Part shown: one piece after another, positions 1 through 64,000 of the stretch
How positions within the stretch are numbered: the first letter of the stretch is position 1
Layout of the letters: every line of letters begins with the position of its first letter
NCBI GenBank assembly: GCA_023213315.1
Contig: JAKCPI010015365.1
Span: 1 to 64,000 of the forward strand
Direction of reading: 5' to 3'
Length of the DNA stretch: 64,000 nt
From: Euborellia annulipes
Lineage: Eukaryota > Arthropoda > Insecta > Dermaptera > Anisolabididae
The notes under the pieces: generated by a model
Told to the model about the DNA's origin: nothing
The model's input: the letters and a program-made list of their open reading frames with translations, nothing else
Databases searched by the model: none
Translations under genes and position numbers: made by a program

Positions 1-217
1 GGCGCTACTCACAAAGGAGCGCCAAATGGTCCGAAAAACAAAAATAATTGCTGGATAATTTTGTCTCAAATTTGTAAAGCCTAGCTTGGCCTATGACTTT
101 ATTTATTTATTAATTTGTGAGTATATTTTCATACACCATTATATGGTTTTCGAATGGGGAGGGGGGCACTTAAAAAGGTATTGTGCCCCAGCTCGCTACG
201 CCACTGTTATTATATAT

Positions 218-348
218 ATATATTTGGGCTCCCGGGTATTCTTATTTAAGCAATTTGGTATGCAAATGGCTTAAATAAACTGCCTGAGATCCGATCCCGG
301 GACCCTTGGTAGTGAAAGACCAGCGCGCTACAACAAGCCCGCGGGCGT
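218..348 (-). mobile_element. tRNA-derived SINE, partial copy (S1)
   Basis: Reverse-strand copy of the SINE family seen at 60223, recognised by the GGCTTAAATAA block and the degenerate tRNA-like head ending in GCCCGCGGGC. Truncated and diverged. Confidence 0.6.
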
Positions 349-668
349 AAGCTACCTTAAATATAAAATTTCATCCCCGTAGCTTCAAATCCTTTCCTAG
401 AAGTTTAAATTAAACACATTCAGACCAATTTGCGGTAGTCGGTATCTGACCGAATCGTTGCCTTCAAGTGTCTCAATACAGGACCGGATCTAGGGGGGGG
501 TGCGGAAAAAGCGTAGCCCCGGGCGGCAGATATACAGGGGCGGCAAAAATTTAGCGTCTCTGAAAAAAAAAGGTAAAATATTTTTTCGGACGGAAAATTT
601 GGTTCAGCTAAAAAAAAAAACTCTTGCTTTTGAAGTGATGCAACATTTGTTTTAATCCAACTCTAAGA

Positions 669-914
669 CAGTGGCGTATCTAGAAATATATTTGAGGGGG
701 GGTGATGAATATACCAGGGATTTGGAGGGTATGGAATACCCCCGACGGAAAGGGAAGTCCGGAGTCCTCCCCCTGGAAAATTTTTTAAATTTTATGTTTC
801 TAGAAGCATTTTTTAGACCACCTAAACAATCCTGAAATATTTGAGTTGTGCTAAAACTCTAGAGATTTTTTCTTTCACTTATAGGATTTGGGAGGTGGGG
901 GGCTGCAGCCCCTG
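669..914. mobile_element. hAT-type MITE, 246 bp
   Basis: Begins CAGTGGCGTATCTAG and ends GCAGCCCCTG. It is flanked by a perfect 8-bp duplication CTCTAAGA (661-668 and 915-922). Both the CAGNGGCG end and the 8-bp duplication are hAT hallmarks. No coding capacity. Confidence 0.88.
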
Positions 915-1398
915 CTCTAAGATTGAAGATCCCTTAGTGAGCAAAATTCCCTCATTTTCTTGAAAAGAACAAAATATCTTAAGATTTTTAGAGTGGTATT
1001 AGTTTTGTGGCTTACATCCATCTTTCACATCACGTGATCGATGTTTCCGATGGAAGTCCTTAGCTATTTTTTTCTCAAAAAGTAAAACATTTTGAAACTG
1101 ACAGCTACATTTTGAATATTGAATTTACGATTTTCATCGTTAGGGCTGAAATGTGTCAACAAAACTCCTCAAAAAATCGAATGGTGCAATTGTGTAAAAG
1201 ATTTCTTGCCATTAAATAAGGACCAAAGGATAGATTCGACATTTTGAGGAGTTTTATTGATACACTTTAATGTTGTCTATCTGACCAAAACGTCAGCTTG
1301 AAGTGCCTAATAAACGAAATAAATCTAGCAGTAATTGCTCTTTTCTTCATTCCTTACTACAAGATTGGATGCTGTCATTTTTTTGAAAAGTAAAACAA

Positions 1399-2077
1399 CA
1401 CTGCATAAGAGATTTTGTTGATTTTACATTTGTTTAGGAAACAAATTTTATAAACAAAAACATACAATCATGGTCGTCCAGGGGGGGGGCAGATCATGGT
1501 CGTCCAGATTGTGACATAGCTATTTTTTATATAGAGGGGTAAAGCCTTCGAATTAAATGCCTAAAAACCCTCGAGTCCTAACAAAAAGAATCATTCACCG
1601 TCGCCAACCACCAATTTTGTTTCGTTTCATCACTTTATAAACATTTAATTTTTTTTTGTGTTGCTTCTGGAGGGGGGGGGGCAGCTGCCCCCTGCCCCTC
1701 GCTGGGTACGCCCATGCATACAATACTAAATTTAGTAAGTCGTTGCAAAAATCATTTACAAATGTATTGTAATTTTCGAAAGCCGTTTGAAAATTAGAGT
1801 TCAATTGTGTGGTAATTTTAGAATTCCCAAACTGCTTTCGAAAAAAATACAATTTTTAACGAAAATTACTATATAATGTATGTAAAATTACAATACACGC
1901 TCTATTTTCGAAAAAAATTGTAATTTTAAAATGTTTTTTTTTTGTTGTTGTAAATATTTGAACGCATATATTTGTAAATTTAGTAGATAAATGCATAGTA
2001 GTTATCATTCACAAGGGAAATTTGTAAATTTAATATTCCAAAACACACTAAAATTGAAATTTTTTTTTTTACAGTGT
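1399..2077 (-). mobile_element. M1: M-family MITE interrupted by a hAT
   Basis: M family ends are ACACTGTAAAA and TTTTACAGTGT; this copy has a degenerate CACTGCATAAGAG end and a clear TTTTACAGTG end near 2076. It is split by the hAT at 1469-1716. Confidence 0.7.
1469..1716. mobile_element. hAT-type MITE nested in M1, 248 bp
   Basis: Begins CATGGTCGTCC and ends GGTACGCCCATG, with an exact 8-bp duplication CATACAAT at 1461-1468 and 1717-1724. Contains a poly-G tract. Confidence 0.85.
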
Positions 2078-2085
2078 ACCGTAAT

Positions 2086-3060
2086 TCCATATCCTGGATC
2101 GGATCTTGGGATTTTAAATCCTATTTTTAGATCCGATCCTTTTATCAAATTATATATTATATTATATCAAATTATTGCTTTCGTTTTTACTTTGCAGTTT
2201 GTTTTTTTTTAACTATTTTTTCCTTTGATCTTTCAGCCTGACTGAAATCATAATTTTGATTCACCATTAATAATAAAATCATAGGGAAGGTTTTAATCAA
2301 AATACAAACGAATAAAAACGACGATGTTCCCCTTCCCTTCCATTCTATTGTCTTTGATTGTTAATAAACGGTTCTTTTTCTCTTTCTTATAGAGTTTAGA
2401 GAAAATTCGAACAAAGACAAAGAATAAAAAAAAAAAAAAACGCCTCATTTTAAGGACTATTAATTTTAACTTGTTTTAAGCCGAGAGTGGATTACGAGGA
2501 GCGCACTGTCTTCGTTACAAGCCCTTTGGAATTTATGAAAGCAGATAACGATCCTCTAAAATAAAGATTCCTCGGTTTTTAAACCACCATAATAAAAAGG
2601 ATAAGGAAGAAGTTCTTCTTTCCCTTTGGCTTTTTTCTTCTTAAATGGTATGAGGATTCAGCAAATATTTCATTTTGTTTTATTTGTTTTTGCAAGTTTT
2701 TATGCTAATAAAAGGTGATTTAATTGAGATTTTTGTGTCTAAAACGATTTTGATAATCATCCCATATGTTATGCATTATATTGATTTAGGATATAACAAT
2801 AGACTTCGCGTCATCTAATTGTTTTTTTGGGGTATGGCACTCAAAATTTAACGTCATTCTTTATATCCAATCTGAATTTTCTGCATGTTGCTTATAAATA
2901 TATAAATAAATTTATTAACGGCCTGCTTTGGGGCACCATTCCTCGGTGGCCAGGATCAAACAAACACAATACAAATATAAAATTAACAACAAACAAAATA
3001 AAGTAGAAATGTAAAATTTTCTTATTGAACTAAAAAAAAAAATGTCAAAGAATAGCCGTA
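2086..3060. other. AT-rich stretch, nothing recognised
   Basis: Homopolymer-rich DNA with no gene, no clear repeat end and no hairpin that I could support. Confidence 0.5.
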
Positions 3061-3111
3061 ATCTACTTCAGCAAAATAATTTATTATTATACCAGAGGCT
3101 GGTGTTAGACA

Positions 3112-3144
3112 GACGTTTTGGTCCCTTCTCTAGGCCATCTTCAA
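3112..3144 (-). ncRNA. Degenerate hammerhead-ribozyme-like segment
   Basis: The minus strand reads TTGAAGA, then GGCC...GGACC, then CAAAACGTC. It follows the hammerhead pattern of other copies (CTGAAGA...GAAACGTC) with two core changes, so it is probably inactive. Confidence 0.35.
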
Positions 3145-3662
3145 AGCCGATGGGTGAGAATAAAATAAATTTGGCTGCTATTTGACTCAAGCTCAACTAT
3201 ACTTCCAGCCAAAAAGACACAGCACAATTATTGTTCTTTCTTCACTACAATAATTTACTTAATTTAGGCCACGGATCACTTTTACACTTCAATTTTACCC
3301 CGGTAGGGGGCGAGAGAGGCTTTTTCGAAAAAATTATCACTACACAACTCCCGGCTGCTCATAGATTACAAGTCCGTCGAGTTGATTTTTTTGATAATAA
3401 TGATGAGACTCCTTCGCGGACCACCATTTGGGTACCCAGTTTTATATATTCAATAATAGGATTCGCTGGAGGATTCTTTATTGACATTCTACTGAATGAT
3501 GGTCATTTAATAAATAATTAAATAGCCCTAGTTGTGATGGGAAGATGGAGTTGGAAGCCAAAGTATGCAAAATTTGCATAAGATGCTTCTGTCTAAATTT
3601 ATTAGGCCATCTCCATTTATTGGAATTTGAACAAATATCATACAAATATTAAGAAATTTCAA

Positions 3663-3910
3663 TTGCTCAGGGGCCCACCTCTTGTGGGTACGTGGATGGC
3701 GACCACGAGCTGCCCGAGCTGGGACAGGCAGTCCTTCAGTTCTTTAAATGTCTGTCTCTTCCTTCCTCTTTTCAACAGGCGTCAGACCGTGCGACGGGCC
3801 GGCCTGTCCTATTTCTTCCGGTCGTAAAAACGTATGATAGGGTTGGGAGGAAAGAGTGAGGTCCGCCGACCCCGCATCGAAGGACAAGGCGAGGAGAGAA
3901 GAAGAAGAAG
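3663..3910 (+). mobile_element. GC-richer retroposon with 15-bp duplication
   Basis: A 248-bp insert ending in (GAA)n, flanked by a perfect 15-bp duplication ATTAAGAAATTTCAA at 3648-3662 and 3911-3925. Duplication length and A-rich tail indicate LINE-type insertion. It is either a truncated LINE 3' end or a SINE; no domain is recognised. Confidence 0.75.
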
Positions 3911-3929
3911 ATTAAGAAATTTCAAGTCC

Positions 3930-4740
3930 AAGAATAAAAGATGAATGCTCTTATTTTTTTTTTTTTGAACCCAATCCATCTTTCTGTCAAAATGTGAAAT
4001 TTATTTAAATTTACACCTTCTAGGTGTCTTAAAATTTAACAATTTGGTTAGATAGGTTTTGTGGCACACAAAGGCTAGTTACGCCGCTGATGAAATACAA
4101 AAGTCTATATGCAAAAGAAAACCTGACCAATCCTATAAATCAAAATTTAGAAATTTTAATCAAACCCAATCTAATTACTCTTTAAAATAAAATAATGTTA
4201 AAGTTGGTATTATTCTTTAAAAAAAAATTGCAGGTAATTTATGAAAGGAATTTTTAGTATTTTTTCTAAATCCCTTTCTAATATCAGATATACAACAAAA
4301 TTGGTTACCTAAACAGAGCGTTAAAATTTTATAGCCCCCTCCTCGTTCTTTTCATACATATTATAACCCAAGACACTTTATGATGAGAATTTAAATGTCA
4401 TAAAACATCGACCTCTCCCAAAGGGAAAATTATATTTAGGTGCATTTAAAACGTAAAAGGGAAAAGGGGATAAACTCAAACAAACACAGAGCTGCTAAAT
4501 GAGTGCATCTCGACGAGTTTGTTAAGTACTTAGTAAGCCAACTAGTTCCCTCTCTCTTTAAAACAAACCAACTTTTTAGTACACTCATTTAAAAAAACAA
4601 AAAAATGAAATGTACTCCGTGGATATTTACTCATTTTGTTTTCAAAGAGTTGTTTGGAAATAAACAAACTCATTAATATTTGAAGAATTATTTGTTTAAT
4701 TGGTGATAATAATTAGTTATTATGTAAATAATCTCTTTTA
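3930..4740. other. AT-rich stretch with a hAT end fragment
   Basis: Only a lone hAT-like right end (GGCTAGTTACGCCGCTG, about 4073-4089) is recognisable. No gene. Confidence 0.45.
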
Positions 4741-4753
4741 CTTAAGCTACCCT

Positions 4754-5155
4754 ATAAAAAAAAAAAATAATTGTGTTTTGGAATAGTAAATTTACAAATT
4801 TCTCTTGTAAATGATAACTACTATGCATTTATCTACTAAATTTACAAATTTTTGCGTTCAAATATTTACAACAAAAAACATTTTAAAATTACAATTTTCT
4901 TTGGAAAATAGAATATGTATTGTAATTTAACTTACATTGTATAGTAATTTTCGTTAAAAATTGTATTTTTTTCGGAAGCAGTTTGGGAATTCTAAAATTA
5001 CCACATAATTGCACTCTAATTTTCAAACGGCTTTCTAAAATTACAATACAGTTGTAAATGGTTTTTGCAAAGACTCAAAGTTAGTATGTTTTTGTTTATG
5101 TAATTTGCTTCCTTCTACACAATTGTAAAAATCAACAAAAATTTTTTACAGTGTA
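4754..5155 (+). mobile_element. M2: M-family MITE
   Basis: Aligns by eye over its length with M3 and M7 and ends TTTTTTACAGTGTAA. The 5' end is degenerate. Confidence 0.75.
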
Positions 5156-5160
5156 AGCTT

Positions 5161-5763
5161 TCCTCGGTGAATCAGATCGTCCAACGATTAAACTTGAGGA
5201 CTATTTCTTTGTATTTCCTATGAGCTGTTTTGCTCCGAGCTACTTGCGCTAGAATCGTTAACGATAATCGTTGACAGTCCAGTAAAAAGTGAATATACTA
5301 ATCGTTAGTCGTCAACGATTATTTGATTAATTTCAGCACAAAATAAATCTGCTCAACAAAAAGACGGAAAAATTCTGAAAACTTTTTGCCGTCTTCACGA
5401 AGATGGGAAATGATCAATTGTTGGTACAGACCCTTTATTTCTTAGTTCAAAGATACGAATGTTTGAACAAAGAAATGAAGATCGTACGTGTTTTTTTTGC
5501 TCTTTTTATCCCATAAGTATGGAGAGTATTTCGTCATCTTCCATGACCTCAAAAAGGCATTTCAGTAATCATATTTTACGTCTACTCAACTGTCTTTTTT
5601 TCAAACTCAAAAACACAAATTTGCTTTATTATAGAACAATATGACTGCGAATGAAGACTAGTGAAAAATAAACAAATCGTACTCGTTCTGAGCAAAATGT
5701 TATTAACGTTTAAACGTTCGACGATTATCGTTGAACAATAATCGTGAGAGTTGCACCGAGGAA
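5161..5763. mobile_element. Element X: short-TIR element with ACGATT motifs
   Basis: Ends TCCTCGGTG and CACCGAGGA form a short terminal inverted repeat. Subterminal regions on both sides repeat AACGATTATCGTT-like blocks in both orientations. The body has no coding domain. A partial AGCTT match on both flanks is too weak to call a duplication. Confidence 0.5.
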
Positions 5764-6190
5764 AACGTAGCTTTTAGTAATGATTTACTCTTCTGGAAAG
5801 TTTTAATACTTAATTGCCTTTTTCGTTTATCAAATAAACTTTTCGTGTTATTTTTCATTCTTTCAAGTGTTGTAAATTAAGACAAAAAAAAAACACAACC
5901 CTTCCGAGTGTAATTATCAAAAAAATGTTTATTAAAATTTTTTCAAGAAAAAAAAAAAAGGAAATTAAGGAAATTAGATTAATTCGACGAGCAAAGTTCT
6001 TTAATATCATCTTTAAAACGAGTTTAAAAAAAAAATTTTATTGAATTAGAAAAACAAAAAAAAAAGCATGCAATAATAGAAGCAAGAATTAAAGAAAAAT
6101 TTTAGTCTCTCGGGATTCATTAAACGGATTGTGAAAGGGAGTTTGGTAATTAATAAACAAAGAAATTTATATTCGTTTATAAGATAAGGA

Positions 6191-6260
6191 CAGCGGCGTA
6201 ACTAGCCTTTGAGGGGCGGGGGTGAGCGGCCCCCTTCGCCCCCACATGGATACGCTACTG
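6191..6260. mobile_element. 70-bp hAT micro-element
   Basis: Begins CAGCGGCGTAACTAG and ends ATGGATACGCTACTG, flanked by an exact 8-bp duplication GATAAGGA (6183-6190 and 6261-6268). It is essentially two ends with a G/C-run spacer. Confidence 0.88.
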
Positions 6261-6315
6261 GATAAGGATCCGTCCACATCCTTCACTGAACAGAAATTGT
6301 TTTAGGTTTAAAATG

Positions 6316-6922
6316 TTAAGGGGGCTCGGGAGCGAAGTGGTTACGCATGTTGCTCCCGATAAGATGGCGTAGTGTGTCATAAAAAGTATGCCCGAAAAAT
6401 CAAGTAATTCAAAAATTTGCCAAGAGATGTCAGAATGGTAGCTAATAATATTCATTTGGTTGATTTTCATTGATCTTTTAACAATAAATACTTTATAAAT
6501 GTTATTATATATTATGTATCTTTTATAAAAGCATAAAAATATATAAATATAGGCCAGATATAGGCTAATACTATATCGGCTGTTAGACTAGCCTGCCATC
6601 TATTGCAAGAATGCTGAACTAATTTGACAGTTGATTTTTAAATAAATCATCTAAGCTTATTTTAAAAATTTCTTAATTAATATGTGATTAATAATAACAA
6701 TAAATTCATTTTTAAATTAAAAAAAAATTAAAGATTATTGGGACAGATTGTTTTTTTGTATTTGCTTGATAACAAAAAAATTAATTACGATAATTTTTTA
6801 ATAAGTCATTAAAAAAATTATAGCTCGATGTCCCAATAATCTCTTATGAATTTAATTCATTAAAAAAAAACCGCATTGAAAAATTCCTTATAATAGTCTA
6901 GTTTTTTTTAAAGTACGTTTAG
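6316..6922 (+). mobile_element. T1: TTAA-flanked MITE, 3' end lost
   Basis: Starts TTAAGGGGGCTCGGGAGCGA. The right half carries the family's internal inverted pair ATTATTGGGACA...TGTCCCAATAAT. The last bases (GTCGCTCCTGAACCCCCTTAA in intact copies) are missing. Confidence 0.8.
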
Positions 6923-7366
6923 GCCGAAAATTCAGCGTGTTAGAGGAGTTTCGGTTAAAAAAAAAATCATTGAAACTTATAACCTAGTGTTTGTAATTTC
7001 TCATATATTTTAATTGCATCTTTAGTAAAAAGGCATTTTCTTTTTTTAATGATGTTGAATAAAAAATAATTCAAATGTTCAGTTTTTATCTACACTTTGA
7101 TAAAAGCAACCAAATCAGCGTTGTCTGCATACCCTAAAGGGGCTCTTTATCTTTCTTTAAGAAGAGAGAAAGAAAAGTGAACTCTATTTTTGCAAGAGAT
7201 TTAAACCCACGACAAGAAAACAGCCAGAGTTCAAATTTATTTTTCCATTTGACACGATTTCACATCAAAATGATAAGATATTGCTTTGAAATTATAAGAA
7301 ATCCTATCATTTTTTTTTTTTAATGAAACAGATTTTCATAGCGATTTCGTAATATATAACCCTTCT

Positions 7367-8027
7367 TACTTTCTCTTACCTCTATATATATGTTAATATA
7401 TATAGAGAGAGAAAGTATTGGATTCATGTCAAAAATTCGATGTCGAGATTTTGATGGATCTTCACGTTTTGAGGTCCCCTGAATCCAAAAAAGTGGTTTT
7501 CGAGACATCGTCTCTCTGTCTGTCGTGTCTGTAAACAAAATATCTCAAGAACGGAAAGAGCTAGGAGGTTGAAATTATTATATTTAAGTTAGGCACCCCC
7601 ATGGGACGTGACACGAAGCTTTTAAACAAAATCGACCAAAGAGTACTAGTACTTTACTGATTCACTTTTTCAGTTTTTTTCGATTTTCTCAAAATTTGCT
7701 CCAACAATTTTTTTTTAAATTAAAAAATCAATTATTTTTTAGATGCTCTTTAAAATGTATATTCTCATTTTGTGATTGAAATCTTCTGAAGACCACTTTA
7801 CTCTTGTACTCCATAGAAAAGATAGGAGAAATGGTTGCCATGGTAACAAAATATAATCATTTTCCCATACTTATAAATTTTATATTTTGAAATTCGAATG
7901 TACCGTACTGTCGGAAACTAAATATATGTCGACACGAAAAATCTGGTGTGAAAAGCACAGAACACAACTTTCGATTACCGAAGGTAAGAGAAAGTTGTGT
8001 GCTGTGCGCCAGTCACACCAGATTTTT
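7367..8027 (+). mobile_element. H1: hairpin-ended element
   Basis: The left end is an AT-rich hairpin with stem ACTTTCTC/GAGAAAGT; the right end is an 85-nt imperfect hairpin with outer stem TCTGGTGTGAC/GTCACACCAGA. The body contains the invariant block ATTCGATGTCGAGATTTTG and a variable TCTG/TG microsatellite. Non-coding; open frames in it recur only because the family recurs. No target duplication is visible. Confidence 0.8.
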
Positions 8028-8720
8028 CTGTAAAGATTGCGTTTGAAATATGAAGATAGCGAGGTTTTAGTAAATTTTATTTTCTAATAATGTTTTCATT
8101 TGTTTCAGGTAAGCTGAATCTCTCTTTGCGTTTGGTGAGTTTTATAAATATGTAAGCAAAAAGGAACCAACAACGAGATCTTTGAGATTAAGCAACTCCA
8201 ACCTCGAGAATTTTAGGGAAAATTGATTTCAATGAATTCCAAAATTTTTTGTAGGTTTATATGAAAAATGTTCAGTTTCAAAGAGCAGCGGCTATTTTAA
8301 AAGCACTGAGTACTTGCAATAGGTCTACATTTTCCAGTACAATACTGAGTGTTTCAATCACCTTTGAAAAGTGCTGGTATACCAGTATACAGGATACATG
8401 ATGTAAAAAAGTTAAAGAAAAATACTCTCTCCGAAATAAAAAATAGTCTCTCCGAATAGCGAGACTTAAAAAAATTCATAAAATTCTCTCACCTTATACA
8501 AATTAATAATAATAACTACTCGGGGGGGGGTTTCGTCGTTGAATCAACTTAAAGGGCGTACAGGGGGATTAGATTTGATTTTTCATGAGGAAAGTAGAAT
8601 TCAAATGGATCTTTAAAAAAATCTATGAAACTCACCAAATGTGAACCGATTATTTGTTCCGAACTCTACATAACGTCCACTATAAGGGTGCAGAATTGCA
8701 TTACGAAATTACCGGAAGTT

Positions 8721-9000
8721 TGAAAGGTTATATTTGCCGAGATTAGCAGGATTTTCTTAATTTGAAATGTTTAAAACAATAAAATGATTGTCTTCTGCTG
8801 AAATATAAATTCCATTGATTTATTTATTTAATTTACAGAAACTAGTTTCGAGAACATTTGTCCTCTTCATCAGTCTGATATAATATACAATATTTTACAT
8901 GAAAATTACATGACGAAATTATCTATATCTGTAAATTAAATCAATGGAATTTATATTTCAGCAGAAGACTATCATTTTATTGTTTTAAACATTTCAAATC
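8721..9000 (-). mobile_element. Hammerhead foldback element, 280 bp
   Basis: Flanked by an exact 10-bp duplication ACCGGAAGTT (8711-8720 and 9001-9010). Arms at about 8760-8838 and 8929-9000 are near-perfect inverted copies. Between them, on the minus strand, lies a hammerhead core. A tail of about 40 nt follows the second arm on the ribozyme's 3' side. No coding capacity. Resembles Penelope-like or retrozyme elements. Confidence 0.75.
8838..8877 (-). ncRNA. Hammerhead ribozyme (type I-like)
   Basis: The minus strand reads CAGA-CTGATGA-A-GAGGAC-AAAT-GTTCTC-GAAA-CTAGTT-TCTG. All core bases (CUGAUGA, GAAA) are present. Stem II has six pairs with an AAAU loop, and CAGA/UCUG can form stem I. Stem III (ACUAGU) is self-complementary, so a dimer would suit it, as described for Penelope hammerheads. 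Confidence 0.75.
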
Positions 9001-9009
9001 ACCGGAAGT

Positions 9010-9600
9010 TAGTCAAAAAGAGGGTGACAGACGGACTCTTCGCAATTATATACCTGGTATATAGATGTCGAACTCTCTAAGCACCTCTTCCCTCCCCCAC
9101 CTCCTGCTCCATCGCATTCCTGTTTTATTAGTTTTTAATTTTAAGACAGATTTTATCGGTGTTTTTAAAAATACCATTGACGCAAGTACAAGACGGATCT
9201 CAACTTGTCAATTGCATCCTCTTTGAAAGCCAAACTTAGTTGAAGGTCCCATCCCCCCCCCCCATCTCACCCTTGCCCAATTTCACTATTGACAGAGAGA
9301 AACAGCCTCCAAGTTTGATCTTCTCACTTCCAAATATCAATCAATTCCAAAAAAAAAAAAAAAAATATTTACTCAAATAAAATTGAAATGGAATAACGAT
9401 TGAAATAATATCAATTTAATTTAAATTAATTTTACCGTTCGACAGAGAGATGCATTGGGTTAAAAAAACTCTTTATTTTAATTATATGAAACTCTTTATA
9501 TTTGTAGGACATTGGTACGAACACCAGGAACTGATAGATTTAGACAATAAAGGCCATAGGACGAAAAGTATAGCGAATCGGCCCCAGAAGGATATATCTG
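9010..9600. other. Stretch with no gene recognised
   Basis: AT-rich with a C-run near 9250; no domain, SINE or clear TIR seen. Confidence 0.45.
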
Positions 9601-9604
9601 GCTC

Positions 9605-10060
9605 ACAGTGGCGCAACCAGGATTTGCTCCTGGGGGGGGGGGGGGGGGGCTGATATCAAAAATTGTTCTGTGAAAATTTTTTTTTCGCGGAACCAAAGTT
9701 TTTTGCCCTGCGGAAAGACGCTAAATTTTTGCAGCCCGCGGAACAAAAATTTTTTTCCGTGTGCCTTCCACGGAACATTCCTTCTCTCGCTGAACCAAAA
9801 ATTTTTCCCGTCCGTAAAAATATTTTACCTTTTTTTTTAGAGACGCTAAATTTTTGCCGCCCGCGGAACAAAAATTTTTTTCCATGTGCCACCCGCGGAA
9901 CTAAATTTTTTTTTCACAACATTTTCTCTTTTGCGGAACCGAAAAGATATTTTTTCTTTTCTATTTGTAATATGTATTTTGATTTTTTTATCTCCTGGGG
10001 GGGGGGGTTAAATCCCCAACCCCCCCTGGTTGGGGTTAAGAAAAGGCGAGGCCATTGCAC
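9605..10060. repeat. hAT-like remnant with G-runs and TTCCGCGG repeats
   Basis: Begins CAGTGGCGCAACCAG. The interior has recurrent CGCGGAACAAAAATTTTTTT-like blocks also seen at 480-600, 20700-20900, 24500-24590 and 36180-36530. No matching 8-bp duplication was found. The open frames across it are translations of this repeat. Confidence 0.5.
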
Positions 10061-10470
10061 GCCAAGCCCCCTAAAGGCGGTGAACGCAGCTAGTAAATTT
10101 ATTAATTATATAAATCATTTTTTAAAGAAAAAAAAAATCTCTATTTTGTACATGTTCAGATTTATCATGGCGAAATTAGAATTTTTTAAATTACCTCCTC
10201 TCTCTCTATGCTGAAGAGATTCCGGGCATTAATCATATAAAAAAAGAATTGAAGAAGAAGATAAGGACCATTTCTCAAGGTCTCTTCTAACAGGTGTTCG
10301 CTAAAATTAATTACTTTTTCGCCATTTACAATGAACTTCAAACGAGAGGGAGAAAAAAGACAAAAAAAAAAGAAGATATTTTTAATATAAACCAGCAATT
10401 ATTATATTAAATAATAATGACTTTTCGGCATCCTAGGCCATTTACACTTTAAGCGACTAATTAATTTTTA

Positions 10471-10874
10471 TTAAGGTGCGCGTCTCGGGGTGCTAATTTT
10501 GGGACTTTCCAGCGGCCACAATTTTGAAGCTATCGACCTAAAATTTTTTTTAAATTAAAGCTATTTAAAATATCTACAACTTATAGAAGCCCTTTTTTTG
10601 ATTTTCGAAAAAATAATTATTTTTTTTTAGATTAATCGCATTAAATAAAAGATATTTTAAAAAAGGAGCTCTATAAGTTGTAGATAATTAAATTAGTAAT
10701 CATTGTGTTAAAAAATAATTAATTTTCTACCCTTAATTAGTTAGCTGGAATCTTTTAAATGAAATGGAATAAATCCCTTGTATTCCTATGGGAAAAACTA
10801 ACGCCATCTCTTGCCGCCTCGAGTAACTCGGTACTGAATCATGTTCTAACGGCTTTTCGAGACGCGCACCTTAA
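10471..10874. mobile_element. Second TTAA-flanked MITE family, about 404 bp
   Basis: Ends TTAAGGTGCGCGTCTCG and CGAGACGCGCACCTTAA are exact inverted copies bounded by TTAA. An internal inverted pair (CTACAACTTATAGA / TCTATAAGTTGTAG) suggests a folded core. TTAA sites are typical of piggyBac-type transposases. Confidence 0.75.
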
Positions 10875-11805
10875 ACGATATACAATGGGTCCACACCATT
10901 TGGTATTTAAATAAATATTAATCGAGAAAATATATAAATAATACACTAGGTTATTTGTTTCAATTTATTTTATTGACTTGTGTTGTTCCCTCCTGTTCTT
11001 CTTTTTGTCGTCGCTCTGTTGATCTATTGGAATTTTTGTAGGGAGACTCCTAAAATAGAAACCGGTTCGTTGATCATTAGAGACTAGATACCCGTAATTG
11101 GGTTTGGTGCGTGGCTTTCGTGCATGTTGTATTTAATGTAAATGTTTATTTTGCTAGGTCATGTGGTGTGTTTCACTCAAATAAAAAAAAAAAGAAATTA
11201 TCACCATTAAAATAACACAAAAATTAATGGGTTTTATAAATTCAGATTTATTAACAACGGTGTAATATTTTTTTTTTTTATCTGCAATGAAATTATTCCA
11301 ATTGAAAATGAAACATTAACAAGAGAGGGGAGAGGGAGATGTTTTACTTTCGTGTAAAATTCATTTATTAAAAAACCTCATAGGTAGTCCTATCTCTTTC
11401 TAATGTTAACATTTGTTTCAATTTTGTGTTTGGGCAATTAAATGGAAAGAGAGTGAAAGAGAGAGAGAGAGAGAGAGAGCAACGAGTGATATATGAATCG
11501 GTTGCCCTGTCGCTCGCTGCTTTTCCCTTTCTAAATTCCCCAAGGGAATTGGTCTCGTTCATCTTAGAACAATATTGTTCAAGTTCAAAGAACATAGCAA
11601 TGGACAGAGTGGAGTGATTAATAAAGAGATCTTCCGAGCAAGTTTTATTTTGATAAAAATTAATATTAGACTACAATCATTTTTTAATTCCCCCCACCCC
11701 TTCCCCCTGAATAAGAAATTCCTGGGGGTATTAATTACATCGCTATGACAAAGTCCAAAAAGTAATAACGCTTTAAGCCTATATACTTTTTTTAAAACTA
11801 TATTT
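10875..11805. other. AT-rich stretch with (GA)n
   Basis: Only a GA microsatellite (about 11455-11479) and homopolymers are seen. Two overlapping opposite-strand frames over it are composition artefacts. Confidence 0.45.
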
Positions 11806-11810
11806 GGACC

Positions 11811-12142
11811 CTGTTATGCATTAGTGTGTCAAGCGCCAAAAAAAATTAAAAATTGAGTTAAGCACGGAATATTGTTTCAAATGCTATAATTAATAGTATT
11901 TTTTATGAAATATGTCCTTAAAAAAATTTATATTTTATGTTACTTGCACAATTGACAAAAAGATTTATATATAATCCAATAAAAACAAAAAACTTTAATG
12001 TTAATTTTCTCAAAACTCGGTAGCTGGCGCTTGACACACTAATGCGTAACAGAGTCCAATTATAGCATTTAAAACAATATTCCGTGCTTAACTCAATTTT
12101 TAATTTTTTGGCGCTTGACACACTAATGCATAACAGGGTCCA
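11811..12142. mobile_element. E1: GGACCCTG-ended MITE
   Basis: Ends GGACCCTGTTATGCATTAG / CTAATGCATAACAGGGTCC. Flanking ATATTT on both sides is a likely target duplication. A third, internal, copy of the end motif lies near 12025-12055. It sits at the 5' end of an H fragment that continues at 12143-12350. Confidence 0.75.
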
Positions 12143-12350
12143 TATTTATATGGAGAAAGAAAGTGTGGATTCAAGTCAAAATTTCGTTGATGAATCGAGA
12201 TTTTGGTGGAAATACACGTTTTGACTCAAAAAAGTAGGGCATGCAAACTGATCTGTCTGTGGAAAAAAACATTCCAAGAACGAAAAGAGCTAGGAGGTTG
12301 AAATTTTATATATATTTAAGTTAGGTACTCTCCTGGGGCGTAACACGTGC
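12143..12350 (+). repeat. H fragment
   Basis: Diverged 5' part of the H family (GAAAGTGTGGATTCAAGTC..., AACGAAAAGAGCTAGGAGG), ending in GTAACACGTGCG. Confidence 0.6.
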
Positions 12351-12447
12351 GAGAAAGGAATATTGCTGGACTTCTCGCAATATTGACTGCAATGTTTAAT
12401 ATTGCAATGTAAGGTTGCTGCAAAATTCCAGGGCTGTCTGGGTACCT

Positions 12448-12860
12448 ACACTGTAAAAAAATCTTAATTTTAGTGGGTTTTGGATTACTAAATTTACAAC
12501 TCTCCCTTGTAAATGATAAATACTATGCATTTATCTACTAAATTTACATATTCGTACGTTCAAATATTTACAAACAAAAAAAAAAACATTTTAAAATTAC
12601 AATTTTCTACGGAAAATAGAGTATGTATTGTAATTTTACATACATTGTAGAGCAATTTTCGTTAAAAATTGTATTTTTTTCGAAACCAGTTTGGGATTTC
12701 TAAAATTACCACACAATTGCACTCTAATTTTCAAATATTTTTCTAAAATTACAATACATTTGTAAATGGTTGTTACAAAGACTCACTAAATTTAGTATGT
12801 TTTTGTTTATAAAATTTGTTTCTTCCACAATTGTAAAATCAACATTTCTTTTTTTTAGAG
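12448..12860 (+). mobile_element. M3: M-family MITE
   Basis: Starts ACACTGTAAAAAAATC and runs to TTTTTTAGAGT. Directly followed by an H 3'-hairpin fragment (about 12888-12948). Confidence 0.75.
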
Positions 12861-13569
12861 TATATGTACGTTCTGTAACTAGGCAAAAAATCTGCTGTGA
12901 CAAATACCGAATACAGAGAAAGTTGTATGCTGTCACGCCAGATTTTTTAACTAATATATTGAATTCTCTTTTGTAGTTTTTCATTAAAATTTGATTGTTT
13001 GATAGGAATAAAAAATAAAAGGGAACGGAAATAGAGAATAGTTTTTCATTTGTCAAAATTAGATTTTTTTTTATAAAGTCTATATTCTGATGGATAGATA
13101 CTATATATCGAACACTCTAATTGAATAATGTGTTTCTCTCTCTCTTTTTTAAGACCTGGAAAATAAATTTTATTACCCACCTCTGAGAGGAAAGGAGTGT
13201 CAACAAAAGGGGCGAGGGCAAAAAGGGGGTTAAGTGAGATCAGGCTGCTAACGTAGGTTAATATTCGCTGAGTGGCACCTCGTTAAAATTTCGTGATTTG
13301 AAATCTTAATTCGAATTGATCAATTTGAACTACGAACGAGAATAAAAAAAAAAAAAAAAAAAAACGAAATCAACTAACGCCCTTCAAAGTGAAATAAATT
13401 TATATATTAGAAAAAAAAGGCAGTGACTCAACCCATTCATCACCTCTCCAGAGGAGAGAAAAATAACAGAAATTTCAGACTTTTAAATAAATAAAAAAAA
13501 CTGGTGTTTAGTAATTGAAAGCTGTGTCTTGTGCTTGTCACACCAGATTTTTTGTGCCGACAGGGAGTA

Positions 13570-13771
13570 CAGTGAGCGCCACAATTAAGTCCCCACCTGA
13601 TAGCTTTAGCCTTAAGTATATGGTAAATGGTGAAATAATTTTAAATTTAAAAAGGTAAAATAAAATCATCTGTACCAGATTTTACGTTTTACTTTTTCGG
13701 TCATTAAAATTATTTCACTCTACACCTTATATTATAGCTATCAAGTGGGGACTTAATTGTGGCGCTCACTG
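13570..13771. mobile_element. Tc1/mariner-type MITE, about 200 bp
   Basis: TA-CAGTGAGCGCCACAATTAAG...CTTAATTGTGGCGCTCACTG-TA. Long exact terminal inverted repeats with a TA at each end are typical of Tc1/mariner miniature elements. Inserted in H3. Confidence 0.82.
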
Positions 13772-13794
13772 TACCAGGTATATTAGGATATAAA

Positions 13795-13890
13795 ATTTAT
13801 TTAAGGTTCAGGTTTATATTTAAATAAAAATTGAAAAAACGACTAGCCGCGTTGCTCATTTAGGATTTCCTGAACCTTAAATAAATTATA
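13795..13890. repeat. Small inverted-repeat insert
   Basis: TTATTTAAGGTTCAGG and CCTGAACCTTAAATAA flank about 60 bp that is absent from other H copies. Confidence 0.55.
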
Positions 13891-14062
13891 TTTTCAGCTA
13901 TACACCTCAATTAGATGTAAAATTTATAAACAGAAAAATATTTGTTTTTTTCCTAAGTTCAAGAGTAAAGTGTTCCTCAATCAATTTTGAGGACAAAATG
14001 AGAATATACATTTTAAAGAGCGCCTAAAAAATAATTGATTTTTGAATTTTAATAATCAAAAT

Positions 14063-14340
14063 CAGTGGCGTCATTTCAATTTTTTCTTGGGAGGAGCAAA
14101 TTTTTTTCTTGGGGGGGGGGGGGGGGCAAACATTTTTTTTCTTAATATTTACTTACAAATATGTACTCAAATTGAGCCAAAAGATATTTAATTTAATTAA
14201 TTGTTTAATTCTATACAGTTTATATACTCGTAGATATATTTTGAAAGATTTTATCTAGAATAATACAAAATTTTATAAAAGTCAGAGACTTGGGGGGGGG
14301 GGGGGCAAATGACCCCCCTGTCCCCCAAATGATGCTACTG
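14063..14340. mobile_element. hAT-type MITE nested in H3, 278 bp
   Basis: CAGTGGCGTCATTTC...AAATGATGCTACTG with an exact 8-bp duplication ATCAAAAT (14055-14062 and 14341-14348). Confidence 0.88.
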
Positions 14341-15177
14341 ATCAAAATCGTTAGAGGGAATTTTGAGAAAATTGAAAAAAAAAAAAAAAAAAAAAAAAAA
14401 CTGAAAAAGTGCATCAGTAAAGTACTAGTAGTACTCTTTGGTCGATATTGTTCAAAAGCTTCGTGTCACGTCCCATGGGAGTGCCTAACTTAAATATAAA
14501 ATTTCAACCTCCTAGCTCTTTTCGTTCTTGAGATATTTTGTTCACAGACACACACCCCAGCACACAGACAGACAGACCATGTCGCGAAAACCACTTTTTT
14601 GGATTCAGGGGACCTCAAAACGTGTATATCCATCAAAATCTCGACATCGAATTTTTGACATGAATCAAATACTTTCTCTCTCTATATATTAACATATATA
14701 TAGAGGTAAGAGAAAGTAAAAAACAAACAAATATTAATATCCCAAATCTCTCCGTCCTCTCGCAAACCTAAATCGATTGTCTTCCATTATTTTCATTTAT
14801 TTATTATTTTAACAAGAGAGAGAGACAATCTATGGGATTAAAAACACCGTGATAGAGAAATTTAGCGCAAGAAGAACTAACGATGACAACTTTCTTGGCG
14901 CTCATTAAGTTTTATTTTAATTTGTTCCCTCTCTCTCTCTCTCTTTTATTTTTATTATATTGTCTTAAAGTTTCCCCCTCTCTCTCTCTCTCTCTCTCTT
15001 TCTAATTCAAGATGTTATTTAAATTAAAATCTAGAAAAGGAATGAATACACTTTAACCAATAACACTACAAAAACAACAACAAAATCATTTTGAGTATTT
15101 GAAGGGCTTAGTGGAAGATTAGTCATAAGCCACCATTTTGTCATTTTTAAGTCATTGCATTCTTTAAATATTCCTCT

Positions 15178-15803
15178 TTAAGGGGGCACGGGAGCGAAGG
15201 TGGTTACGCATGTTTTTCCCGATAAGATGGCGTAGTTTGTCATAAAAAGTATGCCCAAAAATCAAGTAATTCAAAAATTTGCCAAGAGATGTCAGAATGG
15301 TAGCTAATAATATTTAATGCATTTGGTTGATTTTTATTGATCTTTTAACAATAAATACTTTATAAATGTTATTATATATGTATCTTTTATAAAAGTATAA
15401 AAATATATAAATATAGGCCAGATATAGGCCATTAGGCTATATCGGCTGTTAGACTAGCCTGCCATCTATTGCAAGAATGCTGAACTAATTTGACAGTTGG
15501 TTTTTAAATAAATCATCTAAGCTTATTTTAAAAATTTCTTAATTAATATGTGAATAATAATAACAATAAATTCATTTTTAATTTAAAAAAAAAATTAAAG
15601 ATTATTGGGACAGATTGTTTTTTTGTATTTGCTTGATAACAAAAAAATTAATTACGATAATTTTTTAATAAGTCATTAAAAAAATTATAGCTCGATGATT
15701 CAATAATCTCTTATGAATTTAATTCATCTTAAAAAAAACCACATTGATAAATATAGTAAGTTTTTTTAAAGTACGTTTAGACGTCGCTCCTGAACCCCCT
15801 TAA
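15178..15803 (+). mobile_element. T2: TTAA-flanked MITE, complete
   Basis: TTAAGGGGGCACGGGAGCGA to GTCGCTCCTGAACCCCCTTAA; both ends intact with TTAA. The interior carries the ATTATTGGGACA inverted pair and the AAGAGATGTCAGAATGG block. Confidence 0.85.
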
Positions 15804-16615
15804 CAAGTGCCCTCGAATACAACATGGAGATGTGTAAGCGTAACTTCATAGAGACGTGCTTCCGTCACAACCTCTTCATTTGGTTGCTCTGTATCATCTG
15901 TTACAAATCGATTTAATAGTTGTTAAATTTGATAATCAAATCAAAGCAAGCATTTAGTAAATAAAAAGATCGCAAGGCATTTATCTTCTTCTTTGACGTT
16001 TTCAAGATGCAATCAGATGAAAAGCAAGAGAGAAAACAAAAGCTTCTTTTTTTTCGGGGGGGGGGGGGGGGGTTCAAATCTCGTCTCATCCCTTTTAGAG
16101 AGGGAATCCATCTCTCTCTTGTGACTTTTAAATACGCAACGACCTTTTCAGAGAGAGATTGAATGGCATAAAGGGTGAGGGTGTCATTTTAAAATGCAAT
16201 TTATAGCTTTTTTTTACGTGTTGCTCATTCTATTTCTTTAATTTGTTCCCTTCTTCCGCACCTTCTCTCTTCCTCTCTCTGATTTATTATGAATTGCAGA
16301 ATGAATGGAATACAAATTACTAATAAAATTCTAATTCAAGGATTTTTTTTTTTTTCCTTTGGCAGTGATGATGTTTCATTTGGGATTTATATTGGATGGG
16401 TGAAGTCGTAAGTCGTATCTATAAAACAAATACTATAATACTGTGGTAATACTTTAGAACTCGGCTAAGTTCGATGTGTTTTTGGAGGGGGGGGGCGTAT
16501 AAATGTCCTTTTAAGAATAAATGCTAACAATATCCTAAACGGATGTTTTTTTATTTCACCCTCAATGAATTATATGTAGGCCTAATATAAATATGGTAAA
16601 AAATTAAACTCGCCA

Positions 16616-16660
<45 letters not shown>

Positions 16661-16720
16661 CGTTTCAGATGATTTCAAAAAAAAAAAAGAAGCTTTTTGC
16701 TTATATCTCTAGAATTATTC
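15804..16720. other. AT-rich stretch with microsatellite
   Basis: Includes a G-run (about 16056-16072) and a (TA)n tract (about 16618-16658). No gene. Confidence 0.5.
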
Positions 16721-16722
16721 AC

Positions 16723-17152
16723 CGGTGTAACGTTTTACTTTCATCCTTCTTTAAAAACCTACACATAACACACTAATCAACACACTTTCTAAGATCGGTT
16801 AGTGAAGATATGTGGCATTCTTAATTCCTTAATTTTAATGTTTAATTTTGAAACTCAACTTCCATATTTTATTTTAATGTTCGGTGCCATATCATGTGAA
16901 ATTTCTGGATAGAATATTCTTTTATAAATATATTGAAAACAATTTCTGTGAGTTGTATTTAATAAAATGTTTAAATTTATTATAAATAAATAAATATATT
17001 TAATATTTACTGACAGTGAGAATCTCCTTAGCACGAGTTATAGAGTTTTTAAAAAGTCGACTTTCAGAAATTATTAATCGATTCTGAGAATCAAAAAAAT
17101 ATCAAGTCGATTCCAAAATCCAAAATCGATTTTTCGAGCGCCTTTTCCGACC
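16723..17152 (-). repeat. Q1: Q-family copy, truncated
   Basis: Carries GTTCGGTGCCATATCATGTG and AAAATCGATTTTTCGAGCGC as in the other Q copies; the left end is missing. Confidence 0.65.
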
Positions 17153-17527
17153 CTTTCTTAATTCTAACCCTCCCTCCATCACAAGCATGCATTTGATCAT
17201 TTTCGGTTCAGTTTTACTTACAGGGGAACGTTTTGCAACTTGATTGCTTTTTTTATTTAATAATCTTTATAAGATATTCATTTAACTTTCATTAGTTGGA
17301 CAACACAAAGAATGAGAGCGATAATTTAAATTTAATTAGAATTAAATTTCACTTGTCCTCCCAAGCAAGCAATGATTTTTCCCGCACTTGCTGCTAAAGC
17401 GGAATATAATCACCTCCTCAACCCTGAGACGAGGATTTATTTTATGATTTCAGAAAAAGAAAAAGGATATTCTTTATTGAAAAAACGTGACATCCAATCA
17501 ATTTATTCATTAAAATAAATCAAAATT

Positions 17528-18140
17528 TTAAGGCGGAATAGGACCGAAGGTGTTAAGCATGTTTTTCTCGATAAGAGGACGTTGTGTGTCATAAAAAGTA
17601 TGTCCAAAAATCAAATAATTCAAAAATTTGCCAAGAGATGTCAGAATGGTAGCTAATAATATTTAATGCATTTGGTTGATTTTCATTGATCTTTTAACAA
17701 TAAATACTTTATAAATGTTAAATATTATGTATTTTTTATAAAAGCATATAAATATATAAATATAGGCCAAATATAGGCTAATACTATATCGTCTGTTAGA
17801 CCAGCCTGCCATCTTTTGCAAGAATGCTGAACTAATTTGACAGTTGAATATTAAATAAATCATCTAAGCTTATTTTAAAAATTTCTTAATTAATATGTGA
17901 TTAATAATAACAATAAATTCATTTTTAAATTTAAAAGATTATTGGGACAGATTCTTTTTTTCTATTTGCTTGATAACAAAAAAATTAATTACGATAATTT
18001 TTTAATACGTCATTAAAAAAATTATAGCTCGATGTCCCAATAATCTCTTATGAATTTAATTCATTTAAAAAAAAAAACCGCATTGAAAAATTCCTTATAA
18101 TAGTCCAGTTTTTACTTTCTCTTACCTATGTATATATGTA

Positions 18141-18183
<43 letters not shown>

Positions 18184-18840
18184 TATTGGATTCATGTCAA
18201 AAATTCTATGTCGAGATTTTGATGGATCTTCACGTTTTAAGGTCCCCTGAATCCAAAAAAGTGGTTTTCGCGACATGGTCTGTCTGTCTGTCTGTGTGTC
18301 TGTGAACAAAATATCTCAAGAACGAAAAGAGCTAGGAGATTGAAATTGTATATTTAAGTTAGGCACCCACATGGGACGTGACACGAAGCTTTTGGACAAA
18401 ATCGGCCAAAGAGTACTAGTACTTTACTGATGCACTTTTTCAGTTGTTTTCGATTTTCTCAAAATTTGCTCCAACGATTTTTTTTTTAAATTCATATATC
18501 AACTATTTTTTAGATGCTCTTTAAAATGTATATTTTTATTTTGTTATTGAAATCTTCTGAAGACCACTTTACTCTTGTACTCCATAGAAAAGATAGGAAT
18601 TTCTCCTATGGTTGCCATGGTAACAAAATATAAACATTTTGCCATACTTATAAATTTTACACCTTGAAAATCGAATGACAGTACTGTCGGAAACTAAACA
18701 CATGTCGACCCAAAAAATCTGGTGTGACAAGCACAGAACACAACTTTCGATTACCGAAGGTAAGAGAAAGTTGTGTGCTGTGCGCCAGTCACACCAGATT
18801 TTTTTTAAAGTTTGTTTAGACGTCACTCCTGAACCCCCTA
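17528..18840 (+). mobile_element. T3: TTAA MITE split by H4
   Basis: Starts TTAAGGCGGAATAGG; resumes after H4 as TTAAAGTTTGTTTAGACGTC and ends CTGAACCCCCTAAA (TTAA mutated). The two halves join exactly as the uninterrupted T2 and T6 do. Confidence 0.85.
18114..18798 (+). mobile_element. H4: complete hairpin-ended element inside T3
   Basis: Because the host T sequence is known, both boundaries are fixed: the element lies in a T-run, starting ACTTTCTCTTACC and ending GTCACACCAGA. Both end hairpins are present. A GA tract lengthens the 5' hairpin. No duplication beyond T residues. Confidence 0.85.
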
Positions 18841-19418
18841 AATATCTAGATGTATAATTAGATGATTGGCCTGAGAAGCTTATAATCCTGTGTCGAAAAT
18901 ACCTAAAGCAAAATATCGATGCCTCGACATGAGGAAGGAAACGGGAACCTGCCTCAGTCTATTAATATTTAAAGGATATTTTATTTTTAATGATGTGTAA
19001 TTAGCAAAAACTAATTTATTATAAAAGGAGAATAACGTGAATTGAGAAACAGGCAGACAGCCCCTCGGTTTTAAAACAGAGAGAGGGTGTAGAGGATTTC
19101 ACTCACCCCTCGTACAGTGTGTGTGTGAGTCACACATTTCAAGGGTCCCCTGTCTGTTACTCTCAGCTTAAGAGATGCATTTGGGCCATTTAGTAAAAAC
19201 CCACACCGAGTCACACTAATTCTAGAGATAGAGGCTTTTTTTTTGTAATATTTCGAGTACTTGGTGTGTGGCTAAAAGCCTAGGAAAAGTGAAGAGATGA
19301 CTGACTGACTGACTGACTAACTATAAAAGCTTATATAGTAAAAGAGAAAGAGGTCTTTTTGAGAGGACATGACGATACATGAATAATAAAAAACAATGGA
19401 AACGTACATTAAGATTTT

Positions 19419-20048
19419 TACTTTCTCTTACCTATGTATATATGTAATATATATATAGAGAGAAAGTATTGGATTCATGTCAAAAATTCGATGTCGAGAT
19501 TTTGATGGATCTTCACGTTTTGAGGTCCCCTGAATCCAAAAAAGTGGTTTTCGCGACATGGTCTGTCTGTGTGTGTGTGTGTGTGTGTGTCTGTCTGTGG
19601 GTGTGTGTGTCTGTGATCAAAATATCTCAAGAAGGAAAAGAGCTAGGAGGTTGAAATTTTATATTTAAGTTAGGCACCCCCATGGGACCGGGACAAGAAG
19701 CTTTTGAACAAAATCGACCAAAGAGTACTAGTACTTTACTGATGTACTTTTTTAGTTTTTTTCGATTTTCTCAAAATTTGCTCCAACGATTTTTTTTAAA
19801 ATTCAAAAATCAATTATTTTTTAGATGCTCTTTAAAATGTATATTCTTATTTTGTGATTGAAATCTTCTGAAGACCACTTTACTCTTGTATTTCATAGGG
19901 AAGATAGGAGAAATGGTTGCCATGGTAACAAAATATAAATATTTTCCCATACTTATAAATTTTTCATCTGTACAAGCACAGTACACAACTTTCGATTACC
20001 GAAGGTAAGAGAAAGTTGTGTGCTGTGCGCCAGTCACACCAGATTTTT
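19419..20048 (+). mobile_element. H5: hairpin-ended element
   Basis: TTTTTACTTTCTCTTACC to CACACCAGATTTTTTT, again bounded by T-runs. Internal TG/TCTG microsatellite at 19562-19612. A small deletion precedes the 3' hairpin. Confidence 0.8.
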
Positions 20049-20518
20049 TTACAAGTTTTTTGTCACAATAGCACAAAAAATTGAATCTGAAAGAATATAT
20101 TTATTTTATTTTAATATCTACGATAACTTTGCTTAAGCGTGTACGTATGTCATAGCCTACTATTAAGCAATATGAATTTTTTAAATTAGTTTTTTAAATA
20201 TTTTTTCAATTTTTAATTATAAAATGTAATTAAGCTATAAATATTTTTATATTATTCACTTTCAAAGACCGACGTCAATATGAAATTTTCATTGAGTTTG
20301 TAAAAATATATAAAACTTTTTTAATCTACTGAATGCCCGTGACCCGTGGATCTGGCCTGCGGTCCCTTATTTCAAATAAATTGGTTACCAAACATTTGAA
20401 ATAAATGAGGTTTAAAGCATTTAAAATGAAAAGTTTACTCATTGAGAAGATATGCAGAGTAAAGGCGACATATGGTATAAGGTAGATAGCGTAATTTACT
20501 CTGGAACACAGGTGATGT

Positions 20519-21144
20519 CAGGGCCGTAGCCAGAGGGGTATGGGGTCAAGGGCGGATACAAGGGGGTAAAGGGGGTAATTACCCCCCCCCCCCCGAGATT
20601 TGAAAAAATACCTTTTTTTCGCAAAAAAATCTATTTTAAACGTAAAATTTTAAAAATCCATACTTAAAAATCAGATTTGTATTTATATTCTCACGAAAAT
20701 ACCAGGTTCCGCAAAAGAGTAAAATTTTCCGCAAACGGCACACGAAAAATTTTTTTGGTTCCGCGGGCGGGAAAAATTTTGGCTCTCTAAAAAAAAGGTA
20801 AAATATTTTTACGAACGGAAAAAATTTTGGGTTCCGCGAGCGGCACATGAAAAAATTTTTGGTTCCGCAAAATCAAAATTTTGGTTCTGCGAAAAACAAA
20901 ATTTCCCCCCTCCCCCCCGAAAAAAATTTCTATATACGCCCCTGGTGCTGTGCGACGAGTCACACCAGATTACCCCCCCCCCCCCGAGAAACACCTCTGG
21001 ATCCGCCCTTGTATGGGGTACATCCCCATCCCGAGAAATTTTATAGATAAATATGTAGAGAAATAATATTTTATATTCTTTAAAAAATGTATTCATTTAG
21101 AGGGGATCGTTGGATCATCCGAACCCTTTCTGGCTACTGCCCTG
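20519..21144. mobile_element. hAT-type element C, outer layer of a nested stack
   Basis: CAGGGCCGTAGCCAGAGG...CTGGCTACTGCCCTG, flanked by GGTGATGT and GATGATGT (7 of 8 match). It contains element A1. Confidence 0.75.
20547..21011 (-). mobile_element. A1: hAT-type element nested in C, 465 bp
   Basis: CAAGGGCGGATACAAGG...CCTCTGGATCCGCCCTTG with exact 8-bp duplication TATGGGGT (20539-20546 and 21012-21019). It contains a third element whose right end TATATACGCCCCTG lies at 20944. Confidence 0.85.
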
Positions 21145-21549
21145 GATGATGTGATTCTATAACTAAAGTGAATTGAGGGATGTTAGATAAATTAAATAAA
21201 AAAATATAAAATATAATTAAATTTATTATTTTATATCGTATGCAAATTGTACATATGAAAGTAATAATAATAAAAAAAAATCTAAATCCTCAAGATCCTT
21301 TTCCTTTGACTGATCCTCAACAGAATATTTATCTCAACCAAAAGCATCGCCCAGAGTTGAGGTGAAATTGCACCTCGCTTTAATGAGATATAAAAGCGAG
21401 GAAATAGTTTCATTTAAATAAAAACTTATAATTAGTTTCATATATCCTGGCCTCGCTTTTATTGATATACCAGTATAACTCAGAAAAGAGAGGCGCATTT
21501 TTAATTTCACCTGTGACCCTGGGCAAATTTAATGCGAAGCGATGTTTTT

Positions 21550-21677
21550 CAGGGGTGTAGTGGAGCGGGAACGCGTGGGAACGGCGTTCTCATTAAAAAA
21601 ATAATAACAAATAAAATTCCATTGGTAAGTCATGTATTTAGCGTTCCCACACTGAAAATTTTGCCACTACACCACTG
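21550..21677. mobile_element. hAT-type MITE, 128 bp
   Basis: CAGGGGTGTAGTGGAGCG...TTGCCACTACACCACTG with exact 8-bp duplication ATGTTTTT (21542-21549 and 21678-21685). Confidence 0.87.
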
Positions 21678-21959
21678 ATGTTTTTGGTTCACTTCTTTTA
21701 GTGAAATATTACCTACAATAGAGTTATTGTATGAATAAATTTTGTAAAATTTTAGAATTTTAATTTTTTTAATATTGGTTCAATGTAAATACATCGTTTG
21801 TTATCAATTTGAAACAATAAATATGGATTTTGACAAATTTTATTTTTTTTTTATGTTGGTAGCACTTATTTAATTAATCTATACTACCTGAATTAATCTA
21901 TACTAAATAAAGATGAAGATAGACTGTCTTTTATACAATAAGTATAGATATATTTAAGG

Positions 21960-23440
21960 AAATGGATATGAATGCCATCTATTAGAGGAAAATATATTAA
22001 AGATTATTTCTGCGCGTCAAAGGAGACAGACAGACAGACACACTTTGCCTTTTTATATAATAATAAGTATGGGCTATAATGGAGGAATATATTACTTAGG
22101 ATTAATTGAAATATATGTCCGGGATATTTCGGAAATATTCGGGCATGCGGCGGCGACGGTCTCCTGTTAATATAAGGGAGGAAATCTGAATCATCAATTA
22201 GTGACTCGCCGGCTGCCGGTGAGTGAACATGGAGGGTCTATGTCAGTTTAGTATCTATTATTTATCAGTTAAAAATTCTTAGATTTTAATAGGGAACAAG
22301 GAAATTGAAAGTATTATGAATATAGATGAATAATAGGATCTTAATAGGGAATTGGAGATCTTTGATTATAGTGGGAATGTGTATTATATGAGATGTTGCC
22401 TCGTTGACGATCGGATACCCACCCACCGTCCCAATTTAGATACATTTCTTTTATAATATACCTATTATCCGAAGCCATCGTCGCCGCACTTCCGGAAATA
22501 CCCGAATGATGGCGAAAGTTTTCAATATTATAATTCTAGTATAAGCCCTTCGGCAATCATCGGGTATTTCCGAGAGCGGCGACGATGGCTTCGGAAACTA
22601 ATAATACTATAAAAGAAATGTATCTAAATGGGGACGGTGGGTGGGTACCCGACCGTCAACGAGGCAACATCCCACCATACAACACATGCACCCCAACACT
22701 CCCTCCCCCCTCCCCTCCCTCCCTCTCTCCAAGATTTAATAATCAAATTTATAAATAATTCCATGATCTATTAACAACTACTATTAAAATCTAAGATTTC
22801 TTTTTTTTTTTTTTTATTGATAAATAATCGGTCCCAAACTGACATAGCCCCTGCCTATGTTCACTCGCCGGCTGCCGGCGAGATACTAATTGATCCCATC
22901 ATCTATCCTTCCTTATAACAGGAGACCGTGGTCGCCCCTATGCCCGAATATTTCCGAAATAATCCGAATATAACCGAACTCATTTTAAATCATCTTTAGT
23001 ATTCTCCCAAGAGATGGCAGCAGGCTATAATTTGCTCACCGTAAATTTGGTTTCCTAATAAAATTTTCTTCCAAGAGATGGCAGCAGGCTATAATTTGCT
23101 CACCGTAAATTTGGTTTCCTAATAAAATTTTCTTCCAAGAGATGGCAGCAGGCTATAATTTACTTACCGTAAATTTAGTTTCCTAATAAAATTTTCTTCC
23201 GAGAGATGGCAGCAGGCTATAATTTACTTACCGTAAATTTGGTTTCCCAATAAAATTTCCTTCTAAGAGATGGCAGTGGGCTATAATTTACTCAACTATA
23301 AATTTGGCTTTCCAATAATTTTTCCCTAAATTTTCTTCAAACAGATAGCATCTATATCCATATCTTTATATATTTCTATCTACGTATATACCTATTATAT
23401 AAAAGACAAAGTGTGTCTGTCTGTCTATTAGATGCATAAG
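21960..23440. repeat. Long palindromic (foldback) structure, about 1.5 kb
   Basis: Three concentric inverted pairs share a centre near 22,540: AGACAGACAGACACACTTTG (22025-22044) with its complement (about 23407-23427; displaced outward by the tandem array); ATATTTCGGAAATATTCGGG.../...GAATATTTCCGAAAT (about 22119-22280 with 22800-22965); and GATGTTGCCTCGTTGACG... with CGTCAACGAGGCAACATC (about 22391-22505 with 22560-22672). GC-rich blocks such as CTCGCCGGCTGCCGG occur in both arms. No coding frame. It could be a foldback transposon or a dimeric insertion. Confidence 0.75.
23007..23330 (+). repeat. 64-bp tandem repeat, about 5 copies
   Basis: Units start at 23007, 23071, 23135, 23199 and 23263, each with AGAGATGGCAGCAGGCTATA, then CCGTAAATTTGGTTTCC. 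The first two are identical by eye and divergence rises rightward. The array lies in only the right arm of the palindrome. Confidence 0.9.
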
Positions 23441-23609
23441 CTCCGAAACTACTGTACGGATTTTTATGGAGTTTTTTTTAATAGTTAGAGAATTTTTCAA
23501 GGGTCTTTTAGGCTATCATTATTTCACATATTATTCATCTTATTTTTCACTCTTTTTTAATAAAATTTAAAATGACACTTATCCAGAGTATAAATAATTG
23601 AAATTTTTT

Positions 23610-23845
23610 TTTTTAAACACTAAAACACTGACACTTTTTCCCATTCACACACACATACACACAGACTTTTTACGATACCCGTTATTTGTAAATATATCTA
23701 TTTGGGGTCCAGGCATTCTTATTTAAGCCATTTGGTATCGGCAAATGGTTTAAATAAAATCATCGGACTGCCTTGGATCCAAACCCTCGACACTTGGTAT
23801 ACAAGGCGCGCTACCAACTACACCAAGCCCGAGGACATATCCTCA
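23610..23845 (-). mobile_element. tRNA-derived SINE copy (S2)
   Basis: Reverse-strand SINE with T-rich end at 23610 and tRNA-like head near 23770-23840 (ACTACACCAAGCCCGAGG). Confidence 0.75.
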
Positions 23846-24100
23846 CTTCAGAAAGTAAATTTTTTTTTTATAATATACTGTATTAATAAAGCGTCCTACT
23901 TCTTATATAGTATTAAAATAAAATTTATTCAATATTTAATCTTTTTATAAACTACAGTACATATATTTCATAAATTCTAATTTGGAAGTTGACTTCTTTT
24001 GGTAGCAGGTTCTTCATACAATTTTAATAAATAAAATATATATTTTTTTTATTTTCAGGATGTTATTAATAAGATGACTGTGCGTGCACTTTGACCACCA

Positions 24101-24130
24101 GTTTCGGTCATTTTAAATGACCATCATCAG
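24101..24130 (-). ncRNA. Hammerhead ribozyme core
   Basis: The minus strand reads CTGATGA-TGGTCATT-TAA-AATGACC-GAAAC. All core bases are present and stem II has seven pairs. The base after the presumed stem III is G, so cleavage is doubtful. No inverted arms are evident. Confidence 0.6.
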
Positions 24131-24591
24131 ATCTGTAATCAAAACAAAAAATCTTTATAACAAAAGCAAAATATGTATGAGCTTACATAAATTTTATGTA
24201 TAACCTCAAGTAAAAAATAACAATAATGAAAACGTCAAAAAAGACAAAAAATTACATATTAACATTGCATTAGGTAGTTTTGGAGATATCTTTTTTCGGA
24301 CCAATTTCCACGGCCGTGATAATTTTTTATTCTTTCGGACACAAGGAGAGGTAAGGAAGAGGTAATTCTGCTCTGTTCGAATTATTACGAAAATGATTTC
24401 GAGTTATCGAGCGTATCAAAATACATACACCGCATTTTTTCAATTTACCGCAGTTTACAGCTCAAGACAGGGGCGTATATAGACATTTTTTTGGGGGGGG
24501 GGGGGGGGGCTGAACTCAAAAATTTTTTGCGGAAAATTTTTTTTTAAGAAACTAAATTTTTTTTCACACGAAATTTTTTGCGGAACATTTT

Positions 24592-24742
24592 TACTTTCTC
24601 TTACCTATGTATATATGTAATATATATATAGAGAGAGAAAGTATTGGATTCATGTCAAAAATTCGATGTCGAGATTTTGATGGATATACACGTTTTTGAG
24701 GTCCCCTGAATCCAAAAGAAGGTGGTTTTTGCGACATGTGGT

Positions 24743-24791
<49 letters not shown>

Positions 24792-25112
24792 GTGTGTGTG
24801 TGTGTGTGTGTGATGTGTGGGTGTGTGGGGGGGGGGGGGGGTGTGTGTGTGTGTGTGTTCAATTTTAAGCATGAAGGAATTGAGCTATGAGGCTGAAATT
24901 TTATATATAAGTTAAACACCCCCCGGGACCGGAAAAATAAGCTTTTTAATCAAAATCGGGCAAAGAGTACTAGTACTTTACTGATGTACTTTTTCAGTTT
25001 TTTTCGATTTTCTCAAAATTCGCCTTAACGATTTTTTTTTTTAATTCAAAAAATCATTTATTTTTTAGATTCTCTTTAAAATGTGTATTCTCATTTTGCC
25101 ATTGAAATCTTT
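24592..25112 (+). mobile_element. H6: H element, 3' truncated
   Basis: Intact 5' hairpin after a T-run. The internal microsatellite has expanded into poly-G/TG (24738-24858). Sequence leaves the family near 25112. Confidence 0.75.
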
Positions 25113-25579
25113 GGTCTTATATTAGCTGACTAACTAAAATCTGGGCCTCTTATTTTAACCATATAATTAGCTTAACTAAAACTGAAAAGTCATCATCAAT
25201 TAGCATACTCAAGGAATAGTTAGTTAATTAGAAGTGAAGCAACCGGCCCTAAATATTTAATCTCCAAACAATCAAATCTAATCTCAACAAGCTTCTCATT
25301 TTATTCATTTTTCCTCATAGTTCCTGATTGTATGTGACCATTGTTTTTATTTGTATGCCATTTTGTTGGATTCTATCACGCCCCTAATTATTTCAAATCA
25401 TTTTCACCATCGCTATTTCAATTTTAAATATTTGTCGTAAAAATCAAGCAGTACAATAATTATTATCATTTTCAAAAACTAAATGAAGATAATTACATTC
25501 TCTATTTTGATTTGAAAAAGCTGAAATTATACCCGAGGTAGGAAGTTGAGTTTGCGAGGGCTCCAAAATTACCAAAAAT

Positions 25580-25974
25580 AGGGATGGAAAAAGCGTTCGA
25601 AAAGTCGATTTTCGATTTGATATTTTTCGATTCTCGGAATCGATTAATCATTTCTGAAAAGTCGACTTTTTAAAAACCTCTATAACTCGATTTTAGGAGA
25701 TACACAGTAAATATTAAATATATTTATTCTTCACTAACCGATCTCAGAAACCGTGTTGATTGGGTGTTATGTGTAGAATTTTAAAGAAAGATGAAAGTCA
25801 ATCAATGAAAACGTTACAAACTCCATCACCATCTGATACTAAGTATTGTAAGAAAAAGTCGAAGTCGTCCAGTGAGAATCGATTCTAATCGACTTGAAAG
25901 AGTTTCAACTCGATCGATTATTTTCAGTAAAAGATCGATTCTTGACTAAAATCAGAGTCGATTTTTCCATCCTT
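25580..25974 (+). mobile_element. Q2: Q-family element with internal deletion
   Basis: TAGGGATGGAAAAAGCG...CAGAGTCGATTTTTCCATCCTTA. Recurrent TCGATT/AATCGA blocks near both ends. Shorter than Q4 (about 600 bp). Confidence 0.75.
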
Positions 25975-25977
25975 AGG

Positions 25978-26655
25978 CTAAAACAATCAATTTGGAACCC
26001 TGTGTATTGTAATTTACGAATTCCTCGTACAAACAGCTAAAGACGAATAGTAGCCGAAAGTAAAACAAATTTGAATCAATTCTTCGGTTCAGGGATTCTA
26101 ACAATAAAAAGATGCGCCTTTTTTCGGAGAATATTTACAAACAAATTCAACCTCATTACATACAGTTGATCCTCCCTTGGCTGGAGTTGTTTTTCGTCTT
26201 TTTCTTTCTCTCTCTTTATATCGAAAGCAAACCTAAGCATCTGCCTTTCTTCCTTTACTCCCCCGCATATCACAACACAACACTCGTTGTTACGCTTACA
26301 CCCACCCTTGAGTCAGTCATCCCCCCACATACTCAGTTCCGAACGAAAATAGACCTTCCGTTCCGCAAGGGTGGCAACTAAACCCGGCGTCATATTAGAA
26401 GGAATTTATTGGTATGTGTGGGAAAATTGCGTTTTATTCACCGAACAAATCGATCTATCATTCAATGTCATACTGAGTTGGAAAATCTCTCTAAACAAAA
26501 AGTATATATATTTGATAACTATTGCGCCTTAACTAGGTTAAACTGACAAGAAATTGTCTTTTTTTTTGACATCAAAATATTGTTTATTTTATTTGACGTA
26601 CGAATCATAAATCGTTAAAAATAATAAAGAAAATTTGTGATCTTTCAAGGAAATT
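25978..26655. other. Stretch with no supported gene
   Basis: An 89-codon frame (26112-26381) is open but unrecognised and has no splice or start support. Confidence 0.4.
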
Positions 26656-26658
26656 ATT

Positions 26659-27023
26659 ATTTAACATGATATGTTGGTGGACCAAGGGGAAATTGAACAT
26701 AGGATCTCTAGCCTCCCGGGGCATCCGTGTGCTATCCATTGAACCAGACCCTTGATGGCCCACCAACAAAAGGCATATTCACAATCATGTTAAATACGAG
26801 TATATCCTTGATGTCTGTCCCCCTCCTGGTTTAAAAAACGGAGGCCAAGTGAGAATTTTTCTTTAAGATTTCTCACTTACTTACACAATAAGGGGAAGTG
26901 AGTTTTTGTTGGGGGTTCCGGGAGCTTCGTGCAATGGATACCACGCCCGGAAAGGCGGGAGATCCTGGGTTCGAATTCCGGGGGCTATCACCAACAAAAT
27001 GCATACTCACAATCATGTTAAAT
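26659..27023. repeat. G1: foldback with tRNA-like arms
   Basis: ATTTAACATGAT...GTTGGTGG on the left; CCACCAAC...ATCATGTTAAAT near 26757-26797 and again at about 26990-27023. The right part has an exact B-box GGTTCGAATTCC with a tRNA-like GCAATGGATACC upstream. Compare G2 at 55391. Confidence 0.65.
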
Positions 27024-27029
27024 ATATCT

Positions 27030-27256
27030 ACACTGTAAAAAGAAATTGTTGATTTTACAATTGTGTAGAAAGCAAATTACTTAAACAAAAACATATTAAA
27101 TTTACAAATGTATTGTAATTTTCGAAAGCCGTTTGAAAATTAGAGTGCAATTGTAATTTTAGAATTCCCAAACTGCTTTTAACGAAAATTACTAAACAAT
27201 GTATGTAAAATTACAATATATATTTTATTTTTCGAAGAACATTGTAATTTTAAAAT

Positions 27257-27292
<36 letters not shown>

Positions 27293-27630
27293 AAAAATAT
27301 TTGAAAGTTTAAATTTGTAAATTTAGTATTCCAAACAAAGGCGGATCCAGAGGTGTTTCTCAGGGGGGGAGAGTAATCTGGTGTGACTGGTCGCACAATA
27401 CACAATTTTTTTCTTAATTTCGGTAATTTAAAGGTGCATTCTGTACTTGTTTGCCAGAATATAAATACAAATCAAATTTTTAAGTAATTTTTTTTTTTTT
27501 TTTTTTTTTAAAGTTTGAAAATTTAAAGTTCCCATCTCGGGGGGGGGTAAAGGTAATTACTTCCTTTACCCACTCCCTGTATCCGCCCTTGATTCCAAAA
27601 CGCACCAGAATTAAGATTTTTTTTTACAGA
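27030..27630 (-). mobile_element. M4: M-family MITE split by a hAT
   Basis: CACTGTAAAAAGAAATTG...TTTTTTTTTACAG, interrupted by A2 at 27336-27591. Confidence 0.78.
27336..27591 (+). mobile_element. A2: hAT-type element in M4, 256 bp
   Basis: CAAAGGCGGATCCAGAGG...TGTATCCGCCCTTG with exact 8-bp duplication ATTCCAAA (27328-27335 and 27592-27599). Interior carries half of the H 3' hairpin (AATCTGGTGTGACTGG). Confidence 0.88.
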
Positions 27631-27631
27631 C

Positions 27632-28495
27632 TAGTTAAGACCGAATAATTTAAGCAAAAAATTATTATTTCGTGTTTATTTAGAATAATAAAGACCTCCA
27701 GGCCATATTACGTATTTTAGATAACAAAGAGTTAATAAAATGATCTATTATTCTAAAAAAGTAAAAAAAAAAAAAAATCCTTTTATAATTAATCATTTCA
27801 AAAGAGAAAGAAGAAAATAATAAATGAATGAATCCAGATTCAAATTCTGACAATTCATTATCAAACAAAAGGATAGAATTGATAGATTGAGGTATAAATA
27901 AATAATTATACCCCTATGTGTGTGTGTGTGTGTGGAATTCATCCTCAGCTAAAAAGCGAATTAGTCTGAGGGCTTTAGAAGACGGGGGGGGAGGGGGGGA
28001 GGGTTTATATACATGGTGACTCACAGGTGCCTCTCTCCCTTTTGCAAAAACACCCTCTGGGGGTGCTTACCCTTCATGTAACCCCCCTCCCCCTCCCCAT
28101 ATACGCCCTTCATTTATTTTTTTTTACCAAGGGAGGATTGCTTGGCATTTCTTGAATGAATTCAACTCTTGATAATTTTCTTGCAAGGATTTTCTTCTCT
28201 CATTTGTCTTTTGACTCCGAGTGAATAGAATTTTCAAGCTATTTGACTATATAGAGTATAATTTCAACAAATTGGGATGCCTTTCTTTGTCTCCGTTCCT
28301 TTTTCGGGGACATTCTTGTTTACTCATGTTGAAAAAAAAGAAAATTTTATATCTCATTTATTTAATAGACAACAAATTACAAAATTCTTTTTTTTTTAAT
28401 CTCTACTAACATAATCATAATTATTTCAAGTCCCGCCGCATTGGTTTGGTCATACGAGCATTAGTAGACATTAGTAGACATTTACAACCTCAAAA
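27632..28495. other. AT-rich stretch, nothing recognised
   Basis: Contains (TG)n near 27917 and G/C-runs near 27980-28100 that resemble hAT remnants, but no bounded element or gene. Confidence 0.45.
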
Positions 28496-28717
28496 TATAA
28501 AAAATCTGGTGTGAATGGTCGCACAGCACACAACTTTCTCTTACCTTCGATAATCGAAAGTTGTGTTCAATGCTTGAAACGCCAGATTTTTTGTGTCGGC
28601 ATATATTTTATATTTTGTTACTATGGCAACCATTTCTCCTCTTTCCTATGAAATACAAGAGTAAAGTAGTTTTCAGAAGATTTCAATAGTAAAGAATAAT
28701 ATACATTTTATAGAGCA

Positions 28718-29013
28718 AATCGATGTTTTTTACTCATTGTCAGTCTGTTTTGACTTGTTTTTAGGTCAAGGTTAATAAATTTGCTAGAAATTCATTTTTG
28801 AGAGGTATTTAAGGTTCTGATGATGACCGCCTTGGGGCCGAAACGGATAATAATACCCGTATCTGTAAACCAGAAAATAAATATCTCACAAAAATGAATT
28901 TCTAGCAAATTTATTAACCTTGACCTAAAAACAAGTCAAAACAGACTGAGTAAAAAAAAACATCATTTTGTAAAAGAAATTAATGTTTACCAGTCCGACA
29001 TCCTCAAATTAAA
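28718..29013 (+). mobile_element. Hammerhead foldback element, 296 bp, with 13-bp duplication
   Basis: Target duplication ATTTTATAGAGCA at 28705-28717 and 29014-29026; the host H sequence confirms the empty site. Arms of about 85 bp (28722-28806 and 28886-28968) are near-identical inverted copies. The hammerhead lies between them, and a 45-50 nt unpaired tail follows arm 2. Non-coding. Confidence 0.82.
28813..28848 (+). ncRNA. Hammerhead ribozyme core
   Basis: CTGATGA (28817-28823), stem II TGACC...GGCC with one mismatch, GAAAC (28840-28844). The cleavage triplet is altered (CGGAT instead of CGTC). Confidence 0.6.
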
Positions 29014-29396
29014 ATTTTATAGAGCATCTAAAAAATAATTGATTTTTGAATTTTAATTAAAATCGTTGTAGCGAATTTTGAGAAATTCGAAAAAAAAAAA
29101 AAAAAAAAAACTGAAAAAGTACATCAGTAAAGTACTAGTACCCTTTGGCAGATTTTGATTAAAAGCTTATTTTCACTCCTCAGGTGGGTGCCTAACTTAA
29201 ATATAAAATTTCAACTTCCTAGCTCTTTTCATTCTTGAGCTATTTTGTTCCCGAGACAAACATAGAGAACATGTCTCGAAACCCCTTTTTTTTAGATTCA
29301 GGGGACCTCAAAACGTGTCTATCCATAAAAATCTCGGCATCGAATTTTTGACATGAATTCAATGCTTTCTATATAGGCTATTTATAAAGTAAACAG

Positions 29397-29656
29397 TGCC
29401 CTCGGGGCTTAGTGTAGAGGTTATCGTGCTACCCTCGTATTCCAAAAGTCGCCGGTTCGGACCCCAGGCAGTCCGATAATTTTATTTAAGCCATTTGGAT
29501 ACCAAATGGCTTAAATAAGAATTCCTGGACCTCCAATATGTATATCCTCCAATATGGATATCGTCAAAAGTCTTATATGGCTTGAGTTGCCGAAAAGACT
29601 GTGTGAATGTGTGTGTTAGTGTGAATTAGAAAAGAGTGTGAGTGTTTAAAAAAAAA
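29397..29656 (+). mobile_element. tRNA-derived SINE (S3)
   Basis: Head TGCCCTCGGGGCTTAGTGTAG with B-box GGTTCGGACCC; tail TGAATGTGTGTG then poly-A. Target duplication AAGTAAACAG at 29387-29396 and 29657-29666. Confidence 0.85.
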
Positions 29657-30137
29657 AAGTAAACAGCAACCTCTAAATTTTAATTAGGCCTATATTTAAA
29701 ATGAATTTTATTTTAAAATCTCTATAAAAAGAGGAGGCACGAGAGGGGGAGAGAGGGGAATGGATAAATTCCCCTCCCTCCATTTTCATTGTTCATTTAT
29801 CTCCCTATCTCTCTCTCTCTCTGGTCCTCAATTCGTTGTGAATGATTTTTCTATCAAGTTTTTCATTACTAGAGATAGTAGAACCTATCAAAATTTATAG
29901 CAATCCTAGATACGCACACACACACACATCCCAATATATTGATTTTTTTTTATCCGCGCTTTTAAAAATGAGAATTTGATCTAGAGATACATTCCCCCTT
30001 CTTTTATTTCCTTAAAAGAACTTCTAGTACCGTACTCACAAAAATATTTCAGCTTCCAATTTTTCTATTCAATAAATGGACTCAAATGAGACTCTATTTA
30101 AATAAATATTCTTTTAAAGTTTCTACAAAATATTCTT

Positions 30138-31525
30138 TTTTATTTTCTCTAACCTATAGCCGCGGCTATATGTTAATATATAGAGAAAAATATTGGAATT
30201 CATGACAAAGATTCGATGTCGAGATTTTGATGGATATACACGTTTTGAGGTCCCCTGAATCCAAAAAAGTGGTTTTCGCGACATGGTCTGTCTGTCTGTG
30301 TCCAATTTTAAGCATGAAGGAATTGAGCTAGGAGTTTGGAATTTTATATTTAAGTTAGGTACCACCCTGAGACGTGCCCCGAAGCTTTTAATCAAAATCG
30401 GCCAAATAGTAGTCTACTAGTACTTTGCTGATGTACTTTTTTAGTTTTTTTTTATTTTCTCAAAATTCGCTCAAACGATTTTGATTAAAATTCATAAATC
30501 AATTATTTTTTAGATGCTCTTTAAAATGTATATTCTCATTTTGTGATTGAAATCTTCTGAAGACCACTTTACTCTTGTATTTCATAAGAAAGGAGAAATG
30601 GTTGCCATGGTAACAAAATTAAAATATTTTCCCATACTTATAAATTTTACATCTTGAATTCAAATATTTATTTATTTATTTTTTATTTATTTAAGGCAGC
30701 AGCAATAAAGCTGATAATCCCATTTTGTACAGGTTGTATTTTTTTTTTTTTTTTTTTTACATTCAAAAACATTCCAATACATTTTATTATTATTTTTCTC
30801 CTCTCCTTACATCAACCCCAATACTCTCAATTTTAATAATTCGGATGCAATGGCTTAATTATCTCATTAATATTAATTTTGTTTTATATTTAGTCTATTT
30901 TTGAAAACGTTTAAATTAAGGGCACTGACTGTTTCTTCTGGAAGCCTATTCCAGGCAGGCGTCACTCTGTTTGTGAGGAAGTGACTTCTCTGGCCAATTC
31001 GTGTCCTCTCTTTTGCCAGCTTGAATGAATGACCTCTTAGTCGCTCATTGTTCGACCTGGTGAATATTCTCTTGTTGTAAATATGATAGAGTTCATTTAA
31101 TATTTTGAACGTTTCGATGAGGCCACCTCTCTCTCTCTTCGTGGCTGCAGAGTTGGGATTTCTATTTTTTGGCACCGTTCTTCGTACATAAGTGTTGGTT
31201 TTTAGCTCTTGGTGGGGATTTTGGTCATTTTCCTCTGCACCCTCTCCAGGCGTTCTTTATCCTTTTTATAGTAGGGCGACCAGACTACATATAGTCTCAC
31301 ATAGCTAGTATAGGCGATTTTTATGAGGTCTTTGTTTTTTATGTTAAGCGCTATTTGGAGTAGATAAACAGAGGTGTTTGCTCTTTTTGAAACAGCGCAT
31401 ACTGTACTGTTGGAAACTAAATATATGTCGACACAAAAATCTGGTGTAACAAGCTCAGAACACAACTTTCGTTTACCGAAGGTACGAGAAAGTTGTGTTC
31501 TGTGCGCCAGGCACACCAGATTGAT
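30138..31525 (+). mobile_element. H8: H element split by the LINE fragment
   Basis: 5' part 30138-30660 and 3' part with the terminal hairpin 31387-31525; the two join as in H1. Confidence 0.78.
30661..31386 (-). pseudogene. 5'-truncated LINE (CR1/jockey-like) reverse transcriptase tail
   Basis: Read on the minus strand, 31202-31340 gives a segment with VVWSPYYKKDKERLERVQRK and 30873-31175 gives RERGGLIETFKILNE, RGHSFKLAKER, NRVTPAWNRLPEE and FKNRLN. This is the usual order at the C-terminal end of non-LTR retrotransposon reverse transcriptases (WSPY.KKD...LE.VQR; RRGDLIETYKIL; F.NRV...WN.LP..VV; F...L). The two parts are in different frames, so at least one frameshift is present. The 3' side ends in AAATAAATAAAT-type repeats near 30661-30690. 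The 5' end is cut off and joins H8 sequence directly at about 31386: H8 resumes with TACTGTACTG. It is a dead 3' fragment of about 0.7 kb inserted in H8. Confidence 0.85.
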
Positions 31526-31631
31526 TTTGTTTGTAAATATTTGAACGCATAAATTGGCAAATTTAGTAGATAAATGCACAGTAGTTATCATTTACAAGCG
31601 AAATTTGTAAATTTAAATGTTTTTTACAGTG
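31521..31631 (-). repeat. M5: M-family end fragment
   Basis: Right-hand M sequence ending TTTTTTACAGTG. Confidence 0.65.
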
Positions 31632-31662
31632 CTTTTAACACCTCTCTTTCAACATAAGATTA

Positions 31663-31699
31663 CTGATGATAAACGAATTAATAAGTTGACCGAAACGTC
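31663..31699 (+). ncRNA. Hammerhead ribozyme core, solitary
   Basis: CTGATGA (31663-31669), a weak stem II, GAAACGTC (31692-31699). No inverted arms are seen. Confidence 0.5.
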
Positions 31700-32386
31700 T
31701 CTGGTTTTACGGAAATGGATAAGATTTTTTCTTTTTCTACCATTCCTCCAACCTGCCTTTAAAAATTAACATTTCTTCACCTGTTTGTTTTCTTTTGCTA
31801 AGAAATTGCAGATTAGCTCTATATCCTCTTTAAAAAAAATCTGAGACAAATGAAGTTGGAATTTTTTTTTTTTTTTTTTTTTTTTTTCAAAAGAGAATAA
31901 AATATTTATCCAAGTAAATAAAGGAGAAAAAATAGCGAGGTTAAGAGGTTTTGTTTGTAATTTTTTTTTTTTTTCCTTTTCTTATGGAAAGAGAGAAGAT
32001 GGAAGAAATTTTCTAGAATCACAAAGATCAATGAAGGTGAATTTGTTTTATGTTATATAAATTGTATTACACGTTACAAAAGAATTCAGGTTTGAAGGGG
32101 CTAAGAGGATCAAAGCCTGGATTGTTTTTGTTTGTACACTGGTGGGAACAACGTTATCACAAAAAAAATCATATTATATAGCCTACTACTATTCAAAATT
32201 CAAATTCACTTTAAAATTATTATTTGAAATTCCTACCGGGGTCCTCGTTTTTTTACTAGAATGCTTCCGTGCACGAAGACACACACCTCAAACCCTACAG
32301 TCCTGTGGCCGTAGCTATCTACCGGCACGCAGTGAAGTTACATTATTTCCTATCTCTAACTCCTCCACCTGCTTTAGATTATATCT

Positions 32387-32975
32387 TAGGGATGGAAAAT
32401 TCGACTCTGACTTTAGTCATGAATCGATCTTTTACTGAAAATAATCGACTTTTTAGAATCGAGTTGAAACTCTTACAAGTCGATTAGAATCGATTCTCAT
32501 TGGACGACTTCGACTTTTTTCTTACAATACTTAGTATCCGATGGTAATATAGTTTGTAATGTTTTCATTGATTGACTTTCACCTTTCTTTTAAAACCTAC
32601 ACATAACACACCAATCAACATGCTTTCTAAGATCGATTAGTGAACATATGTGGCATCCTTAATTCCTCCATTTTAATATTTTGATGTTTTATTTTGACAC
32701 TCAACTTTCATATTGCCCAAGGGGCTTGGAGTAGTTGGTAGCGTGCCTACCTTCTATACCGAACGTCTCGGGTTCGGACCCCAGGCAGTCCGATAATTTT
32801 ATTTAAGGCATTTGGATACCAAATGACTTAAATAAAAATGCCTGGACCCCACAATTGATATATTAAACATACTGATTATCGTCAAAGTCTTAAATGGCCT
32901 CAGTTGCCGAAAAGGCTGTGTGAATGTGTGTGTGAATGTGAGTGTGAATGAGAAAAAAAGTGTGAATGTTTTAAA

Positions 32976-33009
<34 letters not shown>

Positions 33010-33455
33010 TATTTTATTTTAATGTTCGGTGCCATATCACGTGCAATTTCTGAATAAAATATTCTTTTATACAAATATTGAAAATGAAAATTATGCTTAT
33101 TATGCTTGCTTATTTATGCTTTTTATTGAAATATTGCTTTAAGAACGTGCTATCTATTAAGGAGTAATCTTCCAATTGAGAATTGCATATGATCCTCTTA
33201 CAACTAACAATTATTGAAAATATTTGTGTGTGTTGTATTTAATAAAATGTTTAAATACTTAATAAATCTTATAAATAAATAAATATATTTATATAATATT
33301 TAATATTTACTGGGTATCTCCTAAGCACGAGTTATAGAGTTCTTAAAAAGTCGAAAATCGACTTTCAGAAATGATTAATCTTTTCCGAGAATCGAAAAAT
33401 ATCCAGTCGATTCCAAAATCGAAAATCGACTTTTCGAGCGCCTTTTCCATTCCTT
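32387..33455 (-). mobile_element. Q3: Q-family element containing a SINE
   Basis: TAGGGATGGAAAATTCGACT...GAGCGCCTTTTCCATTCCT. Interrupted by the SINE at about 32718-32998. The flanking duplication is not clear. Confidence 0.78.
32718..32998 (+). mobile_element. tRNA-derived SINE (S4) in Q3
   Basis: GCCCAAGGGGCTTGGAGTAG head, B-box GGTTCGGACCC, TGTGTGTGAATG tail and a long poly-A. Short duplication TTTCATATT on both sides. Confidence 0.82.
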
Positions 33456-34046
33456 TCTAGCTTTGGGAGGATGTCCTTGTTCGAGGAGGGACTCCCTCAG
33501 CACTCCTTTCGAAGAATGCATCACTGAGAGGGAACCTTCTTTACGTTCCTTCCACAGGACGGGATGTCACAGTAACTCCCTCACCTCATAGAGTTTCCTG
33601 GGAGCTATTGTGATCCACTTTAAAAACAATTGTTAAAAACAAAAACAAAATCAAAATGTATTTAATTATCATTACTTTGGCAACTATTCTTTTCTAGTTT
33701 GTATCAAAGTAGGCACGAGTGAATGATAGATAGATTTTTTTTTTTATTCGAGAGAGGAGATCGAATAAAACGGCAACCCCGGGAAAAAAAGGAACGTTTT
33801 TATTGGTCTTAAATCAATTACACGAGCAAATAGGCCAGTCAAAGCACTTGTCAATAAATTATCGTAAGAATGAAACGTTATATTAATATATATTTTCCAA
33901 CGAGATAAATGTTTTGAAACAATAAATAAATCGTAAATAAAAAAAAAATTTAATTATTTTGTAAGCCTGATATCAAAAGCAATTTAAAACAGATAGATAA
34001 ATTATTTATATTTTGTTTTTCTCTTACGTCTGTTAATATACATATA

Positions 34047-35344
34047 TAGACCCTGTTATGCATTAGTGTGTCATGCGCCAAAAAATTCAAAATTGAGTTA
34101 AACAAGGAATATTGTTTCAAATGCTATAATTAATAATATTTTTTATGAAATATATCTTAAAAAAAATTTATATTTAATGTAAAAGCTTAAAATTATTTTT
34201 ACAATATTTCAATGCAGAATTTTCATTTTGCATTTATGCGTCAAGTGCAAGATATCGTAAAAAACTATACATTTGAGATATTAATTGCTGGGTTTAAGTA
34301 TTTTCAATTACGAACACCAGCATAACTATTGTTTAGTAGTATTTAATTTATTTCAAATTTATATAGACTATTATATTCTAGTTGTTGAATTTTAATACAA
34401 GTATTTCATAACCTACAAAAATTTTCTCTGAATTCGTAGATGTCAAAATATAATTTAATTTAATTCTTAGATATTATTCCTGATAATGAAGATGAGCATC
34501 AGTGCGATTTCGAAAAGACAACAAAACAAGGGCGGATCCAGAGGTGTTTCTCGGGGGGGGCAATCTGGTGTGACTCGTCGCACAGCACACTATTTTTTTT
34601 TAATTTCGGTAATTTAAAAGCGCATTCTGTACTTCTTTGCCAGAATATAAATACACATCAAATTTTTAAGTATTAATTTTAAAAATTTTACATTCAAAAT
34701 AAATTTTTTTTGTGAAAAAAAGGTATTTTTTCGAATCTGCGGGGGGGGGGGGTAATTACCCCATTTACCCCCCCCCCCCTTGTATCCGCCCTTGCAACAA
34801 AATAAATAACATTAAGTCGATTTCATTATTATAACTTTGATTGTCGGTTTCCATTTTATTATTCAGGAATTAATTGATGAGAAAATTTTGTTATCACTTT
34901 GTATTTATTTTAAAATATTAATACTATTTAAAATTTATTAATGTAATTTTGATAAAAAGTTTCCATGCTTCTAGTATTAAATATAACCATAAAAGAACTT
35001 CCGTTTTAATTTTTGAATTATAAACCTAAAATTATTTTATTAATTTATAAATAGTGCATAGATTAATTTGCAATCAAAAGACTTTGAAGCATTTTTACAT
35101 TTATATATTGGACTTAGAGAATTTTGCAATAATAATTTTTTATATTTTGTTGTTTTTCTCTAAATTAGTCGTATTTTTAGAGATAATTTATGAATATTTG
35201 CCATAATTACAGTATTTACTTGCACAATTGACAAACAAAATGATATATAATCTAATCAAAACAATTTAAATCAGAAAAACTTTAATGTTGATTTTCTCAA
35301 ATCTCGGTACCTGGCGCTTGACACACAATTGCGTAACAGGGTCT
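34047..35344. mobile_element. E2: long GGACCCTG-type element containing a hAT
   Basis: AGACCCTGTTATGCATTAG at the left and its complement ending GCGTAACAGGGTCT at the right; about 1.3 kb. Same ends as E1 but with a longer AT-rich interior. No transposase frame is visible. Contains A3. Confidence 0.72.
34527..34794 (+). mobile_element. A3: hAT-type element in E2, 268 bp
   Basis: CAAGGGCGGATCCAGAGG...TTGTATCCGCCCTTG, exact 8-bp duplication CAACAAAA (34519-34526 and 34795-34802). Carries the same captured H-hairpin half as A2. Confidence 0.88.
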
Positions 35345-36066
35345 ATATATAGAGAGAGTTGGATTCATGTCAAAAATTCGATGTCGAGATGGATCTACAC
35401 GTTTTGAGGTACCCTGAATCCAAAAAAGTGTTTTTCGCAACATGGTCTGTCTGTCTGTGTGTATGTGTGTGTGTGCGTCTGTGAACAAAATATCTCAAGA
35501 ACCAAAAGAGCTAAGAGGTTGAAATTTTATATTTAAGTAAGCTACCCCCCTGGGACGTGACACGAAGGCAAAATCGGCCAAAGAGTACTAATACTTTAAA
35601 CTCGATGTCTCATAATACCTCTGCGGAGAGAGACACACCATATAAAATTTGTGTGAATTTTTTCACTTTCTGAGTGATAAAAATCTTTTTTAATTTAGAA
35701 GTTTAAAAGCAAATTATTTATTTTGAATAAATAATTCATTTGGAAATAAAGTTAATATCAATAATTAATGGAGGGAAAGGTTTTTAGGGGGATAAATACA
35801 TAAATACATGCCATTTGGGGAGGGGGGATTTGTTTGAGCGATATAACGATGGTAATTATTTATCGTTTTGATAAAGAGCTGAGATATAAAGGTTTAATAA
35901 CGAAAATGTATTATCTTTTCGCATAATAGAGTGGAGAGATTAAGGGAAAAACAAAAGTAGAAAAAAGAGAGAAAGAGAGAATCAATCTAATTGTACTAAA
36001 CGAAACAAAAATAATGAAGAAAAGAAACATCATGCATGTATTTATTCCACAAATTTCTCCTAAAAT

Positions 36067-36551
36067 CAGGGGCGTATATAAGGGGGGGCGCCCCCCCCCG
36101 AAATTTCCCAAACACATACATATATAGGAATATATAGTCATCATCCAGACTCGGCCCTCCCCGAAATTTCCGATTGACCCTGGAGCGCGAAAAAATATAG
36201 TTCCGCAAAAAAATTTTTCCCCCGTAGGGTGGACAACAGGTAGGTTCGGCAAAAGAAAAAATGTTCCGGGGGACGGCACAAATTTCGTATCTCTAAAAAA
36301 AAAAGGTAAAATGATTTTCAAGGCCCGAAAAAAAATGTTCCGCGCGGCTGCAAAAATTTTGTGTCTCTTAAAAAAAGGTAAAATGATGGAAAAAAATTTT
36401 CCGCAGTGTGGAAACTTTGGTTCCGCAAAAGGGAAAATGTTCCGCAAAAATTTCGTGTGAAAAAATTTATTTAAAAAAAAAAAAAAATTTCCGAAAAAAT
36501 ATTTTTGAGTTCAGGCCCCCCCCCCGAAAAAAATTTCTATATACGCCTCTA
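36067..36551. mobile_element. hAT-like element with CAGGGGCGTATATA ends
   Basis: CAGGGGCGTATATAAGG...TTTCTATATACGCCTCTA. Interior of TTCCGC/AAATTTT repeats. The 8-bp duplication is not preserved. Confidence 0.6.
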
Positions 36552-36816
36552 ATATTGTAATATATAATATTATAAATAACAAAAATAGTGACAAAAAAGA
36601 TGCAAAACGTTCTTTAGAGCCAACTTTTACACATTTTCTACTTTTTCTTAATTATATGTGATGCGCAAAGTGAAAAGGGACCTCATGTCTGAAATTTCAC
36701 AAATTGACTTCTTGATATTTTATTGTAGAGGATAATTTCATGACCATTTTAAGACCACAACCACTATGAGATCTCAAAAACTAAAAAAAAAGTCACCGCC
36801 TTCAAAGTTAAAGATA

Positions 36817-37098
36817 ATGGAGTCATGAAAAAAACAAGACGAATGCAGCCAAATATTCTTTTATTTTAAATCTCGCCCCTCACGGCGGACGTTTCGGCCC
36901 GAGGTTTAGGCCATCTTCAGAGTCGGCTGGCAATAATCAAAATGTGTGAAAATTTGCAACAACAGCGACAACATTCAGTATGTGGTCCGCTCACAGCAAA
37001 ATGTAGAGAAAAATGGGGCCGAAACGTCAGCCGTGAGGGCGCGATTTAAAATAAAATAATATTCGGCAGCATTCGTCTTGTTTTTTTCATGACTCCAT
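36817..37098 (-). mobile_element. Hammerhead foldback element
   Basis: Inverted arms 36817-36900 and about 37016-37098 (GACTCCAT...TGAAAAAAACAAGACGAATGC). The arms themselves include the 3' half of the hammerhead: GGCCGAAACGTC occurs in both. A clear target duplication was not found. Confidence 0.7.
36888..36920 (-). ncRNA. Hammerhead ribozyme core
   Basis: The minus strand reads CTGAAGA-TGGCC-TAAACCTC-GGGCC-GAAACGTC: full CUGANGA and GAAA core, a GGCC/GGCC stem II, and a GUC cleavage triplet. Confidence 0.7.
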
Positions 37099-37506
37099 CA
37101 TCATTAAGCCTACAGCCACATATCTTTTCGGAAAAACAAAAAAAATATGAATTTTCAATCGTTTTTCATATACTTTGGTGCCTTAATTTTAACATACCCA
37201 GGATATGAACTAAAATTAATATACAAGTATAGGAACAAATTATCAACTTTTAAACTTATCTTTTTCTTTGTGTGCCGCCAAATTTTGAAATCGTTAAAAG
37301 TGTACTGCGACAAGTTGAGAATCACTGGTCTAAACGTTCTCAAATAACTCGACTACCTCAAGGAATTTTTATTAATATTATTTTATAATTATTTTAAGGA
37401 AACTTGAAATTATTCTTTTAAAATACCCTGTAATTACCTGTATAGGAAATATTGATGAATCGTATTCAATCGAAACGCAAAAATCGATATTTTTAATCTA
37501 ATTCGA

Positions 37507-37782
37507 CTAAAATGCCCGTAGCGATAATTTTACTTCGCCGACAAGAGGTCCCTTTTCACATATATGTATTGTCACCGTATTTATATAATTAGAATTGAGT
37601 CGATCCAGAGAAGGTTTCTGTATTTGATTAATAATTGATTCCAAATATTTGCTTGACCCTACCTTCTCAGAAACGAAGAACATACTCTGATCTGGTCTAT
37701 TTATATAAAATATTAAATAACTGCGTTGTTGCTCCAGCCATTTTAGTACGGTTGGGTTTTCGGGTTCTGGAGTGAGCAACAA
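37507..37782 (-). other. Unrecognised 91-codon open frame
   Basis: The translation (PENPTVLKWLEQQRSY, NRPDQSMFFVSEKVGSSKY, INQIQKPSLDRLNSNY) has a protein-like composition unlike the homopolymer-rich shadows elsewhere. There is no ATG at the 5' end (it begins at a TTG after an in-frame TAA), no convincing splice acceptor beside it, and no family that I recognise. It may be a pseudogene or transposon remnant. Confidence 0.2.
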
Positions 37783-37922
37783 GAAGTAATGAATTGTTTA
37801 CATTATGGCAGTGTAGGACCCATGCCTCACATTGAATCATCTGTGCTTAAATTATAATAATTTATATTCTCTGGGCATCTTCGGTTTTCTCAAAATTCGC
37901 TCTAACGATTTTAATTAAAATT

Positions 37923-38248
37923 GCATAAACAATTTATAGCTGAGATGTTATATTAATAAGAGGGTAAAAATGAGAAATGCAGCTAAGGTTATTTCTTTAT
38001 TTCGTTAATTCACACTGCTGACGTTTCGGTTTCGTGTTTGAACCATCTTCAGAGCGGGCAAAAAGTCATTATGAAAGTATCATAGTGGATTTTATACATT
38101 GTTGAAAAATTCTTATATAATAAATATATACACAGTGTGAGACGACCAGGTACATAAAAAAGATGTTTCAAACACGGAACAAATAGTTGTGTGAATTAAC
38201 GAAATAAAGAAATAACCTTAGCTGCATTTCTCATTTTTGACCCTCTTA
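37923..38248 (-). mobile_element. Hammerhead foldback element, 326 bp, in H10
   Basis: Flanked by TTAATTAAAATT (37911-37922 and 38249-38260); part of this is native H sequence. Arms at about 37949-38016 and 38196-38250 are inverted copies (TGAGAAATGCAGCTAAGG). A degenerate partial hammerhead also occurs near 38162-38185. Confidence 0.75.
38020..38052 (-). ncRNA. Hammerhead ribozyme core
   Basis: The minus strand reads GCT-CTGAAGA-TGGTT...AACC-GAAACGTC-AGC. The core is complete, GGUU/AACC forms stem II, GCU/AGC can form stem I, and there is a GUC site. Confidence 0.72.
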
Positions 38249-38690
38249 TTAATTAAAATTCAAAAATCAATTATTTGCCATCGTAACAAAAAAAATATTT
38301 TCCCATGATTATAAATTTTACAGTTTAAATTCAAATATACTGTACTGTCGGAAACTAAATATATGTCTACACAAAAAAATCTGGTGAGACAAGCACAGTA
38401 CACAACTTTCGATTACCGAAGGTAAGAGAAAGTTGTGTGCTGTGCGACCAGTCACACCAGGTTTTTTTTTTTGTTTTACGTTAATTAAATTTCTTCCATT
38501 CAACAAATTATTCTTCTATATTATTCTACAATAATATTAGAGTCGTCACTCAATGAAATCCTCCCACACATGGAGACCTGACTTGAAGTTCCCTTCGAGA
38601 TGCAACCAAACAAGCTTTGCTGTTAGGATGGCTGCATATCTGCCAGGCAATCTCTTTAATAAAAATGTAAAGTTGATTTAATTTTAATGC

Positions 38691-39165
38691 TTAAGGGGCT
38701 ACGGGACCGAAGGTGTTACGCATGTTTTTCCCGCTAAGATGGCGTTGTATGTCATTAAAAGTATGCCCAAAAAATCAAGTAATTCAAAAATTGGCCAAGA
38801 GATGTCAGAATGGTAGCTAATAATATTTAATGCATTTGGTTGATTTTCATTGATCTTTTAACAATAAATACTTTATAAATGTTATTATATATTATGTATC
38901 TTTTATAAAAGCATAAAAATATATAAATATAGTCCAGATATAGGCTAATACTATATCGGCTGTTAGACTAGTCTGCCACCTATTGCAAGAAGGCTGAACT
39001 AATTTGACAGATGAATTTTAAATAAATCATCTGAACTTATTTAAAAAATTTCTTAATTAATATGTGATTAATAATATCAATAAATTCATTTTTAAATTTA
39101 AAATAAAATTAAAGATTATTGAGAGATTTTTTTTTTTTGTATTTGCTTGATAACAAAAAAAATTA
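38691..39165 (+). mobile_element. T4: TTAA MITE, 3' truncated
   Basis: Starts TTAAGGGGCTACGGGACCGA; breaks off near AACAAAAAAAATTAAAAA, then a SINE remnant (39172-39285, minus) follows. Confidence 0.78.
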
Positions 39166-39289
39166 AAAAACCCCCTTAAATAAAATCAACGGACTGCTGA
39201 GACCCCGAAACCGCGACCCCTTGGTATGTAAGGCAAGCGCGCTACTAACTACACTAAGCCCAAAAGCTCACGCGATCTTAAGCACACAG

Positions 39290-39795
39290 AGATATATTTT
39301 TCTTTTAATTCTTTCAGTTCACAGCTAACGTTTTCTTATTTCTTATTTATTCTCTTCAATTGCCTCTTTGCTTTACTTTTTTTGCTTAATAGCTTTTTTT
39401 TTTTGTCATTAATAATTAAAAATTATTCTGCAATAACATTTTTATTATAAACATTTCTAAAAGTGTTTGTAGTTTATTTTATAATAATTTTTTTTATCGC
39501 TTAATTATAAAAGAAAAAAGAAATATGATTGAGATTGAAAATGCTTTGCCTCTTTTTAAATGGAAATAAATCGGCCTGCTAACGTGTTTATATTTGTTTA
39601 ATAAAAAAAAAAAAAATTTAATTTATACAACTCGCTGCTCTCACTTTTATTCTCTTTCTTTTTATCAACAATTTCAAAGTGATTTAATGAAAATATTAAT
39701 TAAAATAAAATTCCCCAACATGTACAACATTCTTTTGTAGTGCGCACGGTTTAGTAATCATAAAAGAATATTCAGATCAGAACTCCATGATCTCA
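39290..39795. other. AT-rich stretch, nothing recognised
   Basis: Homopolymers only; no bounded element or gene. Confidence 0.45.
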
Positions 39796-39827
39796 AGTTT
39801 CGATTCCTGTCCGACGATATATGGACC

Positions 39828-40063
39828 GTTTATTTTGAAAGTGGTGTAAGTCCATTTTTTTTTTAAATGAGATATAACATAATTTCTGCTTAACGTAAAT
39901 TTTCTATGTATAACTAGCTAGTGGTAAATTTCTTTAAAAATTCCCTTGTTTTGTACAAATGAAAATTGGTCGGTAAATAGATTTTTTAATAAACAGATAT
40001 GCTAACCTTTCATTTTCTCGAAATAATAGAAAATGGACTTACACCACTTTCAAAATAAACGGT
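39828..40063. mobile_element. GGACCG MITE in H11
   Basis: GGACCGTTTATTTTGAAAGT...ACTTTCAAAATAAACGGTCC, about 35-bp terminal inverted repeats, flanked by ATAT on each side (likely 4-bp duplication). Same family as 54687-54933. Confidence 0.82.
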
Positions 40064-40082
40064 CCATATTAGAATTCAAGTT

Positions 40083-40348
40083 TTTTTTTTTTTTTTCATT
40101 CACACTTTTTTCTCATTCACACTCGCACTCACACACACCTTCAAACAGTCTTTTCGGCAACTTAGGCCATTTAAGACTTTAGACGATAACCGTTATAATG
40201 AATATATCTATTGGGGGATCAGGCATTTCTATTTAAGCCATCTGGTATCCAAATGGCTTAAATAAAATCATCGGACTGCCTGGATCCGAACCCGCGACGT
40301 TTGGTATAGTAGGTAGCACGCTACCTACTACACCAAACCCGGGGGCAT
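40083..40348 (-). mobile_element. tRNA-derived SINE (S6) in H11
   Basis: Reverse-strand SINE with poly-T end, tail CACACACACC and tRNA-like head to 40348. Target duplication AATTCAAGTT at 40073-40082 and 40349-40358. Confidence 0.85.
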
Positions 40349-41778
40349 AATTCAAGTTGTAAAATTGATAAGTATGTGAAAGTATTTATATTTTGAAACC
40401 ATGGCAACCATTTCTCCTATCTTTCTATGAAGTACAAGAGTGAAGTGGTCCATAAAAGATTTCAATGGCAAAATGAGAATATACATTTTAAAGAGCATCT
40501 AAAAAATGGTTGATTTATGAATTTAAAAAAAAATCGTTGAAATGAATTTTGAGAAAATCGAAAAATACTGAAAAAGTACATCAGTAAAGTACTAGTACTT
40601 TTTGGCCGATTTTGATTAAAAGCTTATTTTCACACCCTAGGGGGGTGTCTAACTTAAATATAAAATTTCAACCTCCTAGTTCAATTCCTTCATGCTTAAA
40701 ATCGAACACACACCCACAGACAGACCCTGTCGCGAAAACCACTTTTTTGGATTCAGGGGACCTCAAAACGTGTATATCCGTCAAAATCTCGACATCGAAT
40801 TTTTGACATGAATCCAATACTTTCTCTCTCTATATATTAACATATATATAGAGGTAAGAGAAAGTAAAAATAAAATTGTTTACTTTTGGACTTGGTCCAC
40901 TTTTGCTTTGAACCAATCATATATCGGAATATCGATACTAAACCAGTTTATAAATATTAATAAATAAAATGCAATAGATGATCCTCTTTGAACCAATCGG
41001 ATCAATTTCTTATCGTGAATGTGAATTTTACATAAAAGTTTCACTTCTCTAGTATCACTACACGGTTTTTATTTATTTTAACAAGTAGCAAAAAACCGAT
41101 GATAATAATAAATAAATAAACAAAAAGCAATCAGAGATTTTTTTTTTCATTGGCGATTGCTATCCATTCAGGTAGCAAGTCACTCATCAGGGAATTGATA
41201 GCAAATTCTTATCCTCTCTCTCTCTCGCTCTCTCGCTCTTTCAAATCCCTAAACTCAAATGTACGTGTGTAAGTGGATGTGCTTGTAGGTTGGTTTTATT
41301 CGTTCAAATCGAATGAGTTGCTCTTGAGACGTGCCAAAGACCTGCCTCTCTCTCTCTCTCTCTCTCTCTTGCTCTGAATCCCTAGACGATCCGATCACGA
41401 GAATAACAATGTCTACAACAACAACAAGTTTTTGGGAAAACGATACAAGAGAAAATTAAGAACCCTTTTTATTATTTTTATTTTAACCCCTCGTGCCAGT
41501 ATTAACTTGCTGATTTTTCTTTATGAATATTCAAAGATCAATTTAAAGAGGGGAAAGGTTTGATTGATAAGTTTATGAAAAAAAAATCACGTTTTGATTA
41601 AAATTAAAAAATAGTCCTCTATTTTACTCGAAAAATTAAAAATAAATCTTACATGGACTCCCGCCCCCCCCCCTTGTTAGACCGAATATTAAATTCCAAT
41701 TTTAACATTCGGACTAAAGGGGGTCAAATTTTTGTTTATCAGAAGGAGAGCAGCCAGGTAAAATGAAAAGCTTTAGCT

Positions 41779-41808
41779 GACGTTTCGGGTGCACACACTC
41801 ATCCTCAG
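41779..41808 (-). ncRNA. Hammerhead ribozyme core
   Basis: The minus strand reads CTGAGGA (fits CUGANGA), a GAGTG...CACCC stem II with one mismatch, then GAAACGTC. No inverted arms were found. Confidence 0.55.
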
Positions 41809-41905
41809 GGCAAGCAAAATTGTCAGTATAGTACAAGTTATGCGCTACTGGAATTTAATTTCATGTTTATTATTGTTCTTATTCTTAACATCAATAATAT
41901 GTACA

Positions 41906-42106
41906 GTGAGGGTCAATATTAAGTCTCACCCATGCGTTTTTTACTTGTTGTTTTTATAAATGAAAATGAAAATCTTTATTGGAGATTTTCTAGGTTTTGA
42001 ACCGTGAAAGTTTCCATTAAAAAATATATAATATTTTTTTTTTTAAACAATGAAATAATCACCAATAGAAAATGCATGGGTGGGACTTAATATCGTCCCT
42101 CACTGT
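41906..42106. mobile_element. Tc1/mariner-type MITE, about 200 bp
   Basis: TA-CAGTGAGGGTCAATATTAAG...CTTAATATCGTCCCTCACTG-TA. The ends resemble the element at 13570. Confidence 0.82.
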
Positions 42107-42287
42107 ACAATAATAAAAACTATTCTTCAAACAAACACTTGCTATTTTGTATATATACTGTATATGCCTACTGCATCGGTGTCAGTCATAATATTTAGAA
42201 ATCTTTTATTAATAAAAAAAATCCAAAATTTTGGCATGACTTGACATATATTTACTGCAATTTAATATAAGTTATCTCAATAAGATA

Positions 42288-42536
42288 GCCCTCGGGGCTT
42301 GGTGTAGAGGTTAGCGTGCTAACCTCGTAGACCAAACGTCGCGGGTTCGGACCCCAGGCAGTCCGATGATTTTATTTAAGCCATTTGGAGACCAAATGGC
42401 TTATATAAGAATGCCTGGACCCCATATATGTATATTAAATCAATAACGGTTATCGTAAATGTCTTATATGGCCTGAGTTGCCGAAAAGACAGTGTGAGTG
42501 TGAATGAGAAAAAAGTGTGAATGTTTAAAAAAAAAA
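42288..42536 (+). mobile_element. tRNA-derived SINE (S7)
   Basis: GCCCTCGGGGCTTGGTGTAG, B-box GGTTCGGACCC, conserved GGCTTATATAAGAATGCC block, TGTGAGTGTGAATG tail and poly-A. Likely duplication ATCTCAATA. Confidence 0.85.
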
Positions 42537-42545
42537 ATCTCAATA

Positions 42546-43735
42546 TTATTATTTTTTCAAATATTATTATTACTTATTACTTAAATAAACCCTTAATAGC
42601 CAAAAGTGTCTTAATTAAGTAATTAATAATTGAGCTGATCGAACAATGTCAGCCATGTTGGAATTAGATGACGTGAAAAATCCGGCTCTGTGATTGGTCG
42701 AAGCTTGAGTGCAGCTGAGTGCATGCTAGCTTAAATTTAGAACATGTTCTATTAGCCAAAACCTGCAAGTAAAATTTCGCAAGGGTCATTAATGACGTCA
42801 TACCCATGGGAGAACCATAGGAAATAACTTGTGTGCATGCAAAAACACACCGTGTGATTCTTTCAAAAAAATGGAAAAAATCAGCAGGAATGTTTTACAA
42901 CTTAATTGCCTTTTTTTCTTTGCATTTTTTTAATAAAACAAATTTTTGGGGTTTGTTGTAACATTTACAAGAATACAATGAAATGGAATCAAAACTTGTA
43001 TTATATAAAATAATCTATTAATCAATTTCTCTTTCATATCGTAGATAAACACGTAGGTCAATAAACAGACATTAACCTTAAAACATAATAATAATAATAA
43101 TAATCTCTCTCTCTCTTGCACAATAATGTATTTACAGTATATTCCCTCTTCCCTCCCTTCCTGCTTGTAATCCTTATATATATATAATATTGGATAATAG
43201 CAGAACAAACATGTGGGCCTCATTATGGAGTTGATTTTCAATTAGTCAAAGCAAACGCCGAGAGTTTTGTGTATATAATAATAATAAATACAGGAAGGGG
43301 AGAGATTTGTATTATTAATCTATTAAATAAGCGAGCGGCTGCTAATTTCAAATTTGCGTCACACCCGGCAAAGTCCATTTATGAATAAACAAATTCACTT
43401 CTTTTTTTTACCCGGTACATTCTCTTAAGAGTTTTTTTATTAAATTCCCGAAAAAGGAATATTCATTTAGTAAATAAATTTTCATCTATTAATATTTATA
43501 TAAGAGAGAAAGAGAGAGAATTTATTAATATTGAGTAATCAATTGATGGAATCCGTAAATACGACCGATGGAAGTGAATTAATATAATGACAAAAAGAGA
43601 GATGCAGCATTCGCTACTGATTTGGAGAGCATCTCTCTATTGTCGTTAATTTTCAACTGTTTATGAAAATTTAATAAAATAAAATCTTTAATCACAACAT
43701 TATTACTCTGTTCATTTTACTTTTTTTTTTGTATA
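42546..43735. other. AT-rich stretch, no gene
   Basis: Only (AAT)n, (CT)n and (GA)n runs. A 103-codon minus frame (42930-43241) is low-complexity and unrecognised. Confidence 0.45.
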
Positions 43736-43744
43736 AAACAAGAA

Positions 43745-44066
43745 AAAAAATCTGGTGTGACTGTCGCACAGCACACAGCATTACCTTCGGTAATTGAAAG
43801 TTGTGTTCTGTGCTTGTCACACCAGATTTTTTTTGTGTCGAGATATATTTAGTTTCCGCCGATATATTGCAATTCAAGATGTAAAATTTATAAGTATGGG
43901 AAAATATTTATATTTTTTTACCATGGCAACCATTTCTCCTATCTTTTCTATGGAGTACAAGAGTAAAGTGTTCTTCAGAAGATTTCAATGGCAAAATGAG
44001 AATATATAATACATTTTAAAGAGCATCTAAAAAATAATTGATTTATGAATTTTAACCAAAATCGTC
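43745..44066 (-). mobile_element. H12: 3' half of an H element
   Basis: AAAAAAATCTGGTGTGACTG hairpin through GTACAAGAGTAAAG, ending near 44066, where a SINE head fragment (44068-44120, minus) follows. Confidence 0.75.
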
Positions 44067-44210
44067 GCGTTCGGTAGGTAGGTAGGCACACTACCAACTA
44101 CACCAAACCCGAGGGTATCTCAGGTTAATGTCTCTTGGTTCTTTCATGTATAACATCCTCCATTTATGATATGATATTTGAATATATTGTTAGCTTATAA
44201 ACAAATCCTC

Positions 44211-44583
44211 AAGCAGGGACTAGATTGGAATATTGGATCCCACCATAGCGCTTAGGCAACTCTACTAAGGAGTTGCTGTGACATCCCGTCCTGTGGAAGG
44301 GACGTACAGGAAGGTACCTTCTCAGTGATTCATTCCTCGAAAGGAGTAGGCTATACACGCTGGTGCTGAGAGACTCCCTTCTCATACTAGAACATCCTCT
44401 CTCGCAAGGAGAGGCTGACTAAAAGGAACTGGGTGGAACCAGAAATTAGCTCGTTAGCCTGAAGATAAGAAATAAAGTAATTTCACGGCCAGAGACCAAA
44501 AAAGTCCAGTTGGGTTTGAGTTGTGTGTCTTTGTACATGTAAGCAACTCGGGTAAATAAATCCCGATACAAATATCAAATAAT
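44211..44583 (+). repeat. D2: D-family retroposon-like repeat
   Basis: AATCCTCAAGCAGGGACT... to GGGTAAATAAATCCCGATAC, then (AAT)n. The fixed right end with a simple-repeat tail suggests a retroposed origin. A SINE remnant (44620-44740) and a small hairpin of H type (44752-44820) follow. Confidence 0.7.
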
Positions 44584-45102
44584 AATAATTATAATGTTAG
44601 CTTTTTTTTCTTAATGGCATCTTAGGCCATATAGACTTTAGACAATATTCATTTTAATAATACGATGTATTTAGGGGTCTTTATACCATTTGGTATCCAA
44701 ATGATTTAAATCTGTCTGGGTTTGTTTGGAACTAAGGTTCTATGGTATATCTCGACACAAAAATATGGTGTGACAGTACACAACTTTGCTGTGTGTTAAG
44801 TCACACCAGATTTTTAATTTATTTAATTCTATATGTAAGTATATGCAATTTTTTTTTCTCATAATATATGAGTGCGAGTGAGCCTTAAAAAGAAGAATGA
44901 AAATAAATGAAGTCATATAACAAAATTTCTAGATAATTTGCCTAAATGAAATAGTTCCTCTTTTATCATGTCTGGCTGGGGTTGGGGTGATGGTGATGTC
45001 CAAATTAGAACTAACCAGTTCACTTCTCTTTTATTTATCATCATCTGACACATCTATTTCCTTATCTCCTCGTGTTTCGATTAAACCCACTTGTTACACC
45101 CC

Positions 45103-45135
<33 letters not shown>

Positions 45136-45200
45136 GCATATTCATCCATCATTCATTTAAACTTGAATAAAGAGATTTTCTTTTCTATTTAATTGCTTTA

Positions 45201-45908
45201 TTAAGGGGTTTCAGGAGCGACCTCTAAACGTACTTTTAAAAAAACTAGACTATTATAAGGAATATTTCAATCCGGTTTTTTTTTTTAAATGAATTAAATT
45301 CATTAGAGATTATTGGAACATCGAGCTATAATTTTTTTAATGACTTATTAAAAAATTATCGTAATTAATTTTTTTGTTATCAAGCAAATACAAAAAAAAC
45401 AATCTGTCCCAATAATCTTTAATTTTTTTTAAATTTAAAAATGAATTTATTGATATTATTAATCACATATTAATTAAGAAATGGAGTTGGGGGTACCCCC
45501 AAATGGGGTTGAGGAGGATATAGATTTGGATAGATGAAGAAACAATTATATTAATCCAACGTTCGTAAATAAATGGGGTGGAAAGAGTGTGAATGTGTGT
45601 GAGTGGGAGGAAGAGAAAAAGTGTGAAGTTAAAAAAAAAAAGAAACTTTTAAAATAAGCTTAGATGATTTATTTAAAAATCAACTGTCAAATTAGTTCAG
45701 CATTCTTGCAATAGATGGCAGGCTAGTCTAACAGCTGATCCCCTAATAGCCTATATCTGGCCTATATTTATATATTTTTATGCTTTTATAAAAGATACAT
45801 AATATATAATAACATTTATAAAGTATTAATTGTTAAAAGATCAATGAAAATCAACCAAATGCATTAAATATTATTAGCTACCATTCTGACATCTCTTGGC
45901 AAATTTTA
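45201..45908 (-). mobile_element. T5: TTAA MITE with SINE-like insert
   Basis: Begins TTAAGGGGTTTCAGGAGCGA; broken at about 45480-45645 by a roughly 165-bp insert with a TGTGAATGTGTGTGAGTG tail and poly-A, flanked by a TAAGAAA repeat. The far end is truncated. Confidence 0.8.
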
Positions 45909-46398
45909 TATTAATATAATAATAATAATAAATTTTTTCTCTTAGACAATCCCAGCGGGGAAATGTACCCTTGTCCTCCAACATTTAGAGATTGACTTTC
46001 ATTCATTGGGTGGGTTTTTATTTCTTCCCCAGACTAATCATAATAATACCAAATTGATTTTCCCATGAATTTTGTATTATCCTCATATAGTCAAAGTTTA
46101 AGACCGTCCCACCCTCTCCTGAGGGATCATTTTTCGGAAAAGGGGAATTTAGTAGGTGGTTGGTTCAATACAATAGAAATAAAATTACCTGAGGGACCCC
46201 TTTCTACCTACTGGATCGTTAAGTGACTTTTATATCCCCCTTCGTTTTAAATATTTTATTTTATAGCTAATCCTATTTCTCAATTCACTTTCACTTGAAT
46301 CGCCCTCGTAAAAGTGATTCAAGTAAATCAGAGTGTTAACCTGAAAATTGAATTTATGCTTGGAAAACTGTAGTGGCCACTAGAAAACAATATAAGGG
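45909..46398. other. Stretch with no gene recognised
   Basis: AT-rich, no bounded repeat or open frame worth reporting. Confidence 0.45.
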
Positions 46399-46400
46399 AA

Positions 46401-46993
46401 AAGGGTTGGAAAAGGCGCTCGAAAAGTTGATTTTAGATTTTGGAATCGACTTGATATTTTTCGATTCTTGGAATCGATTAATCATTTCTGAAAGTCGACT
46501 TTTCCCTATAACTCGTGCTTAGGAGTTACACAGTAAATATTAAATATATTTATTTATTTATAATATAATATTTATTAAGTATTTAAACATTTTATTAAAT
46601 ACAACACACACAAATATTGTTTTAAATATTTTTATAAAAGAATATTCTATCCAGAAATTGCACGTGATATGGCACCGAACATTAAAATAAAATATGAAAG
46701 TAGAGTATCAAAATAAAACATTAAAATTGAGGAATTAAGAATGCCACATATCTTCACTCACCGATCTTAGAAAGCGTGTTGATTGGTGTGTTATGTGTAG
46801 GTTTTAAAAGAAAGATGAAAGTCAATCAATGAAAACGTTACAAACTATATTACCATCGAATACTAAGTATTGTAAGAAAAAAGTCGAAGTCGTCCAGTGA
46901 GAATCGATTCTAATCGACTTGAAAGAGTTTCAACTCGATTCTAAAAAGTTGATTATTTTCAGTAAAAGATCGAGTCGCCTCTTACATCCCTTA
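46401..46993 (+). mobile_element. Q4: Q-family element, near full length
   Basis: AAGGGTTGGAAAAGGCGCTC to CTCTTACATCCCTT, uninterrupted; it serves as the reference for Q3 and Q5. Confidence 0.75.
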
Positions 46994-47342
46994 ATGTGAA
47001 TGGAATGTGTAAATTTAGATTCGAGGAAGTAGAACCTCTAAACACACAGATCGTCTATTAGTATATACACAATCACAATTGATAAGATGCATCTATTAGT
47101 GAGTAACATTCTATTATGGAATATGCCTTTGCTGTTTGTTAATACCTGCTTTGTCGAGCAAACCACAATAAACGTTTATAATAATACATTGTATATTAAG
47201 GTCTATCAATAACGATGAGGAAGGAATGTTCATTAATATTGAAATGGAAATTTATTTTTTTTTACTTTCCTACTAATTATCTGAACATTCCAACTTTGAC
47301 ATCGCCCATTTGAAGGAGGAGTTAAATTAATTCACTTTGGTA

Positions 47343-47640
47343 AACCAAAAAAAATTCTGGTGTGACTGTCGCACAGCACACAACTTTCTCTTACCTTCGG
47401 TAATCGAAAGTTGTGTTCTGTGCTTGTCATACCAGGTTTTTTGTGTCGACATATATTTAATTTCCGACGATATAATTATTAGAATTCAAGAACAAGTAAA
47501 ATTTATAAGCATGGGAAAATATTTATATTGTGTTACCATGGCAACCATTTCTTCTATCCTTCCTGTGAAATACAAGAGTAAAGTGGTCTTCAGAAGATTT
47601 CAATGACAAAATGAGAATATACATTTTAAAGAGCCTCTAA
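47343..47640 (-). mobile_element. H14: 3' half of an H element
   Basis: 3' hairpin intact (TCTGGTGTGACTGTCGC... / ...CTTGTCATACCAGG); 5' half missing. Confidence 0.72.
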
Positions 47641-47701
47641 AAAACACAAAATACAAAACAACACTGTATATCACACGTTAACGATTCAGTACTATTAATA
47701 A

Positions 47702-48105
47702 CTAATCCTCAAGCAGGCACTGGATTGGAATATTGGATCTCATCACAATAGCCTTCTGGCAACTCTACGAGGGAGTTGCTGTGACATCCCGTCCTGTGGA
47801 AGGGTCGTAAAGAATGATTCCCTCTCAGTGAATCATACTTCGAAAGGAGTCTGGGCTGAGGGAGTCCCTCCTCTACTAGGACATCCTCCCTAGCATAGAA
47901 GAGGTTGGATAAAAGGAACCAGAAGTAAGGATTAGTTCACTAGCTAGAAATGAACTCAGAATGGTAGTTAGAGATAGGAAATGATGTAAATTCAAGGGAT
48001 TTCTGTAGATGGTACGGTTAGGTTTGAGGTGTATGTCTTCGTGCACGGAATCACCTCGGGAAAATAAACAGGGATCCCGGTAGGAATTTTAAATATTTGT
48101 CTTTC
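47702..48105 (+). repeat. D3: D-family repeat just upstream of the first coding exon
   Basis: AATCCTCAAGCAGGCACTGG... to AACAGGGATCCCGGTAGG. Ends only about 60 bp before the splice acceptor at 48165. Confidence 0.72.
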
Positions 48106-48165
48106 AATTTCTCTCTTACATTTTGTGCAAAAAATGAATTTGGGATTTTGTTGTTTGTGTTTCAG

Positions 48166-48447
48166 AGTTGATCGAGTGTGATGTTGGTAGGCCCGCCGGG
48201 GGCGCAGGTCGCCCCGGGCGGGACGCTGCCGCCACCGCCACCATTGCAGCTTGCATTGCCTCCAACCCCGCCGCCACCACTGCCAATTACACTTACACTA
48301 CAAACGGCTGCACTTCAACATCAGCTACAACAACAGCTACAACAGCAACAGCATCGACTATTGCTCAGCAGCGGCGAACTCGAAATCGTCGAACCCGCCG
48401 GCTCGGAATTAGACGAGGCCGAAATTCGCAGGGAGCTTCTTAACGAT
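48166..48447 (+). CDS. rho-4: EF-hand rhomboid protease, first coding exon (RHBDL1/3 / Rho-4 type)
   Basis: A pyrimidine-rich tract ending TTTCAG (to 48165) gives an acceptor. An in-frame TGA at 48169-48171 lies just before ATG 48181, so 48181 is chosen as the start and 48166-48180 as 5' UTR. The exon codes for 89 residues and ends in GAT before the donor GTGAGT (48448). Residues 12-35 are Pro-rich, 46-58 Gln-rich (QHQLQQQLQQQQH), and 65-89 acidic (GELEIVEP...ELDEAEIRRELLND), leading into the EF-hand. GC content is far above the surrounding DNA. No signal peptide or membrane segment is visible, as expected for the cytosolic N-terminus of an EF-hand rhomboid. These proteases cleave type I membrane proteins; Drosophila Rho-4 is a calcium-responsive relative. 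A 5' UTR exon should lie upstream but I cannot place it. The family call rests on the downstream exons; the exact orthologue (rho-4 versus stet) is inferred. Confidence 0.82.
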
Positions 48448-48612
48448 GTGAGTTGTTTATCTATTCTCGTAAAAAAAAAAAAAATAATAAAATAAAATAA
48501 ATAACTTTTGAGAAAACACAGTTTGAGGATATGGATCTAATGAAATTCATTCAGAGGCAAGGCAACAAATCTAGAAGTGGAGGTTTTATTATTCATAGAG
48601 TTAAATTCTAGG

Positions 48613-48856
48613 CAAGGGCGGATCCAGAGGTGTTTCTCGGGGGATGGGGGGTAATCTGGTGTGATGGTCGCACAGCACACAATTTTTATTTTTCTTAATT
48701 TCGGAAATTTAAAGGCTCATTCTGTACTTGTTTGCCGGAATATATAATTTTTAAAATTTTGCATTAAAAATAAATTTTTTTTCGAAAAAAAAAAGTATTT
48801 TTTCAAATCCCAGGGGGGATAATTACCCCCTTTACCCCCCTTGTATCCTCCCCTTG
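48613..48856 (+). mobile_element. A4: hAT-type element, duplication lost
   Basis: CAAGGGCGGATCCAGAGG...TTGTATCCTCCCCTTG, with the captured H-hairpin half. The right flank (to about 48908) continues into a broken H hairpin. No duplication. Confidence 0.72.
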
Positions 48857-48933
48857 TCTCTTACCAAAGCTAAGTTGTGTGCTGTGCGATTAGACACACC
48901 AGATTTTTTAAAATAAACTTAGATTATAGGCCT

Positions 48934-49455
48934 CAGGCGCCGGAACTGGGGAGAGAGGCAAGGGTACATTGCCCCCTCCTGACATCCTATAGGACAGGGC
49001 AGAGGGGGGAAAAACGTCTTCTTTTAATTAATTTATTTTTAAAAATAAAATCTTTTAAATTAAAAAAATTAAAAGAGTAAGAAATACTTTTTTTTCCAAA
49101 ATATTTTATTTACAATGTAGACCCTATTGTATTTCTAATTTCTAAAAAAAATTTATATGGAATTAAACTTGAGACTTTATCCCCTAAAAAAAAAAATAAA
49201 GAAAATTAAAAATATTTATTTCCTTCAAATACTAAAAATGAAAATTTTAAAAAATTTACTAGGGATTTTATTTATTAATTATTTGCTAATGATTTTATAA
49301 AAAATTCTTTTAGGCTATAACCTATAGATCTAGTATTTGAATGAAATAAATATTTTTAATTTTCTTTATTTTATTTTATTTTTTTTTATTTTTTTTTTTT
49401 TGTAAGTAGGTTGATCTCCCCCCCCCCCTGTTCCAAATTCGTTCCGGCGCCCCTG
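48934..49455. mobile_element. hAT-type element, 522 bp
   Basis: CAGGCGCCGGAACTGGGG...TTCGTTCCGGCGCCCCTG with exact 8-bp duplication ATAGGCCT (48926-48933 and 49456-49463). Interior AT-rich, no transposase. Confidence 0.87.
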
Positions 49456-50333
49456 ATAGGCCTATATCATGAAATTATTAGAACTAAAATAAGTAAAGAT
49501 TTATTATATTATTATTTGTAAGCGTTATGTCAATTCGCACTAATTTTTGGTCTGTTTACTTGCTTGTTTATTTGTTTTTGATTAACACACACCCCCCTGT
49601 AGCTAAAATGCAATTTCCTGGAAAATCACCTTTATATTAATAGTTGATATTTACATACATATTTAGTAACACAAACATACAAGTTTAAAGTTAAAACAAA
49701 ATACAAAAAATCTTTATCAAATTCCATCTCAATTAATTCAAATATCCAAATTTTAAACTCCTGAAATTGAGAGCTATTCACATTGATTTAATGATCTATT
49801 CAATTTAATTCATATTATTCTGAGCTGGTAGCTACTCAATTTGATATGTTATTTGATCAATTCTAGGAATGTGAAATTAACTAAACATTTTCCTCTTTTT
49901 CCACAAGCATTTCTAAATAAAATATACTTATTTTAATTATTTGCGGATTCATTTTGAAGGACCTTTTTTCCTTTTAAAGCGAACATATATGAAAATAAAC
50001 GATTTTAAGTGGAAATAATTTTCTCGCTTTGAGCCTGCTTCCTTTTTCTGTGACTTATGATATCAATGGAGCTCTTTTTGGAATTTCATTGCAAATTTCT
50101 ATAGCTAATTTAACCAGTTAAAAAATCTTCTATTTATATAATTCGTTAAACTTCGTTTGTCTGTCCCTATACCCTTGGATTTGCTCCACAGCCAGTGGAG
50201 ATTTTGAAATGTTTTATTTTATTTTCGTTCCAAAATTCTTATAACTTTCCAGAGCAGAGCCGTAGCCCGGGCCCTTCCTTGAAAATTTATAAATAAAGAC
50301 AAATGGCCTATATTGAGAGAAACATGCTGTTTT

Positions 50334-50732
50334 TATTATTATTTTTGAAATTCCTATCGGGATCCCCATTTATTTACCAGAGGTGCTTTCGTGCACGAAG
50401 ACACACACCTCAAACCCAACCGGCCTCTGGTCGTAGCCATCTACCGGCACCCCGTGAAGTTACTTCATTTCCTATCTCTAACTCCTCCTCCTGCTTTCTT
50501 CTCTAGCTAGTGAACTAATCCTTATTTCTGGTTCCAACCGGTTCCTTTATATCCAACCTCTTCTATGCTATGGAGGATGCCCTAGTTTGAGGAGGGACTC
50601 CCTCAGCACCGATTCCTTTCGAAGAATGCATCACTGAGAGGGAACTTTCTTTACGTCCCTTCCACGGGAACTAGAGAGGCTATAGTGGTGAGATCCTATA
50701 TTCCAATCCAGTGCCTGCTTGAGGATTTGTTT
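50334..50732 (-). repeat. D4: D-family repeat
   Basis: AAATTCCTATCGGGATCCCC... to CAGTGCCTGCTTGAGGATT, the reverse of D3. Confidence 0.72.
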
Positions 50733-50754
50733 ACATTAAATAAATATTTTTATT

Positions 50755-50862
50755 TAATGAAAAATCCCGCACGCCCAGGGTTTGAACGGGGATCTTCTTT
50801 GTAGAAGCCGACACCCTAGCCCACAACCTTCAACACCATCGAGCCCCCCCCCCCCCCCCCAG
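50755..50862 (-). repeat. tRNA-like SINE head
   Basis: The minus strand has a B-box-like CGTTCAAACCC and GGTGTTGAAGG in the A-box position. Short and degenerate. Similar heads occur at 58140-58205 (GGTTCAAGTCCCG) and 61150-61315 (minus). Confidence 0.45.
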
Positions 50863-51478
50863 AAACATGCTGTTAAAATTTCTAATAATGATGAGAAGTG
50901 GCTGAGAACTTTAATTTGGATATACGAAACTTAGTAGCCAAGTAAATTAAATAAAATACTTTTATTTAATTATTAATCGTTGACGTTTCTGTCGGAAATC
51001 ACCTATACCCAACTTAATAAATTGGTTTATGAAACTTCATTTTTTAGTATTTGAACTTTTTCATATTTCCGAATGTAAAATTCATAAACAATTTGTTTAA
51101 CAGACTTCCTATACAAGTTTATGAATATTCTTTGAAATTTTTTAACAGTGTAGTAAGTTTTATAATTTTCCTAAATATTTACAATATGTCTTTCCAAATA
51201 ATTAATAATCATATATATTTCAAAATGTATTAAGAGCTTGTGTGCGCCATCTCTTGATAAACGTTAATTTGTGCGCTAACATTTGAATGAAATGTACAGT
51301 TCGTTTTATTTCCATTTCATTTTCCTACAAACTTAAATGCTTCTTTACTCTTTTCTGAAGCCCGATGACCAAGTGGATCCAAATGTCGCTTGGGACGGGA
51401 AGCGAATCATACAAGAAGCGAGACTTCTACTTCTGACCCAGAACCTCATTGTTATTTCTTCTTTAAACAATTTCCATC

Positions 51479-52117
51479 TTAAGGAGGCTCGGGAGCGAAG
51501 TAGTTACGCATGTTTTTCCCGATAAGATGGCGTAGTGTGTCTTAAAAAGTAAGCCTAAAAATCAAGTAATTCAAAAATTTGCCAAGAGATGTCAGAATGG
51601 TAGCTAATAATATTTAAGGCATTTGGTTGATTTTCATTGAATACTTATAAATAACAATAAATACATTATAAATGTTATTATATATTATGTATCTTTTATA
51701 AAAGCATAAAAATATATAAATATAGGCCAATATAGGAAACTGGATCGTCTGTTAGACTAGCCTGCCATCTATTGCAAGAATGCTGAACTAATTTGACATT
51801 TGATTTTTTAAATAAATCATCTAAGCTTATTTTAAAAATTTCTTAACTAATATGTGATTAACAATAACAATAAATTCATTTTTAAATTTAAAAAAAAATT
51901 AAAGATTATTGGGACAGATTGTTTTTTTTGTATTTGCTTGATAACAAAAAATTAATTACGTTAATTTTTTAATAAGTCATTAAAAGAATTATAGCTCGAT
52001 GTCCCAATAATCTCTTATGAATTTAATTCATTTAAAAAAAACCGCATTGAAAAACTCCTTATAATAGTCTAGTTTTTTTTTAAAGTACGTTTAGACGTCG
52101 CTCCTGAATCCCCTTAA
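51479..52117 (+). mobile_element. T6: TTAA MITE, complete
   Basis: TTAAGGAGGCTCGGGAGCGA to GTCGCTCCTGAATCCCCTTAA, both TTAA sites intact. Confidence 0.85.
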
Positions 52118-52659
52118 TCAAACATACTTAATTATTATTTAATGCGATGCTTGCCTTTTATTTCCTGACTTTCTTGGCTTCCCAATTAAAGTTCATTTAG
52201 ACAAACTCTCTCTCCCTCTCTCCTCTAAACATACATCCATATATATATAGATATCTATAGTTTGTTTTCTTGTTTTCGTTTCGGGAAATTGACCAGAACA
52301 AAAATAACCGAATGAGGGGGGGGGGGAGACGCGCACAAACAAAAACAAACACTATCAAAAAAAAAACCAAAAGATTTGTTTATTCAGAGGGGATGTTTTT
52401 TTTTTCTTCTTTTTCAAACAATCTCTCCCTCCTTTCCTAGCTACGGTACGAATATCACGGAGTATTTGATGAACGGAAATGAATGAAGATGAATCTCTCT
52501 CTCTGCATTTTGTTAATTAATAAAATAATAATTCATCTAACTTGTTTAATTAAAAAGAATCTTTGTTTTAGAAAAATGTCACCCAAACTTTTTTTTTTTT
52601 TTTTTTAGGTAAATAAATAAACTAGCTGTACAATATTAGTTTTTCAAAATTTCGTTGGG

Positions 52660-52690
<31 letters not shown>

Positions 52691-53265
52691 CGGGGGGGGG
52701 GCCATTTTAAATTTTTATTATAATAGAGTGAAAAATAAAAAAAATAAAGGGTCGGACTAAGCCGAGCGCACAACTTTGCCCACCCATTATTCAAAGAAAT
52801 AACGCAACGTGTTTGTTTATTTGTTTTGATTTTGCTCTGTTGCTATGCACAATTTTCGAATTTAAATGATTTTTTTAACAAATTTGTGACAAATTAGGAT
52901 ACAAATATTATATATAATTTCACTTGTGAGAAAGTCTAGTTTCTGAATATATAAAAAAAAATTATAGGTTATGTAAGAAAAAAATATTGGCCCCCCTCTA
53001 GAGCGCCCCCTAATGGTCCGATGTTTACCAAAAGGTTTTCAGTTCTTGGTCTCTACCCCTAGTTTATGTGTGCAAAATTTCAAAACAATTGAAAAATAAT
53101 TTTGAGTTTTTGTTGACGAAAAAAATTACCACAGACATACACACAGACATCATGGTCCAAAAAGTGGGCTTAAATTAATAATTTCAGGGAGACGGGACGA
53201 AGAGCCGAAAGAACTTACTGAGAGTGTGGAATATAATTTTTTTTTTTAAACTCTTGGGAATAAAT
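52118..53265. other. Low-complexity intronic stretch
   Basis: Contains a poly-G run of about 40 (52659-52701) and a diverged repeat (52740-53260) with GTGTGCAAAATTTCAAAACA and ACAGACATACACACAGACAT blocks. No gene. Confidence 0.5.
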
Positions 53266-53269
53266 TATT

Positions 53270-53520
53270 AATTTTAAAATCTGGCGTGACAGAGCACACT
53301 ACTTTCTCTTACCTTCAAACGATTTTGAGGGAAAAATGAGAATATATGTTTTAAAGACCATCTAAAAAATAATTAATTTTTGAATTAATTAATAAAAATC
53401 GTTGGGTGCTAATTTTGAGGACAAAAAATCGAAATAAACTGAAAAAGTACATTAGTAAATTTCTAATACTTTTTGGTTGAATTTGTTCAAAAACTTCGTG
53501 TTACGTCTCATGTAATAAAA
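53270..53520 (-). repeat. H15: H fragment
   Basis: AATCTGGCGTGACAGAG, then TTTTAAAGACCATCTAAAAA and TTCGTGTTACGTCTCATG: diverged, internally deleted H sequence. Confidence 0.6.
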
Positions 53521-53554
53521 ATTTATAAATATATAAAAAACAATAGTCAAACAG

Positions 53555-53954
53555 GGTATTCTCTAAAAACAGACGTTAAAATTTAAAATAAACAAATAGG
53601 TGTTAAAAAGTAATGAAAAAAAAACAATCAGCGTTAAAAAATGCTATTCAAAATCTTACCTTCCTTGCCTGTAAACAAAAATTTAAAGCCAAAGCGTTAA
53701 CATTTAGTAAATAGTGTTAAAAATTAATGCCATGTCTAGGGGGGGGCTTTAATATTTTAACGTCGTGTTTAAAATAAACATGGCGTCCTTAACCTAAAAA
53801 TTAAGGTTATGATGTTGATAGCTTTGAAATAAAAGCAAATTGTTAACGTCGCTGTTAAAACTTTGTTTAGAGAATAGCATTTTTTAACGCGGATTGTTTT
53901 TACATTACTTTTTAACACCCATTTGTTTATTTTAAATTTTAACGAGAATAGACC
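53555..53954. mobile_element. Foldback MITE with about 90-bp TIRs
   Basis: GTATTCTCTAAAAACAGACG...AAAAAATGCTATTC on the left is mirrored by GAATAGCATTTTTT...ACGAGAATAGACC on the right. The interior repeats GTTAAAA blocks. No duplication is certain. Confidence 0.65.
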
Positions 53955-54463
53955 TGAAAGTGTTAAATAGAAGCAAGAATGTCCAAATTCTTTTCTCTCT
54001 ATTCATTTAATTCAGTTGAGATTAATGAAAACAAAAAAAAAAATTGTTTTTTATTTGTCCCCCGCCTTTTTTTTGTTTTTTATTATTGTTTGTTTCACTG
54101 TATCACGTAAATTTAATGATTGTAAATCTGATAGCGAGAGTTGATCTCTCTCTCTCATACCAAAAAAAAAATTCTTTCATATTTTGATTGGGAATAAAAA
54201 GCGATCATGCGATTTAAAAGAGAAGGCAATGAATGAATGAATGATTGGCATAAAGGGTTAAAGGGGCGAAGGGGGGGGGGTAACATAATCGAATAAACAA
54301 GCCCTATATCGAATCAAAAAAGCAAGAATAGCAAGCAAAACAGATCGCCTCGAAAAGCTTATGATGATTTATAGATCTATATTCTCAAACGCAAAGTCAT
54401 TTTTCAATATTTCTAATGGCTGTTTTTTTTTTTCTATATTCTTTTTTTCTCTCTCTGTTCCAG

Positions 54464-54487
54464 AAATGGCGTCAGCTCTTTGACAAG
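54464..54487 (+). CDS. rho-4: EF-hand rhomboid protease, 24-nt microexon
   Basis: This 24-nt exon encodes KWRQLFDK (residues 90-97). It is preceded by a long pyrimidine tract ending CTCTGTTCCAG (to 54463) and followed by a GTAATA donor. It is phase 0 on both sides. The peptide matches the helix that enters EF-hand 1 in RHBDL3-type proteins (HWKVLFDQ-like), and the next exon continues directly with YDPEGFGEIPWDD. Skipping it would keep the frame but remove the entering helix of the EF-hand. It sits alone between introns of about 6.0 and 4.6 kb. The match of sequence, phase and splice sites makes a chance hit unlikely. Confidence 0.82.
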
Positions 54488-54641
54488 GTAATATGAATCA
54501 TTTTTTTTTCTTCTCTTCTTAATCATCAACTACACTATTAAAAAAAAAATTTAATTTTAGTGTGTTTTGGAATACTAAATTTACAAATTTCTCTTGTAAA
54601 TGATAACTACTATGTATTTATCTACTAAATTTACAAATTTA

Positions 54642-55150
54642 TGCGTTTTTTAATTATAGACCGCATTTTTGTTATTAATTATTTGGACCGTTTATTTTGA
54701 AAGTGGTGTAAGTCCATTTTTTATTATTTGGAGAAAATGAAAGATTAACATATCTGTTTATTAAAAAATCTATTTACCAACCAATTTTCAAATTGTATAA
54801 AACATTGGAATTTTTTAAGAAATTTACCACTAGCTATTTTACATGGGAAATTTACATTAATTTAAGCATAAATTATGAGATATCTCATTTTTTTTTTAAA
54901 TGGACTTACACCACTTTCAAAATAAACGGTCCATTTATTAAAAATATTAATACTGTACAAGTACTGTGCACTTGAGAACTGCAATTGAGGCTGCAGAATA
55001 AGCAGTCGAAACGTTGTACAGTATTTATATTTTTAATAAATAATTAATAACAAATGCGGTCTATAATTAAAAATTCCCTTAATAATAATAATTCAAACCA
55101 CAAAAGCTTTAATAAACAAACAAAAAAAAAAAAAAAAAAAAACATTAAGC
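54642..55150 (+). mobile_element. Hammerhead-type foldback in M6
   Basis: Arms 54651-54686 + 54934-54962 and 55012-55070 are inverted copies (AATTATAGACCGCATTT, ATTAATACTGTACAA). A 24-bp stretch of M6 is repeated on both sides (54618-54641 and 55151-55174). The core near 54990-55015 is degenerate (CTGCAGA...GAAACGTT). Confidence 0.65.
54687..54933. mobile_element. GGACCG MITE inside the foldback arm
   Basis: GGACCGTTTATTTTGAAAGT...AAACGGTCC with ATTT on both sides. The opposite arm keeps the uninterrupted site (AATTATTTATTAAAAA). Confidence 0.82.
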
Positions 55151-55390
55151 TTATCTACTAAATTTACAAATTTATTTACAACAAAAAAACATTTTAAAAT
55201 TACAATTTTCTTCGAAAAATAGAGTATGTATTGTAATTTTACATACATTGTTTAGTAATTTTCGTTAAAAATTGTATTTTTTCGAAAGCAGTTTGGGAAT
55301 TCTAAAATTACCACAAAATTGCACTCTAATTTTCAAATGTCTTTCTAAAATTACAACACACTTGTAAATGGTTGTTGCAAAAGATTTAGT

Positions 55391-55685
55391 ATTTAACAAG
55401 ACTGGGAGTGTATTTTTATTGGCGAGCCATGGCCTCTTGGAATCGAACCCAGGATCTCCAGCCTTTCCGGGGCATAGGCGTTCGCTGTCCATTGCACCAG
55501 ACCACCCTCGATCTACACCAATCAAACTCACTTCCCCTTTTGGGTTTAATGGACAGTACGCCTATGTTCCGGAAAAAAATATTTTAATTAAAATGTTTTT
55601 AAAAGGAAAAAAGGGCTGGAGATCCTGGGTTCGATCCCAGGAGCCATGCCTCGCCAATAAAAATACACTCACAGTCTTGTTAAAT
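55391..55685. repeat. G2: foldback with tRNA-like arms
   Basis: ATTTAACAAGACTG...TTTTTATTGGCGAGCCATGG on the left and its complement on the right (to 55685). Both arms carry a B-box-like GGTTCGATCCC / its complement GGAATCGAACCC next to GGAGATCCTGG. Same plan as G1. Confidence 0.7.
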
Positions 55686-56687
55686 GTATCTATGACTAGT
55701 TAAGTCCGAATCGAGGTATTTTGAATACTATTATCTTATTTAAATATATAGATCTCGAAAAATATTTAACTAAATTTAGGATATTTTTGTGTATGAAATT
55801 TGCTTCCTAAACAATTGTAAAATAACAAAATTTTTTTTACAGTGTTGTTTAAAAAAAAGAAGTTTTTCTCATTAGATTTCATTGTGTTGCAAACTTAACA
55901 CCTTCTCTACCTCACGTAATATTCAAATATTTGCTTAGATGGACAGACAGCAGCCACCACTCAACAAGAGCCAAGGAATGCATTCACTCTAAGCCCGAAC
56001 GATCAATTATTTAATGCCCGAATTACTAAAAGGACTTTGCAATAGTAGCAAGAGAGAGAGAGGAGGGAGGGCTTCATCATGGAAACTTAAATGAGGCCGA
56101 CTCTGGCAAAGGTCTTGGTACTAACACTATGCCTCCAATTCAATTGAGAGAGAGAGAGAGAGAGAGAGAAGTATTTGCATCGAGAACTGAAAATTGAAAG
56201 GATTCCAATAAAAAGAAACAATCGGGTTAAGGGTAAAAGGTGGAAGAGGATAGATGAGAAGCCTTATTACAAAGGCAAAGATAAATAAATTGAAATCTAC
56301 TCTATGATGGTATTCATTTACCATCTCAATTGAGCAAGGCATTTCTATTATAAAAGATAATTATTATTTGAACTTTCCTACTAGTGCAATCGCGCCAGGG
56401 TGCTCGAGAGGGGGGACTCTTGAGTAGGCCTGCGCAAAATAATCGATTAATCTATTATTCTTCGAAAAATAAACGATTATTAAAAAAAATAATCGATTAA
56501 TCGATTATTTTTCATAATCAATTATTTTCGGGAAACATGCGTTTGAAAAGATGGGACGAGAGACTCGTATGGTAAAAAAAAAGGTCAAATGATTTTACCG
56601 AGAGGGAAAAAAAAGAAAATTTTACGAAAATAATTTTCGCAAAAATTTTCGTTTTACTAAGAAAAAAGGCCAAATGATTTTTGGCAT

Positions 56688-57105
56688 AAAGCATAAAAAT
56701 ATATAAATATAGGCCAGATATAGGCCATTAGGCGATCGGCTGTTAGACTAGCCTGCCATCTATTGCAAGAATGCTGAACTAATTTGACAGTTGGTTTTTA
56801 AATAAATCATCTAAGCTTATTTTAAAAATTTCTTAATTAATATGTGATTAATAATAACAATAAATTCATTTTTAAATTTTTAAAAAATTAAAGATTATTG
56901 GGACAGATTGTTTTTTTGTATTTGCTTGATAACAAAATAATTAATTACATAATTCTTTAATAAGTCATTAAAAAAATTATAGCTCGATGTCCCAATAATC
57001 TCTTATGAATTTAATTCATTTAAAAAAAACCGCATTGAAAAATTCCTTATAATAGTCTAGTTTTTGTTTAAAGTACGTTTAGACGGCGCTCCTGAATCCC
57101 CTTAA
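56688..57105 (+). mobile_element. T7: TTAA MITE, 5' truncated
   Basis: Enters the family at AAAGCATAAAAATATATAAA and ends GCGCTCCTGAATCCCCTTAA. Confidence 0.8.
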
Positions 57106-58276
57106 AAGTGAAAAGCTACTTTTAAGACAACACTTCCGACGGCTAAGCATTTTGGTTGCCTATGTTCAGGGCTCCACTCGCGATCAGGCACTTAAAGGAG
57201 ACAGTTTTCGAGCATTATAAAGGATTGATATGTTGTGGTTAATCTGAGTTAGAGCTCAGCACGAGTCGATTTTTTTTTTGACCTCCTGCCCGTACCCATC
57301 CCGTTTTATACCATTCTTCAGACCCTGTAATTTGTTCATGGCTGAAGGCCTCTAGCCCGCCAGAAGCTCTATGGATAGTTCGAGGTTTATCCGCTAGGTG
57401 GCAGAAGCGTATGGTGTGAGATTTTCATATAATAGATTTCATTTTTTTATTAATTTTATTTTATTTATTAACTATGAAAATTTAATATTATATTTTAAAA
57501 ATTAAAGAGATAAAAATCAATTTCATCTTCCATTTTTTTACTAATAAAAAAATAAATAAATAAATTTAGAATGGTAGAAATAAATATATTTATTTTTTTA
57601 TCAATAAAAAAAGTAGAAGATAAAATTGAACTTTAATTTTTAAAATATAATATTAATTTTTTTTTTATAAACAGAGGTAAAATGAAAGAAAGGAAATTTC
57701 AAAAAAAATCTTTTTAAAATTAGTTTCACGTTCAGACGAGAGATGGCAGTTAGTGCGTTAAATCAAGGAAGCTCTTTCTCTCGCTGGAAAAAAGATCATC
57801 AATCAAAATCATTTCATTCAAATAAATGCTTTTTTTATAGAAAGAATAAAGATTCATAACACGTTTTGATATAATTAAGGAGATTTTTGAAGTCCGGATA
57901 ATCGGAATGAATATTTTAGTTGTTAAGTTTGGATAATCGGTGCTTTTTCCACTATTCCAAATATCCAAAAATACTCTTGAGACAATAGATTGCAAAAATT
58001 ACTTTGTGTTTGGTTGTTGGAAAACAAACACTAATGATTTTTTTATAGTTTTATCTTTAGAGAGTTAAATTCGAATTCTGAAACAATTAAAATTGTCTTC
58101 AAGCCAAGAGGATACACCAAATAATAAATTGTTAAATAATGGAGACTCACTGGCTAAGCTGCGGTTCTAGAGATGCAACTCGGGTTCAAGTCCCGATTGC
58201 CGTAAAAATTATCTAGCAATGCTAATATCTCCCCCTGGGGTAGGTAAATGTGGATGGTGTTCTTTCACAAAGAGCC

Positions 58277-58915
58277 TTAAGGGTGTTCAGAAGCGACGTC
58301 TAAACGTACTTAAAAAAAAACTAGACTATTATAAGGAATTTTTCAATGCGGTTTTTTTTTAAATGAATTAAATCCATAAGAGATTATTGGGACATCGAGC
58401 TATAATTTTTTTAATGACTTATTAAAAAATTATCGTATTTAATTTTTTTGTTATCAAGCAAATACAAAAAAAACAATCTGTCCCAATAATCTTTAATTTT
58501 TTTTAAATTTAAAAATGAATTTATTTGTTATTATTAATCACATATTAATTTAGAAATTTTTAAAATAAGCTTAGATGATTTATTTAAAAAATCAACTGTC
58601 AAATGAGTTCAGCATTCTTGCAATAGATGGCAGGCTAGTCTAACAGTTGATATAGTATTAGCCTATATCTGGCCTATATTTATATATTTTTATGCTTTTA
58701 TAAAAGATACATAATATATAATAACATTTATAAAGTATTTATTATTAAAAGATCAATGAAAATCAACCAAATGGATTAAATATTATTAGCTACCATTCTG
58801 ACATCTCTTGGCAAATTTTTGAATTACTTTGATTTTTTGGGCATACTTTTTATGACACACTACGCCATCTTATCGAAAAAACATGCGTAACACCTTCGCT
58901 CCCGTTCCGCCTTAA
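58277..58915 (-). mobile_element. T8: TTAA MITE, complete
   Basis: TTAAGGGTGTTCAGAAGCGA...TTCGCTCCCGTTCCGCCTTAA. Ends about 150 bp before the EF-hand exon. Confidence 0.85.
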
Positions 58916-59068
58916 TGATTTTATTTTATGCCGACACTGACACCAGTAAAGCAATTTACCGACACCCCAGCCCACCAAAGCACTATTCTACATAGATTTT
59001 AATTCTTTGATATGTTTTTAAATTAACTTAATACAGATAGGTTATTTTTTTTTGCCTTTTATTTTCAG

Positions 59069-59233
59069 TATGATCCCGAGGGGTTCGGTGAAATTCCTTG
59101 GGACGATTTCCTGGAGGTACTGGAACAGCCCGAGTTCCAGGCCGAAGTTGACCAACATAAACGGGAAATTTTACGGGAACGAGCCCACGAAAGAATGACG
59201 AGCGCCATCACCTTCCAGGATTTCGTTAACGTG
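59069..59233 (+). CDS. rho-4: EF-hand rhomboid protease, EF-hand exon
   Basis: The acceptor is TTTTATTTTCAG (to 59068) and the donor GTGAGT (59234); 55 codons, phase 0. Residues 98-152 include DPEGFGEIPWDDF, which fits EF-loop 1 with D99, E101, G104, I106 and D110 (loop position 12 is Asp, not Glu). Then comes the helix FQAEVDQHKREILRER and a second EF-like segment AHERMTSAITFQDFVNV. The second loop keeps I144, F146, D148 and F149, but has His, Thr and Ser where calcium-binding Asp, Asp and Gly would be expected, so it probably does not bind calcium. Length and spacing match the paired EF-hands ahead of the rhomboid domain in RHBDL1/3. The catalytic Ser/His membrane domain is not in the window; the gene is cut by the window end. 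Confidence 0.88.
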
Positions 59234-59761
59234 GTGAGTTATCATCTTTTTATAACAAGTAGTTTAGCAATTATGAAGCGTAAAGAACCCATGTGTCCTT
59301 TATTTCCTAAATTGCCATCCATACGATGGACAGAACATACGATACACAAATTTTCCAAAAAGAGATAAGAGAGTAGAGAGACTATCATTTTTCTAGTTAT
59401 CCGATGTCACACATAATAGAGAGAATTAATCGCGCTTGACTAATTTGAAAAGAAAAAAAAACTATCATATTTCAAATTCAATCACTATTATTTGAACTAG
59501 CTGGCTAGCACGCTATTGATTATCATCTATTCAAATGAATTGGACAATTTTATTTATTTAAGTCGTATATGAAAACATAAAAAATAAATCATAGCAGTAG
59601 ATAATGATTTGTAGTCATAGATAATTATTCAATAATTATTTGGTGAAGAGATTCTGGCTGTAAACTTAATGGTAATGGAGTCAAAAGAAATGAAAGCATC
59701 GAGCAAACGAATTCGCAGGTTCACAATTTTACTGCAATATTTTTTTATTTATTTATTATAG

Positions 59762-60641
59762 GACTTGGTGGAAAAGGCGCTCTAAAAGTCGATTTTGGGA
59801 TCGACTTGATATTTTTCAATTCCCGGAATCGATTAATCAATTCTGAAAGTCGACTTTTCGACTTTCAAGTCGACTTTTTAAAAACTCTATATCTCGTGCG
59901 GAGATACTCAGTAAATATTAATTATATTTATTTATTTATAATATAAGATTTATTAAGTATTTAAACATTTTCACACACAAATACTGTTTTCAATATTTTT
60001 ATAAATGAATATTCTATCCGAAAATTGCACGTGATATGGCACCGAACATTAAAATAAAAGTTGAATATCAAATTAAAATATTAAAATTGAGGAATTAAGA
60101 ATGCCACATATGTTCACTAACCGACCTTAGAAAGCGTGTTGATTGGTGTGTTATGTGTAGGTTTTAAAAGAAAGACGAAAGTCAATCAATGAAAACGTTA
60201 CAAACTATATTACCATCGGATAGCCCTCGGGGCATGGCGTAGAGGTTAGCGTGCTAACCTCATATACCAAACGTCGCGGGTTCGGACCCCAGGCAGTCCG
60301 ATGATTTTATTTAAGCCAATTGGATACCAAATGGCTTAAATAAGAATGCCTGGACCCCATATATGAATATTTATCAATAACGGATATCGTAAAAAGTCTT
60401 ATATGGCCTGAGTTGCCGAAAAGACAGTGTGAATGTGTGTGTGAGTGTGAGTGAGAAAAAAGTGTGAAGTAAAAAAAAAAAAAAAAAAATATTACCATCG
60501 GATACTAAGTATTGTAAGAAAAAGTCAAATGTCGTCCCGTGAGAATCGACTTGAAAGACTTTCAGCTCGATTATAAAAATTCGATTATTTTCAGTAAAAG
60601 ATCGATTCTTGACTAAAGTCAGAGTCGACTTTTCCATCTCT
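59762..60641 (+). mobile_element. Q5: Q-family element containing a SINE
   Basis: GGTGGAAAAGGCGCTC to GAGTCGACTTTTCCATCTCT; split by S11. Confidence 0.78.
60223..60488 (+). mobile_element. tRNA-derived SINE (S11), reference copy
   Basis: Flanked by an exact 16-bp duplication ATATTACCATCGGATA (60207-60222 and 60489-60504); Q4 shows the empty site. Head GCCCTCGGGGCATGGCGTAG has an A-box-like GTAGAGGTTAGCG and B-box GGTTCGGACCC. Then comes a GGATACCAAATGGCTTAAAT block, a TGTGTGAGTGTGAG tail and poly-A. Inserted by a LINE-type machinery. Confidence 0.92.
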
Positions 60642-60704
60642 AATTTATTTATTTAATCTTTTTCTTCCGAAATACACAATTTCTGTGTATTGCATACTTA
60701 ATAT

Positions 60705-61100
60705 ACACTGTAAAAAAAATCTTAATTTTAGTGTGTTTTGGAATACTAAATTTACAAATTTCCATTGTAAATGATATCTACTATGCATTTATCTACTAAA
60801 TTTACAAATGTTTACAACAAAAAAAACATTTTAAAATTACAATTTTCTTCAAAAAATAGAGTATGTTTTGTAATTTTACAAACATTGTATAGTATTTTTC
60901 GTTAAAAATTGTATTTTTTCTCGAAAGCAGTTTAGGAATTCTAAAATTACCATACATTTACACTCTAATTTTCAAATGTCATTCGAAAATTACAATACAT
61001 TTGTAAATGGTTTTTGCAAAGACTTACTAAATTCCTAGACAAAAGTCTAGGAAATATGCTTCCTAAACATTTGTGAAATTACAAAATTTTTTTACAGTGT
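60705..61100 (+). mobile_element. M7: M-family MITE, complete
   Basis: ACACTGTAAAAAAAATC to TTTTTTTACAGTGT. Both ends intact, uninterrupted. No clear target duplication. Confidence 0.82.
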
Positions 61101-61319
61101 AATAAACCCTTGGGAAGCGTAATAATAAAATCTATTTTCAGGGGTGGGTTTTGCAATCTTTTCCGTACAGAGCAGGAACCGTAAAAGCATTCCTACAGCT
61201 TTCTCTGGGTGCAGTGCCCCTTTACACCTAAGAATCCTCTCTGAGTGATGAGAACTCTCACCTCTAGTACAAGAAGCGAAATCTCTACCACTATACGACC
61301 CAGGAGCAATTAATCAAAT

Positions 61320-62285
61320 TATATTGTGTGAATTTTCAGGGTGCTTATTATTTTTATTAAATATTGTTCAGAAGCTGGCTGACTAGCAAGTAGAATACAA
61401 TATTTATTTTCTCCAAATATGAAGTCGGGCCCTTCACTAGGAATTAGTAAACACCTTTTTAGTATATCTATGGGCTATATAAGGAATGAGTGAAGACCTA
61501 CCTTTAGACAATATTTGTTTTCTTTCTTTCTCTTTAACCAATCCCTTTTCTCTTATTAGATAAATTTGTGTCTATTGACTGTATATGCCGTGGGAAAATA
61601 CTTCTCTCTTTCAACCCCTCCCATCCCTCAAAAAAAAAAAAAAAAAATTGTTGGTTTTATTAAGTCTTAAATAAATAAGTAAATATGGAAATGGATTTTA
61701 TTTATATCCACAATAAATGTTCTTTTTTTAATACTAATTTCGATTAGAGTCGTCGATTGGCAGTAGCAAACGAAATTGTACAGCAGGGTGTATCACGAAA
61801 AAATATTATTTGAAAATTTGATAAAAATTAATTGCTATGGTAACTATAAAATTTTTTTGAAATATTTCAATCTCCCAAAGTGGACAAAGTGGATTTATTT
61901 GATCAATTTTCAATTTTGTAATCTTTAGAAAGAATATATCGAAAATATTCCTTTTTCATCTCTGCAAATTTAATTAATGCCCCTAAATTTAACGAAAAGG
62001 GGTGGATATAAGTAGGGGACTGTTCCCCGAAAACGAGACGTCGTGGGTCGTTTTTGGATTCAAGATGTCATTTTACCTAAGAATCTAAAAAAATTGTCGG
62101 GGCTCGAAAAAAATTTTATTTTACCGACTTTCTCCTCTCTGCAACATTTTTTGTTTGTTTTTGATGTGCAATGAATATTTGTAATATAAAAATAAATAGA
62201 TACTTAAAATGTCCACCAGGACAAACAACATAACATAAATATAGAGTGCGAACTTGGAAACTAATATAAAATATAATCAACTTCT
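61320..62285. other. Stretch with no gene recognised
   Basis: AT-rich; the next rhomboid exon is not visible here. Confidence 0.45.
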
Positions 62286-62290
62286 TATAT

Positions 62291-62538
62291 GGACGATGTT
62301 ATGCACGAAGGAACCAAGCGCCAATAACATAATCTGAGATAAAGGGCATTTCATTTGTACACTTGTAATCAAACCCAATGGCAATGTCATTTTTTCTTGT
62401 TTTATACAAAAAAAGTGCTTAGAGTAATAATGTTGGGATTTAAATAAAGAGGAAGTTCTTCTTTTTCCATACAAGATGGAAGTCTTATCTCAATTTCAAA
62501 GGCAATAGCGCTTGGTTCCCTCATGCATAACATCGTCC
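62291..62538. mobile_element. GGACGATG MITE, 248 bp
   Basis: GGACGATGTTATGCACGAAG...CATGCATAACATCGTCC with ATAT on both sides. The ends resemble E elements (GGACCCTGTTATGCATTAG). Confidence 0.78.
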
Positions 62539-62648
62539 ATATATAGTTACCTTTCAAAATGTGATGTAGTAATTAATTAGTCTTTGTTTCTTATAGTTTT
62601 TGAAAGGAGAAAAGGAAAAACTTTTTCTCGATACGTCTGCTTATTTGG

Positions 62649-62894
62649 ACCCTGTTACGCATTAGTGTGTCAAACACCGAGTTTTGAGAAAATTAACATT
62701 AAAGTTTTTTGTTTTGATTGGATTATATATAATTTTTTTTGTCAATTGTGCAAGTAACATTAAATATAAACTGTTTTAGGACATATTTCATAAAAAATAC
62801 TACTAATTATAGCATTTGAAACAATATTCCGTGCTTAACTCAATTTTTAATTTTTTTTTTTTGGCGCTTGACACACTAATGCATAACAGGGTCC
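62649..62894. mobile_element. E3: GGACCCTG-ended MITE
   Basis: GGACCCTGTTACGCATTAG...CTAATGCATAACAGGGTCC. Internally similar to E1. Confidence 0.78.
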
Positions 62895-62899
62895 AAATA

Positions 62900-63500
62900 G
62901 TCTACCGAACTATATTTAATAATGGTATAGGAAAAATATTCATACTCTGAATGAATTTAATTAGTGCCTATAAAATTGAATGCCAAAATAATAAATAAAT
63001 AAACCTAACATTTAATAATTAATTTAATTAAATAATTATTATTATTATAAAGGTCTATCTTATCAAAAAATAAATAAATAAATTCATCCTGAAAAAAAAC
63101 AGGACTTTTATGCATTTAAATATTTCAAGATAATGTCTCTTTTTTGTGCAATAATGCAATTTCTCACTTATCTATATAATTCCAAAATAAACGTACGATA
63201 ACCAAAAAATAAAAAATAAAAAAACTTATTTTTGTTTATTGGAAGATAAAAAACCAGAAGTTGTTCGTTCGCTAGTTTATCATTTCATCTGAAAGTTGAA
63301 TAAATATTTAAAATAACGTTTACGGTTGAGTGAACCTTTAGTTAAAAAATAAAAAAAAAGAAGTGAATATTTAATAAACTCGACCCGTGTGGAAAGACAA
63401 GGCCTTTGGCTAGTGAAAATAGAATATGGGGCTGAATTAACGAATTTTGATATCGTTGTGTTGTTTGTGACCAATCAATGAAATTTCCTCTCATAGTTTT
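62900..63500. other. AT-rich stretch, nothing recognised
   Basis: No bounded repeat or gene. Confidence 0.45.
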
Positions 63501-63504
63501 TCTA

Positions 63505-63832
63505 CACTGAAAAAAAAAAATTTTGTTGATGTTACAATTGTGTGAAAGCAAATTTCATAAACAAAATTTAGTAAGTCTTTGCAAAAACCATTTACAAATG
63601 TATTGTAATTTTCGAAAGCCGTTTAAAAATTAGAGTGCAATTGTGAGGTGATTTTAGAATCCTCAAACTGCTTTCGAAAAAATACAATTTTTAACGAAAA
63701 TTACTATACAATGTATGTAAAATTACAATACATACTCTCTATTTTTCCAAGAAAATTGTAATTTTAAAATGATTTTTTTTATTGTAAATATTTGAACACA
63801 TTAATTTGTAAATTTAGTAAATAAATGCATAG
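63505..63832 (-). repeat. M8: M-family copy, truncated
   Basis: ACACTGAAAAAAAAAAATTTT through AAATTTAGTAAATAAATGC, then unrelated sequence. Confidence 0.7.
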
Positions 63833-64000
63833 TCACTCTTTGTCCATGGTATGAGAATAAAAAGCAAACTTGTGGGGTTGTAAGACCCCCGGCAGGAACG
63901 AAGTTCTTCACACCTTTTCTTCAACTCACTTGTCAGAATATAATTTATAGATAAAAGGAAATAAAGAGAAGGAGAAGATGGGCGTGGCCTCGCCAAGGCT

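Follow-up and report, generated by a model that had tools for sequence, protein, structure and literature searches.

At positions 28705-29026 of the window, the 64-kb stretch of the Euborellia annulipes genome that was analysed here, a 296-bp insert (28718-29013) is flanked on both sides by the 13-bp target site duplication (TSD) ATTTTATAGAGCA. This duplication scores 13, as compared to a median of 7 and a maximum of 11 for the best scores of the null. The insert is composed, in this order, of an inverted arm, a type-I hammerhead, a direct arm, and a tail (Table 1). The inverted arms (28723-28811 and 28878-28966) are 89 nt long, 89% complementary to each other and separated by 66 nt, and the left arm ends before the hammerhead is reached. 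The unit folds into a highly stable structure (z = -14.4), and its longest reading frame starting at the ATG of the hammerhead has 25 codons, as read by eye. The length of the tail depends on the point of reference: 43-47 nt from the insert's own left arm and about 32 nt from the position at which the tailless arm usually ends in the relatives. A previous sequence-only reading had described a non-coding unit of this size with inverted arms, a 13-bp duplication and a tail of about 45-50 nt, and this description is supported by our measurements.

The insert is located in a copy of the H repeat, an AT-rich sequence that is present in many copies in the window and contains a conserved hairpin close to its start. 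Eight other H copies in the window are uninterrupted at the corresponding position, seven of them as judged by alignment and the eighth (at about 14003) by similarity hits. At the insertion site, this locus has ATTTTATAGAGC as compared to ATTTTAAAGAGC in the other H copies, and the private T (ATA rather than AAA) is present in both duplicates, indicating that they are copies of this very target. Thus, the uninterrupted copies and the shared private T confirm that both boundaries are certain, as had been claimed from the empty site in the H element. Next to the H repeat, at 29398-29600, there is a SINE-like repeat (tRNA-derived as judged by eye) with matches at 32714, 42225, 60223, and elsewhere; ARAGORN detected no tRNA in the window.

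Table 1. Features of the insert, its surroundings and related elements (window coordinates unless a locus is named).
Feature	Position	Strand	Basis or remark
Left TSD ATTTTATAGAGCA	28705-28717	.	TSD search and empty-site alignment
Left tailless arm	28718-28811	-	3' part of the repeat in inverted orientation; about -131 to -42 in family coordinates
Arm-arm junction	28808-28811	.	4-bp overlap TTTA
Right tailed arm (hammerhead, 3' body, tail)	28808-29013	+	Family coordinates about -202 to 0
Type-I hammerhead	28813-28871	+	RNAalifold on 22 relatives and pair counts
Hammerhead stem I	28813-28816/28868-28871	+	
Hammerhead core CTGATGA	28817-28823	+	Followed by 1-nt spacer 28824
Hammerhead stem II	28825-28828/28836-28839	+	One A.C mismatch in this copy
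Hammerhead GAA	28840-28842	+	
Hammerhead stem III	28843-28849/28860-28866	+	
Predicted cleavage site	after A28867	+	Inferred
Tail	28982-29013	+	From the usual tailless end to the sharp end CTCAAATTAA
Right TSD ATTTTATAGAGCA	29014-29026	.	TSD search
H repeat around the insert	28499-28717 and 29027-29386		
Other H copies near	7400-8048, 18178-18807, 19448-20049, 30179-30637, 40385-40840		
Hammerhead foldback, 8760-8999	8706-9010	-	TSD AACTTCCGGT[G/A]ATTT; tail about 39 nt
Hammerhead foldback	36808-37107	-	Sole TSD candidate of low complexity
Second hammerhead foldback in H-repeat sequence, 37966-38238	37911-38260	-	TSD AATTTTAATTAA; tail about 30 nt
Decayed Penelope in L063	6860-8512	-	RT and GIY-YIG in separate frames

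The core CTGATGA...CGAAAC spans 28817-28844. The pattern CTGANGA-N(8-30)-CGAAAC is present at 7 loci (8 matches) in the 64-kb window with an expectation of 0.08, so the hammerhead core is not a product of chance. An alignment of 22 stretches of relatives that cover the motif, the copy at 28718-29013 included, was folded with RNAalifold, and the program recovered all three helices of a type-I hammerhead without being prompted: stem I (GGTT/AACC), stem II (GGCC/GGCC), and stem III (ACGGATA/TATCTGT), with a predicted cleavage site after GTA. The enrichment of the core motif and this family fold both bear out the hammerhead that had been proposed for the element. In the aligned stretches, 96.9% of the cells in the helices are paired versus at most 51.2% if the helices are slid; a shuffle control also yielded 96.9%, and thus there is no covariation inside this young family. 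An alternative stem III derived from the single sequence (ACGG/CCGT) left stem I broken and was rejected in favour of the family fold.

Variation in the helices is found beyond these copies: among 30 further motifs from 180 kb, eight of which are copies of the same family as judged by GAAACGGATA, a stem II of 4 bp or more is located beside GAAA in 15 cases, always with one spare nucleotide after A9 and never with 0 or 2. Across the 30 motifs, the third and fourth pairs of stem II change in step (C-G, T-A, A-T, and G-C; C-G, A-T, and T-A), and positions 3-6 form 3.07 pairs on average versus 1.95 if the strands are swapped. Thus, the core nucleotides and the three helices of a type-I hammerhead are present, with the 1-nt spacer before stem II as the deviation. 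Rfam does not recognise the motif: there was no match anywhere in the window at the gathering threshold, and no hammerhead match at E<=10 in the element or in its relative L032; the miRNA matches obtained in the latter scan of the element correspond to its long hairpin. According to the accessible text of a review, the hammerheads of Penelope elements usually have no helix III (PMC6155905), and compared to them the 7-bp helix III of this family is unusual. Self-cleavage of the RNA is predicted from the fold, and with its full helix III this hammerhead may be better suited for a single-molecule cleavage test than the minimal Penelope ribozymes.

A search of the genome (903 Mb) with a query that contained the tail gave 115 matches, and 40 of 232 candidates were scored. 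Forty-one loci were fetched (L016-L045 and L047-L057; the insert described above is L016). With the repeat profile, 31 of them have two head-to-head arms and ten have a single arm (L026, L027, L028, L030, L038, L045, L048, L051, L053, and L057); weak second matches at L026 and L057 (370 bp off and converging; 1.4 kb off) were not counted as arms, and at L041 an insertion separates one arm into two pieces, which were joined manually. Seven duplicates or alleles recognised by common flanks (L017, L019, L037, L039, L043, L044, and L056), two loci with damaged arms (L022 and L047), and the ten single-armed loci were dropped, leaving 22 independent two-armed loci that can be classified. The hammerhead motif is present in the repeat of this family, i. 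e. in its pLTR, and the frames starting from the hammerhead ATG do not exceed 25-28 codons, as read by eye. The repeat profile was also run on another 160 kb of the genome (L046 and L058-L072), with the copy in the window as the only match. Among viral contigs, the arm was matched in none and the motif in 15. At the arm junction of L041 (about 1209-1472) there is sequence like the short inverted-repeat element ATATGGACCGTTTATTTT..., copies of which are found in the window at 39819-40069 and 54675-54942.

All 22 two-armed loci share one plan: The arms are head to head, and exactly one of them carries the tail. The tailed arm ends at -1, -2, or, in one case, at -9. The end of the tailless arm is fuzzier, it lies 23-53 nt short of the tail site and between -23 and -33 in 19 loci; L016 is one of the three loci outside this range. 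If each arm drew its tail independently, simple arithmetic puts the probability of 22 mixed pairs out of 22 at 0.5^22 (about 2e-7) or less. Since the query contained the tail and only 40 of the 232 candidates were scored, pairs of two tailless arms are under-sampled; pairs with two tails, which would be expected to score highest with such a query, were seen in 0 of the 22 loci. A fair TSD (score >=10) brackets both arms in 16 loci and is absent from the other six, and 13 of the 22 exceed the maximum of 11 that was obtained with mismatched flanks (95% point, 8).

The single TSD around both arms is relevant to the idea that two separate copies of the repeat landed nearby in opposite orientation. 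Such a coincidence seems extremely unlikely for the family, as it conflicts both with the common duplication in 16 of the 22 loci and with the head-to-head arrangement with one tail in all of them. It may apply to single loci such as L035, whose arms differ by 11.8% and whose TSD is of low complexity. The data are similarly hard to reconcile with a retrozyme, i. e. a circular RNA that is cut by two hammerheads and reverse transcribed as a direct-repeat unit. The small size of the element, its lack of coding capacity and its type-I hammerhead are features of animal retrozymes as far as these are described in the accessible text of PMC7229834. In contrast to those retrozymes, the element is inverted, and the cleavage site is not its boundary: all 22 pairs are inverted and none is direct, the tail is at one end, and the copies end at a fixed tail site rather than at a cleavage site. 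As neither direct repeats nor a unit bounded by cleavage sites were found, we give a retrozyme origin hardly any weight.

Although the plan is constant, the foldback is not a fixed unit. The inner ends of the two arms are independent, and the lengths of the arms and their junctions differ among the loci: The longer arm is the tailed one in 8 loci and the tailless one in 9, the arms are equal within 15 nt in 5, and in 19 of the 22 loci the two arms meet bluntly or with a short overlap or filler (-9 to +12 nt). The sequence-only reading had held that copies without the arms would expose the foldback as a local accident. Indeed, 10 of the 41 loci have a single arm only, but the plan shared by all two-armed copies speaks against such an accident.

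The relationship between the arms was studied for 14 of the 22 loci. The mean distance of the two arms within a locus is 0.035 versus 0.074 for random pairing of tailed and tailless arms (0 of 20,000), and there is no effect of the tailed or tailless label (291 of 2,000). The arms are thus alike by locus rather than by type of tail, indicating that the foldback is made anew at each insertion. This kinship is an average only, with the arms being mutually nearest at 6 of the 14 loci. In L016, either arm has closer relatives than its partner (distance 0.076; ranks 7 and 35 of 38), and its two cDNAs may therefore stem from two different RNAs.

These results bear on the possibility that the foldback itself is the mobile unit, either as a transposon of the MITE-like or foldback kind or as a hairpin RNA that is copied in its entirety. 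The terminal inverted arms with TSDs would fit this possibility, and L036, L037, L039, and L043 indeed have one structure in common; due to their common flanks (left, at least 47 bp; right, about 400 bp), these four were counted as copies of one insertion. A mobile foldback is at odds with arms that resemble each other by locus rather than by side, with junctions that differ among the loci, and with a tail that lies outside only one of the inverted arms, and we judge it to be very improbable. A foldback DNA transposon or MITE in the strict sense, with inverted arms as both termini that are inherited as a unit, was considered and rejected.

In LINE-1 twin priming, priming from the second 3' end of the target takes place farther upstream on the RNA than that from the first, and this results in an inverted 5' piece. 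If the second end primes in this way, microhomology to the target is expected at the tailless junction, and this is what was observed: In 13 of the 16 loci with a TSD, the tailless junction has on average 3.4 nt of microhomology to the target versus 0.68 nt if the TSDs are swapped among the loci (0 of 2,000). L016, L052, and L054 were left out from this count; in the case of L016, the tailless end is off the consensus and the arm match extends 2 nt into the TSD. The proposed second priming event upstream of the first one, yielding an inverted piece, corresponds to LINE-1 twin priming. The difference is that the two pieces are mostly different stretches of the RNA in LINE-1, whereas the two starts are within tens of nucleotides here and the arms are the same sequence.

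Taken together, we regard it as probable that the insert is a non-coding, 5'-truncated Penelope repeat (pLTR) with a type-I hammerhead that was mobilised in trans and inserted by dual ("twin") target priming. A Penelope-type protein acting in trans would cut the H repeat with a stagger of 13 nt. One 3' end of the target would then prime reverse transcription at the downstream (tail) site, and this cDNA would pass the hammerhead and reach about 28808. The other 3' end would prime farther upstream, at a distance of about 40 nt here and about 30 nt in most relatives, and halt before the hammerhead, and the two cDNAs would finally be joined at the 4-nt overlap. Since the tailless cDNA ended at about -131 and did not reach the hammerhead, the latter would be present only once. 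The enzyme and the order of these steps are inferred. It counts against this reading that the sequences fetched did not include an autonomous element with the repeat in question.

For palindromic Penelope junctions, self-priming has been proposed in the accessible text of PMC3846280: The inverted arm would be copied from the first cDNA, or from an antisense RNA, after this had folded back on itself. Palindromic junctions do exist in the family, as in L032, which has a palindromic junction in 1094 bp with arms that are about 97% alike. The anatomy of the other loci makes self-priming unlikely: As the tailless arm is the longer one in 9 of the 22 loci, snap-back would have to add 5' sequence to the shorter tailed cDNA, which it cannot do, and a tailless cDNA cannot serve as the template for the tail, so snap-back self-priming fails for these nine loci. 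Copying of a tailed cDNA to its end should result in two tails, a combination that is absent from all 22 loci. Finally, the second outer end carries microhomology to the target in the 13 loci mentioned above.

Dual priming is in line with the properties of PAc, a Penelope enzyme of the Poseidon type from Anolis carolinensis. As reported in the accessible text of PMC11167929, the purified PAc protein cleaves and extends both strands of the target, starts at two adjacent internal sites of the RNA, which delimit the tail, and has a preference for AT-rich ATT targets. The family described here resembles this element in the hammerhead near the element start, the tail bounded by two start sites of the reverse transcriptase, and the AT-rich target, and for the insert, cutting and extension of both strands would follow from the proposed mechanism. 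In contrast to the autonomous and tandem PAc element, the family has no frame beyond the short ones mentioned above, and it has a helix III of 7 bp. PAc showed no difference between the strands in the choice of the start site (PMC11167929, accessible text); by itself, this indifference would allow copies with two tails and copies without a tail, and it does not predict the one-tail rule. A word search in the accessible text of this paper found no occurrence of "palindrom"; where "inverted" is used, it refers to a blocking nucleotide, and no link to inverted copies was present there.

The earlier reading regarded the foldback plan as distinct from published Penelope copies. This part of the claim cannot be maintained: In the accessible text of PMC3846280, Pen2a_Av of Adineta vaga and other Penelope elements are described with inverted head-to-head pLTRs, a 31-bp tail on only one of them, and a short TSD. 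The suggested relation to Penelope is supported, and the family shares with these elements the head-to-head inverted repeats, the tail on one side only, and the TSD. As a difference, Pen2a_Av has an ORF between its pLTRs, whereas only truncated, non-coding repeat arms are present here. The word "hammerhead" has 0 occurrences in PMC3846280. In summary of the Penelope-like features, we found a tail of about 30-40 bp at one end, inverted pLTR copies with a TSD, and a hammerhead in the pLTR.

The kind of element is thus known, and the element does not stand out among its kind. What is new is the family with its helix III, together with the evidence that priming is dual and follows a one-tail rule; of these, the rule is the valuable part. 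In the literature searched, which covered the field in part, no statement of the one-tail rule was found, and the rule or the helix III may be in print elsewhere. It is tempting to speculate that twin priming is the rule in Penelope integration and that the two target ends have fixed roles in it: One 3' end of the target would start at the exact tail site without homology, and the other would anneal by microhomology about 30 nt upstream, so that each completed two-ended insertion would be head to head with one tail. We consider the chances of this generalisation to be about even. If it is true, a single mechanism would account both for the "optional" tail and for the inverted pLTRs that have long been known, and it would replace self-priming. 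As to how Penelope elements finish integration, the additional steps for the active enzyme are "yet to be validated experimentally" according to the accessible text of PMC11167929; the genomic record provides a sharp rule (22 of 22 loci) and a mechanism that can be tested.

Foldbacks with other hammerheads of the same kind are present as well. Fourteen inverted loci with such motifs were found, with four same-family copies (L038, L042, L052, and L055) being excluded from these "other" motifs. Seven of the 14 have a usable TSD (8760-8999 and 37966-38238 in the window, L048:808, L021:1372, L022:2473, L023:1090, and L066:8075), and in these seven, one arm is extended by 22-39 nt and the other one by about 0; the TSDs of the five loci outside the window score 11-13, with null maxima of 10-16 in similar searches. 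The arms of the seven differ, and they were judged by eye to be separate families. No usable TSD was found for L048:1752, L029:1384, L046, 36920 in the window, L061, L070, and L071. In 150 kb of sequence away from the matches (15 stretches on contigs listed by the genome search, L058-L072), four of ten motif loci are in inverted arms. In one of these stretches, L063, there are remnants of a Penelope coding region (RVT_1, E 1.1e-4, and GIY-YIG, E 0.0068, both below the Pfam cut-offs). A hammerhead motif follows these remnants on the same strand at a distance of about 460 nt; it is another hammerhead than that of the repeat at 28718-29013 but resembles it, and the remnants count in favour of the Penelope reading.

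In the window, hammerhead-like motifs without detectable inverted arms are located at 24101-24130 (-), 31663-31696 (+), and 41779-41808 (-). Foldbacks of the window that have no hammerhead-like motif inside (I1, I5, and I7-I15) were set aside. An inverted repeat at 22389-22674 has arms of 102 nt that are 89% complementary and a loop without a hammerhead motif, and at 23002-23318 there is a tandem array of 4.9 copies of a 64-bp unit with 92% matches.
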